Shown: positions 1 through 64,000 of the stretch, piece by piece | Layout: every line of letters begins with the position of its first letter | Position numbering within the stretch: position 1 is the stretch's first letter | DNA from: Pseudomonas sp. FP2309 | GTDB taxonomy: Bacteria > Pseudomonadota > Gammaproteobacteria > Pseudomonadales > Pseudomonadaceae | DNA: 64,000 nucleotides | Assembly: GCF_030687575.1 (NCBI RefSeq) | Contig: NZ_CP117439.1 | Coordinates: forward strand, 2,533,501-2,597,500 | Direction of reading: 5' to 3' | Made by a program: the position numbers and the translations under genes | The notes under the pieces: generated by a model | Databases searched by the model: none | What the model was told of the DNA's origin: nothing | What the model saw: only the letters and a program-made list of their open reading frames with translations

Positions 1-551
1 ACAGTGCCAAGGACCTCAGCGCCTCGGCCATGCTGCTCAGTGCGCCCGAGGGCATTGGTGCGGTGACACCGGCCAGTATGCTGCTCAAAAGCGGCAAGTC
101 GCTGTACGTGCAAAGCAGCGATGAGATCAACCTGGCCGCCGCCCAGCGCCTGTCGGTCCATGCAAACGAAGCCATCTCCCTATTGGCCCAGCAAGAAGGC
201 ATGCGCCTGGTTTCCGGCAAGGGCCCCCTGGAGATCGAATCCCACGGCGACGTGATGAAGCTGATTGCCCAACAGGACATCACTCAACAGTCGGTACAGG
301 GCCATCTGCAACTGACGGCCAAAAATGGCATCACCCTGGGCTGTGGAGGTGCCTATATCCGGCTTACGCCGCAAGGCGATATCCATATTCATGGCCCGGG
401 TTTGCTCAGTCTCAAGGGCAAACATCGTTTGAATCCGGGGACCAGTGAGCAATTTCCGTTGCCGGAGTTGCCCGGCTCGGTTTGCAAGGAATGCCTGAGG
501 AAGGCGCAGGCCACCGGACAAGGCTTCGTTCCCAGGGAGGTGCAAGCATGA
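1..551 (+). CDS. vgrG: VgrG spike protein, C-terminal part (cut by window start)
   Basis: This is the end of a type VI secretion VgrG, the trimeric puncturing spike that carries effectors out of the cell. The frame is open from base 3. Visible residues show the repeated beta-strand pattern of the DUF2345 C-terminal domain (MLLSAPEGIGA, SLYVQSSDEINL, SVHANEAISLLA, ITLGCGGAYIRL, GDIHIHGPG). The tail holds a CKEC pair and a short linker that may dock the adaptor or effector. Its TGA overlaps the ATG of the next gene (ATGA at 548-551), so the two are probably translationally coupled. The gp27/gp5 region lies outside the window. Confidence 0.9.
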   Translation, partial: SAKDLSASAMLLSAPEGIGAVTPASMLLKSGKSLYVQSSDEINLAAAQRLSVHANEAISLLAQQEGMRLVSGKGPLEIESHGDVMKLIAQQDITQQSVQGHLQLTAKNGITLGCGGAYIRLTPQGDIHIHGPGLLSLKGKHRLNPGTSEQFPLPELPGSVCKECLRKAQATGQGFVPREVQA

Positions 552-1348
552 GTGCGGCTCCTTGCGATACCTGGATAGAACTGCTGGAAGTCTCCTGCGC
601 AGAAGTGTCCGTCACCTGCCTGGATATCATCATCGATCAGGCCGGCAGCGAGTCTCCTTTATTGCCCAGCGTACTTGGCGTGGAGCCTGCACTGCCTTGG
701 CACTCGTTATTTACCGGCTTGCCTGAGGCCGCCGCCAGCGAGCTGGCGCCGTTGCTGGTGCGTGTCGACCTGGCGCAACCCCTGCAACGCCAGTGGCTTC
801 TCGGGCTGGCGCAAGCGCTGAAGGGGCGCTCCCAGCTGCTGGTGCTGGCCTCCTTCTGGCCTTTCCAGGAATTGGCCGAACACCTGGGGCAATGCCTGGA
901 AGTGCGCAATGGTGGGCACCTGGGCTTGCTGCGTTACTACGACCCGCGTGTTTTCCCGTTGCTGTTCAGCCATGTACTTGAACCCGAGCAGCAACACCGG
1001 TTGCTGTGTCCTGCTGTGTTCTGGAGTTGGCTGGATCGCGACGGCATTCCCAGGCAGCTCAAGGGGAGGGTCGATGCGCTGGAGCTGCCGGAGGACCTTG
1101 CACCGATTGAACTCAGCGATAAACAACTGGAAACGCTGTGCTGCGCCAGTGACGCCACGACAGCCATGGTGAGCCTGGCCGATGCACTGCCGCCTGAGTG
1201 GAGCGCCGAGCAGCACTTTCAAGCGTGCTACGCCGCCATGCTCGACGCCACCCATGTGGGGTTGTTGCTGGCGCCCGAGCGTCAAGCCCACACCCTCGAC
1301 AGGTTGCGCACCCTTTGCGCGCCACACCCCAGCGAAGACAGGACATGA
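548..1348 (+). CDS. DUF4123 type VI effector adaptor (Tap/TEC)
   Basis: This 266-aa DUF4123 protein belongs to the adaptor chaperones that load a specific effector onto its cognate VgrG in the cytoplasm. The hallmark LLRYYDPRVFP is followed by a conserved W-x-W-L-DRDG block (residues about 120-170). The start is the ATG at 548, which overlaps the vgrG stop; an in-frame ATG at 482 lies inside vgrG and is unlikely. Position between vgrG and a lipase effector is the usual adaptor context. Its stop overlaps the next start (ATGA, 1345-1348). Confidence 0.85.
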   Translation: MSAAPCDTWIELLEVSCAEVSVTCLDIIIDQAGSESPLLPSVLGVEPALPWHSLFTGLPEAAASELAPLLVRVDLAQPLQRQWLLGLAQALKGRSQLLVLASFWPFQELAEHLGQCLEVRNGGHLGLLRYYDPRVFPLLFSHVLEPEQQHRLLCPAVFWSWLDRDGIPRQLKGRVDALELPEDLAPIELSDKQLETLCCASDATTAMVSLADALPPEWSAEQHFQACYAAMLDATHVGLLLAPERQAHTLDRLRTLCAPHPSEDRT

Positions 1349-1875
1349 ACGGTATGTACAGATCCAGGGACGGCAGACCTCGCCTTGCCATGCTCGGTGC
1401 TTTGGCGGGCGCTTTGTGTGCGCAAAACGGTTTGGCCAGCACGCTCGAGGCGATCAATCACACCCACTGGGCGATCAACCGATTCAGTGTCGATGGCCGC
1501 TCAGGCATCGACATCATTGGTCCGTATCAGGGCGGTGGGGGCGGCTGCTGTTATGTCGCCCCGGCGCGTTGGCGGCCGGGGATGACGGTGCGTGTTGATT
1601 GGGAGAGTGGGGCGGGTAGTTCAGCTGGATTTCCAGGCTTCGCGGATCGGGAAAAATACTATGCGTGGATCGAAAAGATCGACTCCCAAAAACGCCAACT
1701 CACCAAAATAGTCCCTGTTCCCGACTACACAGGCCAGAAAGTCTGCGGCCTCACCGTTCACTTCCTGCCCTGCGATGACATCCAGGTCACCACCTCCTGC
1801 TACGCCTACGGCAGTCCCGAATACCCGATCAAAACCCCTCTGCAGTTGCCGGAGCCTCAGTCATGTCCGAAATGA
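1345..1875 (+). CDS. DUF3304 protein, putative Tle1 immunity, copy 1
   Basis: This 176-aa exported protein has the DUF3304 core: NHTHWAINRFSV, a five-glycine run followed by CCYVAPARW, then VCGLTVHFLPCDDI and a CYAYGSPEYPI block. An N-terminal signal peptide (positive n-region, AMLGALAGALCA core, likely cleavage after GLAS) sends it to the periplasm, where a phospholipase effector would have to be neutralised. The mature part is nearly identical to the seven copies after the lipase gene, but its signal peptide is different in sequence. Its last 13 bases overlap the lipase start. The immunity role is inferred from location and export. Confidence 0.75.
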   Translation: MNGMYRSRDGRPRLAMLGALAGALCAQNGLASTLEAINHTHWAINRFSVDGRSGIDIIGPYQGGGGGCCYVAPARWRPGMTVRVDWESGAGSSAGFPGFADREKYYAWIEKIDSQKRQLTKIVPVPDYTGQKVCGLTVHFLPCDDIQVTTSCYAYGSPEYPIKTPLQLPEPQSCPK

Positions 1876-4169
1876 AACATGCCAGTGTCTGCTACCCGCC
1901 ACCGTTTCCTCTGGAGGGGCGTCTGCCCCGTCGGGTTGGGCAGGTTCAGCAAAATATCCTGCGCCAGTGCGAGCAGGAGCGGGGTTATCACGATGCACTG
2001 TGTCTGGCCGCCGGTCGCCGGGTAACGCCACCGTGCTGCAAGACCTTGCACGTCAGCCTGTTCTTCGACGGTACCGGCAATAACCTGAACAACGACCTGT
2101 ACGAATCTGCGACAGTGCATCCGACGAACATCGCCCGGCTGTTTCGGGCCACCGTCGGAGCGGGTCATGCCGGTGGGACCGGGCACAACGACAGAGCCCA
2201 GCGGTTGACCGACGCGCCAGGCACCGGCAACGGCCAGTACTTCAAGTACTACATGCCTGGCGTCGGCACACCGTTTGCGGAGGTGGGCGACCTCAACTAC
2301 ACCACTGCCGGGCTGGCCGGGGCCTGGTTTGGCGAAGAGCGGATCAATTGGGCCCTGCTGATGCTGATCGATGCCCTGCGGCGCACGCTGGGCCTGCCGC
2401 GACAGGACAACATGAGCCTGAGGGCAGCGGTCCAGGCCATGGGCACGTTGCCAGGGCTGGAATCCATCAAGGGCCAGGCCAACCGGGCGACGGTGTTCAA
2501 CAAGCAACTCACGTTGATCGAACAGCCGTTGCGCCTGGCCTTGGCGCAACCGAATCCGGGCTCTTCAAAACTGTTGGGTCTGAAGGTGTATGTCTACGGT
2601 TTTTCCAGGGGGGCAGCGGCAGCGCGGGCGTTTGTCAGTTGGCTGAATACATTGATGCGTTACCGCCCGAACTTGAAGCTGGGTGATCTGGAACTACCCC
2701 TGAGCGTGGAATACCTGGGGTTGTTGGACACCGTGGCCTCGGTGGGCATCGCCGACATCCTGCCGGGGGCGGATGGGCATATGAGCTGGGCCGATGGCAA
2801 TCAGGAACTGCCCGGTGGTGGGCTGGTCAAGCGCTGCCTGCACCTGACGGCGGCGTTTGAGCAGCGACTGTGTTTTCCGCTGGAGTCGATACGGCGCGAG
2901 AGTGGTGCTTACCCGGTGAATAGTGTGGAGGTGATTTATCCAGGGGTGCATTCGGATTTGGGGGGAGGGTATCCGCCGGGGGATCAGGGGAAGGCTAACG
3001 GCGAAAGCGATCATTTGTTGTTGTCGCAAATATCCTTGAATGATTTGTATGCGGATGCTTTTGCACATGGCGCACCGTTAAAGGTTCCAAAAAAAATGTT
3101 ACCAATCGGACTAGGCCATGAGCCATGGCGGGCAATGGCCCCCGAAGTCGTTTTAGAATTTATTACTGCGCCTATTTTAGTCGAGCGCTTCAACGCCTGG
3201 CGCCAGCTAACCTTGGGTCTACCGCCGGTCAATCAACCTCTACCCACAGAACAAATAGAACGCTACCAGCCCCTCACGTCCACCGCCACCTTGGAACAGG
3301 CCGCACGGACCCAGTTAGGCTGGATCACCGCCTGGCGCATCAATCGCTACGCTCTTGCCAGCCTCAAACAGACTCCGTTCTACCTCCAGGCAAGCGATAC
3401 TGAAGCCGATACGGTGGCTCGTGAAAAAGCCAGGACCCAACGCAATCAAAATCAGGCTGCCGTCGAAAAACGCCGTCGCCAGCAACTCGCTATCGAGCGC
3501 GAAGGCCGCACGCCGAAAAGGCCACTGGAACCCGGGGTCAAGGACTTCGATGCCGACATGGGGCAAACCCAATTGCGCGAGGCCGCCGAGGAGTTTGGTG
3601 CAGCCTACCGCGACCCCGATCACCTGGCCTCCAGCCTGAGTCGAGTGTTACCGGCGAACACGCCGCCCTTGGTGGTGCTGCGCATCATCACCGCCGACGC
3701 CCGCGTTGAGTGCCGGCAAATGAAAGCGGCAGGGCAGGCCAGGGTCGACCAACTGTTTGCGCCGCCCGCTGGTTACCGCAATCGGCTGACTGCCGACGCC
3801 TATGGTCGCGTACACAAAACCGCCAACCCCAATGAACCGGTGGAGCTGTTGCGTGCGCTGTTTGATGACCAGGTCCACGACTCCCGCGCCTGGTTTCTTT
3901 ATTCATTGGGCCGTGAGCCGATGGGCAGCTATTTCCGTGAGCGCATGGTGTTCTTCGGTGAAGCCAGCAGAAGAGAGCTCGCGCTCAATCCCGAAACCCA
4001 AGCGACGATGCTCGCCGACATCACAGCGTTACCTGCCTCGAATGCGGTCATTGCAACTTCACCCCCGGTCATGGAAGCCCACCGTTTGGCTGAGGCTCAC
4101 AAGGCCATCGATGCGCACTGGGCGGCCTATTACGCCAGGCTCGGCGAGGTGAGCAATGTACAGATCTGA
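1863..4169 (+). CDS. tle1: Tle1-type phospholipase effector (DUF2235)
   Basis: This 768-aa protein of the DUF2235 alpha/beta-hydrolase family is probably a type VI lipase effector attacking membrane phospholipids in rival cells. The N-terminus carries LFFDGTGNNL. The nucleophile elbow is YGFSRGAAAARAF with Ser at residue 248. A likely catalytic Asp lies in GLLDTVASVG and a likely His in PGVHSDLGGGYPPG. A charged linker (about residues 510-565, rich in K, R and Q) precedes the C-terminal region. It starts 13 bases inside the preceding immunity gene and ends 14 bases inside the next. A more AT-rich patch occurs near 3050-3180. Confidence 0.85.
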   Translation: MSEMKHASVCYPPPFPLEGRLPRRVGQVQQNILRQCEQERGYHDALCLAAGRRVTPPCCKTLHVSLFFDGTGNNLNNDLYESATVHPTNIARLFRATVGAGHAGGTGHNDRAQRLTDAPGTGNGQYFKYYMPGVGTPFAEVGDLNYTTAGLAGAWFGEERINWALLMLIDALRRTLGLPRQDNMSLRAAVQAMGTLPGLESIKGQANRATVFNKQLTLIEQPLRLALAQPNPGSSKLLGLKVYVYGFSRGAAAARAFVSWLNTLMRYRPNLKLGDLELPLSVEYLGLLDTVASVGIADILPGADGHMSWADGNQELPGGGLVKRCLHLTAAFEQRLCFPLESIRRESGAYPVNSVEVIYPGVHSDLGGGYPPGDQGKANGESDHLLLSQISLNDLYADAFAHGAPLKVPKKMLPIGLGHEPWRAMAPEVVLEFITAPILVERFNAWRQLTLGLPPVNQPLPTEQIERYQPLTSTATLEQAARTQLGWITAWRINRYALASLKQTPFYLQASDTEADTVAREKARTQRNQNQAAVEKRRRQQLAIEREGRTPKRPLEPGVKDFDADMGQTQLREAAEEFGAAYRDPDHLASSLSRVLPANTPPLVVLRIITADARVECRQMKAAGQARVDQLFAPPAGYRNRLTADAYGRVHKTANPNEPVELLRALFDDQVHDSRAWFLYSLGREPMGSYFRERMVFFGEASRRELALNPETQATMLADITALPASNAVIATSPPVMEAHRLAEAHKAIDAHWAAYYARLGEVSNVQI

Positions 4170-4728
4170 TTCTGTTTCGCGATGCAGCGCTCAAGGAATT
4201 AAACCGATGTACACCTCTCTTTCATGCAATGTGTGGGTGGGTTTTCTTTGCTGTCTGGCTGGGGCCGCTTGGGTACAAAGCGCCCCGGCCGGCACGCTTG
4301 AGGCGATCAACCACACCCATTGGGCGATCAACCGATTCAGTGTCGAGGGTCGTTCAGGTATCGACATCATCGGCCCGTATCAGGGCGGCGGAGGCGGTTG
4401 CTGTTACGTCGCCCCGGCACGTTGGCAGCCGGGCATGACTGTGCGTGTTGATTGGGAGACTGGGGTGGCTTACTCCTATGACAATCCTGGCCTTAGTGAT
4501 GAGGTTAAGTACGACGCGTGGCTAGACAAAATCGATGCCCAAAAACGCCAACTCACCAAAACAGTCCCAGTTCCCGACTACACCAACCAAAAAGTCTGCG
4601 GCCTCACCGTTCACTTTCTGCCCTGCGATGACATCCAGGTCACCACCTCCTGCTACGCCTACGGCAGCCCCGAATACCCGATCAAAACGCCGCTGCAGTT
4701 GCCGGAGCCTCAGTCATGCTCGAAGTAA
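4156..4728 (+). CDS. DUF3304 immunity-like protein, copy 2
   Basis: First of seven tandem copies after the lipase gene. I choose the 190-aa start at 4156 because a strong GAGGTGA site sits 3 bases upstream, the start overlaps the tle1 stop, and MYRS also begins copy 1 (after MNG). A second start at 4207 (173 aa) has a weaker AAGGAA site. A hydrophobic segment ending QSAPA before GTLEA predicts periplasmic export. The variable window (about residues 103-130) reads VAYSYDNPGLSDEVKYDAW. Periplasmic Tle1 antagonism is inferred. Confidence 0.72.
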   Translation: MYRSDSVSRCSAQGIKPMYTSLSCNVWVGFLCCLAGAAWVQSAPAGTLEAINHTHWAINRFSVEGRSGIDIIGPYQGGGGGCCYVAPARWQPGMTVRVDWETGVAYSYDNPGLSDEVKYDAWLDKIDAQKRQLTKTVPVPDYTNQKVCGLTVHFLPCDDIQVTTSCYAYGSPEYPIKTPLQLPEPQSCSK

Positions 4729-4781
4729 TGCGGGAGGTATGCCTGTCCAGGCTCGGCGAGGTGAGCAATGCACAGATCTGA
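4716..4781 (+). pseudogene. tle1-derived mini-ORF 1 between copies 2 and 3
   Basis: This 21-codon reading frame starts at the ATG overlapping the copy 2 stop by 13 bases. It ends SRLGEVSNAQI at a TGA overlapping the copy 3 start by 14 bases. Tle1 itself ends ARLGEVSNVQI and has the same 13- and 14-base overlaps with its neighbours. It therefore looks like a lipase gene reduced to its ends. Translation is unproven. Confidence 0.6.
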
Positions 4782-5340
4782 TTCTGCTTCGAGATGCAGC
4801 ACTCCAGGAATTAAACCGATGCACATCTCTCTTTCATGCAATGCGTGGGTGGGTTTTCTCTGCTGTCTGGCTGGGGCCGCTTGGGTACAAAGCGCCCCGG
4901 CCGGCACGCTTGAGGCGATCAACCACACCCACTGGGCGATCAACCGATTCAGTGTCGAGGGTCGCTCAGGTATCGACATCATTGGCCCGTATCAGGGCGG
5001 CGGAGGCGGTTGCTGTTATGTCGCCCCGGCGCGTTGGCAGCCGGGTATGACGGTGCGTGTTGATTGGGAGACTGGGGCGGGTAGTTCAGAAGATTTTCCG
5101 GGCATAGGTGATTGGCCGAAGTTTTTAGCTTGGGAAAAGAAAATTAAAGCCCAAAAACGCCAACTCACCAAAATAGTCCCAGTCCCCGACTACACCGGCC
5201 AAAAAGTCTGCGGCCTCACCGTTCACTTTCTGCCCTGCGATGACATCCAGGTCACCACCTCCTGCTACGCCTACGGCAGTCCTGAATACCCGATCAAAAC
5301 GCCGCTGCAGTTGCCGGAGCCTCAATCATGTTCGAAGTAA
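4768..5340 (+). CDS. DUF3304 immunity-like protein, copy 3
   Basis: This 190-aa copy lies exactly 612 bp after copy 2 and is nearly identical outside the variable window, which here reads AGSSEDFPGIGDWPKFLAW and is followed by EKKIKAQ. That makes it one of the more divergent specificities. The signal peptide, five-glycine CC motif and CYAYGSPEYPI tail are kept. The shorter alternative start is at 4819. Mini-ORFs overlap it on both sides. Confidence 0.72.
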   Translation: MHRSDSASRCSTPGIKPMHISLSCNAWVGFLCCLAGAAWVQSAPAGTLEAINHTHWAINRFSVEGRSGIDIIGPYQGGGGGCCYVAPARWQPGMTVRVDWETGAGSSEDFPGIGDWPKFLAWEKKIKAQKRQLTKIVPVPDYTGQKVCGLTVHFLPCDDIQVTTSCYAYGSPEYPIKTPLQLPEPQSCSK

Positions 5341-5393
5341 TGCGGGAGGTATGCCGATCCAGGCTCCGCGAGGTGAGCAATGTACAGATCTGA
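5328..5393 (+). pseudogene. tle1-derived mini-ORF 2 between copies 3 and 4
   Basis: A 21-codon frame ending SRLREVSNVQI (Gly of the Tle1 tail replaced by Arg), with the same overlaps to both neighbouring genes as mini-ORF 1. Confidence 0.6.
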
Positions 5394-5952
5394 TTCTGCT
5401 CCGCGATGCAGCGCTTCCGGAATTAAACCGATGTACACCTCTCTTTCATGCAACGTATGGGTGGGTTGGCTCTGCTGTCTGGCTGGGGCCGCCTGGGTAC
5501 AAAGCGCCCAGGCCGGCACGCTTGAGGCGATCAACCACACCCACTGGGCGATCAACCGATTCAGTGTCGAGGGTCGTTCAGGTATCGACATCATTGGTCC
5601 GTATCAGGGCGGCGGAGGTGGCTGCTGTTATGTCGCACCATCGCGCTGGAAGTCTGGCCTCACGGTGCGTGTGGATTGGGAAACAGGAGTGGCAGGTTCA
5701 AAAGGCTTTCCGGGATTTGCTGATCGCCCCAAATACCTTGCTTGGCTTGCCAAGATGGAGGTCCAAAAACGCCAACTCACCAAAATAGTCCCAGTTCCCG
5801 ACTACACCGGCCAAAAAGTCTGCGGCCTCACCGTTCACTTCCTGCCTTGCGATGACATCCAGGTCACCACCTCCTGCTACGCCTACGGCAGCCCTGAATA
5901 CCCGATCAAAACGCCGCTGCAGTTGCCGGAGCCTCAGTCATGTTCGAAGTAA
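5380..5952 (+). CDS. DUF3304 immunity-like protein, copy 4
   Basis: This is a 190-aa copy (shorter alternative start 5431). Its variable window reads VAGSKGFPGFADRPKYLAW followed by LAKMEVQ. Just before it, the otherwise constant PARWQPGMTV is replaced by PSRWKSGLTV, so the variation extends further upstream than in other copies. Export signal and DUF3304 core are intact. Confidence 0.72.
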   Translation: MYRSDSAPRCSASGIKPMYTSLSCNVWVGWLCCLAGAAWVQSAQAGTLEAINHTHWAINRFSVEGRSGIDIIGPYQGGGGGCCYVAPSRWKSGLTVRVDWETGVAGSKGFPGFADRPKYLAWLAKMEVQKRQLTKIVPVPDYTGQKVCGLTVHFLPCDDIQVTTSCYAYGSPEYPIKTPLQLPEPQSCSK

Positions 5953-6005
5953 TGCGGGAGGTATGCCGATCCAGGCTCGGCGAGGTGAGCAATGCACAGA
6001 TCTGA
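5940..6005 (+). pseudogene. tle1-derived mini-ORF 3 between copies 4 and 5
   Basis: A 21-codon frame ending SRLGEVSNAQI. It keeps the Gly of the Tle1 C-terminus and has the same overlaps to both neighbours. Confidence 0.6.
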
Positions 6006-6564
6006 TTCTGTTCCGCGATGCAGCACTCCCGGAATTAAACCGATGCACACCTCTCTTTCACGCAATGTGTGGGTGGGTTTTCTCTGCTGTCTGGCTGGGG
6101 CCGCCGAGGTACAAAGCGCCCAGGCCGGTACGCTTGAGGCGATCAACCACACCCATTGGGCGATCAACCGATTCAGTGTCGATGGTCGCTCAGGTATCGA
6201 CATCATTGGCCCGTATCAGGGCGGCGGAGGCGGTTGCTGTTATATCGCCCCGGCGCGTTGGCAGCCGGGGATGACGGTGCGTGTTGATTGGGAGACTGGA
6301 GTGGGTAGTTCGAAGGGGTTTCCCGGTTTCGCTGATGAGGTCAAGTACGATGCTTGGCTGGATGGGATCGATGCCCAAAAACGCCAACTCACCAAAATAG
6401 TCCCAGTCCCCGACTACACCGGCCAAAAAGTCTGCGGCCTCACCGTTCACTTCCTGCCTTGCGATGACATCCAAGTCACCACCTCCTGCTACGCCTACGG
6501 TAGCCCCGAATACCCGATCAAAACCGCGCTGCAGTTGCCGGAGCCTCAATCATGTTCGAAGTAA
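5992..6564 (+). CDS. DUF3304 immunity-like protein, copy 5
   Basis: This is a 190-aa copy (shorter alternative start 6043). The window VGSSKGFPGFADEVKYDAW is the same as in copy 8, and only the next residues differ (LDGID against LDKID). It carries FSVDGRS as in copy 1, where the other tandem copies have FSVEGRS, and CCYIAP instead of CCYVAP. The near-duplicate of copy 8 suggests recent amplification or gene conversion. Confidence 0.72.
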   Translation: MHRSDSVPRCSTPGIKPMHTSLSRNVWVGFLCCLAGAAEVQSAQAGTLEAINHTHWAINRFSVDGRSGIDIIGPYQGGGGGCCYIAPARWQPGMTVRVDWETGVGSSKGFPGFADEVKYDAWLDGIDAQKRQLTKIVPVPDYTGQKVCGLTVHFLPCDDIQVTTSCYAYGSPEYPIKTALQLPEPQSCSK

Positions 6565-6617
6565 TGCGGGAGGTATGCCGATCCAGGCTCCGCGAGGTGA
6601 GCAATGCACAGATCTGA
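6552..6617 (+). pseudogene. tle1-derived mini-ORF 4 between copies 5 and 6
   Basis: A 21-codon frame ending SRLREVSNAQI, with the same overlaps to both neighbours. Confidence 0.6.
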
Positions 6618-7176
6618 TTCTGTTCCGCGATGCAGCGCTCAAGGAATTAAACCGATGTATACCTCTCTTTCACGCAATGTGTGGGTGAGTTGGCTCTGCT
6701 GTCTGGCTGGAGCCGCCTGGGTACAAAGCGCCCAGGCCGGCACGCTTGAGGCGATCAACCACACCCACTGGGCGATCAACCGATTCAGTGTCGAGGGTCG
6801 TTCAGGTATCGACATCATCGGCCCGTATCAGGGTGGCGGAGGCGGCTGCTGTTATGTCGCCCCGGCGCGTTGGCAGTTGGGGATGACGGTGCGTGTTGAT
6901 TGGGAGACTGGAGTGGCCTATCCAGATGATTTTCCTGGGTTTGCCGATAGACCCAAGTATCTGGCTTGGGTTAAAAAAAATGATGGGCTCACGCGAAAGC
7001 ACAGCAAAGACGTTCCCATCCCCGACTACACCAACCAAAAAGTCTGCGGCCTCACCGTTCACTTTCTGCCTTGCGATGACATCCAGGTCACCACCTCCTG
7101 CTACGCCTACGGCAGCCCCGAATACCCGATCAAAACGCCGCTGCAGTTGCCGGAGCCTCAATCATGTTCGAAGTAA
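6604..7176 (+). CDS. DUF3304 immunity-like protein, copy 6
   Basis: This is the most divergent tandem copy (190 aa; alternative start 6655). After VAYPDDFPGFADRPKYLAW it has VKKNDGLTRKHSKDVPIPDY where the others have a KRQLTK-VPVPDY segment, so its variable window is longer. TNQK replaces TGQK, as in copy 2. The rest of the DUF3304 core and the signal peptide are conserved. Confidence 0.72.
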   Translation: MHRSDSVPRCSAQGIKPMYTSLSRNVWVSWLCCLAGAAWVQSAQAGTLEAINHTHWAINRFSVEGRSGIDIIGPYQGGGGGCCYVAPARWQLGMTVRVDWETGVAYPDDFPGFADRPKYLAWVKKNDGLTRKHSKDVPIPDYTNQKVCGLTVHFLPCDDIQVTTSCYAYGSPEYPIKTPLQLPEPQSCSK

Positions 7177-7237
7177 TGCGGGAGGTATGCCGATGAACTA
7201 CTCCAGCCTCAACGAGGTGAGCAATGCACAGATTTGA
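7164..7237 (+). pseudogene. Split tle1-like remnant between copies 6 and 7
   Basis: Here the frame starting at 7164 stops after 10 codons, but its stop forms an ATGA junction with a second ATG at 7193. That second frame encodes MNYSSLNEVSNAQI and stops at 7237, inside the copy 7 start. The tail SLNEVSNAQI is a diverged version of the lipase C-terminus, so this remnant may come from a different effector allele. The chain of overlapping frames is still unbroken. Confidence 0.55.
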
Positions 7238-7796
7238 TTCTGCTCCGCGATGCAGCACTCCCGGAATTAAACCGATGTATACCTCTCTTTCACGCAATGT
7301 GTGGGTGGGTTGGCTCTGCTGTCTGGCTGGGGCCGCCTGGGTACAAAGCGCCCAGGCCGGCACGCTTGAGGCGATCAACCACACCCATTGGGCGATCAAC
7401 CGATTCAGTGTCGAGGGTCGTTCAGGTATCGACATCATCGGTCCGTATCAGGGCGGTGGTGGTGGCTGCTGTTACGTCGCCCCGGCACGTTGGCAGCCGG
7501 GTATGACGGTGCGTGTTGATTGGGAGACTGGGGTGGCCTATCCAGATGGATTTCCAGGGTTTGCAGATGAAGGCAAATACGAGGCTTGGTCGAAGAAAGT
7601 TAGAGCCCAAAAACGCCAACTCACCAGAACAGTCCCAATCCCCGACTACACCGGCCAAAAAGTCTGCGGCCTCACCGTTCACTTTCTGCCCTGCGATGAC
7701 ATCCAGGTCACCACCTCCTGCTACGCCTACGGCAGCCCTGAATACCCGATCAAAACCCCGCTGCAGTTGCCGGAGCCTCAGTCATGCTCGAAGTAA
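7224..7796 (+). CDS. DUF3304 immunity-like protein, copy 7
   Basis: This is a 190-aa copy (alternative start 7275). It lies 620 rather than 612 bp after copy 6 because the preceding spacer is 8 bp longer and carries a different mini-ORF. The variable window is VAYPDGFPGFADEGKYEAW followed by SKKVRAQ, and KRQLTRTVPIPDY replaces KRQLTKIVPVPDY. Signal peptide and core are kept. Confidence 0.72.
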   Translation: MHRFDSAPRCSTPGIKPMYTSLSRNVWVGWLCCLAGAAWVQSAQAGTLEAINHTHWAINRFSVEGRSGIDIIGPYQGGGGGCCYVAPARWQPGMTVRVDWETGVAYPDGFPGFADEGKYEAWSKKVRAQKRQLTRTVPIPDYTGQKVCGLTVHFLPCDDIQVTTSCYAYGSPEYPIKTPLQLPEPQSCSK

Positions 7797-7849
7797 TGCG
7801 GGAGGTATGCCGATCCAGGCTCCGCGAGGTGAGCAATGTACAGATCTGA
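7784..7849 (+). pseudogene. tle1-derived mini-ORF 5 between copies 7 and 8
   Basis: A 21-codon frame ending SRLREVSNVQI, with the same 13- and 14-base overlaps as the other units. Confidence 0.6.
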
Positions 7850-8408
7850 TTCTGTTCTGCGATGCAGCACTCCAGGAATTAAACCGATGCACACCTCTCT
7901 TTCATGCAACGTGTGGGTGGGTTGGCTCTGCTGTATGGCTGGAGCCGCTTGGGTACAAAGCGCCCAGGCCGGCACGCTTGAGGCGATCAACCACACCCAC
8001 TGGGCGATCAACCGATTCAGTGTCGAGGGTCGTTCAGGTATCGACATCATTGGCCCGTATCAGGGCGGTGGGGGCGGTTGCTGTTACGTCGCCCCGGCGC
8101 GTTGGCAGGCGGGGATGACGGTGCGTGTTGATTGGGAGACTGGGGTGGGTAGTTCGAAGGGGTTTCCCGGTTTCGCTGATGAGGTTAAGTACGACGCGTG
8201 GCTGGACAAAATCGATGCCCAAAAACGCCAACTCACCAAAATAGTCCCAGTTCCCGACTACACCGGCCAAAAAGTCTGCGGCCTCACTGTTCACTTTCTG
8301 CCTTGCGATGACATCCAGGTCACCACCTCCTGCTACGCCTACGGCAGCCCCGAATGCCCGATCAAAACCCCGCTGCAGTTGCCGGAGCCTCAGTCATGCT
8401 CGAAGTAA
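7836..8408 (+). CDS. DUF3304 immunity-like protein, copy 8
   Basis: This is the last copy of the array, 190 aa (alternative start 7887). The variable window equals that of copy 5, and the next residues LDKIDAQ equal those of copy 2, so it is mosaic. The tail has SPECPI where the others read SPEYPI, adding a cysteine. Its stop overlaps a short reading frame that leads into the PAAR gene. Confidence 0.72.
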   Translation: MYRSDSVLRCSTPGIKPMHTSLSCNVWVGWLCCMAGAAWVQSAQAGTLEAINHTHWAINRFSVEGRSGIDIIGPYQGGGGGCCYVAPARWQAGMTVRVDWETGVGSSKGFPGFADEVKYDAWLDKIDAQKRQLTKIVPVPDYTGQKVCGLTVHFLPCDDIQVTTSCYAYGSPECPIKTPLQLPEPQSCSK

Positions 8409-8436
8409 TGCACGGCCAATATTGGGAGGTATGGTG

Positions 8437-8694
8437 ATGAAATCGGTTATCCGTCAAGGCGACACACTGCGGGAATATGGCGGCGAAGTGCTGGAGGGGC
8501 ATTACGAGTGTGATGGGAGCCCCATAGCCTGCCTGGGTGATGCCGTGCGCTGTAACCTGCACGGTCGAACCGAGGTCGCCGAAGGCAGCGACTTGCTGCA
8601 CATTGACGGCCGTCCGGCGGCCTTGCATGGCCACCGATGCAAGTGCGGGTGCACGCTGGTCAGCTCAATGCCCGACACGGAGGTGGCGTTTTGA
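8437..8694 (+). CDS. PAAR-domain type VI spike tip protein
   Basis: This 85-aa protein has the PAAR-repeat layout (VIRQGDTLREYGG, DGSPIACLGDAVRC, LLHIDGRPAALHGHRCKCGC). PAAR proteins cap the VgrG spike and sharpen it, binding a metal through His/Cys residues. The start at 8437 is chosen because GGGAGGT at 8424-8430 is well spaced from it; the ATG at 8431 sits too close. A 13-codon frame from the copy 8 stop (8396-8437) ends in TGATG at this start. The stop overlaps the next gene's TTG. Confidence 0.85.
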   Translation: MKSVIRQGDTLREYGGEVLEGHYECDGSPIACLGDAVRCNLHGRTEVAEGSDLLHIDGRPAALHGHRCKCGCTLVSSMPDTEVAF

Positions 8695-9824
8695 TTCCCG
8701 CTCCTGAGTTTGGCCCCTATCCGCTGGTACAAGCACCCCTGTATTCGCGCTGGCTGGCGAGTGGCGTGGCCTTGCTGGTTTTTTCGGGCAGCATCAGCGT
8801 GGCATTGCGACCGATGATTGAAGCGCGATTGGCGATCGGCAGTGTGGCCGGTGTGTTCCTGATCTGGGTGCTCGCGCTGTTGTTGCGCGTTTTATTTTTT
8901 CGCTTCAATCGGCATAACGCGCAGAGCTATCACGAGGCAGTCGAACAGGTGCGCCAGGCGTGGTGGCAGGACCATCGGCAGACCATCGCATTGGTCGAAT
9001 CCGTGCTGGTATCCGCGGCCTGCACGAGCGCAGAAAACGGCCTGAGACTGTTCAGCTCAGACCATCTGCCGCCGGTGCCGCAGGAAACACCCCAAGGGCG
9101 AACGCTGCACCTTTGTCAGGTGTTTGGAAGTGACGTTGCAGAACGCGAACACAACTTGGCGATTTTGCTCGCTCAACAGTGGCACGAACAACGTGGTGAA
9201 AACGCCGTCGTTCAGCCGCTGCGTTGTTACTGGCAGGGCTCGCAGGCGGCCTGGCAAGCATTCGCCCATCAAGTCGCGCTGTGCACGCCACAGGTTCAAC
9301 TACCCGAACTGCCCGAGACGTGGGAGGGCATTCGTAGCCTCGATTCGGTGATTGATCAATTGCAGGGCGCAGCGACGACGGCCCGTATTCTGTGTGCCGG
9401 TTGCCAATCCTCGCCGGCAGAGCAGGAAAGCCATTCGCCGGCCGGGGAAGCGGCGCTGCTCTGGTTGTTCGGCCCCCAGGGCGGCGTGCGCTTTACGCGA
9501 GGTGAATGGTTTTCGGTCGACACCGAGCAGCTCACCACGGTCGCTGAGCGAGCCTTGCAACAGAGTGACCTGACGACGCCTGCTGCGCTGTGCGTGTCGT
9601 TCGCCCAGCCGGATGTGGCTGACCTGCCGGCCATTGGCTGGAACTGCAAGCAGCATGTGCAAGACGCCAACTTCGGCACTTTGAATCGTCTACAGGCCAT
9701 GGTCGCGCAAACCCTGGCGGCCTGGTATGCCGAAGCGCATCAGGTGCCTTGCGCCTGGTTGGCAAACGACCCCCATCACACCCTGGCCCTTGGAGTTATG
9801 GAACCCGATGACTCAACAAATTGA
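8691..9824 (+). CDS. Unknown two-helix membrane protein of the VgrG island
   Basis: This 377-aa protein is not one I recognise. It uses a TTG start (8691) with GGAGG upstream, and TTGA overlaps the PAAR stop. Two hydrophobic helices (about residues 23-40 and 48-68) are followed by a soluble domain of about 300 residues with no motif I can name. It overlaps the TssM-like gene by 17 bases, so the two membrane proteins are probably made together and may form a complex. A role in PAAR/effector loading is only a guess. Confidence 0.6.
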   Translation: MIPAPEFGPYPLVQAPLYSRWLASGVALLVFSGSISVALRPMIEARLAIGSVAGVFLIWVLALLLRVLFFRFNRHNAQSYHEAVEQVRQAWWQDHRQTIALVESVLVSAACTSAENGLRLFSSDHLPPVPQETPQGRTLHLCQVFGSDVAEREHNLAILLAQQWHEQRGENAVVQPLRCYWQGSQAAWQAFAHQVALCTPQVQLPELPETWEGIRSLDSVIDQLQGAATTARILCAGCQSSPAEQESHSPAGEAALLWLFGPQGGVRFTRGEWFSVDTEQLTTVAERALQQSDLTTPAALCVSFAQPDVADLPAIGWNCKQHVQDANFGTLNRLQAMVAQTLAAWYAEAHQVPCAWLANDPHHTLALGVMEPDDSTN

Positions 9825-12800
9825 ATCTCCGACAATATCCAGGGGCAAAACAGCTCTATTACTGGCTGTGATCCTGGCGGTACTGGTGGCAGCGGGCGCC
9901 GCGATCTGGTGGTTATTCATGGAGCCCGAACTTCCCAGTCGGGCCGTGATACGCGATCTCGTGTTAAGGGGCATTCTGCTATGGGCAGTGTTTTTCGGCA
10001 TGGCGCTGGTCTCATGGCAGATTATCCAGAAGGGGATACGCAGGTTGGTCGTGGGGGCTCGGTCGTTAACGGTACCGCCCGCCGCCGAACCCGATGGATG
10101 CAAATATCAGGCAGAGTTGATTGAGTATTTGCGCGAATGCTACGGCTTCTTCTGGCGCTCCAGAGTCCGCCTGCTTTTAGTCATCGGCGAGCCCGCCGAA
10201 ATTCAAGCGATCGCCCCCGCGTTGGCCGAACAACACTGGCTGGAAGCACAAGGCACCGTACTGCTCTGGGGTGGCAGTGCCCAAGCGAGTCTGGATCAGC
10301 CACTCGAAAACCAATGGACCGGCCTCAGCCGCTGGCGAGCGCTGGACGGCGTCGTCTGGGCACTGAACAAAACCCAGGCCGCCGATGACGCTGCGATGGG
10401 CAAAGGCGTGCGGCAATTGCAAGGCCTGGCCCGCCACCTGAACTGGCAATTGCCGCTCTACCTCTGGCAAATCTGCGACAGTCCATGGTCCCAGGCCCCC
10501 CGCAAGTCGCAGCCGGTGGGGTGCCTGTTGTCAGCGCGCTTCACGCCGGCGCAGCTGGAAACCGCTTTGACGCGGCTGCTGGAGCCTTTGCGGCGTGAAG
10601 GGCTGGCGCAGATGAACGCGGTGATGAGCCATGACTTCCTGCTACGCCTTTCCCGCGATTTGCAGGAGGAGGGCATTGCGCGTTGGCGGCATACGCTTTC
10701 GGCATTGACCGGCCAGTTTGCCTGTGGTGTGCCGTTACGAGGTGTGTGGTTCAGTCAGCCGGTGCAGCGTTCTCCCCATGAAACGGAAAACCATTGGGTG
10801 GTGACCCCGGTTTGGCAGGGCGTGCTGGGCGATCGTGTGCGCAGTCACAGGTTCGGCTGGGGTGTTCCGCGCGTCGTTTACGCGCTTACGCTGGGCCTGG
10901 CCATGCTGTGGGGGGCGGGGTTGTTATTGTCGTTCGCGAGTAATGGTGTGCTGATCAAGCAGGTCCAAACCGCACTGGCGACATTGCAGCAACCGGGCAC
11001 TGGCGACGAACAATTGAGTGCCCTCAACGAACTGGTCCGCGAACTGGCACGCCTGGACGATCGCGTCCAGGGCGGCGCTCCGTGGTATCAACGCTTCGGC
11101 TTGAGCCAAAATCAGGCACTGCTCGAAACGTTGTGGCCACGTTATGTCGAGGCCAACAACCGCCTGATCCGCGACCCGGCCGCCGCCACGCTGCGCCAGC
11201 AGCTCAACGCGCTGGTCAAGCTGGCGCCGGACAGCCCCGAGCGTGCCGAACGTGCCCAAGAGGCCTACGCCCAGCTCAAGGCTTACCTGATGATGGCGCG
11301 CCCGGAAAAAGCCGATGCCGGTCTCCTGGTCAAGACCCTGAGTGACGTTGAGCCCTCGCGCGCAGGTATATCTCCCGGGCTTTGGCAAATCCTGGCGCCC
11401 AACCTGTGGCAGTTCTACGGCGAACACCTGAGCGCAAACCCTGCATGGCGCATCGAGACCGATCCCAGGCTGGTGGCACAGGTCCGCCAGGTGCTGCTCG
11501 GCCAGTTGGGCCGACGCAATGCCGAAGCCAGCCTGTACCAACAACTGCTCGACGACGCCGCCAATCACTACGCCGATCTGGGCCTCCACCAATTGGTGGG
11601 TGACACCGATGCCCTGGCCCTGTTCTCCACCGATGCCAGCGTGCCGGGCGTCTTCACCCGCCAGGCCTGGGAGGGTCAGGTGCGTCAGGCCATCGACGTG
11701 ATCGCCGCGGCCCGCCGCGAGGAAATCGACTGGGTGCTCAGCGACAAGCCCAGCGACATCGACACCCGCTTGAGCCCGGACCAGCTCCGCGAGCGGCTCA
11801 CCGAACGCTATTTCCAGGACTACGCCAGTGCCTGGCTGGAACTGCTCAACAGCCTGCGCTGGCAGCAGGCCGGCAGCCTCGCCGACGTGATTGACCAACT
11901 GACGCTGATGAGTGATGTGCGCCAATCCCCACTGATTGCGTTGATGAACACGGTGGCCTATCACGCTCAGGCGGGTACCCGCACCGAAGCGTTGGCCGAC
12001 TCGCTTGTGAAGTCCGCGCAACAGCTGATCGGGCAGGACAACGCGCCATTGATCGACCAACTGGCCCACCTGCCCGGCAGCCCCTTGGACGCCACTTTTG
12101 GTCCCTTGCTGGCGCTGCTGGGCAAAGGCCCGGAGGGCAAGAGCGGCGCCGATGGCCTCAGCCTCCAATCTTTCCTCACTCGCGTGACGCGGGTGCGCTT
12201 GAAGTTGCAGCAAGTCAGCACGGCGCCCGATCCGCTGGAAATGACCCAGGCACTGGCGCAAACCGTGTTTCAAGGCCGCAGCATCGACCTGACCGACACC
12301 CAAGCCTACGGCAGCCTGATGGCCGCCAGCCTGGGGGCGGAGTGGGGCGGGGCGGCGCAAACGTTGTTCGTGCAACCCCTGGAACACGCCTGGCAACGCG
12401 TTTTGCAACCGTCTGCGGCAGGCATCAACAGCCAGTGGCAACGCTCGATCGTCAGCCATTGGGATGATGCTTTCGCCAGCCGCTACCCGTTCACCGCCAC
12501 TGCCAGCGATGCGTCCTTGCCGATGCTGGGCCAGATGATCCGCGCAGACTCCGGCCGCATCGAGCAGTTTTTGCAACGACAACTGAGTGGCGTGTTGCGC
12601 AAGGAGGGCAGCCGCTGGGTGGCAGACCCGCGCCACAGCCAAGGGCTGCGCTTCAACCCGCAATTTCTGACTGCCATTAACCAGCTCAGTGATTTGGCTG
12701 ACGTGCTCTACACCGATGGCGGTATGGGGCTGAGTTTTGAACTGCAGGGCAAACCGGTACGCGATGTGGTGCAAACCACCTTCATCCTCAACGGCGACAA

Positions 12801-13233
12801 ACACCAGTACTTCAATCAGAAGGAGAGCTGGCAGCGCTTCAACTGGCCGGGGCGTAGTGACTATCCCGGCGTCAGCCTGAGCTGGACCAGCGTGCTGGCC
12901 GGCGAGCGGTTATTCGGCGATTACCCCGGCACCTGGGGCCTGATTCGCTTGCTGGAGAAAGCCCGGGTCACGCCGCTGGACGATGCTGACAGTCGCTACC
13001 GCATGGTACTCAAGGCGCCCGATGGCCTGAACCTGATCTGGCACCTGCGCACTGAGTTGGATGCGGGGCCGCTGGCGCTGCTCAAATTAAGGGGGTTCAA
13101 GTTGCCTCAGCAGATATTTCTCAGTGAGAACACCGCCCCAGAGTGGCGGGGTCAGGCATTGCCCGGAACATTGGGCCAAAGATCGGCCACCAGAAACAAG
13201 CGCTCGGCTTCTTCCCAGCCCTCACCGTTCTGA
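9808..13233 (+). CDS. TssM/IcmF-like membrane protein lacking a P-loop
   Basis: This 1141-aa protein is related to TssM, the inner-membrane pillar of the type VI membrane complex. Two N-terminal helices (about residues 15-75), a cytoplasmic domain and a third helix (about 355-380) precede a long periplasmic part. IcmF-related marks are present: [33 protein letters not shown]...WVLSD and the C-terminal FNWPGR...[10 protein letters not shown]. Where TssM normally has a Walker A motif this protein reads [14 protein letters not shown], so nucleotide binding is probably lost. The last about 20 residues run into the opposite-strand DUF1853 gene. Confidence 0.8.
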
Positions 13234-14099
13234 ACCATGCGCACCAACAACTGCGCCGGTGCCATCGGGTCCAGGCCGGCCAGCCAGTGCCGCATCTGAG
13301 CTTCGCTCCACACCTCGTCGGCCGGGTAATGCGCCGGCGCCAGCCACGCATGCCGGGGCAGGGGCTGCCAGCGACCGGGCTGGCCGGCGCCGACAAACTC
13401 CGGCCAGTCGCGCTGGTGCAACCAGCGTCCGCGCAAATGCTGCGGATGGGCGCCGCGAGGTGATTCTGCCAGCCCCGGCCAGGGATAGAGCAAATAGCCG
13501 CCCAGCCATAAATGCGCGTCGAAGTGCTCGACCCCCAGCGTTGCCAGTGCTTCGCGGCTCTCGGAGCGCGCCGAAATCGGCAGTTGATGCTGGGCCAGGT
13601 GCGCAAGTTTGCGGTCCAGCCGGTCATGGCAGCCGGGGCCCAGCCACTGCGCGGTGTCCTGGCCATCGCCTGCTTGAGGGCCCAGATAGAGTTTGATCGC
13701 CAGTTCCAGGTGGTGCACGCCATCGCGGTCGCGCAGCAGCATGTCGAGTTCGCCCAGGGTGTGCCCGGCGCGGCGGATCGGCAGGTTGGCGGCCAGCAGC
13801 TCCACGCCCGGTGCGTGTTGCACCGCGAACTGCCACAGGCGCTCGTAGTACAGGCCCAGGCGCCGGGTGCGGGACAGGCTGAGCCAGTGCTGAAGGGCAT
13901 GGCTGTCCTGGTCCAATTGCCGCAACCAGTGTTCGAGCCGCTCGGGCGCCTGCACCCAGTCGCTGCCGGCCAGCGGGTGACGCTGGGGCCACGGGGTGTG
14001 TGCGAGCATCGGCGGGGCGAGTATCACCCACGCAAGGTCGCGCACCTCGGGGTGTCGTAATTGACGGGGTAAGGTCTGCAGGTCGGGGAATACGATCAT
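13152..14099 (-). CDS. DUF1853 family protein
   Basis: This 315-aa cytoplasmic protein belongs to DUF1853 and has no known function. Conserved stretches include [36 protein letters not shown] and the C-terminal [12 protein letters not shown]. The pattern E-D...E...K around ELDMLL...ELAIK resembles a nuclease-like PD-(D/E)xK core, which is my inference. The start at 14099 is preferred over upstream in-frame codons that run into the nadK promoter. It is divergent from nadK, and its 3' end overlaps the TssM-like gene by 82 bases tail to tail. Confidence 0.8.
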
Positions 14100-14245
14100 G
14101 GTCCGAGCATAGCCTTTTAAGCTGTGAGCAGGTGTCTGAGAACCGTTGTCATCGGGGCTTGGCGATGACAAAGGATTTTGCCTGACGCGGCCTTTCGCCC
14201 ATAATCGTTTCTTTTTTGCCACACCCCACATCCCGCAGGAGCCCC

Positions 14246-15136
14246 ATGGAGCAATTTCGCAATATCGGCATTATCGGTCGCCTGGGCAGTACCCAGGTGT
14301 TGGACACCGTCCGCCGGCTGAAAAAATTCCTGCTGGAACGCCACCTGCATGTGATCCTCGAAGACACCATCGCCGAAATTCTCCCTGGCCACGGCCTGCA
14401 AACCTCATCGCGCAAGATGCTCGGCGAGGTGTGCGACATGGTGATCGTGGTCGGGGGCGACGGCAGCCTGCTCGGCGCCGCGCGGGCGCTGGCGCGGCAT
14501 AACGTGCCGGTGCTGGGGATCAACCGGGGGAGCCTGGGGTTTCTCACGGATATCCGCCCCGATGAGTTGGAAATCGAAGTGGCCAAGGTGCTCGACGGTC
14601 ATTACCTGGTGGAAAACCGCTTCCTGCTGCAAGCCGAAGTGCGTCGCCACGGCGAAGCTATCGGCCAGGGCGATGCGCTTAACGATGTGGTGCTGCACCC
14701 CGGCAAATCCACGCGCATGATCGAGTTCGAGCTGTACATCGACGGCCAGTTCGTGTGCAGCCAGAAGGCCGACGGCCTGATCGTCGCCACGCCCACCGGT
14801 TCCACCGCCTACGCGCTGTCGGCCGGCGGGCCGATCATGCACCCCAAGCTCGATGCCATTGTGATTGTGCCGATGTATCCCCATATGTTGTCCAGCCGGC
14901 CCATTGTGGTCGATGGCAACAGTGAGCTGAAAATCGTGGTGTCCAAAGACATGCAAATCTACCCACAAGTCTCCTGCGATGGGCAGAACCATTTCACCTG
15001 CGCGCCCGGTGACACCATCACCGTGAGCAAAAAGGCGCAGAAGCTGCGGCTGATCCACCCGCTGGACCATAACTACTATGAAGTGTGCCGCACCAAGTTG
15101 GGCTGGGGCAGCCGCTTGGGGGGTGGAGGCGACTGA
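14246..15136 (+). CDS. nadK: NAD kinase
   Basis: This 296-aa NAD kinase phosphorylates NAD to NADP in the cytoplasm. The GGDGSLL motif (residues 70-76, catalytic Asp 72), [12 protein letters not shown] and the NE/D-type [18 protein letters not shown] segment are all present, and the length is normal. AGGAG lies just upstream of the ATG. The TGA overlaps the ATG of the phosphoesterase gene, so the two are coupled. Confidence 0.95.
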
Positions 15137-16107
15137 TGCTCGATCCCGCGCGTAGCTACGACCTGATTGGTGACGTGCACGGTTGCGCCCACACCCTCGA
15201 GCATTTGCTCGACCAGATGGGTTACCACAAACAGGGCGGCACCTGGCGCCACCCCTCGCGCATGGCGGTGTTCCTCGGCGATATCATCGACCGTGGTCCG
15301 CGCATCCGCGAGGCATTGCATATCGTCCACGACATGGCCGAGGCCGGACAGGCCCTGTGCATCATGGGTAACCATGAGTTCAACGCGCTGGGCTGGGCCA
15401 CGCCGGCACCGCCGGGCAGCGGCCGGCAGTTCGTGCGTGAGCACACCCCACGGCATGAGCGGTTGATCCACGAGACCCTCACGCAGTTCGAACACCACCC
15501 GGCCGACTGGCACGATTTTCTGGCCTGGTTCTACGACATGCCGCTGTTCGTCGATGCCGGGCGTTTTCGCGTGGTGCACGCGTGCTGGGACGACGGCTTT
15601 ATCGCACCCCTGCGCGCGACCTTCCCGGATGGCTGCATCGACCAGCACTTCCTGCAAGCCGCCGCCGTGCCGGGCAGCTTTGCCTGCAATGCCTTCGACC
15701 GCCTGCTGCGCGGCACCGATATGCGCCTGCCCGATGGCCTCACGCTGACCGGGGGCGATGGCCTGACGCGTTCGTTCTTTCGCACCAAGTTCTGGGAAGA
15801 CGACCCGAAAACCTACGGCGATATTGTGTTTCAACCCGACGCGCTGCCCGAACCGGTGGCGCGCACACCGTTGTCACCGACGCAAAAAAATTCCCTGCTG
15901 CGCTATGGCGTCGACGAACCGTTGCTGTTCGTCGGCCACTACTGGCGCAGCGGCAAACCGGCGCCGATCCGCCCGAACCTAGCCTGCCTGGACTACAGCG
16001 CCGTGCTGTATGGCAAGCTGGTGGCGTATCGACTGGACCAGGAAACCCGCCTCGACCCGCGTAAATTCGTGTGGGTCGATGTCGAGCGGCCGGAGGTGCT
16101 CAAGTGA
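15136..16107 (+). CDS. Calcineurin-type metallophosphoesterase
   Basis: This 323-aa protein has the full metallophosphoesterase signature: GDVHG near residue 13, GDIIDRGPR near 54, GNHEF near 80, VVHACWD and FVGHYW. Proteins of this bacterial family hydrolyse phosphoesters with two metal ions; the substrate is unknown. It is coupled to nadK by an overlapping stop/start, which hints at nucleotide or dinucleotide metabolism. Confidence 0.88.
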   Translation: MLDPARSYDLIGDVHGCAHTLEHLLDQMGYHKQGGTWRHPSRMAVFLGDIIDRGPRIREALHIVHDMAEAGQALCIMGNHEFNALGWATPAPPGSGRQFVREHTPRHERLIHETLTQFEHHPADWHDFLAWFYDMPLFVDAGRFRVVHACWDDGFIAPLRATFPDGCIDQHFLQAAAVPGSFACNAFDRLLRGTDMRLPDGLTLTGGDGLTRSFFRTKFWEDDPKTYGDIVFQPDALPEPVARTPLSPTQKNSLLRYGVDEPLLFVGHYWRSGKPAPIRPNLACLDYSAVLYGKLVAYRLDQETRLDPRKFVWVDVERPEVLK

Positions 16108-16145
16108 GCCCCTGCGTGTTGCCTATGCACTTTTGAGGAACCTCC

Positions 16146-17495
16146 ATGGATGATTCGACGTTCGACCAACTGGAAGCCGCGCTGTCTGCCGCTCCCGGTA
16201 ACGTCGCGCTGCTGACCGTACTGCTCGGCGCCTGCCTTGAGCGGGGCGAGCATGCGCGCGGACTCAAGTTGCTGCCCCCAGGCTTCGAACAACTGGCCGA
16301 CGCCCAGGCATTGAAATCAGCGGCGGCTCGACTGTTGCTGGCCGACGGGCAGGCTGAGCGCGCATTGCCCTTGATCGAAGGTCAAGACCCCGCCGCGCGC
16401 CTGCTGCGGGCCCGCACCCTGGCGGCGCTGGAACGTCTCAAAGAGGCCCAGGTGGAATACCGCGCCGCGGTGGACGCCAACCCGGCACTCGAAGACATGG
16501 CGCTGTGGCGCCAGTTGAATGTGTCTGTGGTGGACTTTCCGGGGGCCGAAGGGCGTCCTCGCCTGCGGGTGATCTCCAACGACGACACCGACAAAAGCGA
16601 AGTGGTCCGCCTGCTGGTGCCGGAGAACGAAACCCTGACCTTCGACGACATCGGCGGCCTGGATGAGCTGAAAAAGACCATCCACAAAAAAATCATCCTG
16701 CCGTACCAGAAACCCGGTCTGTTCCAGCGCTTTCGCAAGAAAGTCGGCGGCGGTGTGCTGCTGTACGGCCCGCCAGGCTGCGGCAAGACAATGCTGGCCC
16801 GCGCAACGGCCGGGGAGTGCAAGGCGACGTTTTTCAATATCGCGATTTCCGACGTACTGGACATGTACATCGGCGAGTCCGAGCGCAAGTTGCACGCACT
16901 GTTCGAACAGGCGCGGGCCCAGGCGCCGGCGGTGATGTTTTTTGACGAAGTCGAGGCCCTCGGTGGCAAGCGCGCCAATACCCGCGAGTCGACTTCCTCC
17001 AAGCTGGTCAGCCAGTTCCTCTCCGAGATGGACGGCTTCACCAATGACAACCATGGCGTGTTGATCCTCGCCGCGACCAACGTGCCGTGGTCGGTGGATT
17101 CGGCGTTCCGTCGCCCCGGTCGCTTTGACCGCGTGCTGTTCGTGCCGCCACCGGATCGCACGGCGCGCGAAAGCATGCTCAAGTCGATGATGAAAGGCCG
17201 CCCCATGGCCGACGATATCGACTTTGCCTTCCTCGCCAAGAACACCTCGGGGTTCTCCGGTGCCGACCTCAGCGAGCTGGTGGAAACCGCCGCCGATGAA
17301 GCCATCGAAGCCTCGATCGACAGTGGCGCCGAGCAATCCATTTGCGACCGGCATTTCAAGCAGGCCTTGAAAGAAGTGCGCGCCACCACCCTGGAATGGC
17401 TGACCACGGCGCGCAATTACGCGCGCTACGCCAATGAAGGCAACCAGTACGACGAAGTGCTGGCGTTCCTCGACAAGCACGGGAAGGGTCGCTGA
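16146..17495 (+). CDS. TPR-AAA ATPase
   Basis: This 449-aa protein has an N-terminal alpha-helical TPR-like region (about 1-130) and a classic AAA module. Walker A GPPGCGKT is at 208-215, Walker B VMFFDE at 263-268, and a second region of homology with ATNVPWSVDSAFRRPGRFDR at about 310-329 includes the arginine fingers. The pore loop is probably DMYIGESERK. This resembles FtsH/p97-type modules but has no protease domain or membrane segment. Its stop overlaps the next start, so it probably works with the membrane proteins encoded next. Confidence 0.88.
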   Translation: MDDSTFDQLEAALSAAPGNVALLTVLLGACLERGEHARGLKLLPPGFEQLADAQALKSAAARLLLADGQAERALPLIEGQDPAARLLRARTLAALERLKEAQVEYRAAVDANPALEDMALWRQLNVSVVDFPGAEGRPRLRVISNDDTDKSEVVRLLVPENETLTFDDIGGLDELKKTIHKKIILPYQKPGLFQRFRKKVGGGVLLYGPPGCGKTMLARATAGECKATFFNIAISDVLDMYIGESERKLHALFEQARAQAPAVMFFDEVEALGGKRANTRESTSSKLVSQFLSEMDGFTNDNHGVLILAATNVPWSVDSAFRRPGRFDRVLFVPPPDRTARESMLKSMMKGRPMADDIDFAFLAKNTSGFSGADLSELVETAADEAIEASIDSGAEQSICDRHFKQALKEVRATTLEWLTTARNYARYANEGNQYDEVLAFLDKHGKGR

Positions 17496-17980
17496 TGGCG
17501 CAGTACGGTGGGTATCGCATCGAAGATGAACCGCGTCCGGGCGCTTTGGCCAAGTTTGCGGTCTCGCCATTCTGGCCGCTGCTCGGCCTGATGCTCGGCG
17601 GTGCCTGGCTGGGCTTGCCGTGGTTCGTGTTCAACTCGATTGCCGTTGGCAGCCCGACCCGGGTGCGTGAGTGGATACTGGCCGGCGTGGCGTTGGTAGG
17701 CAGCATCGTGATCGGCTTTGGGTTGCTGCAACTGGTGGGCGCGGGTTACCTGCAGACCCAGGCGCAAATCCAATACGCCTTGTTGGTGCTGGTGGTGTGG
17801 AAACTGACCATTGGCTACCTGTTGTACATGCAGCAGAACGCGACCATCGAGATTTACCAGTACTACGGCGGCGAACTGAGCCGCTTTGGCTTTCCCTTGG
17901 CGTTGATTGGTGGCTTTGTGCTTAAAGGCATGGTCGTCAAATGGCTGCCGTACACCCTGTGGTATCTGGTGGTGAGCTGA
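17495..17980 (+). CDS. Four-helix inner membrane protein
   Basis: This 161-aa protein has four predicted membrane helices (about residues 25-50, 60-85, 92-112 and 130-155) and a short cytoplasmic N-terminus. I do not recognise the family. It overlaps the AAA ATPase gene by one base and the TPR gene by one base, so the three form a tightly coupled module. A membrane receptor or substrate for the ATPase is a reasonable inference. Confidence 0.75.
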   Translation: MAQYGGYRIEDEPRPGALAKFAVSPFWPLLGLMLGGAWLGLPWFVFNSIAVGSPTRVREWILAGVALVGSIVIGFGLLQLVGAGYLQTQAQIQYALLVLVVWKLTIGYLLYMQQNATIEIYQYYGGELSRFGFPLALIGGFVLKGMVVKWLPYTLWYLVVS

Positions 17981-18903
17981 TGAATACCGACTACCTGCTG
18001 CACCTGGCTTACCAGCGCCTGCAAGCTGACCATAACGATGGCGCGATCGATGCATTGCGCCAATTGCTCGCCAGCGATCCGCATTCTGCCGAGGCCCATG
18101 CCTTGCTGGCGATCTGCTTGATGAACATGCGCCGGGTGCACGCCGCCAGGCGCGAAGTGCAACTGGCCCTTGCCGCTGACGCGCAACTGCCGCTGGCGCA
18201 CTATGCAGCCGCGCAGGTGGCCATCGCCCAGCGCAAGTTCAAACTGGCCCAGGACCACGTGAGCCAGTTGCTGGACATGGAACCCCTCAACCCCGTCAAC
18301 TATCGCTGCCTGGCCGATCTGTACCAATTGACCGGTCGTCTGGCGCAGAGCCGCGAACCGTTGGAAAAAGCCTTGCAACTGGGCCCGGATGATCCGGCAA
18401 ACCTGGTCGCCATGGCGCAGTTCCATCGCGCCAGCGGCCACTGGGACCAGGCGCATCAGTTCGCCCGCCAGGCCTTGCAGGCCGACCCGGCCAATGCCGG
18501 CGCCGTGGTAGTGCTCGGCCACCTGTTGTTGCGCGAAGGCGACATCAACGGTGCCCGCGACCATGCGATCTGGGCCTTGCAGGAAAACGCCAGCAACGTC
18601 GCCGCGCTGCACCTGCTCACCGCCGTCAAGGCGCGCAGCAATGTGTTCCTCGGGACCTGGTGGCGCTTCAATAGCTGGATGAACGAGCGCAGTGCCACCG
18701 GAGCGGTGGTACTGCTGCTGTTGATGTTCGTGGTCTACCGTGTAGCAGTGATCACGCTCACGGCCCAGGGTTACCCGCAGATCGCCGAGATGATCAATTG
18801 GCTGTGGCTGGCCTTTGCCGCCTATACGTTTGCCGCGCCGCAGATCTTCCGGCGCCTGCTCGACAAGGAGCTTGTCCAGGTCAAGCTCTCCAAGGACTTT
18901 TGA
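17980..18903 (+). CDS. TPR protein with C-terminal membrane helices
   Basis: This 307-aa protein has tandem TPR helices over about residues 1-215 (repeats of the type A-x-x-x-L-x-L-x-P). Two hydrophobic segments follow near 235-255 and 265-285. The start at 17980 overlaps the preceding stop. It probably scaffolds a complex with the AAA ATPase and the four-helix protein at the inner membrane. Confidence 0.75.
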   Translation: MNTDYLLHLAYQRLQADHNDGAIDALRQLLASDPHSAEAHALLAICLMNMRRVHAARREVQLALAADAQLPLAHYAAAQVAIAQRKFKLAQDHVSQLLDMEPLNPVNYRCLADLYQLTGRLAQSREPLEKALQLGPDDPANLVAMAQFHRASGHWDQAHQFARQALQADPANAGAVVVLGHLLLREGDINGARDHAIWALQENASNVAALHLLTAVKARSNVFLGTWWRFNSWMNERSATGAVVLLLLMFVVYRVAVITLTAQGYPQIAEMINWLWLAFAAYTFAAPQIFRRLLDKELVQVKLSKDF

Positions 18904-18965
18904 CGAGCCAGGTCCCGTCACCCATGCTCTCGCTGAACCAGCGACCGTTATAAGAGGTTGTTCAC

Positions 18966-19226
18966 ATGTCGTCTTTTGCTGAAATGATCGAAAACATCAC
19001 CCCGGACATCTACGAGAGTCTCAAGCTCGCCGTGGAAATCGGCAAGTGGTCCGATGGCCGCAAGCTCACCGCCGAGCAGCGCGAACTGTCGCTGCAAGCG
19101 GTGATCGCCTGGGAAATCCAGAACCTGCCGGAAGACCAGCGCACCGGCTACATGGGCCCGCAGGAATGCCAGTCCAAATCGACCACCGTGCCGAACATCC
19201 TGTTCAAGTCGGATGCGATCCATTGA
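18966..19226 (+). CDS. yeaC: YeaC-like DUF1315 protein
   Basis: This 86-aa protein matches DUF1315/YeaC: FAEMIENITPDIYESLK, KWSDGRKLTAEQRE, YMGPQECQSKS. Function is unknown. GAGG lies upstream of the ATG. Its stop overlaps the TTG start I prefer for the next gene, as expected for an operon. Confidence 0.88.
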   Translation: MSSFAEMIENITPDIYESLKLAVEIGKWSDGRKLTAEQRELSLQAVIAWEIQNLPEDQRTGYMGPQECQSKSTTVPNILFKSDAIH

Positions 19227-20053
19227 TTGAGATCGGTCGCGGTGCAGTCAGCAAAATGTCGGCGCAACTCGGTGAGCCGACCGTTCAATACGCGTTTCGT
19301 CTGGGCGATACCGAGGTGCCGGTCAACCCGTTGATCGGCACCCATGTGCGCCTGGAGTATCTCGGTGCCATCCATTGCAGCCATTGCGGCCGCAAAACCA
19401 AGACCAGCTTCAGCCAGGGTTACTGCTACCCGTGCATGACCAAGCTGGCCCAGTGTGACCTGTGCATCATGAGCCCCGAGCGTTGCCATTATGACGCCGG
19501 CACCTGCCGTGATCCCGGCTGGGGCGAGCAGTTCTGCATGACCGACCATGTGGTGTACCTGGCCAACTCGTCGGGCATCAAGGTCGGCATCACCCGCGCC
19601 ACGCAGTTGCCGACGCGCTGGCTGGACCAGGGCGCAAGCCAGGCGCTGCCGATCATGCGCGTCGCCACGCGCCAACAGTCCGGCTTCGTCGAAGACCTGT
19701 TCCGCAGCCAAGTGGCCGACAAAACCAACTGGCGTGCGCTGCTCAAGGGCGACGCACAATCGGTGGACCTCAAGCAGGTACGCGATGAACTGTTCGCCAG
19801 CTGCGCAGACGGCCTGCTGAGTTTGCAGGAACGCTTTGGCCTGCAGGCCATCCAACCGGTGAGCGACCTCGAGCCGATTGAGATTCGCTACCCGGTGGAG
19901 CAGTATCCGGCCAAGATCGTCAGCTTCAACCTGGACAAGAACCCGATTGCCGAAGGCACGCTGCTGGGGATCAAGGGCCAATACCTGATCTTCGACACCG
20001 GCGTTATCAATATTCGTAAGTACACGGCCTACCAGCTCGCCGTGCATCAGTAG
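19223..20053 (+). CDS. DUF2797 protein with cysteine clusters
   Basis: This 276-aa protein belongs to DUF2797. It has a CSHC...CYPC...CDLC...C zinc-binding-like pattern near residues 50-85, and the later HVVYLANSSGIKVGIT and QLPTRWLDQGA fit a GIY-YIG-like fold (my inference). I prefer TTG at 19223, because the family keeps a G-x-L/V-x-K-M segment before the first internal Met. The alternative ATG is at 19256. No function is known. Confidence 0.8.
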   Translation: MIEIGRGAVSKMSAQLGEPTVQYAFRLGDTEVPVNPLIGTHVRLEYLGAIHCSHCGRKTKTSFSQGYCYPCMTKLAQCDLCIMSPERCHYDAGTCRDPGWGEQFCMTDHVVYLANSSGIKVGITRATQLPTRWLDQGASQALPIMRVATRQQSGFVEDLFRSQVADKTNWRALLKGDAQSVDLKQVRDELFASCADGLLSLQERFGLQAIQPVSDLEPIEIRYPVEQYPAKIVSFNLDKNPIAEGTLLGIKGQYLIFDTGVINIRKYTAYQLAVHQ

Positions 20054-20066
20054 AAGGATGCCACCC

Positions 20067-22724
20067 ATGCGCACCGAACAACCGAAGATGATTTACCTGA
20101 AGGACTATCAGGCGCCGGACTACCTGATCGACGAGACGCACCTGACCTTCGAGTTGTTCGAGGACCACAGCCTGGTTCACGCGCAGCTGGTGATGCGCCG
20201 CAACCCTGAGCGTGGCGCCGGCTTGCCGCCCCTGGTGCTGGATGGCCAGCAGTTGGAGCTGTTGAGCGTCAACCTGGCGGACCAGGCCCTCACAGCCGAC
20301 GACTACCAACTGACCGACAGCCACCTGACCGTGCACCCGCAGAGTGAGACCTTCACCCTCGACACCACGGTCAAGATCCACCCGGAAACCAACACCGCCC
20401 TGGAAGGCCTGTACAAGTCCGGCGGCATGTTCTGTACCCAGTGCGAGGCCGAGGGTTTCCGCAAAATCACCTATTACCTCGACCGCCCGGACGTGATGAG
20501 CACGTTCACCACCACGGTAATCGCTGAACAACACAGCTACCCGGTGCTGCTGTCCAATGGCAACCCGATTGCCAGCGGCCCCGGCGAAGACGGCCGCCAC
20601 TGGGCGACCTGGGAAGACCCGTTCAAGAAACCGGCCTACCTGTTCGCTCTGGTGGCAGGTGATTTGTGGTGCGTTGAAGACACCTTCACCTCCATGACCA
20701 ACCGCACCGTGGCGCTGCGCATCTACGTCGAGCCGGAAAACATCGACAAGTGCCAGCACGCCATGACCAGCCTGAAAAAATCCATGCGCTGGGACGAAGA
20801 GACCTACGGCCGCGAGTACGACCTCGACATCTTCATGATCGTGGCGGTCAACGACTTCAACATGGGCGCCATGGAGAACAAGGGCCTCAACATCTTCAAC
20901 TCCAGCGCCGTGCTGGCCCGCGCCGAAACCGCCACCGACGCCGCGCACCAGCGGGTCGAGGCCATCGTCGCCCACGAATACTTCCACAACTGGTCGGGCA
21001 ACCGCGTGACCTGCCGCGACTGGTTCCAACTGTCGCTCAAGGAAGGCTTCACGGTGTTCCGTGACTCGGGCTTCTCCGCCGACATGAACTCGGCCACGGT
21101 CAAGCGTATCCAGGACGTGGCGTACCTGCGTACCCACCAGTTCGCCGAAGACGCCGGCCCCATGGCCCACGCCGTGCGCCCGGACAGCTTTATCGAAATC
21201 TCCAACTTCTACACCCTGACCGTGTACGAAAAGGGCTCGGAAGTGGTCGGCATGATCCACACCTTGCTCGGTGCCGAAGGCTTCCGTAAAGGCAGCGACT
21301 TGTACTTCGAACGCCACGACGGCCAGGCCGTGACCTGCGACGACTTCATCAAGGCCATGGAAGACGCCAACGGCGCCGACCTCAGCCAGTTCAAACGCTG
21401 GTACAGCCAGGCCGGTACGCCGCGTCTGGCGGTGAGCGAGTCCTACGACGCTGCGGCCAGGACCTACAGCCTGACCTTCCGCCAAAGCTGCCCGGCCACC
21501 CCGGACAAGGTGGAAAAACTGCCGTTTGTGATTCCGGTGGAGCTGGGGCTGCTGGACGGCAAGGGCGGGGAGATTGCCTTGCGCCTGGCTGGCGAAGCGG
21601 CGGCGGTCGGTACTTCCAGGGTCATTTCGGTGACCGAAGCTGAACAGACCTTCACCTTCGTCGACATCGCTGAACAGCCGTTGCCTTCGCTGCTGCGTGG
21701 TTTCTCGGCGCCGGTGAAACTGAGCTTCCCGTACAACCGCGATCAACTGATGTTCCTGATGCAGCATGACAGCGACGGCTTCAACCGCTGGGATGCCGGT
21801 CAGCAACTGTCGGTGCAGGTATTGCAGGAACTGATCGGCCAGTATCAGGCTGGCCAACCGCTCAAGCTCGACCAGCGCCTGATCGACGCCTTGCGTACGG
21901 TGTTGAGCGATGAGCGCCTGGATCCGGCCATGGTCGCCGAAATGCTCTCGTTGCCCGGTGAAGCGTACCTGGCGGAAATCAGCGAAGTGGCGGACGTCGA
22001 TGCCATCCACGCCGCCCGTGAGTTTGCGCGTCAGCAGCTGGCCGACAACCTGTTTGAAGGCCTGTGGCTGCGTTATCAGGCCAATCGTGAACTGTCCAGG
22101 AACACGCCGTATGTCGCCGCAGCCGAGCACTTTGCCCGGCGTGCGTTGCAGAACATCGCGCTGTCGTACCTGATGCTGAGCGGTAAACCCGAAGTGTTGG
22201 CCGCGACCCTGGATCAGTTCGACACCAGCGACAACATGACCGAACGCCTGACCGCGCTGGCGGTGCTGGTGAACTCGCCGTTTGAAGCGCAAAAGGCTGA
22301 GGTATTGGCGGTGTTCGCCGAAAACTTCAAGGACAACCCACTGGTCATGGACCAGTGGTTCAGCGTACAGGCCGCCAGCACCTTGCCGGGCGGGCTGGCG
22401 CGGGTGCAGGCACTGATGCAGCACCCGGCGTTCAACCTCAAGAACCCGAACAAGGTGCGGGCGCTGATCGGCGCATTTGCCGGGCAGAACCTGATCAACT
22501 TCCACGCGGCCGATGGTTCGGGGTATCGCTTCCTCGCGGACCTGGTGATCCAGTTGAACGGCTTCAACCCGCAGATCGCTTCCCGGCAATTGGCGCCGCT
22601 GACGCGCTGGCGCAAATACGACAGCGCGCGCCAGGCCTTGATGAAGGCCGAGCTGGAGCGCATTCGCGCGTCCGGCGAGCTGTCGAGTGATGTGTTCGAG
22701 GTGGTCAGTAAGAGCCTCGCTTAA
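20067..22724 (+). CDS. pepN: Aminopeptidase N
   Basis: This 885-aa M1 zinc aminopeptidase removes N-terminal residues from peptides in the cytoplasm. The exopeptidase motif GAMEN is at 267-271. Zinc ligands are in HEYFHNW (His303, Glu304, His307), with the third ligand Glu326 in LKEG. Length equals that of gammaproteobacterial PepN. AAGGA precedes the ATG at 20067. A strong terminator follows. Confidence 0.95.
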   Translation: MRTEQPKMIYLKDYQAPDYLIDETHLTFELFEDHSLVHAQLVMRRNPERGAGLPPLVLDGQQLELLSVNLADQALTADDYQLTDSHLTVHPQSETFTLDTTVKIHPETNTALEGLYKSGGMFCTQCEAEGFRKITYYLDRPDVMSTFTTTVIAEQHSYPVLLSNGNPIASGPGEDGRHWATWEDPFKKPAYLFALVAGDLWCVEDTFTSMTNRTVALRIYVEPENIDKCQHAMTSLKKSMRWDEETYGREYDLDIFMIVAVNDFNMGAMENKGLNIFNSSAVLARAETATDAAHQRVEAIVAHEYFHNWSGNRVTCRDWFQLSLKEGFTVFRDSGFSADMNSATVKRIQDVAYLRTHQFAEDAGPMAHAVRPDSFIEISNFYTLTVYEKGSEVVGMIHTLLGAEGFRKGSDLYFERHDGQAVTCDDFIKAMEDANGADLSQFKRWYSQAGTPRLAVSESYDAAARTYSLTFRQSCPATPDKVEKLPFVIPVELGLLDGKGGEIALRLAGEAAAVGTSRVISVTEAEQTFTFVDIAEQPLPSLLRGFSAPVKLSFPYNRDQLMFLMQHDSDGFNRWDAGQQLSVQVLQELIGQYQAGQPLKLDQRLIDALRTVLSDERLDPAMVAEMLSLPGEAYLAEISEVADVDAIHAAREFARQQLADNLFEGLWLRYQANRELSRNTPYVAAAEHFARRALQNIALSYLMLSGKPEVLAATLDQFDTSDNMTERLTALAVLVNSPFEAQKAEVLAVFAENFKDNPLVMDQWFSVQAASTLPGGLARVQALMQHPAFNLKNPNKVRALIGAFAGQNLINFHAADGSGYRFLADLVIQLNGFNPQIASRQLAPLTRWRKYDSARQALMKAELERIRASGELSSDVFEVVSKSLA

Positions 22725-22734
22725 ACGCAACGAT

Positions 22735-22763
22735 AAAAACGGCCTGTTCAGGCCGTTTTTTTT
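22735..22763 (+). terminator. Rho-independent terminator after pepN
   Basis: Stem ACGGCCTG/CAGGCCGT (22739-22756) with a two-base loop, followed directly by a run of T. Confidence 0.9.
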
Positions 22764-22863
22764 GCCCTGAATATCCCCTGGACCGGTCTTTCTCGCTGCT
22801 GCCATATCCTGACAGGAGCCTCTGTTAAGCTGCGCCACTTTCTCCTTTTAAGGTGGGATCCAA

Positions 22864-23580
22864 GTGTCGCGTACCACTCGTCTGCTGACGTTGTTGCAGG
22901 CCCTGCGGGGCAAGAAACGTCCGGTAACCGCTGCTGTGCTGGCGGCGCAACTGGAGGTGTCCGAGCGCACGCTGTACCGCGATATCGCCGAGTTGACCGC
23001 CCTGGGGGCGCCGATCTTCGGTGAGGCCGGGGTAGGGTACGTGTTGCGCAACGGTCTGTTTCTGCCGCCGTTAATGCTCAACGCAGAGGAAACCGAAGCC
23101 GTTGTGTTGGGCTTGCGCTATGTGGATCAGCGCGGCGATGAGGTGCTGAGCCGCGCCGCGGCCAATGCGTTGGCCAAGATTGCCGATGTGCTCGACCCGG
23201 CCGCCCAGGAAGCCTTGCGCAACCCGACGTTGTTACCCGGCCCGCCGGGCTTCGGCTACCCGGAAAACCGTGTGCCGCTCAATGTGTTTCGTGACGCCAT
23301 ACGTCACCAGGCCAAATTGCACATTGATTACGCCGATGCCAGCCAGACCCAGAGCCAGCGCTTGATCTGGCCCCTGGCGCTGGGCTTTCTCAATGAGGTG
23401 CGGGTGATCGTGGCCTGGTGCGAATTGCGCGGCGCGTATCGTACGTTCCGCACCGATCGGGTGGCGAGTGCGCACGCCCACGGCGAACGCTATCCGGGGC
23501 GGCGCAGCGACTGGCTGCGCGCCTGGCGCAAGTTGATGGAGCAGAACGACTCCGCGCCATTCACTCCTGACAAAAACTGA
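22864..23580 (+). CDS. YafY-type HTH/WYL transcriptional regulator
   Basis: This 238-aa regulator has an N-terminal winged helix (VTAAVLAAQLEVSERTLYRDI, about residues 20-42) and a C-terminal WYL-type sensor with LNAEETEAVVLGL and RLIWPLALGF. GTG start with AAGGTGGG upstream. Targets are not evident. The SnoaL-like gene 50 bases downstream may be in the same unit. Confidence 0.85.
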   Translation: MSRTTRLLTLLQALRGKKRPVTAAVLAAQLEVSERTLYRDIAELTALGAPIFGEAGVGYVLRNGLFLPPLMLNAEETEAVVLGLRYVDQRGDEVLSRAAANALAKIADVLDPAAQEALRNPTLLPGPPGFGYPENRVPLNVFRDAIRHQAKLHIDYADASQTQSQRLIWPLALGFLNEVRVIVAWCELRGAYRTFRTDRVASAHAHGERYPGRRSDWLRAWRKLMEQNDSAPFTPDKN

Positions 23581-23630
23581 CACACCCGTGGCTTAGCATG
23601 GCGCCATCAACCCCCACAAGGAGCTGTGCC

Positions 23631-23966
23631 ATGTCCCTGCCTGAATTGGCTCCCGCCATTGCGGCCTATATCGCGGCAACCAATACCCGCGACACTTCGG
23701 TCGTCGACCAGTGTTTTGCCGACGATGCCAATGTGTTCGATGAAGGCCAGCATCAAGTCGGCACCGCCGCCATTGCACGCTGGATGGAAGACACGACGCG
23801 ACGTTATCAACCGCGCGTCGAAGTGCTCAACGTGCAGCATCGCACCGGCAAAGTGCTGGTCAGCAATGTGGTGTCCGGGAATTTTCCCGGCAGCCCGCTG
23901 CAACTGCGCTATACCTTTCGCCTGAACGCGCAGGGCAAGATTTCACGGCTGGATATCTCGCTGTAG
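23631..23966 (+). CDS. SnoaL-like (NTF2 fold) protein
   Basis: This is a 111-aa protein of the SnoaL-like/NTF2 superfamily. Signs are the N-terminal helix ending in DQCFADDANVFDEG, the GTAAIARWM helix and a beta-rich C-terminus (SNVVSGNFPGSPLQLRYTFRL). The cone-shaped pocket of this fold serves many small ligands, and the substrate cannot be read here. AAGGAG lies upstream. Confidence 0.8.
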   Translation: MSLPELAPAIAAYIAATNTRDTSVVDQCFADDANVFDEGQHQVGTAAIARWMEDTTRRYQPRVEVLNVQHRTGKVLVSNVVSGNFPGSPLQLRYTFRLNAQGKISRLDISL

Positions 23967-23981
23967 GTCATACTCGCGGGC

Positions 23982-25085
23982 ATGACTTTCGACTCGCCCC
24001 TCACTGCTTATCAACACGCCATCGCCACGCTGGGATTCGTCGCCGACGACGCCCAGCGTCGGGCGGTGGATGCCCTGCAAACCTGTCATGAAGCGCTGCA
24101 CCAAGGTCGCACGCCGATCACCGGCGTATACCTGTGGGGCCCGGTGGGGCGCGGTAAAACCTGGTTGATGGACCAGTTCTACCAAAGCCTGCGGGTGCCC
24201 GCGCGGCGCCAACACTTTCATCACTTTATGGGTTGGGTGCACCAGCGCTTGTTCCAGCTCACCGGCACCCCGGACCCTTTGCAAGCCCTGGCGCGCGAGC
24301 TGAGCCAGCAGGTGCGTGTGCTGTGTTTTGACGAATTGTTCGTCAATGACATCGGTGACGCAATCATCCTGGGTCGGCTGTTTCAGGTGATGTTCGAGGA
24401 AGGAGTGGTGATGGTCTGCACCTCCAATCAGCCGCCGGACCAGTTGTATGCCGATGGCTTCAATCGCGAACGGTTCTTGCCGGGAATCGCTGCGATCAAA
24501 CGGCATATGCACGTCGTAGCGGTGGACGGCGGGGAGGATCACCGTTTGCATCCCGGCGTGGGCCTGCAGCGCTATTGGGTCAACCAGCCCGATGCGCTGG
24601 CGGATGTGTTCCGGCAACTGACGCAAGGGCAGCGGGTGAGCAGCGGCGCGGTGGTGGTGGGGCATCGTAGTATCACGGCCGTGCAGTCCAGCGACAGCGT
24701 GCTGTGGTGCCGCTATGCCGACTTGTGCGAGCAGCCGTTGGCGGCGATGGACTTTATGCTGCTGTGTGATCGGTTCAAGGCAATCCTGCTGGGGGAAGTG
24801 CCCGACTTGAGCGCGCAACAGCGTCCGGGTCGGATCGCACGCGGCACCGAAGACGGTGTAGAGCGTGTGGCGGCGGGTGACCGCCAATTGCCGCAGTTGT
24901 CGGTGCACGATGACAGCGTACGTCGCTTCATTGCCCTGGTGGATGAGTGCTACGACCGCAAGGTGCCCTTGTTCATCGAAGCCCGAGTGCCGCTGGAGCG
25001 CCTCTATACCGAGGGCTACCTGGCGTTTCCTTTCCGTCGGACGCTGAGTCGCTTGCAGGAAATGCAGTTGCAGCGCTTCGGCTGA
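23982..25085 (+). CDS. zapE: ZapE/AFG1-type ATPase
   Basis: This 367-aa P-loop ATPase matches the AFG1/ZapE family, which is linked to Z-ring function at division. Walker A GPVGRGKT is at 53-60, followed by FHHFMGWVHQRL and Walker B VLCFDELFVNDIGDA. TSNQPPDQLYADGFNRERFLPGI and the C-terminal RLYTEGYLAFPFRRTLSRLQEM are family marks. Pseudomonas often has more than one AFG1-type gene, so it may be a paralogue of the main zapE. Confidence 0.85.
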   Translation: MTFDSPLTAYQHAIATLGFVADDAQRRAVDALQTCHEALHQGRTPITGVYLWGPVGRGKTWLMDQFYQSLRVPARRQHFHHFMGWVHQRLFQLTGTPDPLQALARELSQQVRVLCFDELFVNDIGDAIILGRLFQVMFEEGVVMVCTSNQPPDQLYADGFNRERFLPGIAAIKRHMHVVAVDGGEDHRLHPGVGLQRYWVNQPDALADVFRQLTQGQRVSSGAVVVGHRSITAVQSSDSVLWCRYADLCEQPLAAMDFMLLCDRFKAILLGEVPDLSAQQRPGRIARGTEDGVERVAAGDRQLPQLSVHDDSVRRFIALVDECYDRKVPLFIEARVPLERLYTEGYLAFPFRRTLSRLQEMQLQRFG

Positions 25086-25258
25086 GACCCGTACGAAAAA
25101 ACACCGGAACCGGCAAGTGGCGTGTTCTTGTCGGTCTAACCTTCGCGTTTTCGCACGCATATTTATCGTTAATCCCCTTCGTGCAGCGTGTTCCCGGCGC
25201 TTACAATCATGCCCCTCAAAGGGAGTCGACTCCCGTGCAGTCGTGATCGAGGAAGGCA

Positions 25259-25750
25259 ATGGAAACCCCAGATATCCTGGTGCTGCAAGCCAGCTACACC
25301 AATCCCGTGCACGCTCAAGCCATTGGCTGCGTGCTCAGCCACTACGCTGAAGACCCGATGGGTGGCGGCCATCCTCTTCCTGCTGATTTGTTGGAGCAAC
25401 TGCCGGCCGAACTGGCCAAGCGCCCCCATGCTTTCAGTGTGCTGGCGTTTGTCGGGGGCGTGCCGGCGGGCCTGGTGAATTGCTTTGAAGGGTTCTCCAC
25501 GTTCGCCTGTCGGCCGCTGATCAACGTCCACGACGTGGTGGTAATGAACGAGTTTCGCGGGCTGGGCCTGAGCCAGAAGATGTTGCACAAGGTCGAGGAA
25601 ATTGCCCGGCAGCGCGGCTGCTGCAAGATCACCCTGGAAGTGCTCGAGGGCAATGCCATCGCCCAGTCGGCATACCGTAAGTTTGGCTTTGATGATTCGA
25701 AGTTCGATCCCGCGTACGGGCGTATGTTGTCCTGGAGCAAGCTGCTTTAA
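25259..25750 (+). CDS. GNAT acetyltransferase
   Basis: This is a 163-aa GNAT N-acetyltransferase. Motif A is visible as VHDVVVMNEFRGLGLSQKML (R-G-x-G-L-x pattern for acetyl-CoA), followed by LEVLEGNAIAQSAYRKFGF as motif B. The substrate is not identifiable. It is a single gene with a terminator-like hairpin after it. Confidence 0.85.
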   Translation: METPDILVLQASYTNPVHAQAIGCVLSHYAEDPMGGGHPLPADLLEQLPAELAKRPHAFSVLAFVGGVPAGLVNCFEGFSTFACRPLINVHDVVVMNEFRGLGLSQKMLHKVEEIARQRGCCKITLEVLEGNAIAQSAYRKFGFDDSKFDPAYGRMLSWSKLL

Positions 25751-25766
25751 TAAATAGCCGATAAAA

Positions 25767-25789
25767 AAGGCGCCATTAAATGGCGCCTT
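25767..25789. terminator. Bidirectional terminator hairpin
   Basis: Stem AAGGCGCCATT/AATGGCGCCTT. On the minus strand it is followed by six T, so it mainly ends the small secreted-protein gene; on the plus strand it lies 17 bases after the GNAT stop. Confidence 0.8.
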
Positions 25790-25850
25790 GATAAACCTCT
25801 GCCAAAGGGAGCGCAATGGCAGAGGGAACAGCGGATTAACTCAGCATTCA

Positions 25851-26060
25851 TTAACTTTCCGGTTGTTCCTGACCCTTAATGTCGCGTTTGAATGTCTTGC
25901 CGTCGGCCGAAGCCGTTTGTTCTGCATTGTCATGAAGTTGTTGTTGAGTGAAGGCGAATGCCTGATAAAACGCCTTCGAGCGCTCTGCGCCGCCTTCTGC
26001 AAACGCGGCGGCGGAGCCCAGTGTCATAAGGCTGGCAAGCATCAGGGTGGAGAGTTTCAT
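25851..26060 (-). CDS. Small secreted protein
   Basis: This 69-aa protein has a clear signal peptide (MKLSTLMLASLMTLGSAAAFA, then EGG), leaving about 48 mature residues that are polar and helical. The AFAEGG-x-ER start of the mature part resembles the PtrA-like small periplasmic proteins of Pseudomonas, but the match is short. A SoxR-box-like palindrome lies about 90 bases upstream (26148-26177). Confidence 0.7.
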   Translation of the reverse strand: MKLSTLMLASLMTLGSAAAFAEGGAERSKAFYQAFAFTQQQLHDNAEQTASADGKTFKRDIKGQEQPES

Positions 26061-26147
26061 GGCAGTGTTCCCATTTAGAGTGATAGGTATCCGCTCGCTC
26101 CATGATCAGATTCATGGCGCGACTATGGGGCTATCTTATTAAGTGGG

Positions 26148-26177
26148 AGTTAACCTCAAGATGACTTGAGGTTAACT
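26148..26177. promoter_or_regulatory. SoxR-box-like perfect inverted repeat
   Basis: Two perfect 13-base arms (AGTTAACCTCAAG and its complement) flank ATGA. The inner 18 bases CCTCAAGATGACTTGAGG differ from the enterobacterial soxS operator only at two central positions. No T run follows on either strand, so it is not a terminator. It lies upstream of the small secreted-protein gene and beyond the 3' end of cptA. Confidence 0.55.
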
Positions 26178-26266
26178 ATTCTGCTAGCCATGCACGCATG
26201 GTTTTAACGCGTATATATCTGTTGGAAAGCGCGCTGGTTTAAATCAGAGCGCTTGTTTGCTTTGTG

Positions 26267-28024
26267 TTACGGAGCGGGTACTTCCTGCAGCACCACATCC
26301 GTCGGGCTCGCCTTCTTCGGCTTGATCAGGCTGAAGTCGATCAGCGCTTTTTGCTCGCGCAGGTACGGGTTGCCGATCAGCAAGGGGCGTGGCTGGAAAC
26401 TGTCGCTCACCACGCTTTTACTACGGTCCAGCTCATTGAAGCTCAGCCCGGCCAAATCGGCCCAGGTGTGAATCAACTGCGAGCTGCTGTAAGGGCGTTG
26501 CAGGTCGGCGGCAAATTTCCAGTCGTGGGTTTCGCGCCATTTGGGCGAGGCGTAGGCCATGAAGGGAATCGTGTACATCGGCGCCGTCGGCTTGCCTTCG
26601 TTACGCCCCAGCGTGGCATGACCGGCTGAGTCGAACACGTCTTCGCCGTGGTCGGACAAGTACAGCAGGAAGCCGTTGGGGTCGGTCTTGGCGTAGTCCT
26701 TGATCAGACTCGACACCACGAAGTCGTTGTACAGCACGGCATTGTCGTAGCTGTTGTAGGTGGGCAACTGATCGTCGCTGATGCCGGCCGGAACGCCTTG
26801 GCGGTCGGTGAATGTGTCGAAGGTCGGCGGGTAGCGGTACTGGTAGCTCATGTGCGTGCCGAGCAAGTGCACCACGATGAACTTGCGCTCAGCCGGATCG
26901 GCCAGGGCCTTGGCAAACGGTTCGAGCACGTCGCCGTCATATTGGCGGGCGTTCTGGTTGCGGTTGTTGTTGAGGTACACCTGCTCGTCGGCCTGTTCGG
27001 AAAAGGTCGTGAGCATGGTGTTGCGCTTGGTCATGGTTTGCTGGTTGGTGATCCAGTAGGTTTTGTAGCCGGCCTGCTTCATCACGCTGACAATCGACGG
27101 CGTTTTCAGGTACAGATCCGGGTTCTCCTCATCGGCGAACGTCAGCACCTGTTGCAGCGCTTCGATGGTGTAGGGACGTGGGGTGATGACGTTGTCGAAC
27201 ACCGCCAGTTGGTCGCGTAGCTTGTCCAGTTCGGGCGTGGTGTTGCGCGGGTAGCCATAGAGACTCATGCGCTGGCGGTTGGTCGACTCGCCGATCACCA
27301 GCACCAGGGTCGAGGGTTGCCCGGCCATGGTGTCCTTGAGGTTTGTCAGGGGCGCGATCTGGCTGGCGCTGTCGAGCATGCCTTGCATGTTGTCCAACTG
27401 CTCGGTGTAGCGGCGGTAGGCGACGATCATCTGCCACGGCACGGCGGGTTCGATGCGCGACTCAAAGCGGTCGAGGGCGTCTTCCATGGTGTCGCTGCGG
27501 GCGATTTGCTTGACCAGCGGGTAACCGATGATGCCCACGATAATTGCCGTTGCCGCCACCAGCGCCTGGCCGCGAGGCAGGTACACCGGGCGCACGCGGG
27601 TCCACAGGAAAATCGCCACGGCGGTGTGGGCAATAAAGGCCAGCACGATCCACCAGGCGAAGTACTGGGTGGCGTATTCACCAGCTTCGGAGATGTTCGA
27701 CTCGAACATGATGAAGATGACGCTTTGGGAAAATTCCTGCTGGTAAATGAAGAAGTAACCCAGGCTGGCCATGGAACATGCCCAAAGCACTACACCGATC
27801 AGCGCCGCAAGCAGGCGTGTCCGGCGTGGGAAGATCAGCAGCGGGGCGAGCCACAGGGCGCTCATGAAGAACGCTTGGCGAAAACCACTGAAGCCGGACG
27901 TGCCGCTGATTTGGATCAGCAGCTGGGTAATCCCCGAGAAGTACCAGAAAAACAGGAATAGCCAGCCAAGACCGGCCCAATCAAAGCCTTTCGCAGACTT
28001 AGTGCTGCGTTCGAACATCGCCAT
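26267..28024 (-). CDS. cptA: CptA-type phosphoethanolamine transferase
   Basis: This 585-aa inner-membrane enzyme would transfer phosphoethanolamine to lipopolysaccharide core or lipid A. Five N-terminal helices (about residues 15-175) anchor a periplasmic sulfatase-like domain. VIGESTNRQRMSLYGYPRNTTPEL contains the Thr nucleophile; LLGTHMSYQYRYP and LYLSDHGEDVFDS supply metal ligands. Start at 28024 (MAMFERS) has GGAG upstream. It is a single gene on the minus strand. The exact acceptor cannot be read from sequence. Confidence 0.85.
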   Translation of the reverse strand: MAMFERSTKSAKGFDWAGLGWLFLFFWYFSGITQLLIQISGTSGFSGFRQAFFMSALWLAPLLIFPRRTRLLAALIGVVLWACSMASLGYFFIYQQEFSQSVIFIMFESNISEAGEYATQYFAWWIVLAFIAHTAVAIFLWTRVRPVYLPRGQALVAATAIIVGIIGYPLVKQIARSDTMEDALDRFESRIEPAVPWQMIVAYRRYTEQLDNMQGMLDSASQIAPLTNLKDTMAGQPSTLVLVIGESTNRQRMSLYGYPRNTTPELDKLRDQLAVFDNVITPRPYTIEALQQVLTFADEENPDLYLKTPSIVSVMKQAGYKTYWITNQQTMTKRNTMLTTFSEQADEQVYLNNNRNQNARQYDGDVLEPFAKALADPAERKFIVVHLLGTHMSYQYRYPPTFDTFTDRQGVPAGISDDQLPTYNSYDNAVLYNDFVVSSLIKDYAKTDPNGFLLYLSDHGEDVFDSAGHATLGRNEGKPTAPMYTIPFMAYASPKWRETHDWKFAADLQRPYSSSQLIHTWADLAGLSFNELDRSKSVVSDSFQPRPLLIGNPYLREQKALIDFSLIKPKKASPTDVVLQEVPAP

Positions 28025-28078
28025 CCAGCGCTCCAACCCGGTGATTTTTCAGTCGTTGCGCAGGCTGCACGCAACGTA

Positions 28079-28101
28079 GGCCACCCTTATGTCGGGTGGC
28101 C
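28079..28101. terminator. Hairpin between cptA and the 59-aa gene
   Basis: Stem GGCCACCC/GGGTGGCC with a seven-base loop. There is no clear T run, so termination is only likely. Confidence 0.5.
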
Positions 28102-28184
28102 CGTGGGGGCGGGAGTATCGTGAATGGCGTGTGAAAACTTTGTGAGATTTTTGTAGGCGTAATCTTACAAAGTGAAGGCGAGGC

Positions 28185-28364
28185 TTAGCAGAGCGCTGGC
28201 TGTAGACCAGCAGGCTGGTCCAACTGGGCTTGGATGATATGAGCGCGCAGGCGCATGACTTCCTGCTGCAGGTGATCGCGTTCGTCTTTCAACTGGCGCA
28301 ACTCATCGCGACGGATAGAAACGTAGAGGGTCTGTGGCGGACGGGTCATCTGTGCAGTGCTCAT
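28185..28364 (-). CDS. Small coiled-coil protein, 59 aa
   Basis: This short minus-strand gene encodes MSTAQMTRPPQTLYVSIRRD, then a charged helix (ELRQLKDERDHLQQEVMRLR) and ends PALC. GAGGTAAGCA lies directly upstream of the ATG. The heptad-like helix suggests a dimer. The VSIRRDELRQL part resembles ribbon-helix-helix N-termini, but I cannot assign a family. It is divergent from gnd. Confidence 0.6.
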   Translation of the reverse strand: MSTAQMTRPPQTLYVSIRRDELRQLKDERDHLQQEVMRLRAHIIQAQLDQPAGLQPALC

Positions 28365-28635
28365 TGCTTACCTCGCAAATAGCCGGTGTGTCGCGGTGTG
28401 CCAGAACGCTTGAGTCGAGGTTCTCGGCAACAGTCGGAAGCAATTCTGAATTCTTTTTTACAGCAATGGAACTTTTTTATTTTTAACGGTCGTGTGACTT
28501 TCGCTGCCGTGATGGTGAAACGATGGCAACTTTTTTGTCATGAAACTACCCGGATCAGCCCCTGACTAACCCTCATTAGCCTCATTGCGCTATAAACTAT
28601 GTCACACATTTTTTTGTAGTTAGGAGCATCAGCAC

Positions 28636-29619
28636 ATGCAACTGGGGATTATCGGACTAGGCCGCATGGGCGGGAATATTGCACGGCGCCTGATGCTCAA
28701 TGGGCATTCCACCGTTGTTTACGACCGTAACGAAGCGTTTGTCAAAGGGTTGAGCGAGGAGGGCGCCACCGGCGTTGGCGACTTGAAAGCACTGGTTGCC
28801 GGCCTGCAAAAGCCTCGCGCCGTGTGGGTGATGTTGCCAGCAGGCGACCCGACCGAAAACACCATCAATGAACTGAGCGAGCTGCTGGAAGACGGTGACG
28901 TGATCATCGACGGCGGCAACACCAACTATAAGGACGACGTTCGACGTGGCAAGGCGTTGGCCGAAAAGGGCCTGCACTACGTTGATGTCGGCACATCCGG
29001 CGGCGTATGGGGCCTGGAACGTGGTTATTGCATGATGATCGGTGGCGACACCGAGACCGTGCAGCACCTCGACCCGATCTTCGCCAGCCTGGCGCCGGGG
29101 CTGGGCAATATTCCGCGCACCAAGGACCGTTCCGCCAGCGCCGATAAACGTGCCGAACAGGGCTACATTCACGCCGGCCCAGCGGGCGCCGGGCACTTCG
29201 TCAAGATGATCCATAACGGCATCGAGTACGGCATGATGCAGGCGTTTGCCGAAGGCTTTGACATCCTCAAGACCAAGAACTCGGACAACCTGCCGCAAGA
29301 CCAGCGTTTTGACCTGAACGTGGCGGACATCGCCGAAGTCTGGCGTCGCGGCAGCGTGGTGTCGTCCTGGCTGCTGGACCTGACCGCCGATGCCCTGGCC
29401 ACCGACCCGAAACTCGATGGCTACTCCGGTTCCGTCGCGGACAGCGGCGAAGGGCGCTGGACCATCGAAGCCGCCATGGAACAGGCGGTGCCGGTGCCGG
29501 TGTTGTCCACGTCGTTGTTCGCGCGTTTCCGCTCGCGCCAGCAGAGCACCTACGGTGACAAGATGCTGTCTGCCATGCGCTTCGGCTTTGGCGGTCACGT
29601 GGAGACCTCCAAAAAATGA
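28636..29619 (+). CDS. gnd: 6-phosphogluconate dehydrogenase, short NAD-type
   Basis: This 327-aa enzyme oxidatively decarboxylates 6-phosphogluconate to ribulose 5-phosphate. Rossmann motif [13 protein letters not shown] is at 7-19. Also visible are [29 protein letters not shown] and [17 protein letters not shown] with the catalytic Lys. It has the short-family length, against about 470 aa for the dimeric E. coli type. TAGGAG lies upstream, and the last four bases overlap zwf. Confidence 0.92.
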
Positions 29620-31139
29620 CCGCCAACGGCAAGAAACTCAAGGCCGAACCTGCTCCGCCCACTACCTTGTTTCTGTTCGGCGCCCATGGCGACCTGGTCA
29701 AGCGCCTGCTCATGCCGGCGCTGTACAACCTCAGTCGTGATGGTTTGCTGGGCGATGGCCTGCGTATTGTCGGGGTGGATCACAATGCCATCAGCGATGC
29801 CGACTTCGCCAAGAAGCTCGAGGACTTTATCCGCACCGAGGCCGCCAGCAAGGTCAAGGGCAACGCTGATAACGCCCTTGATCCTGCGTTGTGGGCACAA
29901 CTGGCCAAAGGGATCAGCTACGTCGAAGGTGACTTCCTTGACGACAGCACCTATGCCGACATCGGTCAGAAGATCGCCGACAGCGGCACCGGCAATGCGG
30001 TGTTCTACCTGGCCACCGCGCCGCGCTTCTTCAGTGACGTGGTGCAGCGCCTGGGCAGTGCCGGCCTGCTGAACGAAACCGATGACAGTTTCCGCCGCGT
30101 GGTGATCGAAAAGCCGTTTGGTTCGGACCTTGCCACCGCCGAAGCGTTGAACGCCTGCCTGCTCAAGGTGATGAGCGAGAAGCAGATCTATCGCATCGAC
30201 CATTACCTGGGTAAGGAAACGGTGCAGAACATCTTGATCAGCCGTTTCTCCAACGTGCTGTTCGAGGCGTTCTGGAACAACCATTACATCGACCATGTGC
30301 AAATCACCGCCGCCGAAACCGTCGGCGTGGAAACCCGGGGCAATTTCTTCGAAAAAACCGGCACCCTGCGGGACATGGTGCCCAATCACCTGTTCCAGTT
30401 GCTGGCGATGGTGGCCATGGAACCACCGGCGGCGTTTGGCGCCGACGCGGTACGCGGGGAAAAAGCCAAGGTGATTGGCGCGGTGCGTCCCTGGTCGCTG
30501 GAAGATGCGCGGGCCAACTCGGTGCGCGGTCAGTACACCGGCGGTGAGATCGGCGGCAAGCCGGTGCCCGGTTACCGCGAAGAAGCCAACGTCGCGCCCG
30601 ACAGCAGCACCGAGACGTTCGTCGCGCTCAAGGTGATGATCGACAACTGGCGCTGGGTCGGCGTGCCGTTTTACCTGCGCACCGGCAAGCGCATGAGCGT
30701 GCGTGACACCGAAATCGTGATCTGCTTCAAACCGGCGCCCTATGCGCAGTTTCGCGACACCGAGGTCGATGAGGTCAAGCCCACCTACCTGAAAATCCAG
30801 ATTCAACCCAATGAAGGCATGTGGTTCGACCTGTTGGCCAAAAAGCCCGGGCCGACCCTGGACATGGCCAATATCCAGTTAGGGTTCGCCTATAAGGACT
30901 TCTTCGAAATGCAACCGTCGACCGGGTACGAAACCCTGATCTACGACTGCATGACCGGGGACCAGACCTTGTTCCAGCGCGCCGACAACATTGAGAACGG
31001 CTGGCGTGCGGTGCAGCCCTTCCTGGATGCGTGGAAGCAGGACGACGGAATCCAGGCGTACAAGGCCGGTGAAGATGGTCCGGCAGCGGCGGATGCATTG
31101 CTGGCTCGCGATGGCCGCACGTGGCACTCCCTCGGATGA
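29616..31139 (+). CDS. zwf: Glucose-6-phosphate 1-dehydrogenase
   Basis: This 507-aa enzyme makes 6-phosphogluconolactone from glucose 6-phosphate with NAD(P). It has the nucleotide site [12 protein letters not shown] (G-x-x-G-D-L-x form), the substrate signature RIDHYLGKE at about 193-201, and EKPFGSDL. It overlaps gnd by four bases and the HAD gene by four, forming one operon for the oxidative pentose phosphate route. Confidence 0.95.
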
Positions 31140-31969
31140 GTGACGCACCGATCCATCCCATCCGATTTGTACTCAGTGACATGGACGGCACGTTGTTGCA
31201 CCCCGATCACTTGCCGAGCCAGCGCACGATCGACACGGTTCGCGCGCTGCGCGAGATGGGCGTGTTCTTCAGCCTGGCCAGCGGCCGGCCGCCCAAAGCC
31301 ATGTTGCATATGGTTGAAGCGTTTGGCATTGATATCCCGGTGGCAGGCTTCAATGGCGGCACGTTGATCAATCCGGACGGCAGCATCCTGGTTGCCCACC
31401 ATTTGCCGGCCGAGGCGGCGCTGGTCGCGCTGGCGTTGTTTTCGGGCGTAGCAGAGGTGGAAGTGTGGGTGTTTGCCGACGGAGACTGGCTGCGCCGCGA
31501 CGTGCCGGGCCCGATGGAGCCGCGCGAAGCGGCCGGCCTGGGCTATGGTCCGGTGGTGGTGGAGAGTTTTGAGCCGTACCTGGATCGTATCGACAAGATC
31601 GTCGCTGCCAGTCTCAACGCGCCATTGCTGGTGGAACTGGAAGCGCGTTTGCAACCCAAAGTGCAAGGCCTGGCCCAGGTGTCGCGTTCGCAACCGGTTT
31701 ATCTGGATGTGACGGCCATGCTGGCCAACAAGGGGGATGCGCTGAGAACGCTGGCGGCTCACCTTGGCGTGCCGCTGGAGCAGACCGCAGCGATCGGTGA
31801 CGGCGGCAATGACCCGGCGATGTTTCACGTGGCCGGGTTGTCGATTGCCATGGGGCAGGCCGAAGAGGTTGTCAAGCGCCAGGCCAACGTGGTCACCGGC
31901 AGCAATGTCGAAGATGGCGCTGCGCAGGCGATTGAACGATTTATTCTTGCACCCCGATCAACGCTTTAA
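31136..31969 (+). CDS. Cof-type HAD phosphatase
   Basis: This 277-aa HAD hydrolase of the Cof/YbjI type has LSDMDGTLL (nucleophile Asp15, acid Asp17), SLASGRPPKAM, and the C-terminal KGDALRTLAAHLG and IGDGGNDPAMF. Such enzymes dephosphorylate sugar phosphates or cofactors. Coupling to zwf suggests a phosphosugar substrate. The ATG at 31136 overlaps the zwf stop. Confidence 0.9.
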   Translation: MSDAPIHPIRFVLSDMDGTLLHPDHLPSQRTIDTVRALREMGVFFSLASGRPPKAMLHMVEAFGIDIPVAGFNGGTLINPDGSILVAHHLPAEAALVALALFSGVAEVEVWVFADGDWLRRDVPGPMEPREAAGLGYGPVVVESFEPYLDRIDKIVAASLNAPLLVELEARLQPKVQGLAQVSRSQPVYLDVTAMLANKGDALRTLAAHLGVPLEQTAAIGDGGNDPAMFHVAGLSIAMGQAEEVVKRQANVVTGSNVEDGAAQAIERFILAPRSTL

Positions 31970-31979
31970 GTTCTACGGC

Positions 31980-32018
31980 CTAACTTGCGATCACCGTTCT
32001 ACAGTGACCGCAAGTTAG
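31980..32018. terminator. Hairpin between the HAD gene and the 86-aa gene
   Basis: Outer arms CTAACTTGCG/CGCAAGTTAG are perfect and an inner TCAC/GTGA pair extends the stem. It lies between two convergent stops without a T run. Confidence 0.55.
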
Positions 32019-32025
32019 CGGTGAC

Positions 32026-32286
32026 TTACTTAGGCATTGCCCACGATTGCAATTGGTAGCCATCTTTATCGAGCTCGGCGCGCGCCTGCAACAGCAAGTC
32101 TTCCAATTGCGCCGGGTCGCTGTAAGTGGTCGACGACAGGTATTTGCTGCCGATGCGGGTATTTGTGCGGTCGATGACGCTCAGGCTGAGGGCGCCGTTG
32201 CCATCGTGCCAGGCCACGCACTGAAAGGGCTGGAAAGCACGGTCTGCGATCAAAAGAGCTTCGTTGATGCGGAGCGGGGCGTTCAT
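32026..32286 (-). CDS. Conserved hypothetical protein, 86 aa
   Basis: This small cytoplasmic protein starts MNAPLRINEALLIADRAFQP and contains FQCVAWHDGNGALSLSVIDR and a helical YSDPAQLEDLLLQARAEL. It looks like a Pseudomonas-restricted family of unknown function; I can say no more. It is a single gene facing away from the fap regulator. Confidence 0.65.
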   Translation of the reverse strand: MNAPLRINEALLIADRAFQPFQCVAWHDGNGALSLSVIDRTNTRIGSKYLSSTTYSDPAQLEDLLLQARAELDKDGYQLQSWAMPK

Positions 32287-32630
32287 GTGGGTCTCTCTCT
32301 AAATGCCCATTCAAGTGAATACCGGCGGTTGGGCTGACCGTGCGGTGGGTTACTTGTACTGATGCACGATGGCGGGGTACGGGTCACATGCTAGAGCAAC
32401 ATTTTTTAACTTTTCGTGATTAACATCATGTAAGCGGCTGTTTTGAAAGCTGAATGAACGTATTGACGGTCGGACACTTTATTGCTGCAAGTGCGCAGAG
32501 ATGGCTTTTTGCCCGCTCTTATAGCCAATCGGTACAAGGGTAACGTCAATAACTTGCTAGTGTTGCTTTCGGGCATTACAAGCCTTTGTTTCTAAATGGT
32601 TTTACTTATCTTTGACGCCAAGGAATAGTC
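32287..32630. other. Divergent intergenic region before the sigma-54 regulator
   Basis: These 344 bases separate the 86-aa gene and the VpsR-like regulator. The stretch is clearly more AT-rich than the genes around it. An AAGGA ribosome site precedes the regulator start. I see no convincing -35/-10 pair, sigma-54 element or small ORF. Confidence 0.5.
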
Positions 32631-33953
32631 ATGGGTGTGGCTCCTGTCCAACGCCGTTTGCTCGTGGTCGACCCCTGCGACGATTGCCATGGGCTATTGC
32701 CCGGTTTACGCACGGCCGGTTGGGCGGTGGACAGCTGCGCATTGGACGCGGTGGGCGATCGCTCCTGCGATATCGGCCTGCTGCGCTTGCAGCCGTATCA
32801 CTTGGAGCGACCCGAAGCGGTCAAGGAACTGATTGCCCGCAGCGGCACCGAGTGGATCGCCGTGCTCAGCCAGGATGTGCTGCGCCTGCAAAACGTCGGC
32901 GACTTCGTCTGCGAATGGTTTTTTGATTTCCATACCCTGCCGTTCGACGTGGCGCGGGTGCAAGTCACCCTGGGCCGCGCGTTCGGCATGGCGCGGTTGC
33001 GTGCCAAAGGCCACACCCCCGTGGACGAAGGGCATGAACTGCTGGGCGAGAGCCGACCCATTCGTGAGCTGCGCAAATTGTTGTCCAAGCTGGCCCCCAC
33101 CGAGTCCCCCGTGTTGATCCGTGGCGACAGCGGCACCGGCAAAGAGCTGGTGGCCAAAACCCTGCACCGTCAGTCCCAACGCCACGCCAAGCCCTTTGTG
33201 GCGATCAACTGCGGAGCGATCCCTGAGCACCTGATCCAATCCGAACTGTTCGGCCATGAAAAGGGGGCGTTTACCGGTGCCCATCAACGCAAGGTCGGAC
33301 GCATCGAGGCGGCCCATGGCGGCACGCTGTTTCTTGATGAGATCGGCGATTTGCCGATGGAGCTGCAAGCCAACCTGCTGCGTTTTCTCCAGGAGAAGCA
33401 GGTTGAACGGGTGGGCGGCAGCCAGCCTATTCCGGTGGACGTGCGCGTGCTGGCGGCCACCCACGTTGACCTCGAGGCGGCTGTGGCCAAAGGCAGTTTC
33501 CGCGAGGACTTGTACTACCGCCTCAATGTGCTGCAAGTGGTCACCGCACCGTTGCGCGAGCGTCATGGCGACGTGGCGATGCTGGCCAACCATTTTTCAC
33601 GTTTCTACAGTCAGGAAACCGGCCGCCGACCCCGCAGTTTCAGCGAGGACGCGCTGGTTGCCATGGGTCAACACCCGTGGCCAGGCAATGTACGCGAGCT
33701 GGCCAACCGCGTGCGCCGCGGCCTGGTGCTCGCCGAAGGGCGGCAGATAGAGGCCGTTGATCTGGGGCTGCAAGGCGAGCGGGCAATTTCACCCGCGATG
33801 TCTACACTGGAAGACTACAAGCACCGTGCCGAGCGTCAGGCGCTGTGCGATGTGCTCAATCGGCACAGCGACAATTTAAGTGTCGCGGCCCGCGTGCTGG
33901 GGATTTCCCGGCCCACGTTCTACCGGTTGCTGCACAAACACCAGATCCGCTAG
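32631..33953 (+). CDS. VpsR-like sigma-54 enhancer-binding regulator
   Basis: This is a 440-aa three-domain activator. The N-terminal domain (1-125) is receiver-like and resembles VpsR (LLVVDPCDD..., CDIGLLRL, EWFFDFHTLPFDVARV). The AAA domain has Walker A GDSGTGKE (165-172), the sigma-54 contact loop GAFTGA (212-217) and Walker B GGTLFLDE. A Fis-type helix-turn-helix ends the protein (LSVAARVLGISRPTFYRLL). VpsR in Vibrio responds to c-di-GMP. Its place next to fap suggests it activates the amyloid operon; this is an inference. Confidence 0.85.
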   Translation: MGVAPVQRRLLVVDPCDDCHGLLPGLRTAGWAVDSCALDAVGDRSCDIGLLRLQPYHLERPEAVKELIARSGTEWIAVLSQDVLRLQNVGDFVCEWFFDFHTLPFDVARVQVTLGRAFGMARLRAKGHTPVDEGHELLGESRPIRELRKLLSKLAPTESPVLIRGDSGTGKELVAKTLHRQSQRHAKPFVAINCGAIPEHLIQSELFGHEKGAFTGAHQRKVGRIEAAHGGTLFLDEIGDLPMELQANLLRFLQEKQVERVGGSQPIPVDVRVLAATHVDLEAAVAKGSFREDLYYRLNVLQVVTAPLRERHGDVAMLANHFSRFYSQETGRRPRSFSEDALVAMGQHPWPGNVRELANRVRRGLVLAEGRQIEAVDLGLQGERAISPAMSTLEDYKHRAERQALCDVLNRHSDNLSVAARVLGISRPTFYRLLHKHQIR

Positions 33954-33967
33954 GGCGGGTAAACCGA

Positions 33968-34005
33968 AAAGCCCCGCAACGACCCTTATCGTTACGGGGC
34001 TTTTC
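33968..34005. terminator. Bidirectional terminator between regulator and fapF
   Basis: Strong stem AAAAGCCCCG/CGGGGCTTTT, with further pairing of AACGA and TCGTT inside and a short loop. It has T runs on both strands. Confidence 0.9.
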
Positions 34006-34017
34006 CTTGTGCGGACG

Positions 34018-35352
34018 TCAGAAGTAGTAAGGGAATTTGAGGCTGAAGGTAAAGTCCGGCGCATCGTCGGTCATGCCAATCGCCAGGTTCGGCACGATGG
34101 TCAGGTTATCCGACGCCGCAATGGTCATCCCCACGTTGAAGTAGCCGGCGTTGGCATCGCTGGACACCACCGATTGCCAGTCGCCGCCATTGGGTTTGAG
34201 CCTGCTCTTGCGTTGCACCAGGTCGGACACCGAGAACGACATGCTCATCTTCTCGTTGAGCGCGAAGGCTACGCCGACGCCGAACTGGAAGCTGTCGCCA
34301 AGGCTGACCTTGCCGCCGACTTTCTGGTTGACGTCACTGCTGATGTCATCGAATGAATCTTCAAAGTTGTGGGTGTAGGACAGCGAACCAAACAACACCG
34401 CAGGGTCGAAGGTTTTGACCAGGGAAATCCCCGGCGTGACCGACCACACGCCATTACCCGTCGGCAGGCTCTCCGGTACGAACAGGTTGTCGTTGCCGGG
34501 GGTATTGATCAGCTTGATACCAAAGGGTTCTTTGCCGGTTGGCGCCTTGACCCTCACCGAGACTACGGCATCGGGCAGGGTCGGGGTTTCGTCGAGGAAC
34601 TTGTAGGCCACGCCGAAGTTGACGTCGCCAATGGTCGGGTCGCGGGTGACCGACTGTTCCGACGTCGCGGTGCCATTGTTGCCGGCGCCGGCCGACTGGT
34701 AGGTGGAATCGCGATAGACCACCGGCACGTTCACGTCGAACTGCCAGCGGTTGTCGAGGTTGTAGCGGCCGGTGAGGTCCAGGGTCCAGTTATCGGACTT
34801 GATCCGGTCCAGGTTGATGTTGCCGAGGAAAATCGAGTCCAGCGCCAGAAAGCCGTTGAGGGTCAATTGGCGCGCGTCGTAACGGGCGTAGGTCACGCCG
34901 GTTTCAAAGCTGAACTTGCCATTGCCGAAAAAGCCGCTGGCTTCGTTATAGAGGTTGCTCACACTTTGCGCAGGAGCCGAATCGTCCTTGAGGGACTGAC
35001 CATACGAGCTGCCGCCACCGCCCGCGCCGCCCGCGCCGCCCGATGCCGCGGCCGCGCCGCCCGATGCCGCGGCCGCGCCGGTGCCTGCAACGGTGGCGCC
35101 ACCGCCTTTCTGAAAGTCCGCCGGGGATTTGGCCAGGCGCCTCGGCGCAGGTGTCGCCGGCTGGTCTTCGACCTGACGCACACGTTGTTCCAATACGGCC
35201 AGGGCTTTTTGCTGCACCTCGTAACGCTGTTTGAGCTCCAGGAGTTCCCGCTTGAGGGTTTCGATATCGGCATCTGGCGCGGCATACAGAACGGATGCGG
35301 GCAAGAGCGTACTTAAACAGATCACCGCACGTAGCGATAACGATCGATGCAT
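34018..35352 (-). CDS. fapF: FapF amyloid-export outer membrane channel
   Basis: This 444-aa protein is the outer-membrane pore through which Fap amyloid subunits leave the cell. A signal peptide (ends VLYA) is followed by a coiled coil (about 28-65, heptads [20 protein letters not shown]). Next come a Gly/Ala/Ser linker (about 80-120) with a repeated AAAASGG unit, and a 12-strand-type beta barrel ending FSLKFPYYF with terminal Phe. It is the last gene of the operon. Confidence 0.88.
35035..35076 (-). repeat. 21-bp direct repeat in the fapF linker
   Basis: Two copies with a 21-bp period encode the residue pattern AAAASGG twice in the low-complexity linker of FapF. Linker length may vary by slippage. 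Confidence 0.75.
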
Positions 35353-35401
35353 GAAATAAGCCGTCCTTTTCTAATGCGTAAGTGTCGAGGGTCAGCGTAG
35401 T

Positions 35402-36145
35402 TCAATAACCGAGGGTGCGTAGGCCTTTGAGTTGATCCAAGTTGCAGTTCAATGCGCCGTTATTCAAACCGTTATTGTTCATTACCACGTTGAGTTGGGT
35501 CATGTTGTTGACGAAGTTGGTGTTACCCGTCAAAACAGTGCCTTGCAGCACATTCCCGCCCCCGATCTGTTGCAGGCTGTTGCCTTGGTTATGGTTGGCC
35601 TGGATCGCCATCTGCACGCCGCCGTTGTTGGCCGATACGCTCACACGGCCTGCTGCGCTGTCCCCGGTAACGGTGCCGCCGGCCACCAGTACTTGGCCTG
35701 ATTGCACGATATTGGAGGGCGCAAAACCGTTCTCGACGGTGATCCCGACATTGTTGTAGGCGGTGTTGCCATCGCCGGCGGTGCGCACGCTTTGCGTTAC
35801 ACCCTGGCCGCTGCCCAAACCGGCGCCACCGGTGACCGTGCCGCTGCCGGTGTTGGGGTTAGTGCCATTGCCGGTCGCGCCAGTGGTCTGCACATAGAAT
35901 TGCGGGGTGATCGTCGACGCGTTGACCTGCATGCTGGCCTTGCCGGTGATGGTGTCGCCCACGGCGTTGGTCCAGGTGCTGCTCATGACAATGCCGAAGC
36001 TGATAATGCGTCCGGGCATGACATACCGGCCACGCAGCTCAGCCATGTCTGAATCCTTAAGCTCAATGGGTTTGAACGCCGATGAAGCATAAGCGGGCAT
36101 TGAGGCTGCCAGACACATGACCGTCAGCCAACGGGAAGTGTTCAT
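35402..36145 (-). CDS. fapE: FapE curli-associated-type amyloid protein
   Basis: This 247-aa exported protein has a signal peptide (ends AYAS) and the FapE mark ELRGRYVMPGRIISFGIVM. It is followed by Asn/Gly/Thr-rich beta-prone sequence (QMAIQANHNQGNSLQQIGGGNVLQ) and a single Cys near the C-terminus. FapE is secreted and is a minor fibre component. It sits between fapF and fapD. Confidence 0.85.
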   Translation of the reverse strand: MNTSRWLTVMCLAASMPAYASSAFKPIELKDSDMAELRGRYVMPGRIISFGIVMSSTWTNAVGDTITGKASMQVNASTITPQFYVQTTGATGNGTNPNTGSGTVTGGAGLGSGQGVTQSVRTAGDGNTAYNNVGITVENGFAPSNIVQSGQVLVAGGTVTGDSAAGRVSVSANNGGVQMAIQANHNQGNSLQQIGGGNVLQGTVLTGNTNFVNNMTQLNVVMNNNGLNNGALNCNLDQLKGLRTLGY

Positions 36146-36183
36146 CTTCTGCTCCTGGAGCGTCCTGCCCCTTATTGCGCTTC

Positions 36184-36864
36184 TTAAAAGAAGTCGCTCT
36201 GGATGAAACCGAAATCCATCAGCTCGGCATCGCCTACGGGCCTGAACTCATTCAACTGGTTCTTGGCGGTCAGCGGGGCAGGTGGGTCAAGCAAGACATT
36301 GGTCTTGTCGTAACCTTCACCCAACACAGCGAAGACGATGCCATTCCAGCCCTTGACGAAATCATCATGCGAATAGCGCTTGTGGCCCAGTACCGGGTCG
36401 CCGATATAGACCCAGTCTTTATCGCTGCGCTGCAGCACCACGAAGTGCTTGTAGCCACGAATTTCCAGCAGGACCACCACGGGGATCTTCACGGTCACCA
36501 GTGTGTCTGGCGTGATTTTGTAGCCCCGGGCACGCATGCCGATGCTTTCGAGGTAGCGCTTCATGTCCAGCATGGAAAAACCCTGGGTGCGTACCAGGTT
36601 CTGGTCGGCGGTGACCAGCATGCCTTTGATGATGTGATCTTCGTCGACGTCCAGCCAATAGGCCTGACGCAGGATGGTGGCGAGTGCCGCGGCACCGCAG
36701 CTGAAATCGGTTTTCTGTTCCACCAGGTTGGCGAACCGGCGCTCACGGATGCTCTCGACCTTCTTGAAAATCACTGCACCGCCAGGCATGGCGGAGACCG
36801 CCATCGTGCCTGCCCACGTAGGGCCGGTGAGTGAGATCAGGAGGGCGAGGGTCACGAGGCGCAT
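36184..36864 (-). CDS. fapD: FapD C39-type protease
   Basis: This 226-aa protein has a signal peptide and a C39 cysteine peptidase domain. Cys56 lies in TDFSCGAAALATIL, His140 in GYKHFVVLQ and Asp156 in VYIGDPVLG, the usual triad order. FapD is thought to process or assist the export machinery in the periplasm. A terminator between fapC and fapD probably lowers its expression relative to fapABC. Confidence 0.88.
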   Translation of the reverse strand: MRLVTLALLISLTGPTWAGTMAVSAMPGGAVIFKKVESIRERRFANLVEQKTDFSCGAAALATILRQAYWLDVDEDHIIKGMLVTADQNLVRTQGFSMLDMKRYLESIGMRARGYKITPDTLVTVKIPVVVLLEIRGYKHFVVLQRSDKDWVYIGDPVLGHKRYSHDDFVKGWNGIVFAVLGEGYDKTNVLLDPPAPLTAKNQLNEFRPVGDAELMDFGFIQSDFF

Positions 36865-36892
36865 GATCGAATGACCTGTTGGACACTGGAAT

Positions 36893-36918
36893 AAAAAAGG
36901 GCCTTGTCGCCAAGGCCC
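36893..36918 (-). terminator. Intra-operon terminator between fapC and fapD
   Basis: Read on the minus strand, stem GGGCCTTG/CAAGGCCC with loop GCGA is followed by six T. It lies 8 bases after the fapC stop and upstream of fapD, so part of the transcripts should stop here. Confidence 0.8.
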
Positions 36919-36925
36919 CGTTGGA

Positions 36926-37669
36926 TCAGAAGCGCACGCCGCTGGCGCAGACGGTGCAACCTTGACCGATCGACAGGCTGTTGCTGCCTTGGTTGCCCGA
37001 ACCCGATTGCAGGTTCACACCCACGTTGCCGGAGTTGCGGTTAACCGAGTTGTCGAGGCTGGAGTTGTTGGACACGTATTGAGCTTTGCTGCCATAGCCA
37101 AAACCGTGGCTGGTGGCCGCAGCGTTGAGGTAGCTGTTGCCGAGGGAGTTTTGCTCGGTGTTGGCGGCTGCAGCGATGTTTTTGCCGTCAGCAGTCACGA
37201 TCGCCAGGTTGTTTTTGCCTTGGTTGCCTTGACCGGCCTGGCCGTTGTAACCCAGGTTGCCGGAGTTACCGTTAACCGAGTTGTCCAGCGAAGCGTTGTT
37301 TTGCGTGCCTTTGTTGACGAAGCTGCTCAGGCCGCTGTTCTGGTTCACGTCGACCACACCGAATACGGTGGCGGCATCGCCTTTGGCGCTGGAGATGGCG
37401 GCGGAGTTATCTGCCTGGTTGCCACTGCCGGCCTGGGTGTTGACGCCAACGTTACCGCTGTTGCCGTTTACCGAGCCATCGGCCGAGGCGTTGTTTTCGG
37501 TGTTGGTGTCGTCGAACTTGTTGATCGCGCTGTTTTGTACATCGGTCACTACAGCCGCAATGGTGCCGCTCGGTTGTGGCGTTGGGTGCCAGCTACCGGC
37601 TTGAGCGGCGGCAGCCATGAGTGCGGCGAGAGCGAAAACCAGTGGTTTCAGAGCCATTTGAGGTTTCAT
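36926..37669 (-). CDS. fapC: FapC major functional amyloid subunit
   Basis: This 247-aa fibre subunit has a signal peptide (ends AAQA) and three imperfect Asn/Gln/Gly repeats of the type DNSVNGNSGNVG...AGSGNQ, separated by two linkers. The CTVC pair close to the C-terminus (GCTVCASGVRF) is a FapC hallmark. It forms the main extracellular amyloid in biofilms. SVNGNS is used consistently in the repeats. Confidence 0.9.
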   Translation of the reverse strand: MKPQMALKPLVFALAALMAAAAQAGSWHPTPQPSGTIAAVVTDVQNSAINKFDDTNTENNASADGSVNGNSGNVGVNTQAGSGNQADNSAAISSAKGDAATVFGVVDVNQNSGLSSFVNKGTQNNASLDNSVNGNSGNLGYNGQAGQGNQGKNNLAIVTADGKNIAAAANTEQNSLGNSYLNAAATSHGFGYGSKAQYVSNNSSLDNSVNRNSGNVGVNLQSGSGNQGSNSLSIGQGCTVCASGVRF

Positions 37670-37736
37670 GGTGTTTCTCCTTGCTTCTAATTAGTTGGTT
37701 AAGTGTTGGTACGGTCCAGCGCGTACTACCAAGCGT

Positions 37737-38285
37737 CTACTTGATAGTGATGCCAAGGGTGTTAGCCACTCGGTTCCCCACCCCGGCACTCTGGTTCACC
37801 TGAATCACTCCTCGGCTGCCTGTGAAGGCCTGGTCGCTTGTCACGACAAGGCGGCTGCCAGTGGTGGGGGTGAGCCCTGAGTCGGTCAACTGCGTCGTGT
37901 TCTGTTGCAACAAGACGCTGTCATCGATGCTTTGCGGGCCAGGGTTGATGCTGATCCGCACGGCATTGATTGATTGGTTATTGGCCCCGGCCGACTGGTT
38001 AATGCCCAGTACACCGTTGCCGCTGGTAAAAGCGTGGCCCTGGATCGCCGCCTTGGCGTTCAGGGACGGGTCGACGTTGCCGTCCATACGCTGGCTGTTG
38101 AGGTTGGTGGCCTGGCCACCCACGGCGATGGAACGGCTGTTGGATGTTTGGTTTCTGTTGCCGGCTGCCTGGTTGATCGACAGCACACCGCCGAACTGGG
38201 TGCCACTGTTGGTGATCACGGCGCTGTCGTCGGCAAAGGCCGGCGTGCCTGCCAGCAGGGCGAGGATGAGCAGGGACCGGTTCAT
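37737..38285 (-). CDS. fapB: FapB minor amyloid/nucleator
   Basis: This 182-aa exported protein (signal ends PAFA) has three repeats recognisable as [28 protein letters not shown] and [14 protein letters not shown]. FapB is a minor fibre component thought to nucleate FapC. Its start overlaps the fapA stop by four bases (ATGA). Confidence 0.88.
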
Positions 38286-38740
38286 TGTTTGCCCCCCATC
38301 ATGCTGCCGATATTGTTCAGGGGCGCCATGCCGCGTCCGATCGAATCGCTGATCTGCCCGCCCATGCTGCCCATGCTGCCGCTGCCGTGACCGGCTGTCG
38401 TTCCGGCTCCCAGTGTCGATACGCTGCCTTGAGTGGCATGTACGCCGGGCATGCTGGTGTTGGCCGAAATGGCCCGTACGATGCTCGATCCGCTGCTGAC
38501 ACCGCCGATGTCCCGATCACTCAGCTCGCCGGTGACACCTTGGATGTCGCGACTGGGATTGACGTTGGCAGTGCTGGGGTAGGGGTCTTTACCGAAAGCG
38601 GCGCGGCCGTACATGTGAGCTTGTACGTTGCGGCCTGTGACAATCACACCGTCATCGGCAAAGCTCGGAGCGCTGACGCCGACGCTGAGTACACAGCTGA
38701 TCAGCAGTACGTTCATCGAACCTTGAGTGAGTGTGATCAC
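38282..38740 (-). CDS. fapA: FapA periplasmic chaperone-like protein
   Basis: This 152-aa exported protein is the first gene of the fap operon. It has a signal peptide ending PSFA before [25 protein letters not shown] and a Gly/Ser/Met-rich C-terminus. FapA is thought to keep FapB and FapC soluble before export. I prefer GTG at 38740 (AAGGA eight bases upstream); ATG at 38716 is the alternative. Confidence 0.82.
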
Positions 38741-38792
38741 GGCGGCATTCCTTAGTCTTCGCGCTGACCCTAAACAGCGCTGTAAGGGATAG

Positions 38793-38808
38793 AGCAGAAG
38801 CCGTGCCG
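38793..38808 (-). promoter_or_regulatory. Candidate sigma-54 promoter of fapABCDEF
   Basis: The minus strand reads CGGCACG-GCTT-CTGCT, which matches TGGCACG-N4-TTGCW at 10 of 12 positions with the correct GG-N10-GC spacing. The start point would be near 38782, about 42 bases before the fapA start codon. A sigma-54 activator gene lies at the other end of the operon. Confidence 0.65.
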
Positions 38809-38870
38809 CTTTTTATTTATTCTTATTATTCAACTGGTTGTAGAAAATTGGGGGCAAAGTGCCGCCAGCG

Positions 38871-39021
38871 GTGTTTCACCGATGAGACACTTGCCAGTGA
38901 GGCGTGCATGCCCAGGCCACATCCGAAACGATTCACCTGACTGTATCAACGATGAAACAGCGCGCATGACAAAACTGTGAATCCGCGCCGGCCGGGCGCT
39001 TCAGAGCAGCAAGGTGTTTCA
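38871..39021. promoter_or_regulatory. Repeated TGTTTCA heptamers upstream of the fap promoter
   Basis: TGTTTCA occurs at 38872-38878 and 39015-39021, and inverted at 38953-38959. The first is part of an imperfect 20-base palindrome GTGTTTCA-CCGA-TGAGACAC (38871-38890), about 90 bases upstream of the predicted start point. That is a typical distance for an enhancer-binding protein. Confidence 0.4.
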
Positions 39022-39068
39022 AAAATGGACACTGCAGGCGCAGGAACGCCCATGTCTGCGCCCAGGGC

Positions 39069-40064
39069 TCAGCCTTTTGGGGTTTGGCGGGGGATGGCGT
39101 TGAGTACCGGGTTGCCTTCCTGGTTCTGAGTCAAGTAGATCGGCAAAACCTTGGGCAGAGAGGGAATGAGGTTGTTGACCTCGGTGATGTTGTAGATGCC
39201 GCCGATGCGAATGGTCCCGGTGTTGGCGTCCGCCAGCATCGCCGGCTTGTTCAGGTAACGGTTGATCAACGGCAGCGCATCGGCCAGGGCCAGGTTGTCG
39301 AGGATCAACTTGCCCTGGCGCCAGGCCAGCGCGGTGTCATCGGGATTGATCGCTTTGACGCGCGGGGTGGTGTCACCGGGTTGATAACTGGCCTGCATGC
39401 CGGGGGTCAGCGGCACGCTGCCGTGGGCTTGATCGCTGGCAATTTGCACCGAGCCTTCGAGCAACATCACCCGCACCTGATCGCCGTACTTCCATATGTT
39501 GAACTGCGTGCCCGTCACCCGCACACGGCCTTCGCCGGCGTGCACGATGAACGGGTGTGTGCGGTCATGGCTGACCTTGAAAAACGCTTCGCCTTTTTTC
39601 AGCGTGACCCGGCGCTGGTCCTTGTAGTTGCTGTAGACCAGCTCGGTGCCCAGGTTGAGTTCCACCTGGCTGCCATCGCCCAACGTGACTTGGCGCAAGC
39701 CGCTGGTGGCTTCGAATCGTTCATAGCTGTCCGGCAGCCAGCCCGCTTCCCAGCCGGTAAAGGCGGCCAGGGGCAACGCCACCAGGCAGATCGCCGCGGC
39801 GACGGCGTAGGTGCGCAGCCGATTACGCGGCTTGAACGACACGACAACCGCATCGCGCTCATCGCGCGGCAGATGGTCGGCGACGTCCCAGATTTCCAGC
39901 ATGGCCGCGTATTCAAAGGCGTGCAGCGGGTGCGAATCGTGCCATTGCTCAAAAGCCAAGCGCTCGGCAGACGTGCAGTCCCCAGCGTGCAGGCGCATGC
40001 ACCAATGCGCTGCGGCGTCGGTGATGGCGTCATATTCGGCTTCTGAAAGGGACTTTTCGCTCAT
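39069..40064 (-). CDS. Orphan FecR-type anti-sigma regulator
   Basis: This 331-aa protein has an N-terminal DUF4880 domain (AAAHWCMRLHAGD...AFEQWHDSHPLHAFEY), one membrane helix (about 88-105) and a periplasmic FecR domain (ATSGLRQVTLGDGSQVELN, RVTGTQFNIW). Its C-terminal region is STN-like. FecR proteins relay an outer-membrane signal to an ECF sigma factor, but neither a sigma factor nor a TonB receptor lies next to it here. Its partner must be elsewhere or lost. Confidence 0.85.
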   Translation of the reverse strand: MSEKSLSEAEYDAITDAAAHWCMRLHAGDCTSAERLAFEQWHDSHPLHAFEYAAMLEIWDVADHLPRDERDAVVVSFKPRNRLRTYAVAAAICLVALPLAAFTGWEAGWLPDSYERFEATSGLRQVTLGDGSQVELNLGTELVYSNYKDQRRVTLKKGEAFFKVSHDRTHPFIVHAGEGRVRVTGTQFNIWKYGDQVRVMLLEGSVQIASDQAHGSVPLTPGMQASYQPGDTTPRVKAINPDDTALAWRQGKLILDNLALADALPLINRYLNKPAMLADANTGTIRIGGIYNITEVNNLIPSLPKVLPIYLTQNQEGNPVLNAIPRQTPKG

Positions 40065-40218
40065 TAACTCATCCTGATTTCGCGCATTCTAACCCCCACA
40101 GGTGGACGGCGAGAACAGCCATCATGGCGATTGCATATCAATTGGAACTTATTCTCGTTTGCCTGCACCTAAAAAACTCGGAACAAGCGTTCGTGATTTC
40201 CCACAATGGAGAATGAAT

Positions 40219-40488
40219 ATGCTGAAGAAAACCTTAGTCGCCCTGTGTGCAACCTCCGCTTTGCTCAGCGCCGGCGCTGCCTTGGCCGACAAGCCGGGTG
40301 CCGGTTGGATCACCATCGAAAAAGCCATTGAAGTGGCCAAAACCAAGGCCGGCTATATCGAAGTCTACGCGGCCGAAGCCGACGACAACGGCTACTGGGA
40401 AGTCAAAGGCCGTAAATCCGATGGCACCGTCTACGAAGCGCGCATTGACGGTGCTTCCGGCAATGTCCTGCGTGACCAGAAAGACTGA
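40219..40488 (+). CDS. PepSY-domain secreted protein
   Basis: This 89-aa protein has a signal peptide (MLKKTLVALCATSALLSAGAALA, then DKP) and one PepSY domain: ITIEKAIEVAKTKAGYIEVY, then GYWEVKGRKSDGTVYEARIDGASG. PepSY proteins of this size are periplasmic and often linked to two-component systems or metal stress. The start at 40219 has GGAGA upstream. It is divergent from fecR. Confidence 0.85.
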   Translation: MLKKTLVALCATSALLSAGAALADKPGAGWITIEKAIEVAKTKAGYIEVYAAEADDNGYWEVKGRKSDGTVYEARIDGASGNVLRDQKD

Positions 40489-40498
40489 TTTGCCGCGC

Positions 40499-40520
40499 CG
40501 GGAGCCTGTTCAGGCTCCCG
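40499..40520. terminator. Hairpin between the PepSY gene and the giant gene
   Basis: Stem CGGGAGCC/GGCTCCCG with loop TGTTCA lies right after the PepSY stop and overlaps the last bases of the convergent large gene. No T run. Confidence 0.55.
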
Positions 40521-43500
40521 CATCCAGTTCTCGCCCCAATTGACTGATCATGTAGGTCACTGAATCGGCGTTGGCCAGGATGGTGTCTATGCGCTTGTCG
40601 CTGTTGCTCATGAACACCGCACGCGCGTCCTCCAGGTTGCGCGTGCCGGTGGTACTGAGCACCTTATCCTTGAGCGGTTTGGCGAAGTCGTCCCACTCCT
40701 GGGTAAAGGCGTCCCACGTCTTGAACAACAGGCTCACGGGCGTCGACAGCGACAGCGCGTTTTCACGCAGGTCAGCCAGGTCGGTTTTCATCATGCGTGC
40801 ACCCCTTATATTGACGTTAATCAGGTCTGCAAACGGGCGCATGCTGTCCAGATACGCCAAATCCTCGGTGGCGGATTTGAGATGGGTTATCTCATGGATC
40901 AGCACGGTTGCCCGTGCGTGGGCCGAGAGGTTGAACGGCGTGTTCAGCCGGTTCTGATACACGTCCATGTGCGGGTCGAAGAAGCGGTCGAGCAGGTAGA
41001 TCTTTTGTGCTGCATCGTCCGACAGGATAAAGGCAAAGGTGTTTTGCGGACTTTGGCGATGGGTGCCGCAGACAAAGCGCATGGAGTCGGGCCCGATCAG
41101 GGTGTGGTTGGTCAATTCGTTGAGCACCTCGTCGACGCGCCGCTCGATACGGTGCACTTGCTCGGGCGTCAGCGTCACGACACCGAACAATTCACTGAAG
41201 AACCGCCCAAGTCGGCTGTCGCGCCTGCGCTGCGCGGCAAAATGCAGCAGGTTGCGTTTGCAGGTCACGGTGTAATACGTCGCAACGTTGAGCGCTTCAT
41301 CGATACACAGGGCTTTCCAGCTGGATAGCGCCGCTATTTCGCGCATGCCCACCGCTTCGATATTCATCGCCTGCCGTTCGGCCTCGCGGGTACTGCGCCT
41401 GCCGGCGTAGCGACTCAGGGTTTTGCCGAAGCGCGGGTGATGGCGGTCCAGGTCCAGCACCCATTCGCCCTGAGTATTGCGCTGCACGTAAGGGCCGTGC
41501 TGCTCACCCTGGCTCATGCGCCAATGGTTCCCGGCTTTTCTGACTGAGTACACCTTGCCCGCCATTGGCACGAACCTGCGGGTGGTCGCGTCCCGGTAAA
41601 CGTGGGTCTGTGCGCTGTGCTGTAGATTCTCCAAGGCACCATCGTGGTATTCAAACGCCTGCAGTCGGGTGCGTTGCGGGGCGGTCAACGTTAGCTCCTC
41701 CAGCGACGGCGCAGCGGGTGGCGGCGCTTGCAGCCATTGTTCCAGGGAAGGCTGTTCTTCCGGTGGCGAAGTCTGGGGCTGTAGCCTGTCCAGCTCGGTG
41801 CGCAGCGTGGCCAGTTCAGCCACACCGCCGGCGAAGGTCTTCAGGGCGTGTTGCCAGCGTTGTTGCTGCAAGTCCTCGGCAGCGGTCTGGAATAGCTTGT
41901 AGCTGCGCCACACCACTTGCGGATAGGTGAGTTTGCCGGCGATGAACTGCAAACTGTTGGGGATGTGTTCGGTGAACAGGCGGGTCACGGCGTCCCATTG
42001 CGTCTCGCCCGTAGGCTCAAACTGGCAGGTGAGCATCTGCGACAGCATGCCGAGATTGTCCTGAAACAGTTGGCTGAGCAGGTTGCCCGAGATAGGCGAG
42101 CGGCCCAGGCGGATCTCCGAGGCGCCTGCACGCCGGTGCTGGCCGAGCAGGTTGCGGTAAGTCGCCTGCTGCGGTGCTGCCAGTCGCCCCAATACCCACG
42201 CCTGCAGCGCGCCGGCCGTGGTGAACTCATTGAGCAATGCACTTTCATCGGCGTATTCGCATAACAGGTGTTGCGGGCTGTAGGGCGCAAACAGCACAAG
42301 AGGCCCGGAAGCCGAAGCCGTCGGACCTATCAGGTAGCACCCCAGCGCCTTGGCCAGCGCTGCGCCGGGGGTGGCGACCAATTCCAGAGGGCGAATCATC
42401 GCCTGGGTGCCGCGCACGGCCGCGCGCGCCAGGGCGTCGGGCATATCGAAGACTTGCCTGACAAAGCTCCAGGCTGACGCGGACAGCCGTTCTTCGAGAT
42501 GTTGTTGGTGGGCGTATTGCAGCAGTTGCCACGGCAATTGTCGGCAGAACAAGCGGCGGCGTTCGTGCGCATCGGTGCTCTGGCCGGCGAGGCGGGCCGT
42601 GAGTTGCTGTTGATAGAGGCTGCTCAGGTCCAGTTGTCGAACCAGTTGAACAATGGCGTTGCCGTCCAATGCCGCTGGTAATGCGAGGGTGGTGCGTGAG
42701 CGTGGTCGGAGTGCGTCGCCGTGCAACTCGGGCAGGTGGCTAAGGGCGAAGTCGGCCAGGCTTTGGGTGTTGCCCTCCAGGTCGATACGGCCGGGGATCA
42801 GGATGTTGTCCGGGTTGATCACCTCGCCGGGAAAGCGAGCATTGAGCAAGGTCGAAAGGCCGCTGACCACGGCTGCGCGTATCGGCGTGATGCTGTGCAG
42901 GTAGTCACGCTCGTCCGGTGCGCTAAGGCGGTACTGTTCGAGCAGCTCGGCGTGCAGGATTTGCGCTTGGGGCGGTGCCATGCCTAGCCAAGCGGGCAGC
43001 GCCTGCTGATTGACTAGCGCACGCGCGATGGCAATCGACCTTGGCACATTGGAAGGCGCGACGCGACGGATCAGGCGGTCCATGCAGCCCTCAAAACGCG
43101 TGGCGCTCAGTCCCATCGAGAACAGAGGGTCAATTTCGGCCCGGGTGAACTCGCTGTAGCTCTGCTGGCGGTCATGCAGCAGATGCTCGTCGATACGTTG
43201 CAGCGGGCCAAGCGCATAAAGCTGATGGGGCACCCGTTTGGAGATCGCCAGGTTCTCCACCAGGGCCAGTCGCGCCAAGGGGTCTTGCAAGCGTTGCGCC
43301 AGTGTCACCCGCAACGCCTCTATTGAGGTGAACGCTTCGTAGCCCCGGCGGGGCGTCCACAGCAGCGCCGCGCCTGAATGGCTGGGGTCTGTGCCGCCGC
43401 GTTCGGTCAGTACAAAACAATTGGCCAGCGGCTGGGGGAGGGGCTGCGCGCCGAGGGTGAGGGTCAGGCTGAATGCGTCCGGTATAAAACCGTCGAGGCC

Positions 43501-45654
43501 GTGGCGGGTCAGTCGGGTCATGCTGTCGGCGTGCAGCACGTTGTCCAGCAGCGCGACAGCCTGGGAAGGCAGGCTCTTGTCCAGGCGCCTCAGCGCCATC
43601 TCTGCGCGTAAACCCTGCAAAAAAGCGTGGCTCAGGTGCGTCTGGTTATCGTGACGCAGCCCGTGAGGCAGGTTGCGCAGAGTGTTTTGCGCAAACGTGG
43701 CCAGCACCTGCTCGACTGCGGCGTTAAAGGTCTCGGTGGTCAGGTTGTGCAACACAAACGCAGCGCCCTCACTGCGCGGGCCGTAGAACTTGGTCTGGGG
43801 CGCGTCAAGCAGTGCGTCGGCTTGCCGTGCCAGGCGGGCGATGAAGTGCTCAACCATGCTCAAGGACGTCTGCGGTGTGCGCTGTTCGCGTTCCTCGGCC
43901 TTGCTGGCGTAGGTGTTGATATAGACCTCATCGGCCTTAAGCGCCAATTGCCTTCTGGCCAGTTCGGCATCCAGCGCATGCGCCACCAGCCCACGCAGGC
44001 GCGGGTGTGTGCCGCGCTCCAGCGCGAGGGCCGCTTCCACCGTGTGCAGTCGTTGCACGTGCAGCTTGGCTTTTTCCGCCTGCACCGTGGCGGGGTGCCC
44101 GACGCCGCTGGCTATTGGGTGCACGGTCCAGCGTCCGCCGGTCTCGTGCTCCAGCAGGCGACTGTCGAGCATCGCGCGCACGTCCAGGGCGCTGTCGAGC
44201 AGCGCCGCCAGGTCGATGCCGGCCGAGCTGCGCCGATACAACCCCAGCGCATGTTCCAGGTTGGCCAATTGCTTGGCGACAATGTCGTCGAGCATTTCCT
44301 GGAAGATATCGCCGCTTAGCGGCTGCCCCGTCACCTGTATCGCGTCCATGCCTATCAATACATCGCGCTCCTCCAGCGAGAGGCAGTTGAGCAGTTCGTC
44401 TTCGTGCCCGGCGGTTTTGAGCATCGCCAGGAGGGTATCGTTGAGGTCCTTAAAGTCCTCGAGCACCTGCAAACCCCGGGATTGGGTGTAGAGGTAGGCG
44501 TGGCTATTGCCGATCATCAAGGTACTGGCCAGGTCGACGTAGTGCTGGAACGGTGCCTGGACGCGTACTTTTTCGACGCTCAGGGCGCCGGCCAACGCGC
44601 TGCGTGAGTTCTGGTCCGGCAGGAACACGGCTCGCAGGCTTTGGCTTTCATCGCCTGTCACGACCCGGTCCTGATGCTTGAACAGCAGATCGGCGCGAAA
44701 CTTGTCGCGCATGGCCTGGGCAAAAAATTGCAGGCGCGACTGGCCGCTTTGCATGTCTTCGTTCCAGTAGGTCTGCACCAGGCTACTGAGCAGTTTCGAC
44801 AGAATGCCGCTGGTCTGTTCAACCACGCTGTTCCAGCGTTGCAGGTTTTGTTCGCGTTGCGCCTGGGTCAGACCCGCGGTGTCGTAGGCCGGGTTGGTGA
44901 ACGTGTGGGTTTGGCCTGCCGGCCAGGCATGCTTGACATAGAAGCTGAGCAGCGCGTCGCGCAAGGGTTCGCAAGCCACCCAGCGCCTGGTATCGCCGAC
45001 CTGCGCACCGGTGAAGTAATTCACCTGCGTGTCGCGAGGGTCCAGGCCTGGAAAGTCGGAACGGGCCATGATGGCCAGCAAGGTGTCAAGCATCCCGTTC
45101 AGGCTGGGGAGCTTGCGTAACTCATTGAGCATCGCCGCCACGTTTTTCTGCTGGCCGGCGCCGATGAGTTGCGCCTGGTCCGCCATCACCGCGCCGGGGA
45201 TGGCGGCGGTGGAGACTCTCAGCGGCGCGGCTGTGGACAGCGCATCGCGCTCGATGATCGACACCCAGTGCAGCAGGTCGCTGCGTTTGGCCGGTTGTTT
45301 CAGGCGTTCCGTCACGTCGTTGAGCAGCGCGGCGTGACTGTCGAACAGTTCCAGGCCGCCATCGGGTGTGTAGAGCACCGCCTTTTGGCCGTCAGGCGTT
45401 GGGCTCATCATGAAAGCGCCGGCCAGCGGCACGGCGGGTTTGCCCTCAGGGTTGACCAGTAAGCGTTCTACCCGCATGGGGTACCCGTGCAGGGCCCGGT
45501 CCTGACGGGCGCTGTCGGTGGCATAGTACAAGGTGTGCAGCCATTCGAGATCCTTGAGCGTGAGCCCCAGTGCGCGCTCTCTTGGGGTGGGCTCCTTGCG
45601 TTTGAGCGGGTGCAGGAACTCATCGAAAAAATACGGTGGGGTGATGCTCGCCAT
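40510..45654 (-). CDS. 1714-aa toxin-like protein with C-terminal HEITH zincin site
   Basis: This very large protein resembles the Pseudomonas dermonecrotic-toxin-like (DUF6543) group in its helical N-terminal part (LYTPDGGLELFDSHAALLNDV) and repeated later blocks. A zinc protease motif HEITHLKSATEDLAYLDS starts at residue 1587; the preceding KIYLLDRFFDP and ARATVLIHE fit a metallopeptidase fold. There is no signal peptide or T6SS tag that I recognise, so its export route is unknown. Start at 45654 has GGAG upstream. It is a single gene without an obvious immunity partner, which suggests a non-bacterial target. Confidence 0.7.
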   Translation of the reverse strand: MASITPPYFFDEFLHPLKRKEPTPRERALGLTLKDLEWLHTLYYATDSARQDRALHGYPMRVERLLVNPEGKPAVPLAGAFMMSPTPDGQKAVLYTPDGGLELFDSHAALLNDVTERLKQPAKRSDLLHWVSIIERDALSTAAPLRVSTAAIPGAVMADQAQLIGAGQQKNVAAMLNELRKLPSLNGMLDTLLAIMARSDFPGLDPRDTQVNYFTGAQVGDTRRWVACEPLRDALLSFYVKHAWPAGQTHTFTNPAYDTAGLTQAQREQNLQRWNSVVEQTSGILSKLLSSLVQTYWNEDMQSGQSRLQFFAQAMRDKFRADLLFKHQDRVVTGDESQSLRAVFLPDQNSRSALAGALSVEKVRVQAPFQHYVDLASTLMIGNSHAYLYTQSRGLQVLEDFKDLNDTLLAMLKTAGHEDELLNCLSLEERDVLIGMDAIQVTGQPLSGDIFQEMLDDIVAKQLANLEHALGLYRRSSAGIDLAALLDSALDVRAMLDSRLLEHETGGRWTVHPIASGVGHPATVQAEKAKLHVQRLHTVEAALALERGTHPRLRGLVAHALDAELARRQLALKADEVYINTYASKAEEREQRTPQTSLSMVEHFIARLARQADALLDAPQTKFYGPRSEGAAFVLHNLTTETFNAAVEQVLATFAQNTLRNLPHGLRHDNQTHLSHAFLQGLRAEMALRRLDKSLPSQAVALLDNVLHADSMTRLTRHGLDGFIPDAFSLTLTLGAQPLPQPLANCFVLTERGGTDPSHSGAALLWTPRRGYEAFTSIEALRVTLAQRLQDPLARLALVENLAISKRVPHQLYALGPLQRIDEHLLHDRQQSYSEFTRAEIDPLFSMGLSATRFEGCMDRLIRRVAPSNVPRSIAIARALVNQQALPAWLGMAPPQAQILHAELLEQYRLSAPDERDYLHSITPIRAAVVSGLSTLLNARFPGEVINPDNILIPGRIDLEGNTQSLADFALSHLPELHGDALRPRSRTTLALPAALDGNAIVQLVRQLDLSSLYQQQLTARLAGQSTDAHERRRLFCRQLPWQLLQYAHQQHLEERLSASAWSFVRQVFDMPDALARAAVRGTQAMIRPLELVATPGAALAKALGCYLIGPTASASGPLVLFAPYSPQHLLCEYADESALLNEFTTAGALQAWVLGRLAAPQQATYRNLLGQHRRAGASEIRLGRSPISGNLLSQLFQDNLGMLSQMLTCQFEPTGETQWDAVTRLFTEHIPNSLQFIAGKLTYPQVVWRSYKLFQTAAEDLQQQRWQHALKTFAGGVAELATLRTELDRLQPQTSPPEEQPSLEQWLQAPPPAAPSLEELTLTAPQRTRLQAFEYHDGALENLQHSAQTHVYRDATTRRFVPMAGKVYSVRKAGNHWRMSQGEQHGPYVQRNTQGEWVLDLDRHHPRFGKTLSRYAGRRSTREAERQAMNIEAVGMREIAALSSWKALCIDEALNVATYYTVTCKRNLLHFAAQRRRDSRLGRFFSELFGVVTLTPEQVHRIERRVDEVLNELTNHTLIGPDSMRFVCGTHRQSPQNTFAFILSDDAAQKIYLLDRFFDPHMDVYQNRLNTPFNLSAHARATVLIHEITHLKSATEDLAYLDSMRPFADLINVNIRGARMMKTDLADLRENALSLSTPVSLLFKTWDAFTQEWDDFAKPLKDKVLSTTGTRNLEDARAVFMSNSDKRIDTILANADSVTYMISQLGRELDAGA

Positions 45655-45832
45655 GGCGCGCTCCATTGAGGTGGCGGGGTAGAGGCACCAAGGTAGGAGG
45701 CATCGTTGGGCGGCTGGCGGTAGATAACTGGGCCAGACTCACAACGGTCGTTGACAGCAAGCACCGCAGGCGTTGTTTAATCGGCGGTCTGGATTGTTGT
45801 TGTCTCTTCCAATTATAAAATCGGAGCTACAG

Positions 45833-46870
45833 ATGTCTGCCCAGTCCCCGATCGTCGACAGTGCGACAGCGTTCATTGGTTTCAGCGACCTGACAGGGTT
45901 GCTCCACGCCATCTTTGTGAAGCACGGCACCTCGCCTGAGGTGGCGGCGATTCTGGCGCACAACTGCGCCAGCGCCGAGCGCGACGGCGCTCATAGCCAC
46001 GGCATCTTTCGCATCCCCGGCTACCTCAGCACCCTGGCCAGCGGCTGGGTGGACGGCAAGGCCGTGCCGGTGGTCACCGATGTGGCCTCAGGTTTCGTGC
46101 GGGTCGATGCCGCCAACGGCTTCGCCCAGCCGGCGCTGGCGGCGGCGCGCTCGCTGCTGATCGATAAGACTCGCAGTGCCGGTATTGCGTTGCTGGCTAT
46201 TCACAATTCCCACCATTTCGCCGCCCTCTGGCCCGATGTCGAACCCTTCGCCGAAGAAGGCCTGGTGGCGCTGAGCGTGGTTAACAGCATGACCTGCGTG
46301 GTGCCCCATGGCGCCGACCGTCCGCTGTTCGGCACCAATCCCATCGCTTTCGCCGCGCCACGTGCCGACGGCGCGCCGATTGTGTTCGACCTGGCCACCA
46401 GCGCCATTGCCCACGGCGATGTGCAAATTGCCGCGCGCAAAGGCGAGCGTTTGCCGCCGGGCATGGGTGTTGACAGCCTCGGGCAGCCCACCCAGGACCC
46501 TAAGGCCGTGCTGGAAGGCGGCGCGTTGCTGCCGTTTGGCGGGCACAAGGGCTCGGCCTTGTCGATGATGGTCGAGTTGCTGGCGGCGGCGTTGACCGGT
46601 GGCAACTTCTCCTTCGAGTTCAACTGGGCCGATCATCCCGGCGCACGCACGCCCTGGACCGGGCAGTTGGTAATCGTGATTGACCCGAGCAAAACCGCCG
46701 GGCAAAACTTCGCCGAGCGCAGCCAGGAACTGGTGCGGCAGATGCATGCGGCGGGGTTACGGCGTTTGCCGGGGGATCGACGTCATCGCACACGGGCGAA
46801 ATCGTTGGAAGCGGGGATCGAACTGGAGGCGCGCGACTTGGCGCAATTGCAGGCGCTGCTGGCGGATTGA
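45833..46870 (+). CDS. dpkA: Ldh-family imino-acid reductase DpkA
   Basis: This 345-aa NADPH-dependent oxidoreductase matches the malate/L-lactate (YlbC-type) family. It is probably delta-1-piperideine-2-carboxylate/pyrroline-2-carboxylate reductase of D-lysine and hydroxyproline breakdown. Evidence is NCASAERDGAHSHGIFR, AIHNSHHFAALWPDVEPFAEEG, LFGTNPIAFAAPR and LPFGGHKGSALSMMVELL. Start at 45833 has GGAG upstream. It is divergent from the giant gene. Confidence 0.85.
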   Translation: MSAQSPIVDSATAFIGFSDLTGLLHAIFVKHGTSPEVAAILAHNCASAERDGAHSHGIFRIPGYLSTLASGWVDGKAVPVVTDVASGFVRVDAANGFAQPALAAARSLLIDKTRSAGIALLAIHNSHHFAALWPDVEPFAEEGLVALSVVNSMTCVVPHGADRPLFGTNPIAFAAPRADGAPIVFDLATSAIAHGDVQIAARKGERLPPGMGVDSLGQPTQDPKAVLEGGALLPFGGHKGSALSMMVELLAAALTGGNFSFEFNWADHPGARTPWTGQLVIVIDPSKTAGQNFAERSQELVRQMHAAGLRRLPGDRRHRTRAKSLEAGIELEARDLAQLQALLAD

Positions 46871-46881
46871 ACGATTGAAAA

Positions 46882-46906
46882 CGGGCTGCGCCAACGGCGC
46901 AGCCCG
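46882..46906. terminator. Terminator between dpkA and the DUF883 gene
   Basis: Stem CGGGCTGCGCC/GGCGCAGCCCG with a three-base loop between convergent stops; four T follow on the minus strand. Confidence 0.8.
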
Positions 46907-46911
46907 GCCAG

Positions 46912-47232
46912 TCAGTTGCGGCGACCCAGCAACAGGCCAACCACCAGGCCGAAGCCTGCAGAGATGGCCACGGTCTGCCACGGGTGGCCACCGATGTAGG
47001 TCTCGGTGGCATCCACCACCGGCTTGCTGCGCTCGCGCACGTTGGACACCGAGTCCAGGGCTTGCTTGAGCTTGATCGCCACTTGTTCGCGCAGGGTTTC
47101 ACCTTCTTCGCCGACCAGTGAGGCGCTGCTCTTGAGCAGCTTGTCCGACTCTTCGATCAGCGCCGTGAGTTCGCTGAAGGCTTGATCCTTGATTTGGTCT
47201 TCGGCAGCTTGAGCAGCGGTTTTGCGGGCCAT
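46912..47232 (-). CDS. DUF883 (ElaB/YqjD-type) membrane-anchored protein
   Basis: This 106-aa protein has an amphipathic helical N-terminal part (LIEESDKLLKSSASLVGEEGETLREQV). A C-terminal glycine-rich helix (HPWQTVAISAGFGLVVGLLLGRR) inserts into the inner membrane. Related proteins such as YqjD bind ribosomes in stationary phase. AAGGAG lies upstream. A similar function here is inferred from family only. Confidence 0.9.
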   Translation of the reverse strand: MARKTAAQAAEDQIKDQAFSELTALIEESDKLLKSSASLVGEEGETLREQVAIKLKQALDSVSNVRERSKPVVDATETYIGGHPWQTVAISAGFGLVVGLLLGRRN

Positions 47233-47396
47233 TGTGTGACTCCTTGCGGGTGAATGTGACAGTGAACAATGGAGTATCGCGCCGTGCCAAAAGTTGCGTT
47301 TTTTTTGAGGCGCGCGTGGTCTTGAGCTAAATCCGAATCTGGAAGTTTCGACCTACCGTGTAAGATGTCACCTATTTGTGCAGCAGGTAATTCAAC

Positions 47397-47651
47397 ATGA
47401 GCTTCAATCTCGCCAACAAAACCCTCGCCGAACGCGCCGAGCTGGAAGATGAAAAGTCCCGCCTGTACGACCTGTGGCAAACCAACCTGGGCAAAGCCAA
47501 GGGCGAAGCCGCGCGATTGTTCGGTGAGCGTGCCAAGCGCAAGGGCAAATGGGCCGAATGGGTCCGCGCCGAGCTCGACGGCATGTCGCCGCCGGAGTTT
47601 TCCAATATGGTGCGCAGTGAAGTCAACAAGCTGATGGCAGCGGCGAAGTAA
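47397..47651 (+). CDS. Small charged hypothetical protein, 84 aa
   Basis: This protein is helical and highly charged ([51 protein letters not shown]). I do not recognise the family; the Lys/Arg content would allow nucleic-acid binding. Its last 29 bases overlap the end of the convergent LysR gene. Confidence 0.65.
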   Translation: MSFNLANKTLAERAELEDEKSRLYDLWQTNLGKAKGEAARLFGERAKRKGKWAEWVRAELDGMSPPEFSNMVRSEVNKLMAAAK

Positions 47652-48552
47652 AACTCGCCACGATCGCCTCGCGTACCTTGAGCAACATCGGGTCCAATTG
47701 CACCTGGGTGCGCCAACCCAGTTCCACCGGGTAGCGCGGCAGCGCCAGGGGGCAGGGCAGTACACGCAGGCCCGTCATCTCCGCGATGGCCTGCGCCGCA
47801 TGCCCAGGAATGGTCGCCACCGCCTGGCTGCCCTTGAGCAGAAACGGCAGCGCGGCAAAGTGGCTGGTCGAGGCGCATACCTGGCGGCTCAGGCCCAGCG
47901 CCGCCAACCCCTCATCGGTAATCCCGATAAAACCGCCGGACGACACCAATACGTGCTCGCGGGCGACAAATTCGTCGAGGCTGATGCCGTGCTGCTCAGG
48001 CGCAAGCGTGGCCGGGTCCACCAGGCAGCGGTAATCGCCTTCTGCCAACACCTGGCGACTCAAGCGGTTCTGGGCAAAGCCACCGGCCGTAATTGCCAGG
48101 TCCAGCGTGCGCTCGAGCAGGGCGCTTGCGACGATCTGGCTGTGGGTCTGGCGGAAAATCACGCGCAGTTTCGGCAAACGTTGCGCGATCTCCCACATCA
48201 ACCGACGGCCGTAGGCGATTTCAAAATCGTCGGACAGCCCCACCACCACCGAGCGCCCCTGATAGTGCGGGTGTTCCGGATTGACCATCGCCAGGCTCTG
48301 GCGGCAGCGGTCCAACGCCTCACTGATCACCGGCTTCAACTGATTGGCCCGCAGCGTCGGCGCCAGGCCGCGGCCGGTGCGTACGAATAACGGGTCGCCA
48401 TACACCTGGCGCAAACGCCGCAGGCCAGCGCTGATGGCCGATTGGGTCACGCCCAGGCGCAATGCAGCGCGGGAGGCGCTGGACTCGTCATGCAGGGCTT
48501 CGAAGGTTTTGAGCAGGTTCAGATCGACCTGGGCGATATTCATTTGGCTCAT
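47623..48552 (-). CDS. LysR-type regulator
   Basis: This 309-aa regulator has the N-terminal helix-turn-helix ([41 protein letters not shown]) and a substrate-binding domain. It resembles the NodD/NahR branch in its ligand domain. It is divergent from the nitrilase gene with only 82 bases between starts, which makes that gene its likely target. Confidence 0.88.
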
Positions 48553-48634
48553 ATCATTCAGTGCTGAGGTGGGCTTTATTCATGATCCTGGCTGGCAGCA
48601 GAATGCGCAACCCGCCCTTTTTGGAGTGATCTTG

Positions 48635-49561
48635 ATGCCTGTGTCTACCGTGGCTGCTTTGCAAATCGGCTCCCTGCCAAGTGGCAAGGCTGAAACCCTC
48701 GAACAAATCCTGAGCTATGAGGACGAGATCAAACGCAGTGGCGCGCAACTGGTGGTCATGCCCGAGGCGTTGCTCGGCGGCTACCCCAAGGGTGAAGGGT
48801 TCGGCACGCAACTGGGCTACCGCTTGCCCGAGGGTCGCGAAGCCTTTGCCCGCTACTTTGCCAATGCCATTGATGTGCCGGGTGCCGAGACCGAGGCGCT
48901 CGTCGGCCTGTCGGCGCGCACCGGCGCGAGCCTGGTGCTGGGGGTGATCGAGCGCAGCGGCAGCACCTTGTACTGCACCATGTTGTATATCGAACCGACC
49001 GGGGGCCTGGTGGCCAAGCACCGCAAGCTGATGCCCACCGGCACCGAACGGCTGATTTGGGGCAAGGGCGACGGCTCGACCTTGCCGGTGATCGACGCGG
49101 CGGTAGGGCGCATCGGCGGCGCCGTGTGCTGGGAAAACATGATGCCGCTGTTGCGCACGGCGATGTACGCCAAAGGGGTCGAGGTGTGGTGTGCGCCCAC
49201 GGTGGATGAGCGCGACATGTGGCAGGTGAGCATGCGCCACGTGGCCCATGAGGGGCGCTGCTTTGTGGTGAGTGCCTGCCAGGTGCAGGCCTCGCCTGAG
49301 GCGTTGGGGCTGGAGATTGCCAACTGGCCGTCAGACCGCCCACTGATCGCCGGCGGCAGTGTGATCGTCGGTCCGATGGGCGACATTCTTGCCGGTCCGC
49401 TGCTGGGTAAAGCAGGGCTGCTGACCGCACGGATCAATACCGATGACCTGGTGCGCGCACGGTATGACTATGACGTGGTGGGGCATTACGCCCGGCCGGA
49501 TGTGTTTGAGTTGACGGTGGACGAACGCGAAAAGCCCGGGGTGCGGTTTATCGCTGACTGA
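48635..49561 (+). CDS. Nitrilase
   Basis: This 308-aa carbon-nitrogen hydrolase has the catalytic triad Glu44 ([12 protein letters not shown]), Lys131 ([12 protein letters not shown]) and Cys165 ([12 protein letters not shown]). The [10 protein letters not shown] form is typical of true nitrilases that convert nitriles to acids and ammonia, although substrate preference cannot be read. GGAG lies upstream of the ATG. Probably regulated by the divergent LysR gene. Confidence 0.9.
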
Positions 49562-49570
49562 GCAGTGTGA

Positions 49571-50032
49571 CTACCAGGTTGCAGCGTTCGGCATATCCAG
49601 GGTGCCGCGGTCCACAAACCGCAGGGTGCCGAACACACCTCCCGCCAGCTTGCCGCGCAGCACGTAGGGCAAGTTGTTCAAGCTCTGGGTCTGGCTCAGG
49701 CCCAGGGTCTGGCGCAACACCGAGAATGCCGAAACGCTTACCGGCACTATCAGCACCCGCTCCGAAAAGCGTGGAATGCTCCCGGCCTGGTCGCTCACCC
49801 CCGACGCCAACGGCCGGCCATTGACCTCCAGGTCCAGGGCCACGCCGTTGTAATCGATCGCAGTTTCGTTGGGGTTCTGCACCCGCAGTTTTACCGCGAA
49901 GCGCACTTCCAGCTCCTGGCTTTGCAGCGGCTCGATGCCCACCACGTTGACCGTGACCGGGTCGCGGTTGGGGAACAGCGCGCAGGCGCTCAAGGTCAGC
50001 AACAACAGTGATAGAACCATGAGCTTGCGCAT
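49571..50032 (-). CDS. LEA type 2 family lipoprotein
   Basis: This 153-aa lipoprotein (lipobox LSAC, mature Cys17) has a WHy/LEA2 beta-sandwich, with FAVKLRVQNPNETAIDYNGVALDLEVNGRPLASG as the mark. Such proteins sit on a membrane facing the periplasm and are linked to stress tolerance. It is 12 bases downstream of the permease gene on the same strand. Confidence 0.88.
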   Translation of the reverse strand: MRKLMVLSLLLLTLSACALFPNRDPVTVNVVGIEPLQSQELEVRFAVKLRVQNPNETAIDYNGVALDLEVNGRPLASGVSDQAGSIPRFSERVLIVPVSVSAFSVLRQTLGLSQTQSLNNLPYVLRGKLAGGVFGTLRFVDRGTLDMPNAATW

Positions 50033-50044
50033 TAACAGGTGCTC

Positions 50045-51472
50045 CTATTTCGTGACGTCCGGGTCCTGCATGACTTTGAGGGTAGAAGACTCCGGATCAA
50101 ATTCATCTTCCTCCAGCTCTATGAACTCCTCGGGCAGGAAAATGTTCAGCACGATGGCACAAAACGCGCCCACGGTAATCGGCGACTCGAAGATGTTATG
50201 CAGCGCCTGAGGCAATTCGCGCAGCACTTGCGGCACGGCGGCGACGCCCAGGCCCATGCCCAGGGAGATCGCCACGATCAGCACATTGCGTCGATGCAGC
50301 CCGGCTTCGGCGAGGATCTTGATACCGGCCACCGCCACGGTGCCGAACATAATCAGGGTCGCACCGCCCAGCACCGGCTTGGGCATCAGTTGCAGCACCG
50401 CGCCGATCATCGGGAACAGGCCCAGCAGCACCAGCAGGCCGGCAATAAAGTACGCCACGTAGCGGCTGGCCACGCCGGTCAACTGGATCACGCCGTTGTT
50501 CTGGGCAAACGTCACCATCGGCAGGCTGTTGAAGGTCGCCGCCATCGCCGAGTTGAGGCCGTCGGCCAGCAGGCCAGCCTTGATGCGCTTGATATACAGC
50601 GGGCCCTTGACCGGCTGCTGGGAAATCATCGAGTTGGCGGTCAGGTCTCCGGCGGCTTCCAAGGGCGAAATCAGGAAGATCACCGCCACTGGAATAAACG
50701 CCACCCAGTCGAACGAGAAGCCATATTTGAACGGCACCGGCACGCTGATCAACGGCACCTGGGGCAAGGCCGCCATGTCCACGCGGCCCAGCCACCAGGC
50801 CACCACAAAGCCCAGGGTCAGGCCGATCACAATCGAGCCCAGGCGCAGGAACGGGTTGTTGAATCGGTTAAGCACCACAATGGTCAGCAGCACCAGCGCG
50901 GCCAGGCCCATATTACCGGCCGCGCCGAGGTCGCTGGCACCAAAGCCACCGGCCATGTCGGTGACCGCCACTTTGATCAGCGACAAACCCATCAGCGTGA
51001 TGATGGTGCCGGTCACCACGGGGGTGATCAGTTTGCGCAGCTTACCGATGAACTGGCTGAGCACCACCTCGATAAAAGCGGCGAAAAAACAGATGCCAAA
51101 GATCGTCGAGAGGATCTCATCGGTGCCGCCGCCGCGGGCCTTGACCATAAAGCCTGCGCTGAGGATCACGCTGATAAACGAAAAGCTGGTGCCCTGCAGG
51201 CACAGCAAGCCCGAACCGATCGGACCGAACTTACGCGCCTGCACAAAGGTGCCAAGCCCCGACACGAACAGCGCCATGCTCACCAGGTACGGCACCTCGC
51301 TTTCCAGGCCAAGCACGCCGCCAACGATCAGGGTGGGGGTGATGATGCCGACAAAACTGGCCAGCACATGTTGCAGCGCGGCAAATAGCGCCGCGGTGAA
51401 ATGCGGGCGGTCGTCAAGGCCATAGATCAGGTCGGATTTATAGCGCGGGCGGGGGGCTTGAGCGTCAGACAA
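50045..51472 (-). CDS. NCS2 uracil/xanthine permease
   Basis: This is a 475-aa nucleobase transporter with about 12-14 membrane helices. Family features are the QHVLASFVGIITPTLIVGG start, a GPIGSGLLCLQGTSFSF segment and LISPLEAAGDLTANS...SLPMVTFAQNNGVIQLTGVASR (the NCS2 signature region). Xanthine, uracil and urate are possible substrates. The cytoplasmic C-terminus is acidic. Confidence 0.9.
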   Translation of the reverse strand: MSDAQAPRPRYKSDLIYGLDDRPHFTAALFAALQHVLASFVGIITPTLIVGGVLGLESEVPYLVSMALFVSGLGTFVQARKFGPIGSGLLCLQGTSFSFISVILSAGFMVKARGGGTDEILSTIFGICFFAAFIEVVLSQFIGKLRKLITPVVTGTIITLMGLSLIKVAVTDMAGGFGASDLGAAGNMGLAALVLLTIVVLNRFNNPFLRLGSIVIGLTLGFVVAWWLGRVDMAALPQVPLISVPVPFKYGFSFDWVAFIPVAVIFLISPLEAAGDLTANSMISQQPVKGPLYIKRIKAGLLADGLNSAMAATFNSLPMVTFAQNNGVIQLTGVASRYVAYFIAGLLVLLGLFPMIGAVLQLMPKPVLGGATLIMFGTVAVAGIKILAEAGLHRRNVLIVAISLGMGLGVAAVPQVLRELPQALHNIFESPITVGAFCAIVLNIFLPEEFIELEEDEFDPESSTLKVMQDPDVTK

Positions 51473-51705
51473 AATATGGGCTCGGGTCAGAAAATGGAGG
51501 CGCAGGATGCCAGAAACGGCCAGTGGTCAGAAGTGTGAAAAAATATTTATGAATGTCCTGTGTAAAACCCGGTACCCAGCCGATAACGGTTACAGGCCCA
51601 CCGATCAATAACAACAGGGGTGGCCAGGGTCTGCGCTGCGCGTTGACGTACGCCGATCGTTTCGCCGCATGGATGTGCGCAAACACTACTTCCGAGAATC
51701 TGTCT

Positions 51706-53331
51706 ATGTCCCTTCGCCAGCTGAATATCGCCCCTCGAGCCTCTCTGGGTTTCGCGCTTATTGCGTTTCTAGTCGTTGTATTGGGAGTGTTTGCGGTCAA
51801 CCGCATGACGCTGATTCGCGAGGCGTCGGTGGCTATGAGTGCCAACCAGTTGCCGAGTGTGACGCATCTGGCGACCATGACCGAAAACGTGCTGCGCATG
51901 CGCATTCTGTCATTTCGGGTACTGGTCAACCGTGAGCCGGCCGCCCTGCAGGAAGCTGAAGCGCGCATCGGCGTACTGACCGATAAGGTCAAAACCGCCC
52001 AGGCTGCTTACGCGGCATTGCCCTTCGGTCCGGAGGAGTCGGCGCTGTTCAATACCTTCAGTGCCACGCTTGAAAACTATTTGAAGGCCCAGGCCGACAT
52101 GCTCGTCCTTTCCAGGCAAGGCAAGGTTGAAGAGATGCGTGCGCTTATCAACAGCCGCGTCAAGGAAGGCACCGACAAGATGGGAGAGCAGTTGAACAAG
52201 CTGATTGCGATCAACGCAGCCGACGCCAAGGCGGCGGACGCTGACGCCGGGCAGGGTTACGACAGCGCTATCGCCGGTGTGATTGGGGTGTCGCTCGCCG
52301 CCGCGCTGCTCACTGTAATGCTGGCCTGGCTGCTGACCCGCAGCATCGTCACGCCGTTGCGCAAAGCGCTGGGCGTAGCCGAGACCATTGCCGCCGGCGA
52401 CCTCAGCAAAACCATCGAAGACGAAGGCAGAGACGAGCCCGCGCGCCTGCTCGGTGCCTTGGCCACCATGCAAGCCAACCTGCGCCAGACCATCCAGCAC
52501 ATCGCCGGCTCGGCCACGCAACTGGCGTCTGCCGCTGAAGAGCTGAGCGCCGTCACCGAGGAAGCCTCCAAAGGCTTGCAGCAGCAGAACAATGAAATCG
52601 ATCAGGCCGCGACCGCGGTCAATGAGATGACGGCAGCAGTGGAAGAAGTCGCCCGCAACGCGGTGTCCACTTCCGAAGCGTCCGGGCAGTCCAGCAGTGC
52701 CGCGCGCGAGGGCCGCGACCGGGTGATGGAAACCGTCGGCGCGATCCAGACCATGACCCTTGACGTGCAAAACACCGCCGTGATGATCGAAGGCCTGGCC
52801 ACCCAAGGCCGCGACATCGGCAAGGTGCTCGACGTGATCCGCGCGATTGCCGAGCAGACCAACTTGCTGGCGCTCAATGCCGCCATCGAAGCGGCCCGTG
52901 CCGGCGAAGCCGGGCGCGGTTTTGCGGTGGTGGCTGACGAAGTGCGGGCCCTGGCTCATCGCACGGCGCAGTCGACTCAGGAGATCGAAAAAATGGTCGC
53001 CGGCATCCAGAACGGCACCGGTGAAGCCGTGCAATCCATGCAGCAGAGTAATCAGCGTACGCAAAACACGCTGGAAATGGCCCGCGCCGCCGGGGTGGCG
53101 CTGGAGCAGATCACCCAGTCGATCAGCTTGATCAACGAGCGCAACCTGGTGATCGCCAGTGCGTCGCAAGAGCAGGCTCAGGTGTCGCGGGAAGTGGACC
53201 GCAATCTCGTCAACATCCGTGACCTGGCCACCCAGTCGGCGGCGGGGGCCAACCAGACCAGCGCGGCCAGCCATGAACTGTCGCGCCTGGCGGTGGACCT
53301 GAATGGGATGGTGGCGCGCTTCGTGATTTAA
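51706..53331 (+). CDS. Methyl-accepting chemotaxis protein (four-helix bundle sensor)
   Basis: This 541-aa chemoreceptor has a first membrane helix (about 13-32), a 4HB periplasmic sensor (33-185), a second helix (about 190-210), HAMP and a signalling domain. The hairpin tip [35 protein letters not shown] is intact. The ligand is unknown. Start at 51706 gives the usual short cytoplasmic N-terminus [11 protein letters not shown]; the ribosome site is weak. Confidence 0.92.
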
Positions 53332-53368
53332 CCACGGGCACCGCGCACTCTGCGGCGAACGGGCCTGT

Positions 53369-53390
53369 TGTGGCGAGCCCGCTTGCCACA
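53369..53390. repeat. REP-like palindrome
   Basis: TGTGGC...GCCACA arms around AGCCCGCTT form the kind of short palindrome widespread between genes of fluorescent pseudomonads. It lies between convergent genes. Confidence 0.6.
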
Positions 53391-53395
53391 GGGGC

Positions 53396-54373
53396 TCAGG
53401 GTTTCCACGCGGATGGATTGACCAGGTTTTTGGGTTTTTCGCCTGCCAGCGCGGCCAGCAGATTATCCACCGCACACGTGGCCATCGCTTCGCGCGTTTC
53501 ATGGGTCGCCGAACCGATATGCGGCGTCGCCACCACGTTTTTCAAACGCAGTAACGGCGAGTCATGACGCAGCGGCTCGCGCTCGAACACATCCAACCCT
53601 GCCGCACGAATGGTGCGCTGCTGCAACGCCTCGATCAGCGCCGCTTCGTCCACCACCTTGCCCCGCGAGATATTGATAAATATCGTCTCGGCGCCCATCT
53701 GTGCAAACTGCTCAGCACCGATCAGTCGCTCGGTTTGCGCCGTGAGCGGCAACGTCAGGCACACAAAATCAGCCTCTTGGAGCAACGCCGGCAAGCTGCG
53801 GTACTGCGCACCAAAACGCTGCTCCACGGCGGGCTTGGGGGACTGGCTGTGGTAGATCACCGGCATACCGAAGCCAAAATGCCCCCGCTGGGCCAGGGCT
53901 TCGCCGATACGGCCCATGCCGATGATGCCCAGGGTCTTGCCATGCACATCGCTGCCGAAGTGCGCCGGGCCGATGTTCTTGTTCCACTGGCCGGCACGCA
54001 CCATATCCGCCAGCTCGACCACGCGTCGGGCGGTGGCCAGGATCAACGCAAAGCCAGTGTCGGCGGTGGTTTCAGTGAGCACGTCGGGGGTGTTGCTCAG
54101 CAGGATGCCGCGCCGGGTCAGGTAATCAATATCGTAGTTGTCGACCCCCACCGACACGCTGGCCACGGCTTTCAGGTGCGGGGCGAGGTCGAGCAGTTCG
54201 GCATCCAGGCGCAGACTGGCGCCCAGCAGGCCATGGGCCGTGGGCAGGGCGTCGCGCAGCGCGGCCAGACCGCTGTCGTCCAACGCGTCGATCAGGGTGA
54301 CGTCGGCCTGTTCGTGCAGCCGGGCCATCAGCGGCGCGGAGAGCTTTTTGTATAAAATCACAGACTTTTTCAT
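53396..54373 (-). CDS. kguD: 2-keto-6-phosphogluconate reductase
   Basis: This 325-aa D-2-hydroxyacid dehydrogenase reduces 2-keto-6-phosphogluconate to 6-phosphogluconate. It has the Rossmann site LGIIGMGRIGEALAQRG, NISRGKVVDEAAL with the catalytic Arg region, and a Glu/His pair in FEREP and ATPHIGSATHETR. It is the last gene of the kgu operon and overlaps kguT by four bases. Confidence 0.9.
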   Translation of the reverse strand: MKKSVILYKKLSAPLMARLHEQADVTLIDALDDSGLAALRDALPTAHGLLGASLRLDAELLDLAPHLKAVASVSVGVDNYDIDYLTRRGILLSNTPDVLTETTADTGFALILATARRVVELADMVRAGQWNKNIGPAHFGSDVHGKTLGIIGMGRIGEALAQRGHFGFGMPVIYHSQSPKPAVEQRFGAQYRSLPALLQEADFVCLTLPLTAQTERLIGAEQFAQMGAETIFINISRGKVVDEAALIEALQQRTIRAAGLDVFEREPLRHDSPLLRLKNVVATPHIGSATHETREAMATCAVDNLLAALAGEKPKNLVNPSAWKP

Positions 54374-55668
54374 TGGGCTTTCACCTTCAGTTCAAGGGGC
54401 GCCAGGGGCGCGCGTTCACGGTCACTGGCGCCGGGCTTGAGGAAAATCGTCAGCACCACCGACAGCATCAACGCACCGCTCATCAACAGGTACGAAGCGC
54501 CGGGCGAGCCGGTGCTGCTATTGAGGTAACCCACCAGGTACGAGCCGCCGAACGAGCCGAGCGCGCCCATGCTGTTGATCAGCGCCATGGCGCCACCGGC
54601 GACGTTGGCCGGCAGGATTTCCGGGACGATGGCAAAGAACGGCCCATAAGGCGCATACATGCACGCGCCGGCAATTACCAGCAGGGTGTAGGACCACCAG
54701 AAGTGTTCGGCGCCGAGGACGTAGGAGGCGTAGAACGCAATCGAGGCGATCAGCAGCGGCGGCCACACGAAGCGTTTACGCTTTTGCAGCTTGTCCGAGC
54801 CCCAGCTCACCGCCAGCATGCCGATCACCGCCGCCAGGTAAGGCAGCGCCGACAGCCAGCCGGCTTCGACCATGTCCATTTGCAAACCGGCCTTGAGGAT
54901 CGACGGCAGCCACAGCACAAAGCCGTACACGCCGATGCTCCAGCAGAAAAACTGCAACGCCAGGATGATCACCTTGGGCGAGCGGAAGGCTTCGCCGTAG
55001 TTCTTCACTGCCTTGATGCCCACCTGTTCGGCGGCGAGGGCACTTTCCAGGGCATTTTTTTCGCTGTCGCTCAGCCATTTGGCGTCCTTGGGACGCTCAT
55101 CGGCCAGGCGCCACCAGATAAACGCCCACAAGACCGCCGGCAAGCCTTCAATGATGAACATCCAGCGCCAGCTGAAATGCTGCACCAGATAGCCCGAGAC
55201 CACCGACATCCACAGCATGGTCACCGGGTTGCCGAGGATCAGAAAGGTGTTGGCCCGTGAGCGTTCGGCACGGGTGAACCAGTGGCACAGGTACACCAGC
55301 ATCGCTGGCATCACTGCGGCCTCGACCACGCCGAGCATGAAGCGAATGACGATCAGCATGTAGGCGTTGGAGACTACGCCGGTGAGGGTGGCCAGGCTGC
55401 CCCACAGGATAAGGCTGACGAAAATCAGTTTTTTGACGCTGCGCTTTTGCGCATAGATCGCCCCCGGCACTTGAAAGAAGAAGTAACCGAGGAAGAACAG
55501 CGCCCCCAGCAATGACGACATGCCGGGGGTGATCATCAAGTCTTCGGCCATCCCGGAGGCGGCGGCGAAGCCGTAGTTGGCGCGGTCCAGGTAGGCCAGG
55601 CTGTAAGTGATAAAAACGATGGGCATGATGTACCACCAGCGGCGGGTGGCGAATTTCACGGTGTCCAT
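54370..55668 (-). CDS. kguT: 2-ketogluconate transporter (MFS)
   Basis: This is a 432-aa major facilitator transporter with 12 helices. MFS marks are the N-terminal YSLAYLDRANYGFAAASG, the loop GAIYAQKRSVKK and RFMLGVVEAAVMPAMLVYLCHWF of the anion:cation symporter family. It imports 2-ketogluconate. Position between kguK and kguD supports the assignment. Confidence 0.9.
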   Translation of the reverse strand: MDTVKFATRRWWYIMPIVFITYSLAYLDRANYGFAAASGMAEDLMITPGMSSLLGALFFLGYFFFQVPGAIYAQKRSVKKLIFVSLILWGSLATLTGVVSNAYMLIVIRFMLGVVEAAVMPAMLVYLCHWFTRAERSRANTFLILGNPVTMLWMSVVSGYLVQHFSWRWMFIIEGLPAVLWAFIWWRLADERPKDAKWLSDSEKNALESALAAEQVGIKAVKNYGEAFRSPKVIILALQFFCWSIGVYGFVLWLPSILKAGLQMDMVEAGWLSALPYLAAVIGMLAVSWGSDKLQKRKRFVWPPLLIASIAFYASYVLGAEHFWWSYTLLVIAGACMYAPYGPFFAIVPEILPANVAGGAMALINSMGALGSFGGSYLVGYLNSSTGSPGASYLLMSGALMLSVVLTIFLKPGASDRERAPLAPLELKVKAQ

Positions 55669-55713
55669 GGGCTTGCTCCTGAGCTTGTTGTAGTTGTGGC
55701 AACAGGGTGTGGG

Positions 55714-56655
55714 TCACGCAACGGATCGGGCGGGTAATTCGGCGCGAGTCGGCAGGCCTTCCATATCGCCGCGGCTTTGCACGGCGCGGCTGCCGATCCA
55801 ATTGCCGCGTTGTACGGCCTCGCGAAAGCCTGAATTTTCGAGCAGGGCGCTGATCATGCCCACGGCAAAGCCGTCGCCGGCACCGACGGTGTCCACCACC
55901 TGTTCCACGCGTACGGCGTCGACAAAGCCTTGGTCCATGTGGGTGCGAAAGTAAGCGCCGTCGGGACCGAGCTTGATGGCCACCGCCTCGGCGCCCCGGT
56001 CGAGGTAAAACGCGGCGATATCCGCCGGGTCGTCGAAACCGGTGAGCAAACGGCCTTCGCCCAGGCCCGGCAGTACCCAGTCGGCCAGGCCGGCGAGGGC
56101 GTTGATCTCGCGGACCATCTGCGTCTGGCTGGCCCATAGCGAGGGGCGCAGATTGGGGTCGAACGACACGCTGTGCCCGGCTTTGCGCATCTGCGTCATC
56201 AGCTCGCGGGACAGTTCGCCGGTGGCTTCGGACAGCGCCGGCGGAATGCCCGTGGCGTGCAAATGGCGCGCCTGCAGCAGCGCCGGGCTGATGGCCGCGA
56301 TGGACAAGTGGCTGGCGGCGGAGCCTTTGCGGAAGTACTCCACCTGGGGATCGGCGCCGGTGTCTTCGCGGGACTTGAACTGAAAGCCGGTGGGGTGCAA
56401 GGGATCGACCGCCACATGCCGGCAATCCAAGCCTTCCTTCTGCAAGGTGTCGACCACAAAGCGCCCGAGGGAATCGTCACCGACGCGGCTCAACCATGCC
56501 ACGTTGAAGCCCAGGCGTGACAGGCCGATGGCAACATTGCTGTCGGCCCCGGCGATGCGTTTGTGAAACTGCGTGACCTGGGCCAGATCACCGGCCTGCT
56601 CGGCGACAAACATCGCCATGGTTTCGCCGAACGACAGGATATCGATATCAGACAT
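55714..56655 (-). CDS. kguK: 2-ketogluconate kinase (PfkB family)
   Basis: This 313-aa kinase phosphorylates 2-ketogluconate. PfkB signatures are [14 protein letters not shown] and [14 protein letters not shown], the latter with the catalytic Asp. The start at 56655 has GGAG upstream and overlaps kguE by eight bases. Confidence 0.9.
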
Positions 56656-57430
56656 GGGCGTTCTCCTCACGGGGTTGGCCAAGCAGGGCGAGGCTGGCGA
56701 CCTGTTGCGCGGTGACCTCGGTCAGGTCATCGCCTTGCAGCGGAAATTCCACGGCCCGTGTAATGCCTTGAGTCATGTGCTTGAGCAGTTGTTCCCACAG
56801 TTGCAGGTCAGTGGCGCCGGGCGGCAGCGCCACCAGTTTGCCGTCCGCGCGGCGCGCCACGGCTTTGCAATGCAGATAGTCCACGTGCCGGCCCAGCAGG
56901 CGTGCAGCGGTGAGGGCGGACTGGTCCTGCCACTGCCAGTTGCCGATGTCGAAGGTCATCTTCACCGGCAGGCCCAAGCGTTCGACTGCGCTGAAGAAGC
57001 GCTGCATCGGCTCGATACGTCCGCCGTGCAGGGTCTGGTCGTTTTCCACCAGCAGCGCGACCGGGTGCCGGTTGAGCAGGGCGTGCAGGCTGTCCAGGTC
57101 ATTGGTATCGGTGAAGTAACCCAGGGAGACTTTCAGCCAACGAGCACCGAAGGTGTGGGCGCGATCCAGGGTGGCAGCCAGCTCGGCATTCGGCTGAGCG
57201 CGGCCGGCGACCCACAGCTCCAGCGGCGATGAGAACACGGCTTCAAGGCCGTGAGCGGCCGCGGCGGCTGACAGCTCGGTGGGCCTCTCGACGGTAAGCA
57301 ACTCTTCACGCCATTCAATGCGTTGCGCCCCGGCGGCGGCCAGTAACTCAACGAAACTCAATTGGCCCTGCCGGCGGACCAGGTCGGCGCCGTAGCTGGA
57401 GAGGCTGATGGAGACGGGGTATTTATGCAT
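56648..57430 (-). CDS. kguE: KguE TIM-barrel epimerase-like protein
   Basis: This 260-aa xylose-isomerase-like TIM barrel protein is the first gene of the kgu operon. Motifs include [30 protein letters not shown] and DYLHCKAV, with probable metal ligands Glu, Asp and His. Its exact reaction is not settled. An upstream ATG at 57457 lies inside the PtxS operator, so the start at 57430 is preferred. Confidence 0.85.
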
Positions 57431-57442
57431 TGTTGTTACCTC

Positions 57443-57456
57443 TGAAACCGGTTTCA
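57443..57456. promoter_or_regulatory. PtxS operator in front of kguE
   Basis: A perfect palindrome TGAAACCGGTTTCA lies 12 bases before the kguE start and just past the ptxS stop. It is identical to the reported PtxS binding sequence and to the copy upstream of ptxS. Confidence 0.9.
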
Positions 57457-57472
57457 TTTTTGTGCAAAAAAT

Positions 57473-58486
57473 TTAAGTGGGTTGTGTCGAGCCGCGAACA
57501 ATCAGCTCCGGCAGGAAATCCAGGGTGCGCGTCGGCGCAGTGTCGCCGCGCAGGCGCTTGAGCAGGCAGTCGAACGCGCTGGCGCCAATCGCTTCGGTGG
57601 GCTGGGCGAGGGCGGTGATGCCGGAACCCACCAGCGGATACCAGTCCAGGTCATCCAGGGCGATCAGGCCGACGTCGGCAAACAGGTCAACGCCCAACGC
57701 CTTGAGTGCGCGAGTGCAGGTCAGGGCAGCGACGCCGTTGGCGCAGAACAACGCCTTGGCGCCGGGTTTTGCGAGAAAGGCTTGCAGGTGAATGTGCAGC
57801 GCGTCGTCCAGTTCCAGCACCGCGCCGCTCAAGCCGGGGCGCGCGGCAATTTCGGCCTTGAAGCTCGCCAGGCGCTCCAGGCGTGAGCTGGTGCCGTCGG
57901 TGGCTTCGCTCACCAGCAACACCTCGCGGTAGCCTTGCTGTTCCAGGTGTTCCACGGCCATGCGCACGGCGGCAGGGTTGTCCAACCCCACCAGGTCGCT
58001 GTGCAGCGGCTCGACTTTGCGGTCCACCAGCACCAGGGGCATCTCGCGCTGTAATTCCAGCAACCTGTCGAGGTGATGGCCGAGGGTGTTCACGATCAGC
58101 CCTTCGATGTTGTACGAACGCAGCGCCGCCAGGTGTTGGCGTTCCTGCTCGTCATCGCGGTCGGTATTGCACACCACCAGGCTGTAGCCATGCTGGCGGC
58201 AGGCGGTTTCGACGCCGTGCATCACGGCAATGGAATAGGGGTTGCGGATATCGGCCACCAGCATGCCGATCAGGCGGGTGCGCCCACGCTTGAGGCCGCG
58301 GGCCATCTGGTTGGGGCGGTAGCCGAGTTCCTCGATGGCTTGCTCGATGCGCAGCGCCGTGGCATCGGAGAGCAGGGCACGGTCATCGCCAATAAAGCGC
58401 GACACACTGGCCTTGGACACGCCGGCGCGCTCGGCCACATCGAGCATGGTGACGCGGCTGCGCTGGGCGGCGGAAAAAGTAGTCAC
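57473..58486 (-). CDS. ptxS: PtxS, LacI-family repressor of 2-ketogluconate genes
   Basis: This 337-aa LacI regulator has an N-terminal helix-turn-helix (TMLDVAERAGVSKASVSRFIGDD) and hinge, then a periplasmic-binding-like sensor (TRLIGMLVADIRNPYSIAVMHG). It uses a GTG start with AAGG upstream. 2-Ketogluconate is the known inducer of PtxS. The operators at 57443 and 58523 indicate control of the kgu operon and of itself. Confidence 0.92.
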   Translation of the reverse strand: MTTFSAAQRSRVTMLDVAERAGVSKASVSRFIGDDRALLSDATALRIEQAIEELGYRPNQMARGLKRGRTRLIGMLVADIRNPYSIAVMHGVETACRQHGYSLVVCNTDRDDEQERQHLAALRSYNIEGLIVNTLGHHLDRLLELQREMPLVLVDRKVEPLHSDLVGLDNPAAVRMAVEHLEQQGYREVLLVSEATDGTSSRLERLASFKAEIAARPGLSGAVLELDDALHIHLQAFLAKPGAKALFCANGVAALTCTRALKALGVDLFADVGLIALDDLDWYPLVGSGITALAQPTEAIGASAFDCLLKRLRGDTAPTRTLDFLPELIVRGSTQPT

Positions 58487-58522
58487 GGTGGCAGGCCTTT
58501 CTTATTGGATGTTGTATAGCGG

Positions 58523-58536
58523 TGAAACCGGTTTCA
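58523..58536. promoter_or_regulatory. PtxS operator in front of ptxS
   Basis: A second perfect TGAAACCGGTTTCA lies 36 bases upstream of the ptxS GTG. A possible -10 (TATACA) follows it, so bound PtxS would block its own promoter. Confidence 0.88.
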
Positions 58537-58720
58537 GGAAACCGCAACAACCCAAAAACGTCAAGTGCCTTTGTGCGCAAACGTGGAAATGCTCGGTGGG
58601 TGCGCCCGACGAACGGCAGCGTTACCTGTCAACTTTGACAGTATCGGTGGAGCGCTATTGGGTATTCACTCTGTCTTACATCAATTGCTATAACCCCTTA
58701 CCGACGCGGTGTACAACGAC

Positions 58721-60703
58721 ATGGACACAACTCCAGCGGATACCACTCCTATAAATAGCCAGGCCGACAGTTTGATCGAGGTTGCGTCTATCGAGGCGTT
58801 TGCCACCCCCACCTTAGATGCACCGGAGCTGGTTAACGCATTGCCCGATGGGTTGATCCCGACCCGTTATCTATTTGAGGATTTGCCCGTACGGTTAAAA
58901 GACCCGTGGAGGTTTTTGCCGGGGGAAGGCGAGAGCGACTGGGTGACCTTTATTTGGGATGTTCAAGGAAGTGTGCCGTTTGAACTTGAGCCCATTGAGT
59001 TGCGTGGACCTATTACCGCCGATCAATTCCCCCTGACGGTAAATATTCCCCAGTCGTACTTTCAAAATAACGCGGTGGTTGATCTTTCTTATCGAATCAA
59101 CAATCTTGAGCAGGACAGTGAGGCGTTCGAAACGTCTTGGATCACCACCATTACTATTGATCGAACGGCGCCCGGCGGAGGGCAGCTGTTTAATGCCGCA
59201 AGATTTCTGATTGATCCGATTACTGAGTTTGATTTAACGAGTAATACGACACTCGCGGTCGAAGTTCCTGGCGATTATCTGGATCGAAAAACCGCTGATG
59301 CCGTAGTGACTTATTTGAGTGGCAGTGACACCCTGCCGACACGCCCGGCCAACCACGAGCAAGTGTTTAACGCCATCACCGGCACAATGCTTATGCAGGT
59401 GCCAGTGTCGGAGATCCGTAAGTTTGCCGGTAACCCGGTGCTTTATTTGTTTTATCGGGTACGTGATCGCGCAGGGAATACGTCTGCTCAGTACTCGTTG
59501 GTCGCCAGTGCCACACTGCTCATCAATCCCGCGCCAGCCAATCTGTCTATTCCTGAAGTGCCTGCCTATAATGCCGACCTGCTGGTTAATCGCGAGGATG
59601 CGCGCACTATTGTCTCGGTCAGGGTGCGTAGCTACACCCACCGACTGCCGGGTGATCAATGTGTCGTCGAGTGGGACGGGATCAAGCTCCCTGCGGTGGC
59701 GGTCGACACGCTGCCGTTCTCAGTGCCGGTGCCGTGGAGTGTATTGATCGCCAATGGCGCGAATCTGCGTCGCATCACTAATGTACCGGTGCGTTATTAC
59801 ATTCTACGGGCCGGGGATACGGTAGGTCCCGGCGTACGCTCCCCGCTGAAACAGGTCACTGTGGACATGACCGTTGCGGGCCAGGAGAACCCTCAGGCAC
59901 CCATCCTGTTAAATCGTCTATTAGCGCTGGTCAATATTCATGGCGCGGTTTCCCCGATTCCAAACCGTTTGGATAGCCGCGATGCCGACAAGCCTGTGAG
60001 GGCCTCGTTTACCTTGTTCGACAACCCCGTGCCCGGTGAACGGGCATTACTTTATTGGCCAAGCCGGACGGATCCGGTAGCGACTTATCTCGTCAAAGCC
60101 GGGGATGTCGGTGGCAAAGTTGTCGACTTTGATAATCTCATCGATTGGCAGGTCATCAAGGACGGTAACAGCAGCGCCAGTACCCTAGTTCATTATCGGA
60201 CGGACAATGGTGTAAACCAACAGCTGTCACCCGATCAGACCGTTTTTATCAATCTTGTACCGCCGATCAAGTATGCAGCGCCTAGTTTTCCTCAGTCATT
60301 ACAACACCCCAATAAGTACCTTACATGTTACACACAGCCACCCATTTGGCTTGGTATAAGCGTATTGGTTGCCCCCGCTCCGAATGTGTTAATGCCGGGC
60401 GATGTGGTCATTTTGACATGGCAGGGTTTTCTCAACTACCCGGATCGTAATCCGTTGCCGGCAACGAATGAAACATTTGAGTATACATGGGCGGAAAACC
60501 AGACGACTCATGAGTTTACGGTGCAGCCCTATGAGACGCTGATCAGACCGTTGAGTGACTATGCAGGAGGATCGGCACGCTACAGTGTGTTCCGAAATAA
60601 CATCCTGCTCGGGGCTTCAAGGGTCGCTTATGTGCCTATCGATCGTAAGCACGCCACGGGTAATTACTGTGGGCCTAACGGTATTGGGCCAGGCGAGAAA
60701 TAA
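58721..60703 (+). CDS. Ig-like repeat protein A, unknown function
   Basis: This 660-aa protein has no clear signal peptide. It is built of beta-sandwich repeats of about 130-150 residues; motifs recur such as YRVRDRAGNTSAQYS, VDMTVAGQENPQAP and pairs like FSVPVPWSVL and LTVNIPQSYF. The repeats resemble the bacterial Ig-like proteins often found near Pseudomonas autotransporters. GTG at 58709 is an alternative start. It shares layout with the next gene. Base composition is lower in GC than the kgu genes, which suggests transfer. Confidence 0.55.
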   Translation: MDTTPADTTPINSQADSLIEVASIEAFATPTLDAPELVNALPDGLIPTRYLFEDLPVRLKDPWRFLPGEGESDWVTFIWDVQGSVPFELEPIELRGPITADQFPLTVNIPQSYFQNNAVVDLSYRINNLEQDSEAFETSWITTITIDRTAPGGGQLFNAARFLIDPITEFDLTSNTTLAVEVPGDYLDRKTADAVVTYLSGSDTLPTRPANHEQVFNAITGTMLMQVPVSEIRKFAGNPVLYLFYRVRDRAGNTSAQYSLVASATLLINPAPANLSIPEVPAYNADLLVNREDARTIVSVRVRSYTHRLPGDQCVVEWDGIKLPAVAVDTLPFSVPVPWSVLIANGANLRRITNVPVRYYILRAGDTVGPGVRSPLKQVTVDMTVAGQENPQAPILLNRLLALVNIHGAVSPIPNRLDSRDADKPVRASFTLFDNPVPGERALLYWPSRTDPVATYLVKAGDVGGKVVDFDNLIDWQVIKDGNSSASTLVHYRTDNGVNQQLSPDQTVFINLVPPIKYAAPSFPQSLQHPNKYLTCYTQPPIWLGISVLVAPAPNVLMPGDVVILTWQGFLNYPDRNPLPATNETFEYTWAENQTTHEFTVQPYETLIRPLSDYAGGSARYSVFRNNILLGASRVAYVPIDRKHATGNYCGPNGIGPGEK

Positions 60704-60821
60704 AGTTCAGCCATTCTTAAGTTTTCTATGAAGTATTAGTTTAGCTAAAGGACGTGTAGTGCATTGCACAGGCAGGCCGTTGCGCGCTGTGTTCATACCA
60801 AGTGACGAAGGAGAATATGAA

Positions 60822-62828
60822 ATGCTCAAGATTTCAGACAAAGTAGCAGCCGTTATGCTTGCCAGCGTGCCCACGCTGCCAAAGCCAGATATCAGAGAGC
60901 GTTTGGATGAGACGGGCATTATTTCATCCGCCACCGCCGATATCGGTATAACCCTTGAGTGTCGCACGGGCAGATTTTCAGACGAACTGACCTGGATTGA
61001 AATTCAGCAAAGGGACCTCAATCAGCCGAGCACGGGTTGGAGCGTGCTGATAGCCCCCTTTCAAACTGGCGTTCCTGAGGACACTGTGCTGGCGGTACCT
61101 ATTCCCGCCCCTGTCGATACCGCCGGTTTTGTGCACGGTCGCTTTGAACTCAGGTATGCGCTCTATCTGGACTTTGATGGTGTGGCGGGCGACCTGGATG
61201 AATTCTCCATCGCCACGCCGTTTATCGTGGACAGAATTGGTCCATACCGTGCCGCTGGCCTGGGTAATAGCGTGCAGCCGCCTGTCGCACCCTACCCGGC
61301 GACTGTACCGACACCCATTACTAAGGCTTTTCTCGACGCCAACCCGACGATCGAGGTCATCGTTCCCCCCAACAGCTATACGATCGCCAGCGGTCAGTAC
61401 CAGCCAGGCGACATGATTCAATTTTACCTGAGCCCCAATTTGTTTCCGCAGGACATGTACAAGATCGGCGATCCGGTTCCAATGCAGGCCGCTCCGGGTA
61501 CGCCGTATTCACTGCCCTCATCGGCGTACACCACGGGTGGCGTGATGAATCTGTTCCACGTCATTACCGACAAAGCGGGCAACCCCAGCCTCCCTTCCTT
61601 TTCCGAAACTCGCCAAGTGGTGCTGTCGGACCCACCAGAGCAAAAAGATATTTTCTTTCCCTTGGCGCCAGCGCCGGAGCCCGTGCCTGGGCCTGGCCCC
61701 AGCACCGACGATTTGCTCAATATTGCAGACTATGTGGCCGGCATCGAAGCGCATGTCAGAACGTATCTGAACCACCTGCCAATTGATCGAATTGAGATCA
61801 AATGGGGTTCCCAGCCCTACAGCTTGCTGTCTGCACCCTTTACTACATTCCCCCTGATCTTCAAAAGCGGCCTGAACGATTTGATTAAGGCCGAATACGG
61901 AACTAAAGAAGGGCCGCAGCCGACCACGGTGCTATACCGAATCGTTCAAGGCACTCAAACCTTCGAATCGCTCCCCAAAATTGTCAAGGTAGATTTGAGT
62001 GTGCCGGGGCCGGTTAACCCCGGAGAGCCAGGAACCGTCAACCCCAATTTGAAACCTGCGCAGTTCACGGGCGGTGGGCCGACGCCTGTTCTGAATACAT
62101 TGAATGAGTCTGACGCCGGTCTTCCTGTCACCGTGATCATCCCGCTGTGGACAGTCCCACCACCGATGCCCGGACAAACCGTCACTGTTGTGAGGCCTGA
62201 TGGCACCTCCATCTTGCCTCCTCAGACGATCGGCACCCAACTTCCGGGTGAAGATCTCACCTTCACCATCCCATGGAGTGATATTGAGCCCGGTGGTAAC
62301 ACCGTTCAGAACTTCCGCTACATCGTGGAGTCATTGACAACCAGCAACCCGAATCTTGGGCCTTCTACCGCGGTCACTGTTATCAACGCTGTGACGCAGG
62401 CACTGCCGCCTCCGGTTTTTCGGCGACTCCAATCCGGTCAGCTGACCTGCAGCTCACTGGGCCCACTTCCACAGTCGACGCCTCCGGATTACTTTGCGCA
62501 GGTCTTCGTGGCCGGCGACCCACGGATGGTAGTGGGGCAAATGCTCAATTTGACCGTCAGGGTATATCGGCCGCGCGTGGGGCCCGTGGTGGAGGAAAAC
62601 CAGGATGTGTTCCCTCAGATGATAACGGAGGCTATCAGGCTCACTGGCTTCACCTTCACGATCCCGTTCCGTCCGTTGATCATCACTGCCCGACTCGGCG
62701 TGGCAGTGGCTACCGTTTCCACGATGTTTGCCGGAGGTGTCATAGGACGCGGCACTGTGACCGTCAATGCGCGTTCAGTGTTGTCGCAATCTTACTGTGA
62801 CCTGACGCCGGTACCTGAAGGGCCATAA
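60822..62828 (+). CDS. Ig-like repeat protein B, unknown function
   Basis: This 668-aa protein is related to the preceding one: FIVDRIGPYRAAG, VDLSVPGPVNPGEPGTVNPN (compare VDMTVAGQENPQAP) and DLTFTIPWSDI. Pro-rich linkers (APAPEPVPGPGPS) join the repeats. There is no signal peptide. AAGGAG is eight bases upstream of the ATG. Probable role at the cell surface or in adhesion is inferred from repeats and from the passenger gene that follows. Confidence 0.55.
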   Translation: MLKISDKVAAVMLASVPTLPKPDIRERLDETGIISSATADIGITLECRTGRFSDELTWIEIQQRDLNQPSTGWSVLIAPFQTGVPEDTVLAVPIPAPVDTAGFVHGRFELRYALYLDFDGVAGDLDEFSIATPFIVDRIGPYRAAGLGNSVQPPVAPYPATVPTPITKAFLDANPTIEVIVPPNSYTIASGQYQPGDMIQFYLSPNLFPQDMYKIGDPVPMQAAPGTPYSLPSSAYTTGGVMNLFHVITDKAGNPSLPSFSETRQVVLSDPPEQKDIFFPLAPAPEPVPGPGPSTDDLLNIADYVAGIEAHVRTYLNHLPIDRIEIKWGSQPYSLLSAPFTTFPLIFKSGLNDLIKAEYGTKEGPQPTTVLYRIVQGTQTFESLPKIVKVDLSVPGPVNPGEPGTVNPNLKPAQFTGGGPTPVLNTLNESDAGLPVTVIIPLWTVPPPMPGQTVTVVRPDGTSILPPQTIGTQLPGEDLTFTIPWSDIEPGGNTVQNFRYIVESLTTSNPNLGPSTAVTVINAVTQALPPPVFRRLQSGQLTCSSLGPLPQSTPPDYFAQVFVAGDPRMVVGQMLNLTVRVYRPRVGPVVEENQDVFPQMITEAIRLTGFTFTIPFRPLIITARLGVAVATVSTMFAGGVIGRGTVTVNARSVLSQSYCDLTPVPEGP

Positions 62829-62832
62829 AAAA

Positions 62833-62893
62833 CCAAACGATCAGCAGTTCCTTCCCCGGCGGTAGTAAGGGGGAGGGGCTGATGATTGTTTTT
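62833..62893 (+). terminator. Probable terminator after protein B
   Basis: Imperfect inverted arms ATCAGC/GCTGAT and TTCCCC/GGGGGA enclose a loop and are followed by a run of T (62889-62895). Confidence 0.55.
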
Positions 62894-63060
62894 TAATTCA
62901 TACGCGGTTCAAAGTTTTTTATACGGGACAAAGAGGATTAATCCTACAGAGTAGTGGAGTGTTGCTCCGTACTCTGTGCACCTCCTGAGGTTGGGCCCGC
63001 CCTTGTTAAATATGGCGCGAACCGAACCGTTTTCCAAAGCGCTAGAGAGAGTGACTGCCC

Positions 63061-64000
63061 ATGTCGGCACTGAATATGTTCGAACTCAAACCATTGAGTG
63101 CGATTATGAAGGTTCCCACCATTACATTCTGCATGTTTGTTGCGGTTCAAGGGCAAGCACAGGCAGTCCCGTTAGTGGGTGAGCAAAGAGCTATCGATTC
63201 CACTACACCCGTAACCGACTGGCAACTTTCCAGTCTGTCCACGCTGGACATGAATGGCGCATCGGCCACAGTGATAGACCTTTCAGACTCTACGCTGAAT
63301 ATGAACCCCGGCAGTTCGACGAATGATATCCGTGCTGTTGCAGGTTCAATTGTCAATATAAACTCGTCGAGCGTATCTTCCACCAACACCACGTTTGCTG
63401 CGGTGCGTTTGGAAAATAGTTCGGCTTCAATTAATAACAGTACGATCACCAGTACTGGCAGCGTAGGTTTGCAGGCTCTTGGTATTGCAGGTGACCCCCG
63501 CGGCTCTTCCGTAGATGTAACGGCAAGTACCATTAGTGGTGTTCGAGGCGGCGCGCAAGCTTCCAGCGGCAGCCAGTTGAACTTCAAACAAAATACGCAA
63601 GTATCGGGGACTGGGGCGGGCGCCAGCGGCCTAAGTCTGCAAGGCGGCACGGCGACGGCCAGCCAAAGTACAATCACCGGTGCTGGTAATGGGGTGGTGT
63701 TCATCCGGGATCCCCGCGACACCACAGATGGCAAGTTGGTGTTGGACCAATCGGTGGTTGAAGGCACTGCCGGCTCGGCTATCGTGGTCAGGGGGGCGGG
63801 CGCGCGTGCGCCTGTGGTATCGATAGACGTGCTTAACGGCTCCACGTTGAAGGGCGGCGACGGCAATCTTTTAAATGTTTCCGGCGGTGGTTCGGCGACG
63901 ATGACGGTTGATAACAGCCGAAATCTGCTGGGTAATGTGGTTGCCGACGCCACGAGCACGATTCATTTGACCCTGCGGAACAATGCCGAGCTGTCGGGCA
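63061..64000 (+). CDS. Autotransporter-like passenger, N-terminal part (cut by window end)
   Basis: The frame is open from the ATG at 63061 to the last base. A long signal peptide (hydrophobic TITFCMFVAVQGQAQA, then VPLV) is followed by beta-helix repeats rich in Ser, Thr, Asn and Gly (LNMNPGSSTNDI, SINNSTITSTGSVG). The segment GGDGNLLNVSGGGSATMTVDNS is typical of pertactin-like autotransporter passengers in Pseudomonas. The barrel would lie beyond the window. Alternative starts are 63076 and 63106; none has a strong ribosome site. Confidence 0.75.
   Translation, partial: MSALNMFELKPLSAIMKVPTITFCMFVAVQGQAQAVPLVGEQRAIDSTTPVTDWQLSSLSTLDMNGASATVIDLSDSTLNMNPGSSTNDIRAVAGSIVNINSSSVSSTNTTFAAVRLENSSASINNSTITSTGSVGLQALGIAGDPRGSSVDVTASTISGVRGGAQASSGSQLNFKQNTQVSGTGAGASGLSLQGGTATASQSTITGAGNGVVFIRDPRDTTDGKLVLDQSVVEGTAGSAIVVRGAGARAPVVSIDVLNGSTLKGGDGNLLNVSGGGSATMTVDNSRNLLGNVVADATSTIHLTLRNNAELSG

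Follow-up and report, generated by a model that had tools for sequence, protein, structure and literature searches.

Spacers of a T6SS immunity gene array in Pseudomonas sp. FP2309: probable scars of a tandem duplication joining an effector tail to a PAAR leader

Homogeneous polyimmunity loci (Zhang et al. 2012, PMC3482391) contain tandem, co-oriented paralogs of a single immunity family, and arrays of immunity genes behind a T6SS effector have been reported from V. cholerae (Kirchberger et al. 2017, PMC5361080), where the available portion of the study ascribes them to displacement via transferred modules and argues against duplication. Effector relics that recur 3' of an intact effector, a number of them with disrupted frames, are represented by the dissociated C-terminal tips of rhs (Jackson et al. 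2009, PMC2935791), which the accessible part of that report treats as distinct displaced tips, thought to be silent. Two further systems exemplify short frames from which ribosomes pass to the following gene, as far as the excerpts at hand describe them: (i) mycobacterial MIRU elements, mobile short repeats with an ORF coupled to the downstream gene at a -4 spacing (PMC12548453), and (ii) the engineered leaders of bicistronic designs, of about 20 codons, in which the 3' end holds the Shine-Dalgarno sequence of the second cistron (PMC5995908). A tle1 locus of P. aeruginosa (vgrG4a, tla1, tli1a, tli1b; PMC13133936) combines Tle1, a DUF4123 adaptor and DUF3304 immunity with two tli copies, of which one is a proposed pseudogene; the available text of that paper describes no array of the kind reported here.

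We analysed a window of 64,000 nt from Pseudomonas sp. FP2309 (contig NZ_CP117439.1, assembly GCF_030687575.1); coordinates are window positions, and all features lie on the forward strand. A gene at 548..1348 (ORF 482-1348; the start chosen at 548 places both ends in ATGA overlaps) may be termed a DUF4123-type, tla1-like adaptor by analogy with the P. aeruginosa locus, of which we draw on the available part (PMC13133936). It is followed by imm0 (1345..1875; start chosen at the ATGA overlap), a DUF3304 immunity gene 5' of tle1 whose ORF (1198-1872) matches PF11745 (E 1.1e-30), and by tle1 (1863..4169), encoding a T6SS phospholipase effector of 768 aa (PF22137, E 1e-40; PF09994, E 1.1e-17), which starts inside imm0 and stops inside imm1. 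Seven tandem DUF3304 genes ensue: imm1 (4156..4728; PF11745, E 6.2e-31), imm2 (4768..5340; PF11745), imm3 (5380..5952), imm4 (5992..6564), imm5 (6604..7176; PF11745), imm6 (7224..7796) and imm7 (7836..8408); the Pfam check with PF11745 covered imm0, imm1, imm2 and imm5. Beyond them lie a 13-codon leader mini-ORF (8396..8437), whose TGATG end falls on the PAAR start, and the PAAR gene (8437..8694; PF05488, E 2.8e-18), which meets the next gene in a TTGA overlap at a candidate TTG start (8691).

By its domains (PF09994, PF22137, PF11745) the locus belongs to the class of Tle1 effectors with DUF3304 (Tli1-type) immunity, genes predicted to protect against the cell's own lipase toxin. The seven tandem copies and imm0, which account for all eight matches in the genome, make it a homogeneous polyimmunity locus. 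Array copies end in S-K-TAA, as does the copy before PAAR, and imm0 differs (P-K-TGA). Identity to imm1 is 86-91% in six array copies; the best identity among the other genomes compared is 79%, proteins listed from further strains reach 87% (P0005, P0006), and a variable segment may be exchanged. This similarity, chaining by overlaps, and spacers composed of effector-tail and PAAR-leader scars set the window apart from the polyimmunity loci of the 2012 account, the available text of which (PMC3482391) describes no such spacers.

Between the seven DUF3304 genes lie five frames of 21 codons each and a sixth that is split, all recognised by an earlier, sequence-only reading; their coordinates and lengths were reproduced. 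The 66-nt mini-ORFs occupy 4716..4781, in which a PAAR-leader half adjoins a tle1-tail half, 5328..5393, 5940..6005, 6552..6617 and 7784..7849. The spacer between imm5 and imm6 is longer by 8 nt and holds two frames linked by ATGA: one of 10 codons (7164..7196), a PAAR leader lacking 12 nt with ATGA at its end, and one of 14 codons (7193..7237), in which the PAAR-start ATGAA is followed by the tle1 tail. Unit spacing along the array is accordingly 612, 612, 612, 612, 620 and 612 nt. Computed overlaps bear out another observation of that reading: each of the five mini-ORFs shares 13 nt with the immunity gene that ends upstream of it and 14 nt with the one that begins downstream, precisely as tle1 (1863-4169) does with imm0 and imm1. 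This identity is forced by three causes: codons for Ser-Cys at the C-terminus of the immunity gene itself (TCATG) fix the 13-nt overlap, retention of the tle1 tail fixes that of 14 nt, and the copies go back to a single founding spacer. With starts chosen by us at 548, 1345 and 8691, junction spacings run -4, -4, -13, -14, then -13/-14 at each 21-codon spacer, -13/-1 at PAAR and -4 after it, the split spacer adding one ATGA step; once the mini-ORFs are counted, the chain is without gap, and they complete an overlapping series of frames that extends from vgrG to the gene that follows PAAR.

All six spacers carry, as their right half, a relic of the 3' end of tle1. Over the last ten residues the match to the Tle1 tail is 90% in four mini-ORFs and, judged by eye, 8/10 in that at 6552. 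A whole-genome search with one spacer gave seven matches, the six spacers and the tail of tle1 itself, the latter limited to query bases 32-66; no MIRU-like dispersal was thus seen among these matches, and the spacer is confined to the array, with a 14-nt overlap in place of the -4 spacing given for the mobile MIRU in the excerpt at hand (PMC12548453). The tail carries a GAGGTGA Shine-Dalgarno sequence inside the mini-ORF, the stop of which lies 14 nt beyond the immunity start. Across 47 junctions whose start lies in the tail of tle1, interior-deleted forms included, that start led in frame and without a stop into the immunity domain in all 47; it overlapped by 14 nt in 43 and had a Shine-Dalgarno match of at least 4 in 46. 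An internal downstream start, as in several database entries of 173 aa, is disfavoured, a suitable ATG with Shine-Dalgarno being present in 12 of the 47. The tle1 tail persists through its role as ribosome-binding site and start codon of the immunity gene, and the mini-ORF start persists because conserved C-terminal immunity codons spell it. The window relic is one and the same 3' end carrying the next gene's start, which distinguishes it from the varied rhs tips as presented in the available text (PMC2935791).

The left half has another source. In the split spacer it agrees with the PAAR leader of the window itself at 31/34 bases, with one 12-nt gap, through the PAAR ATGAA; beyond the immunity stop 19/21 bases agree. 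The after-stop score against this leader was 28, reached by 0/2000 shuffles, as against 13.1 for the head of the resident tle1, reached by 387/2000. Its best score against 95 tle1-head entries was 19.4 and its median against 11 PAAR-leader entries 23.3, both sets including loci seen twice. The homology spans about 20 bases, a short stretch, and is weaker in the 21-codon spacers. Two of these scored 20 and 22 against the resident PAAR leader (as high in 3 and 1 of 2000 shuffles) and 13.1 against their own tle1 head (488 and 392 of 2000); for the first 21-codon spacer the best tle1-head entry (16) exceeded the PAAR-leader median (14). The leader between imm7 and PAAR represents the parent type of the left halves, and similar leaders of 12-14 codons occur in nine other loci.

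Because tle1 tail makes up only the right half, the left being PAAR leader, we favour tandem duplication over loss of the effector's interior: the spacers are very probably scars of tandem duplication of a segment comprising the tle1 tail, an immunity gene and the PAAR leader, a matter separate from any selection on the open frame. The duplicated segment would have begun some 12 or 13 codons ahead of the tle1 stop, spanned the immunity gene and reached the first PAAR codons, so that PAAR leader and ATGAA became joined to the tle1 tail as the split spacer of a 620-nt unit. A deletion of 8 nt would then have produced the 612-nt unit and brought the tail into phase with the embedded start, giving a single 21-codon frame, and unequal exchange would have spread this unit, for a total of seven copies; that the 620-nt unit preceded the 612-nt unit we infer. 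No second instance of this spacer type was found among 128 junctions examined, so the event is read from one genome. The shared backbone and spacers nonetheless argue for duplication of the array copies, the opposite of the case made, in the portion of the study available, for V. cholerae (PMC5361080).

Whether the open frame itself is maintained is a distinct question. The mini-ORFs are probably translated, since their Shine-Dalgarno sequence and start are of the same kind as those of tle1, and they share with bicistronic leaders a second Shine-Dalgarno inside the first frame and a stop near the second start; the window leader is a natural one, known from its sequence, and that of the synthetic designs, in the accessible description (PMC5995908), is engineered. 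We consider it an even chance that the scars are inert, the ribosome-binding site alone being kept, the open frame accidental and the mini-ORFs devoid of effect on expression. The GAGGTGA element could by itself start translation, and frames are broken in several relatives. With bridging defined loosely, as a stop lying between -8 and +20 relative to the next start or as in-frame read-through, the 21-codon spacers would bridge by chance at 0.49-0.54 (shuffling) or 0.65-0.66 (random phase), so that an open frame in this window, the product of one founding event, is not significant by itself; frame 1 of the split spacer stops 27 nt short of the immunity start and is unbridged by this rule. Against an accidental frame stand an excess of bridged linkers across the genus and the ends of linker types of 21, 25, 54, 63, 91, 99, 109 and 322 codons, all -3 to +14 of the next start.

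That excess suggests a second reading, somewhat less probable though plausible, in which the mini-ORFs are kept open and their translation hands ribosomes to the next immunity gene, as a natural bicistronic leader might. Among 18 hand-chosen Pseudomonas units, the window left out, 12 were bridged, with 6.6 expected under phase randomisation (P 0.0013) and 2.6 under shuffling; P under the phase null was 0.0033 with L148 left out, 0.006 with one unit per locus and 0.015 with both restrictions. PAAR leaders were bridged in 10/10 cases against 6.1-6.2 expected (P ~0.006, the leaders not being independent), and two L110 spacers, having lost the immunity start, form in-frame fusions that begin at the start of tle1; the gapless chain of the window accords with this reading. 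Opposed to it are the broken chains of the remaining 6/18 Pseudomonas units and of 7/8 others, and a second copy in L148 (5110), unbridged and outside the ATG filter of the junction sample. The embedded ATG is kept in unbridged (26/32) and terminal (26/30) copies too, and phase changes in tle1 remnants are out of frame (L110, L147, L151, L080) about as often as in frame (L045, L050, L148); a supposed in-frame excess of such deletions was dropped when a three-frame re-check showed the out-of-frame changes in L147, L151 and L080, in addition to those of L110. No constraint was seen on mini-ORF codons (pN/pS 0.96, with very few changes), too few to support selection at the protein level. Longer linkers gave low values in L080 (0.21; 0.15 for a 12-codon pair), L110 (0.30), L146 (0.20), L147 (0.50) and L176 (0.46), and high values in L155 (1.66) and L173 (1.44); the low values are not taken as proof, since recombination with intact heads could cause them. 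Nor was the Shine-Dalgarno occluded (median 0.37 unpaired in 45 tle1-immunity starts, 0.38 in 15 control starts), and a hairpin hiding it as a coupling device was rejected. Coupling, according to the available text of a review (PMC12548453), declines once overlap exceeds 4 nt, making a -14 spacing unfavourable; the likeness to MIRU extends to a short repeated ORF, with coupling in the window only proposed. The earlier proposal that the frame may stay open to pass ribosomes along draws support from the chains kept across the genus and is weakened by those broken and by the unoccluded Shine-Dalgarno. Its accompanying statement that no case had been described was too strong, in view of MIRU elements (PMC12548453), bicistronic leaders (PMC5995908) and serial rhs relics (PMC2935791), even as partially available.

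A third account, that of the sequence-only reading, supposes amplification of an immunity-effector pair in which tle1 was already without its interior, leaving head and tail as spacer. It was correct that the right half is a tle1 relic, but is very improbable for this window: as the source of its spacers it is rejected on the alignment of the left half to the PAAR leader, unless later gene conversion put a PAAR leader in place of a head. Neither alignment nor whole-genome search found a tle1 head there, the latter matching the right half only. Such a history does hold in the relatives L045, L050 and L110, and partly deleted effectors, which that reading had proposed to seek, were found in arrays of L045, L050, L110, L146, L147, L148 and others. 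With tle1 residues numbered from a start at about 10, the L045 linker consists of residues 10-27 + 744-777, and those of L050 of 10-78 + 523-775 and of 10-30 + 543-563 + 733-775; all three form one frame and keep both overlaps. In L110, the closest relative, spacers hold a tle1 head of about 57 residues, two of them also the tail, and in some relatives' arrays a tle1 head is fused to an immunity gene. A further sample of relatives (10/293 at E 1e-40 or better) contributed no genomes beyond those already included.

The duplication reading offers a concrete path, at the level of sequence, for the growth of a T6SS immunity array, contrary to the V. cholerae study's case for its own arrays, and relatives supply natural intermediates in the form of interior-deleted effectors and effector-head/immunity fusions. 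It also raises a testable question, whether dead-gene debris may be retained solely because ribosomes must cross it. From the relatives, selection of the frame chain for ribosome hand-over is suggested, plausibly if short of an even chance; more tentatively still, Pseudomonas Tle1 operons may extend their immunity libraries upon an unbroken chain of overlapping frames, with leftovers trimmed until they hand ribosomes on again. Were this so, effector debris, whether tail, head or interior-deleted effector, or a PAAR leader, would act as a translation relay between immunity genes, serving a repertoire of immunity genes in which variation is concentrated in one segment.

All genes of the operon lie on the + strand, in the order vgrG end, a gene that by analogy would encode a DUF4123-type adaptor, imm0 (the DUF3304 immunity gene preceding tle1; 1345-1875), tle1 (1863..4169), seven further DUF3304 immunity genes (imm1-imm7; 4156-8408) and PAAR. 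The six array spacers are as the sequence-only reading described them, five of equal length and one 8 nt longer, and its mini-ORF coordinates and overlaps were exact on recomputation. As described in the available portions of the sources, the tandem immunity paralogs belong with homogeneous polyimmunity loci (PMC3482391), and rhs loci likewise hold effector relics in series (PMC2935791). Among the matches listed, which lie mostly outside the subscription literature, no title or abstract opening reported Tle1 debris between duplicated immunity genes.

The 13-nt overlap is spelled by the immunity gene itself: its C-terminal Ser-Cys codons form TCATG, and this Cys is invariant across an alignment of 58 immunity domains. 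Counting only immunity genes that place this Cys three residues ahead of the stop, the embedded ATG is retained in 75 of 75 genes preceding a full or near-full tle1, and also in 26 of 32 copies followed by a linker whose frame does not reach the next immunity start and in 26 of 30 terminal copies; its retention in the latter two settings makes it a poor indicator of function. The 14-nt overlap belongs to the tail (3' end) of tle1 and has this length in 43 of 47 junctions. Within the tail the immunity start is in frame and open in all 47 (three behind interior-deleted tle1), with a Shine-Dalgarno match of at least 4 in 46, despite variable tail residues. By these features the tle1 tail is the ribosome-binding site of the immunity gene, and this is sufficient reason for its retention.

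The proposal that the spacers are tle1 relics throughout failed for their left half. In a whole-genome search tle1 was matched by spacer bases 32-66 only. The left half of the split spacer (imm5-imm6, two short frames) instead matches the leader that lies between imm7 and PAAR in the window itself: the alignment spans 34 bases, reaches through the ATGAA of PAAR, and has 3 mismatches and a single 12-nt gap, with identity at 19 of 21 positions past the immunity stop. It scores 28 against this leader (reached by 0 of 2000 shuffles) vs 13.1 against the head (5' end) of its own tle1 (387 of 2000). Two 21-codon spacers score 20 and 22 against the leader (3 and 1 of 2000 shuffles) vs 13.1 for the head (488 and 392); their best tle1-head entries elsewhere reach 16 and 19.4, so that the leader's margin is small. 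Array copies end S-K-TAA, as does the copy before PAAR; imm0 ends P-K-TGA. The parsimonious origin would be a tandem duplication of the stretch reaching from the 3' end of tle1 to the PAAR start, after which an 8-nt deletion would have fused the two short frames and the joined-frame spacer would have spread, the order of deletion and spread being inferred. Arrays in V. cholerae have been ascribed to displacement, not duplication, in the accessible text of PMC5361080.

Relatives comprised 72 loci from named genomes and matches in 58 of 398 genomes of the genus (own genome counted); 131 sequences were read including the window, some being one locus from two sources. The interior-deleted effector once proposed as the intermediate, while not the source of the window's left half, does exist between immunity genes in P. 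umsongensis (L045) and, twice, in P. putida ASAD (L050), with 54, 322 and 91 codons in frame and the 14-nt overlap intact. The tle1 head alone lies between copies in L146, L147, L151, L155 and L157. The array of the closest relative (L110, genome G059) differs from the window's: all four spacers carry the first ~57 residues of tle1, two retaining the tail out of frame with the head, and two lacking tail and immunity start, with the head fused in frame to the immunity protein (5940-6638 and 7381-8079 of that locus). Comparable fusions occur in L068, L148 and L157. In Erwinia aphidicola (L080, 3241-10828) tle1-head remnants lie between nine DUF3304 genes, two of which have broken frames. Some of these heads have decayed and contain stops, and three of equal length differ chiefly at synonymous sites (pN/pS 0.21), though they have no coupling to the following gene.

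The embedded ATG is present in 74 of the 128 distinct immunity-immunity junctions, and the remaining 54 were set aside. A junction was called bridged when the linker frame either read on in frame or stopped between -8 and +20 relative to the next start. By this definition 24 of 32 Pseudomonas rows are bridged vs 6.2 (shuffle) and 12.9 (phase only) expected; five are the window's, namely four 21-codon spacers (the fifth, a duplicate, was dropped) and the split spacer, scored unbridged as its first frame stops 27 nt early. Rows from other genera show 2 of 20 (2.4 and 3.0 expected). A third-frame control, counting direct overlaps and using wider limits, linked 55 of the 74 junctions in the embedded frame vs 19. 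PAAR leaders are bridged in 10 of 10 embedded-ATG junctions (9 of the 19 with PAAR next, plus L042) vs 6.2 and 6.1 expected (P 0.0056 to 0.0064, uncorrected for shared ancestry). Their open mini-ORF of 12-14 codons (8396-8437 in the window; also L038, L039, L042, L047, L049, L060, L110, L112 and L119) meets the PAAR start in an ATGA or TGATG at nine loci and stops 2 nt short of it in L119.

Selection for mini-ORFs that pass ribosomes to the next immunity gene is conceivable, although we lean against it. With one hand-chosen row per array or deletion type, bridged Pseudomonas units exceed both nulls: 12 of 18 without the window (6.6 expected at random phase, P 0.0013; 2.6 by shuffle, P 2.6e-10) and 13 of 20 with its two spacer types (P 0.002 and 4.4e-9). 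L148 is represented by its bridged copy, its second being unbridged; phase-null P becomes 0.0033 without L148, 0.006 with one unit per locus and 0.015 with both. Against such a hand-over, the frame is broken in six Pseudomonas units and in seven of eight others (1 bridged, ~1 expected), chance alone would bridge the window's spacer in roughly half of cases, a search for Shine-Dalgarno occlusion found none, and a spacing of -14 disfavours coupling in the account given by the available part of PMC12548453. Short ORFs bringing ribosomes to a following gene are known in MIRU (PMC12548453) and used in engineered designs (PMC5995908), in the sections of these sources at hand. That Pseudomonas Tle1 operons kept an unbroken frame chain, effector debris being trimmed into a relay between immunity genes, seems rather doubtful; the stricter P values slightly lowered our estimates for both proposals. 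On the sequence comparisons, these operons probably favour frame chains, which appear dispensable at some loci.

Within the immunity genes, nucleotide differences among the seven copies amount to 30-38% at gene positions 301-390 and to at most 15% elsewhere, which delimits a variable segment of ~30 residues (~101-130 of each copy in 4156-8408). In all 16 arrays profiled, including one from Photorhabdus and one from Erwinia, the matching segment ranks with the most variable ones; in L074, L128 and L177 the single highest-variability bin lies elsewhere. The segment may set specificity for Tle1 variants. Identical or near-identical segments occur in other backbones: database protein P0006, on a 616-base contig, joins an array-type backbone to the variable segment of imm0, and P0009 has a segment resembling that of imm1 in a different backbone. 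These pairings point to segment exchange between copies and species, and because of them the arrays resemble repertoires of a single variable cassette.
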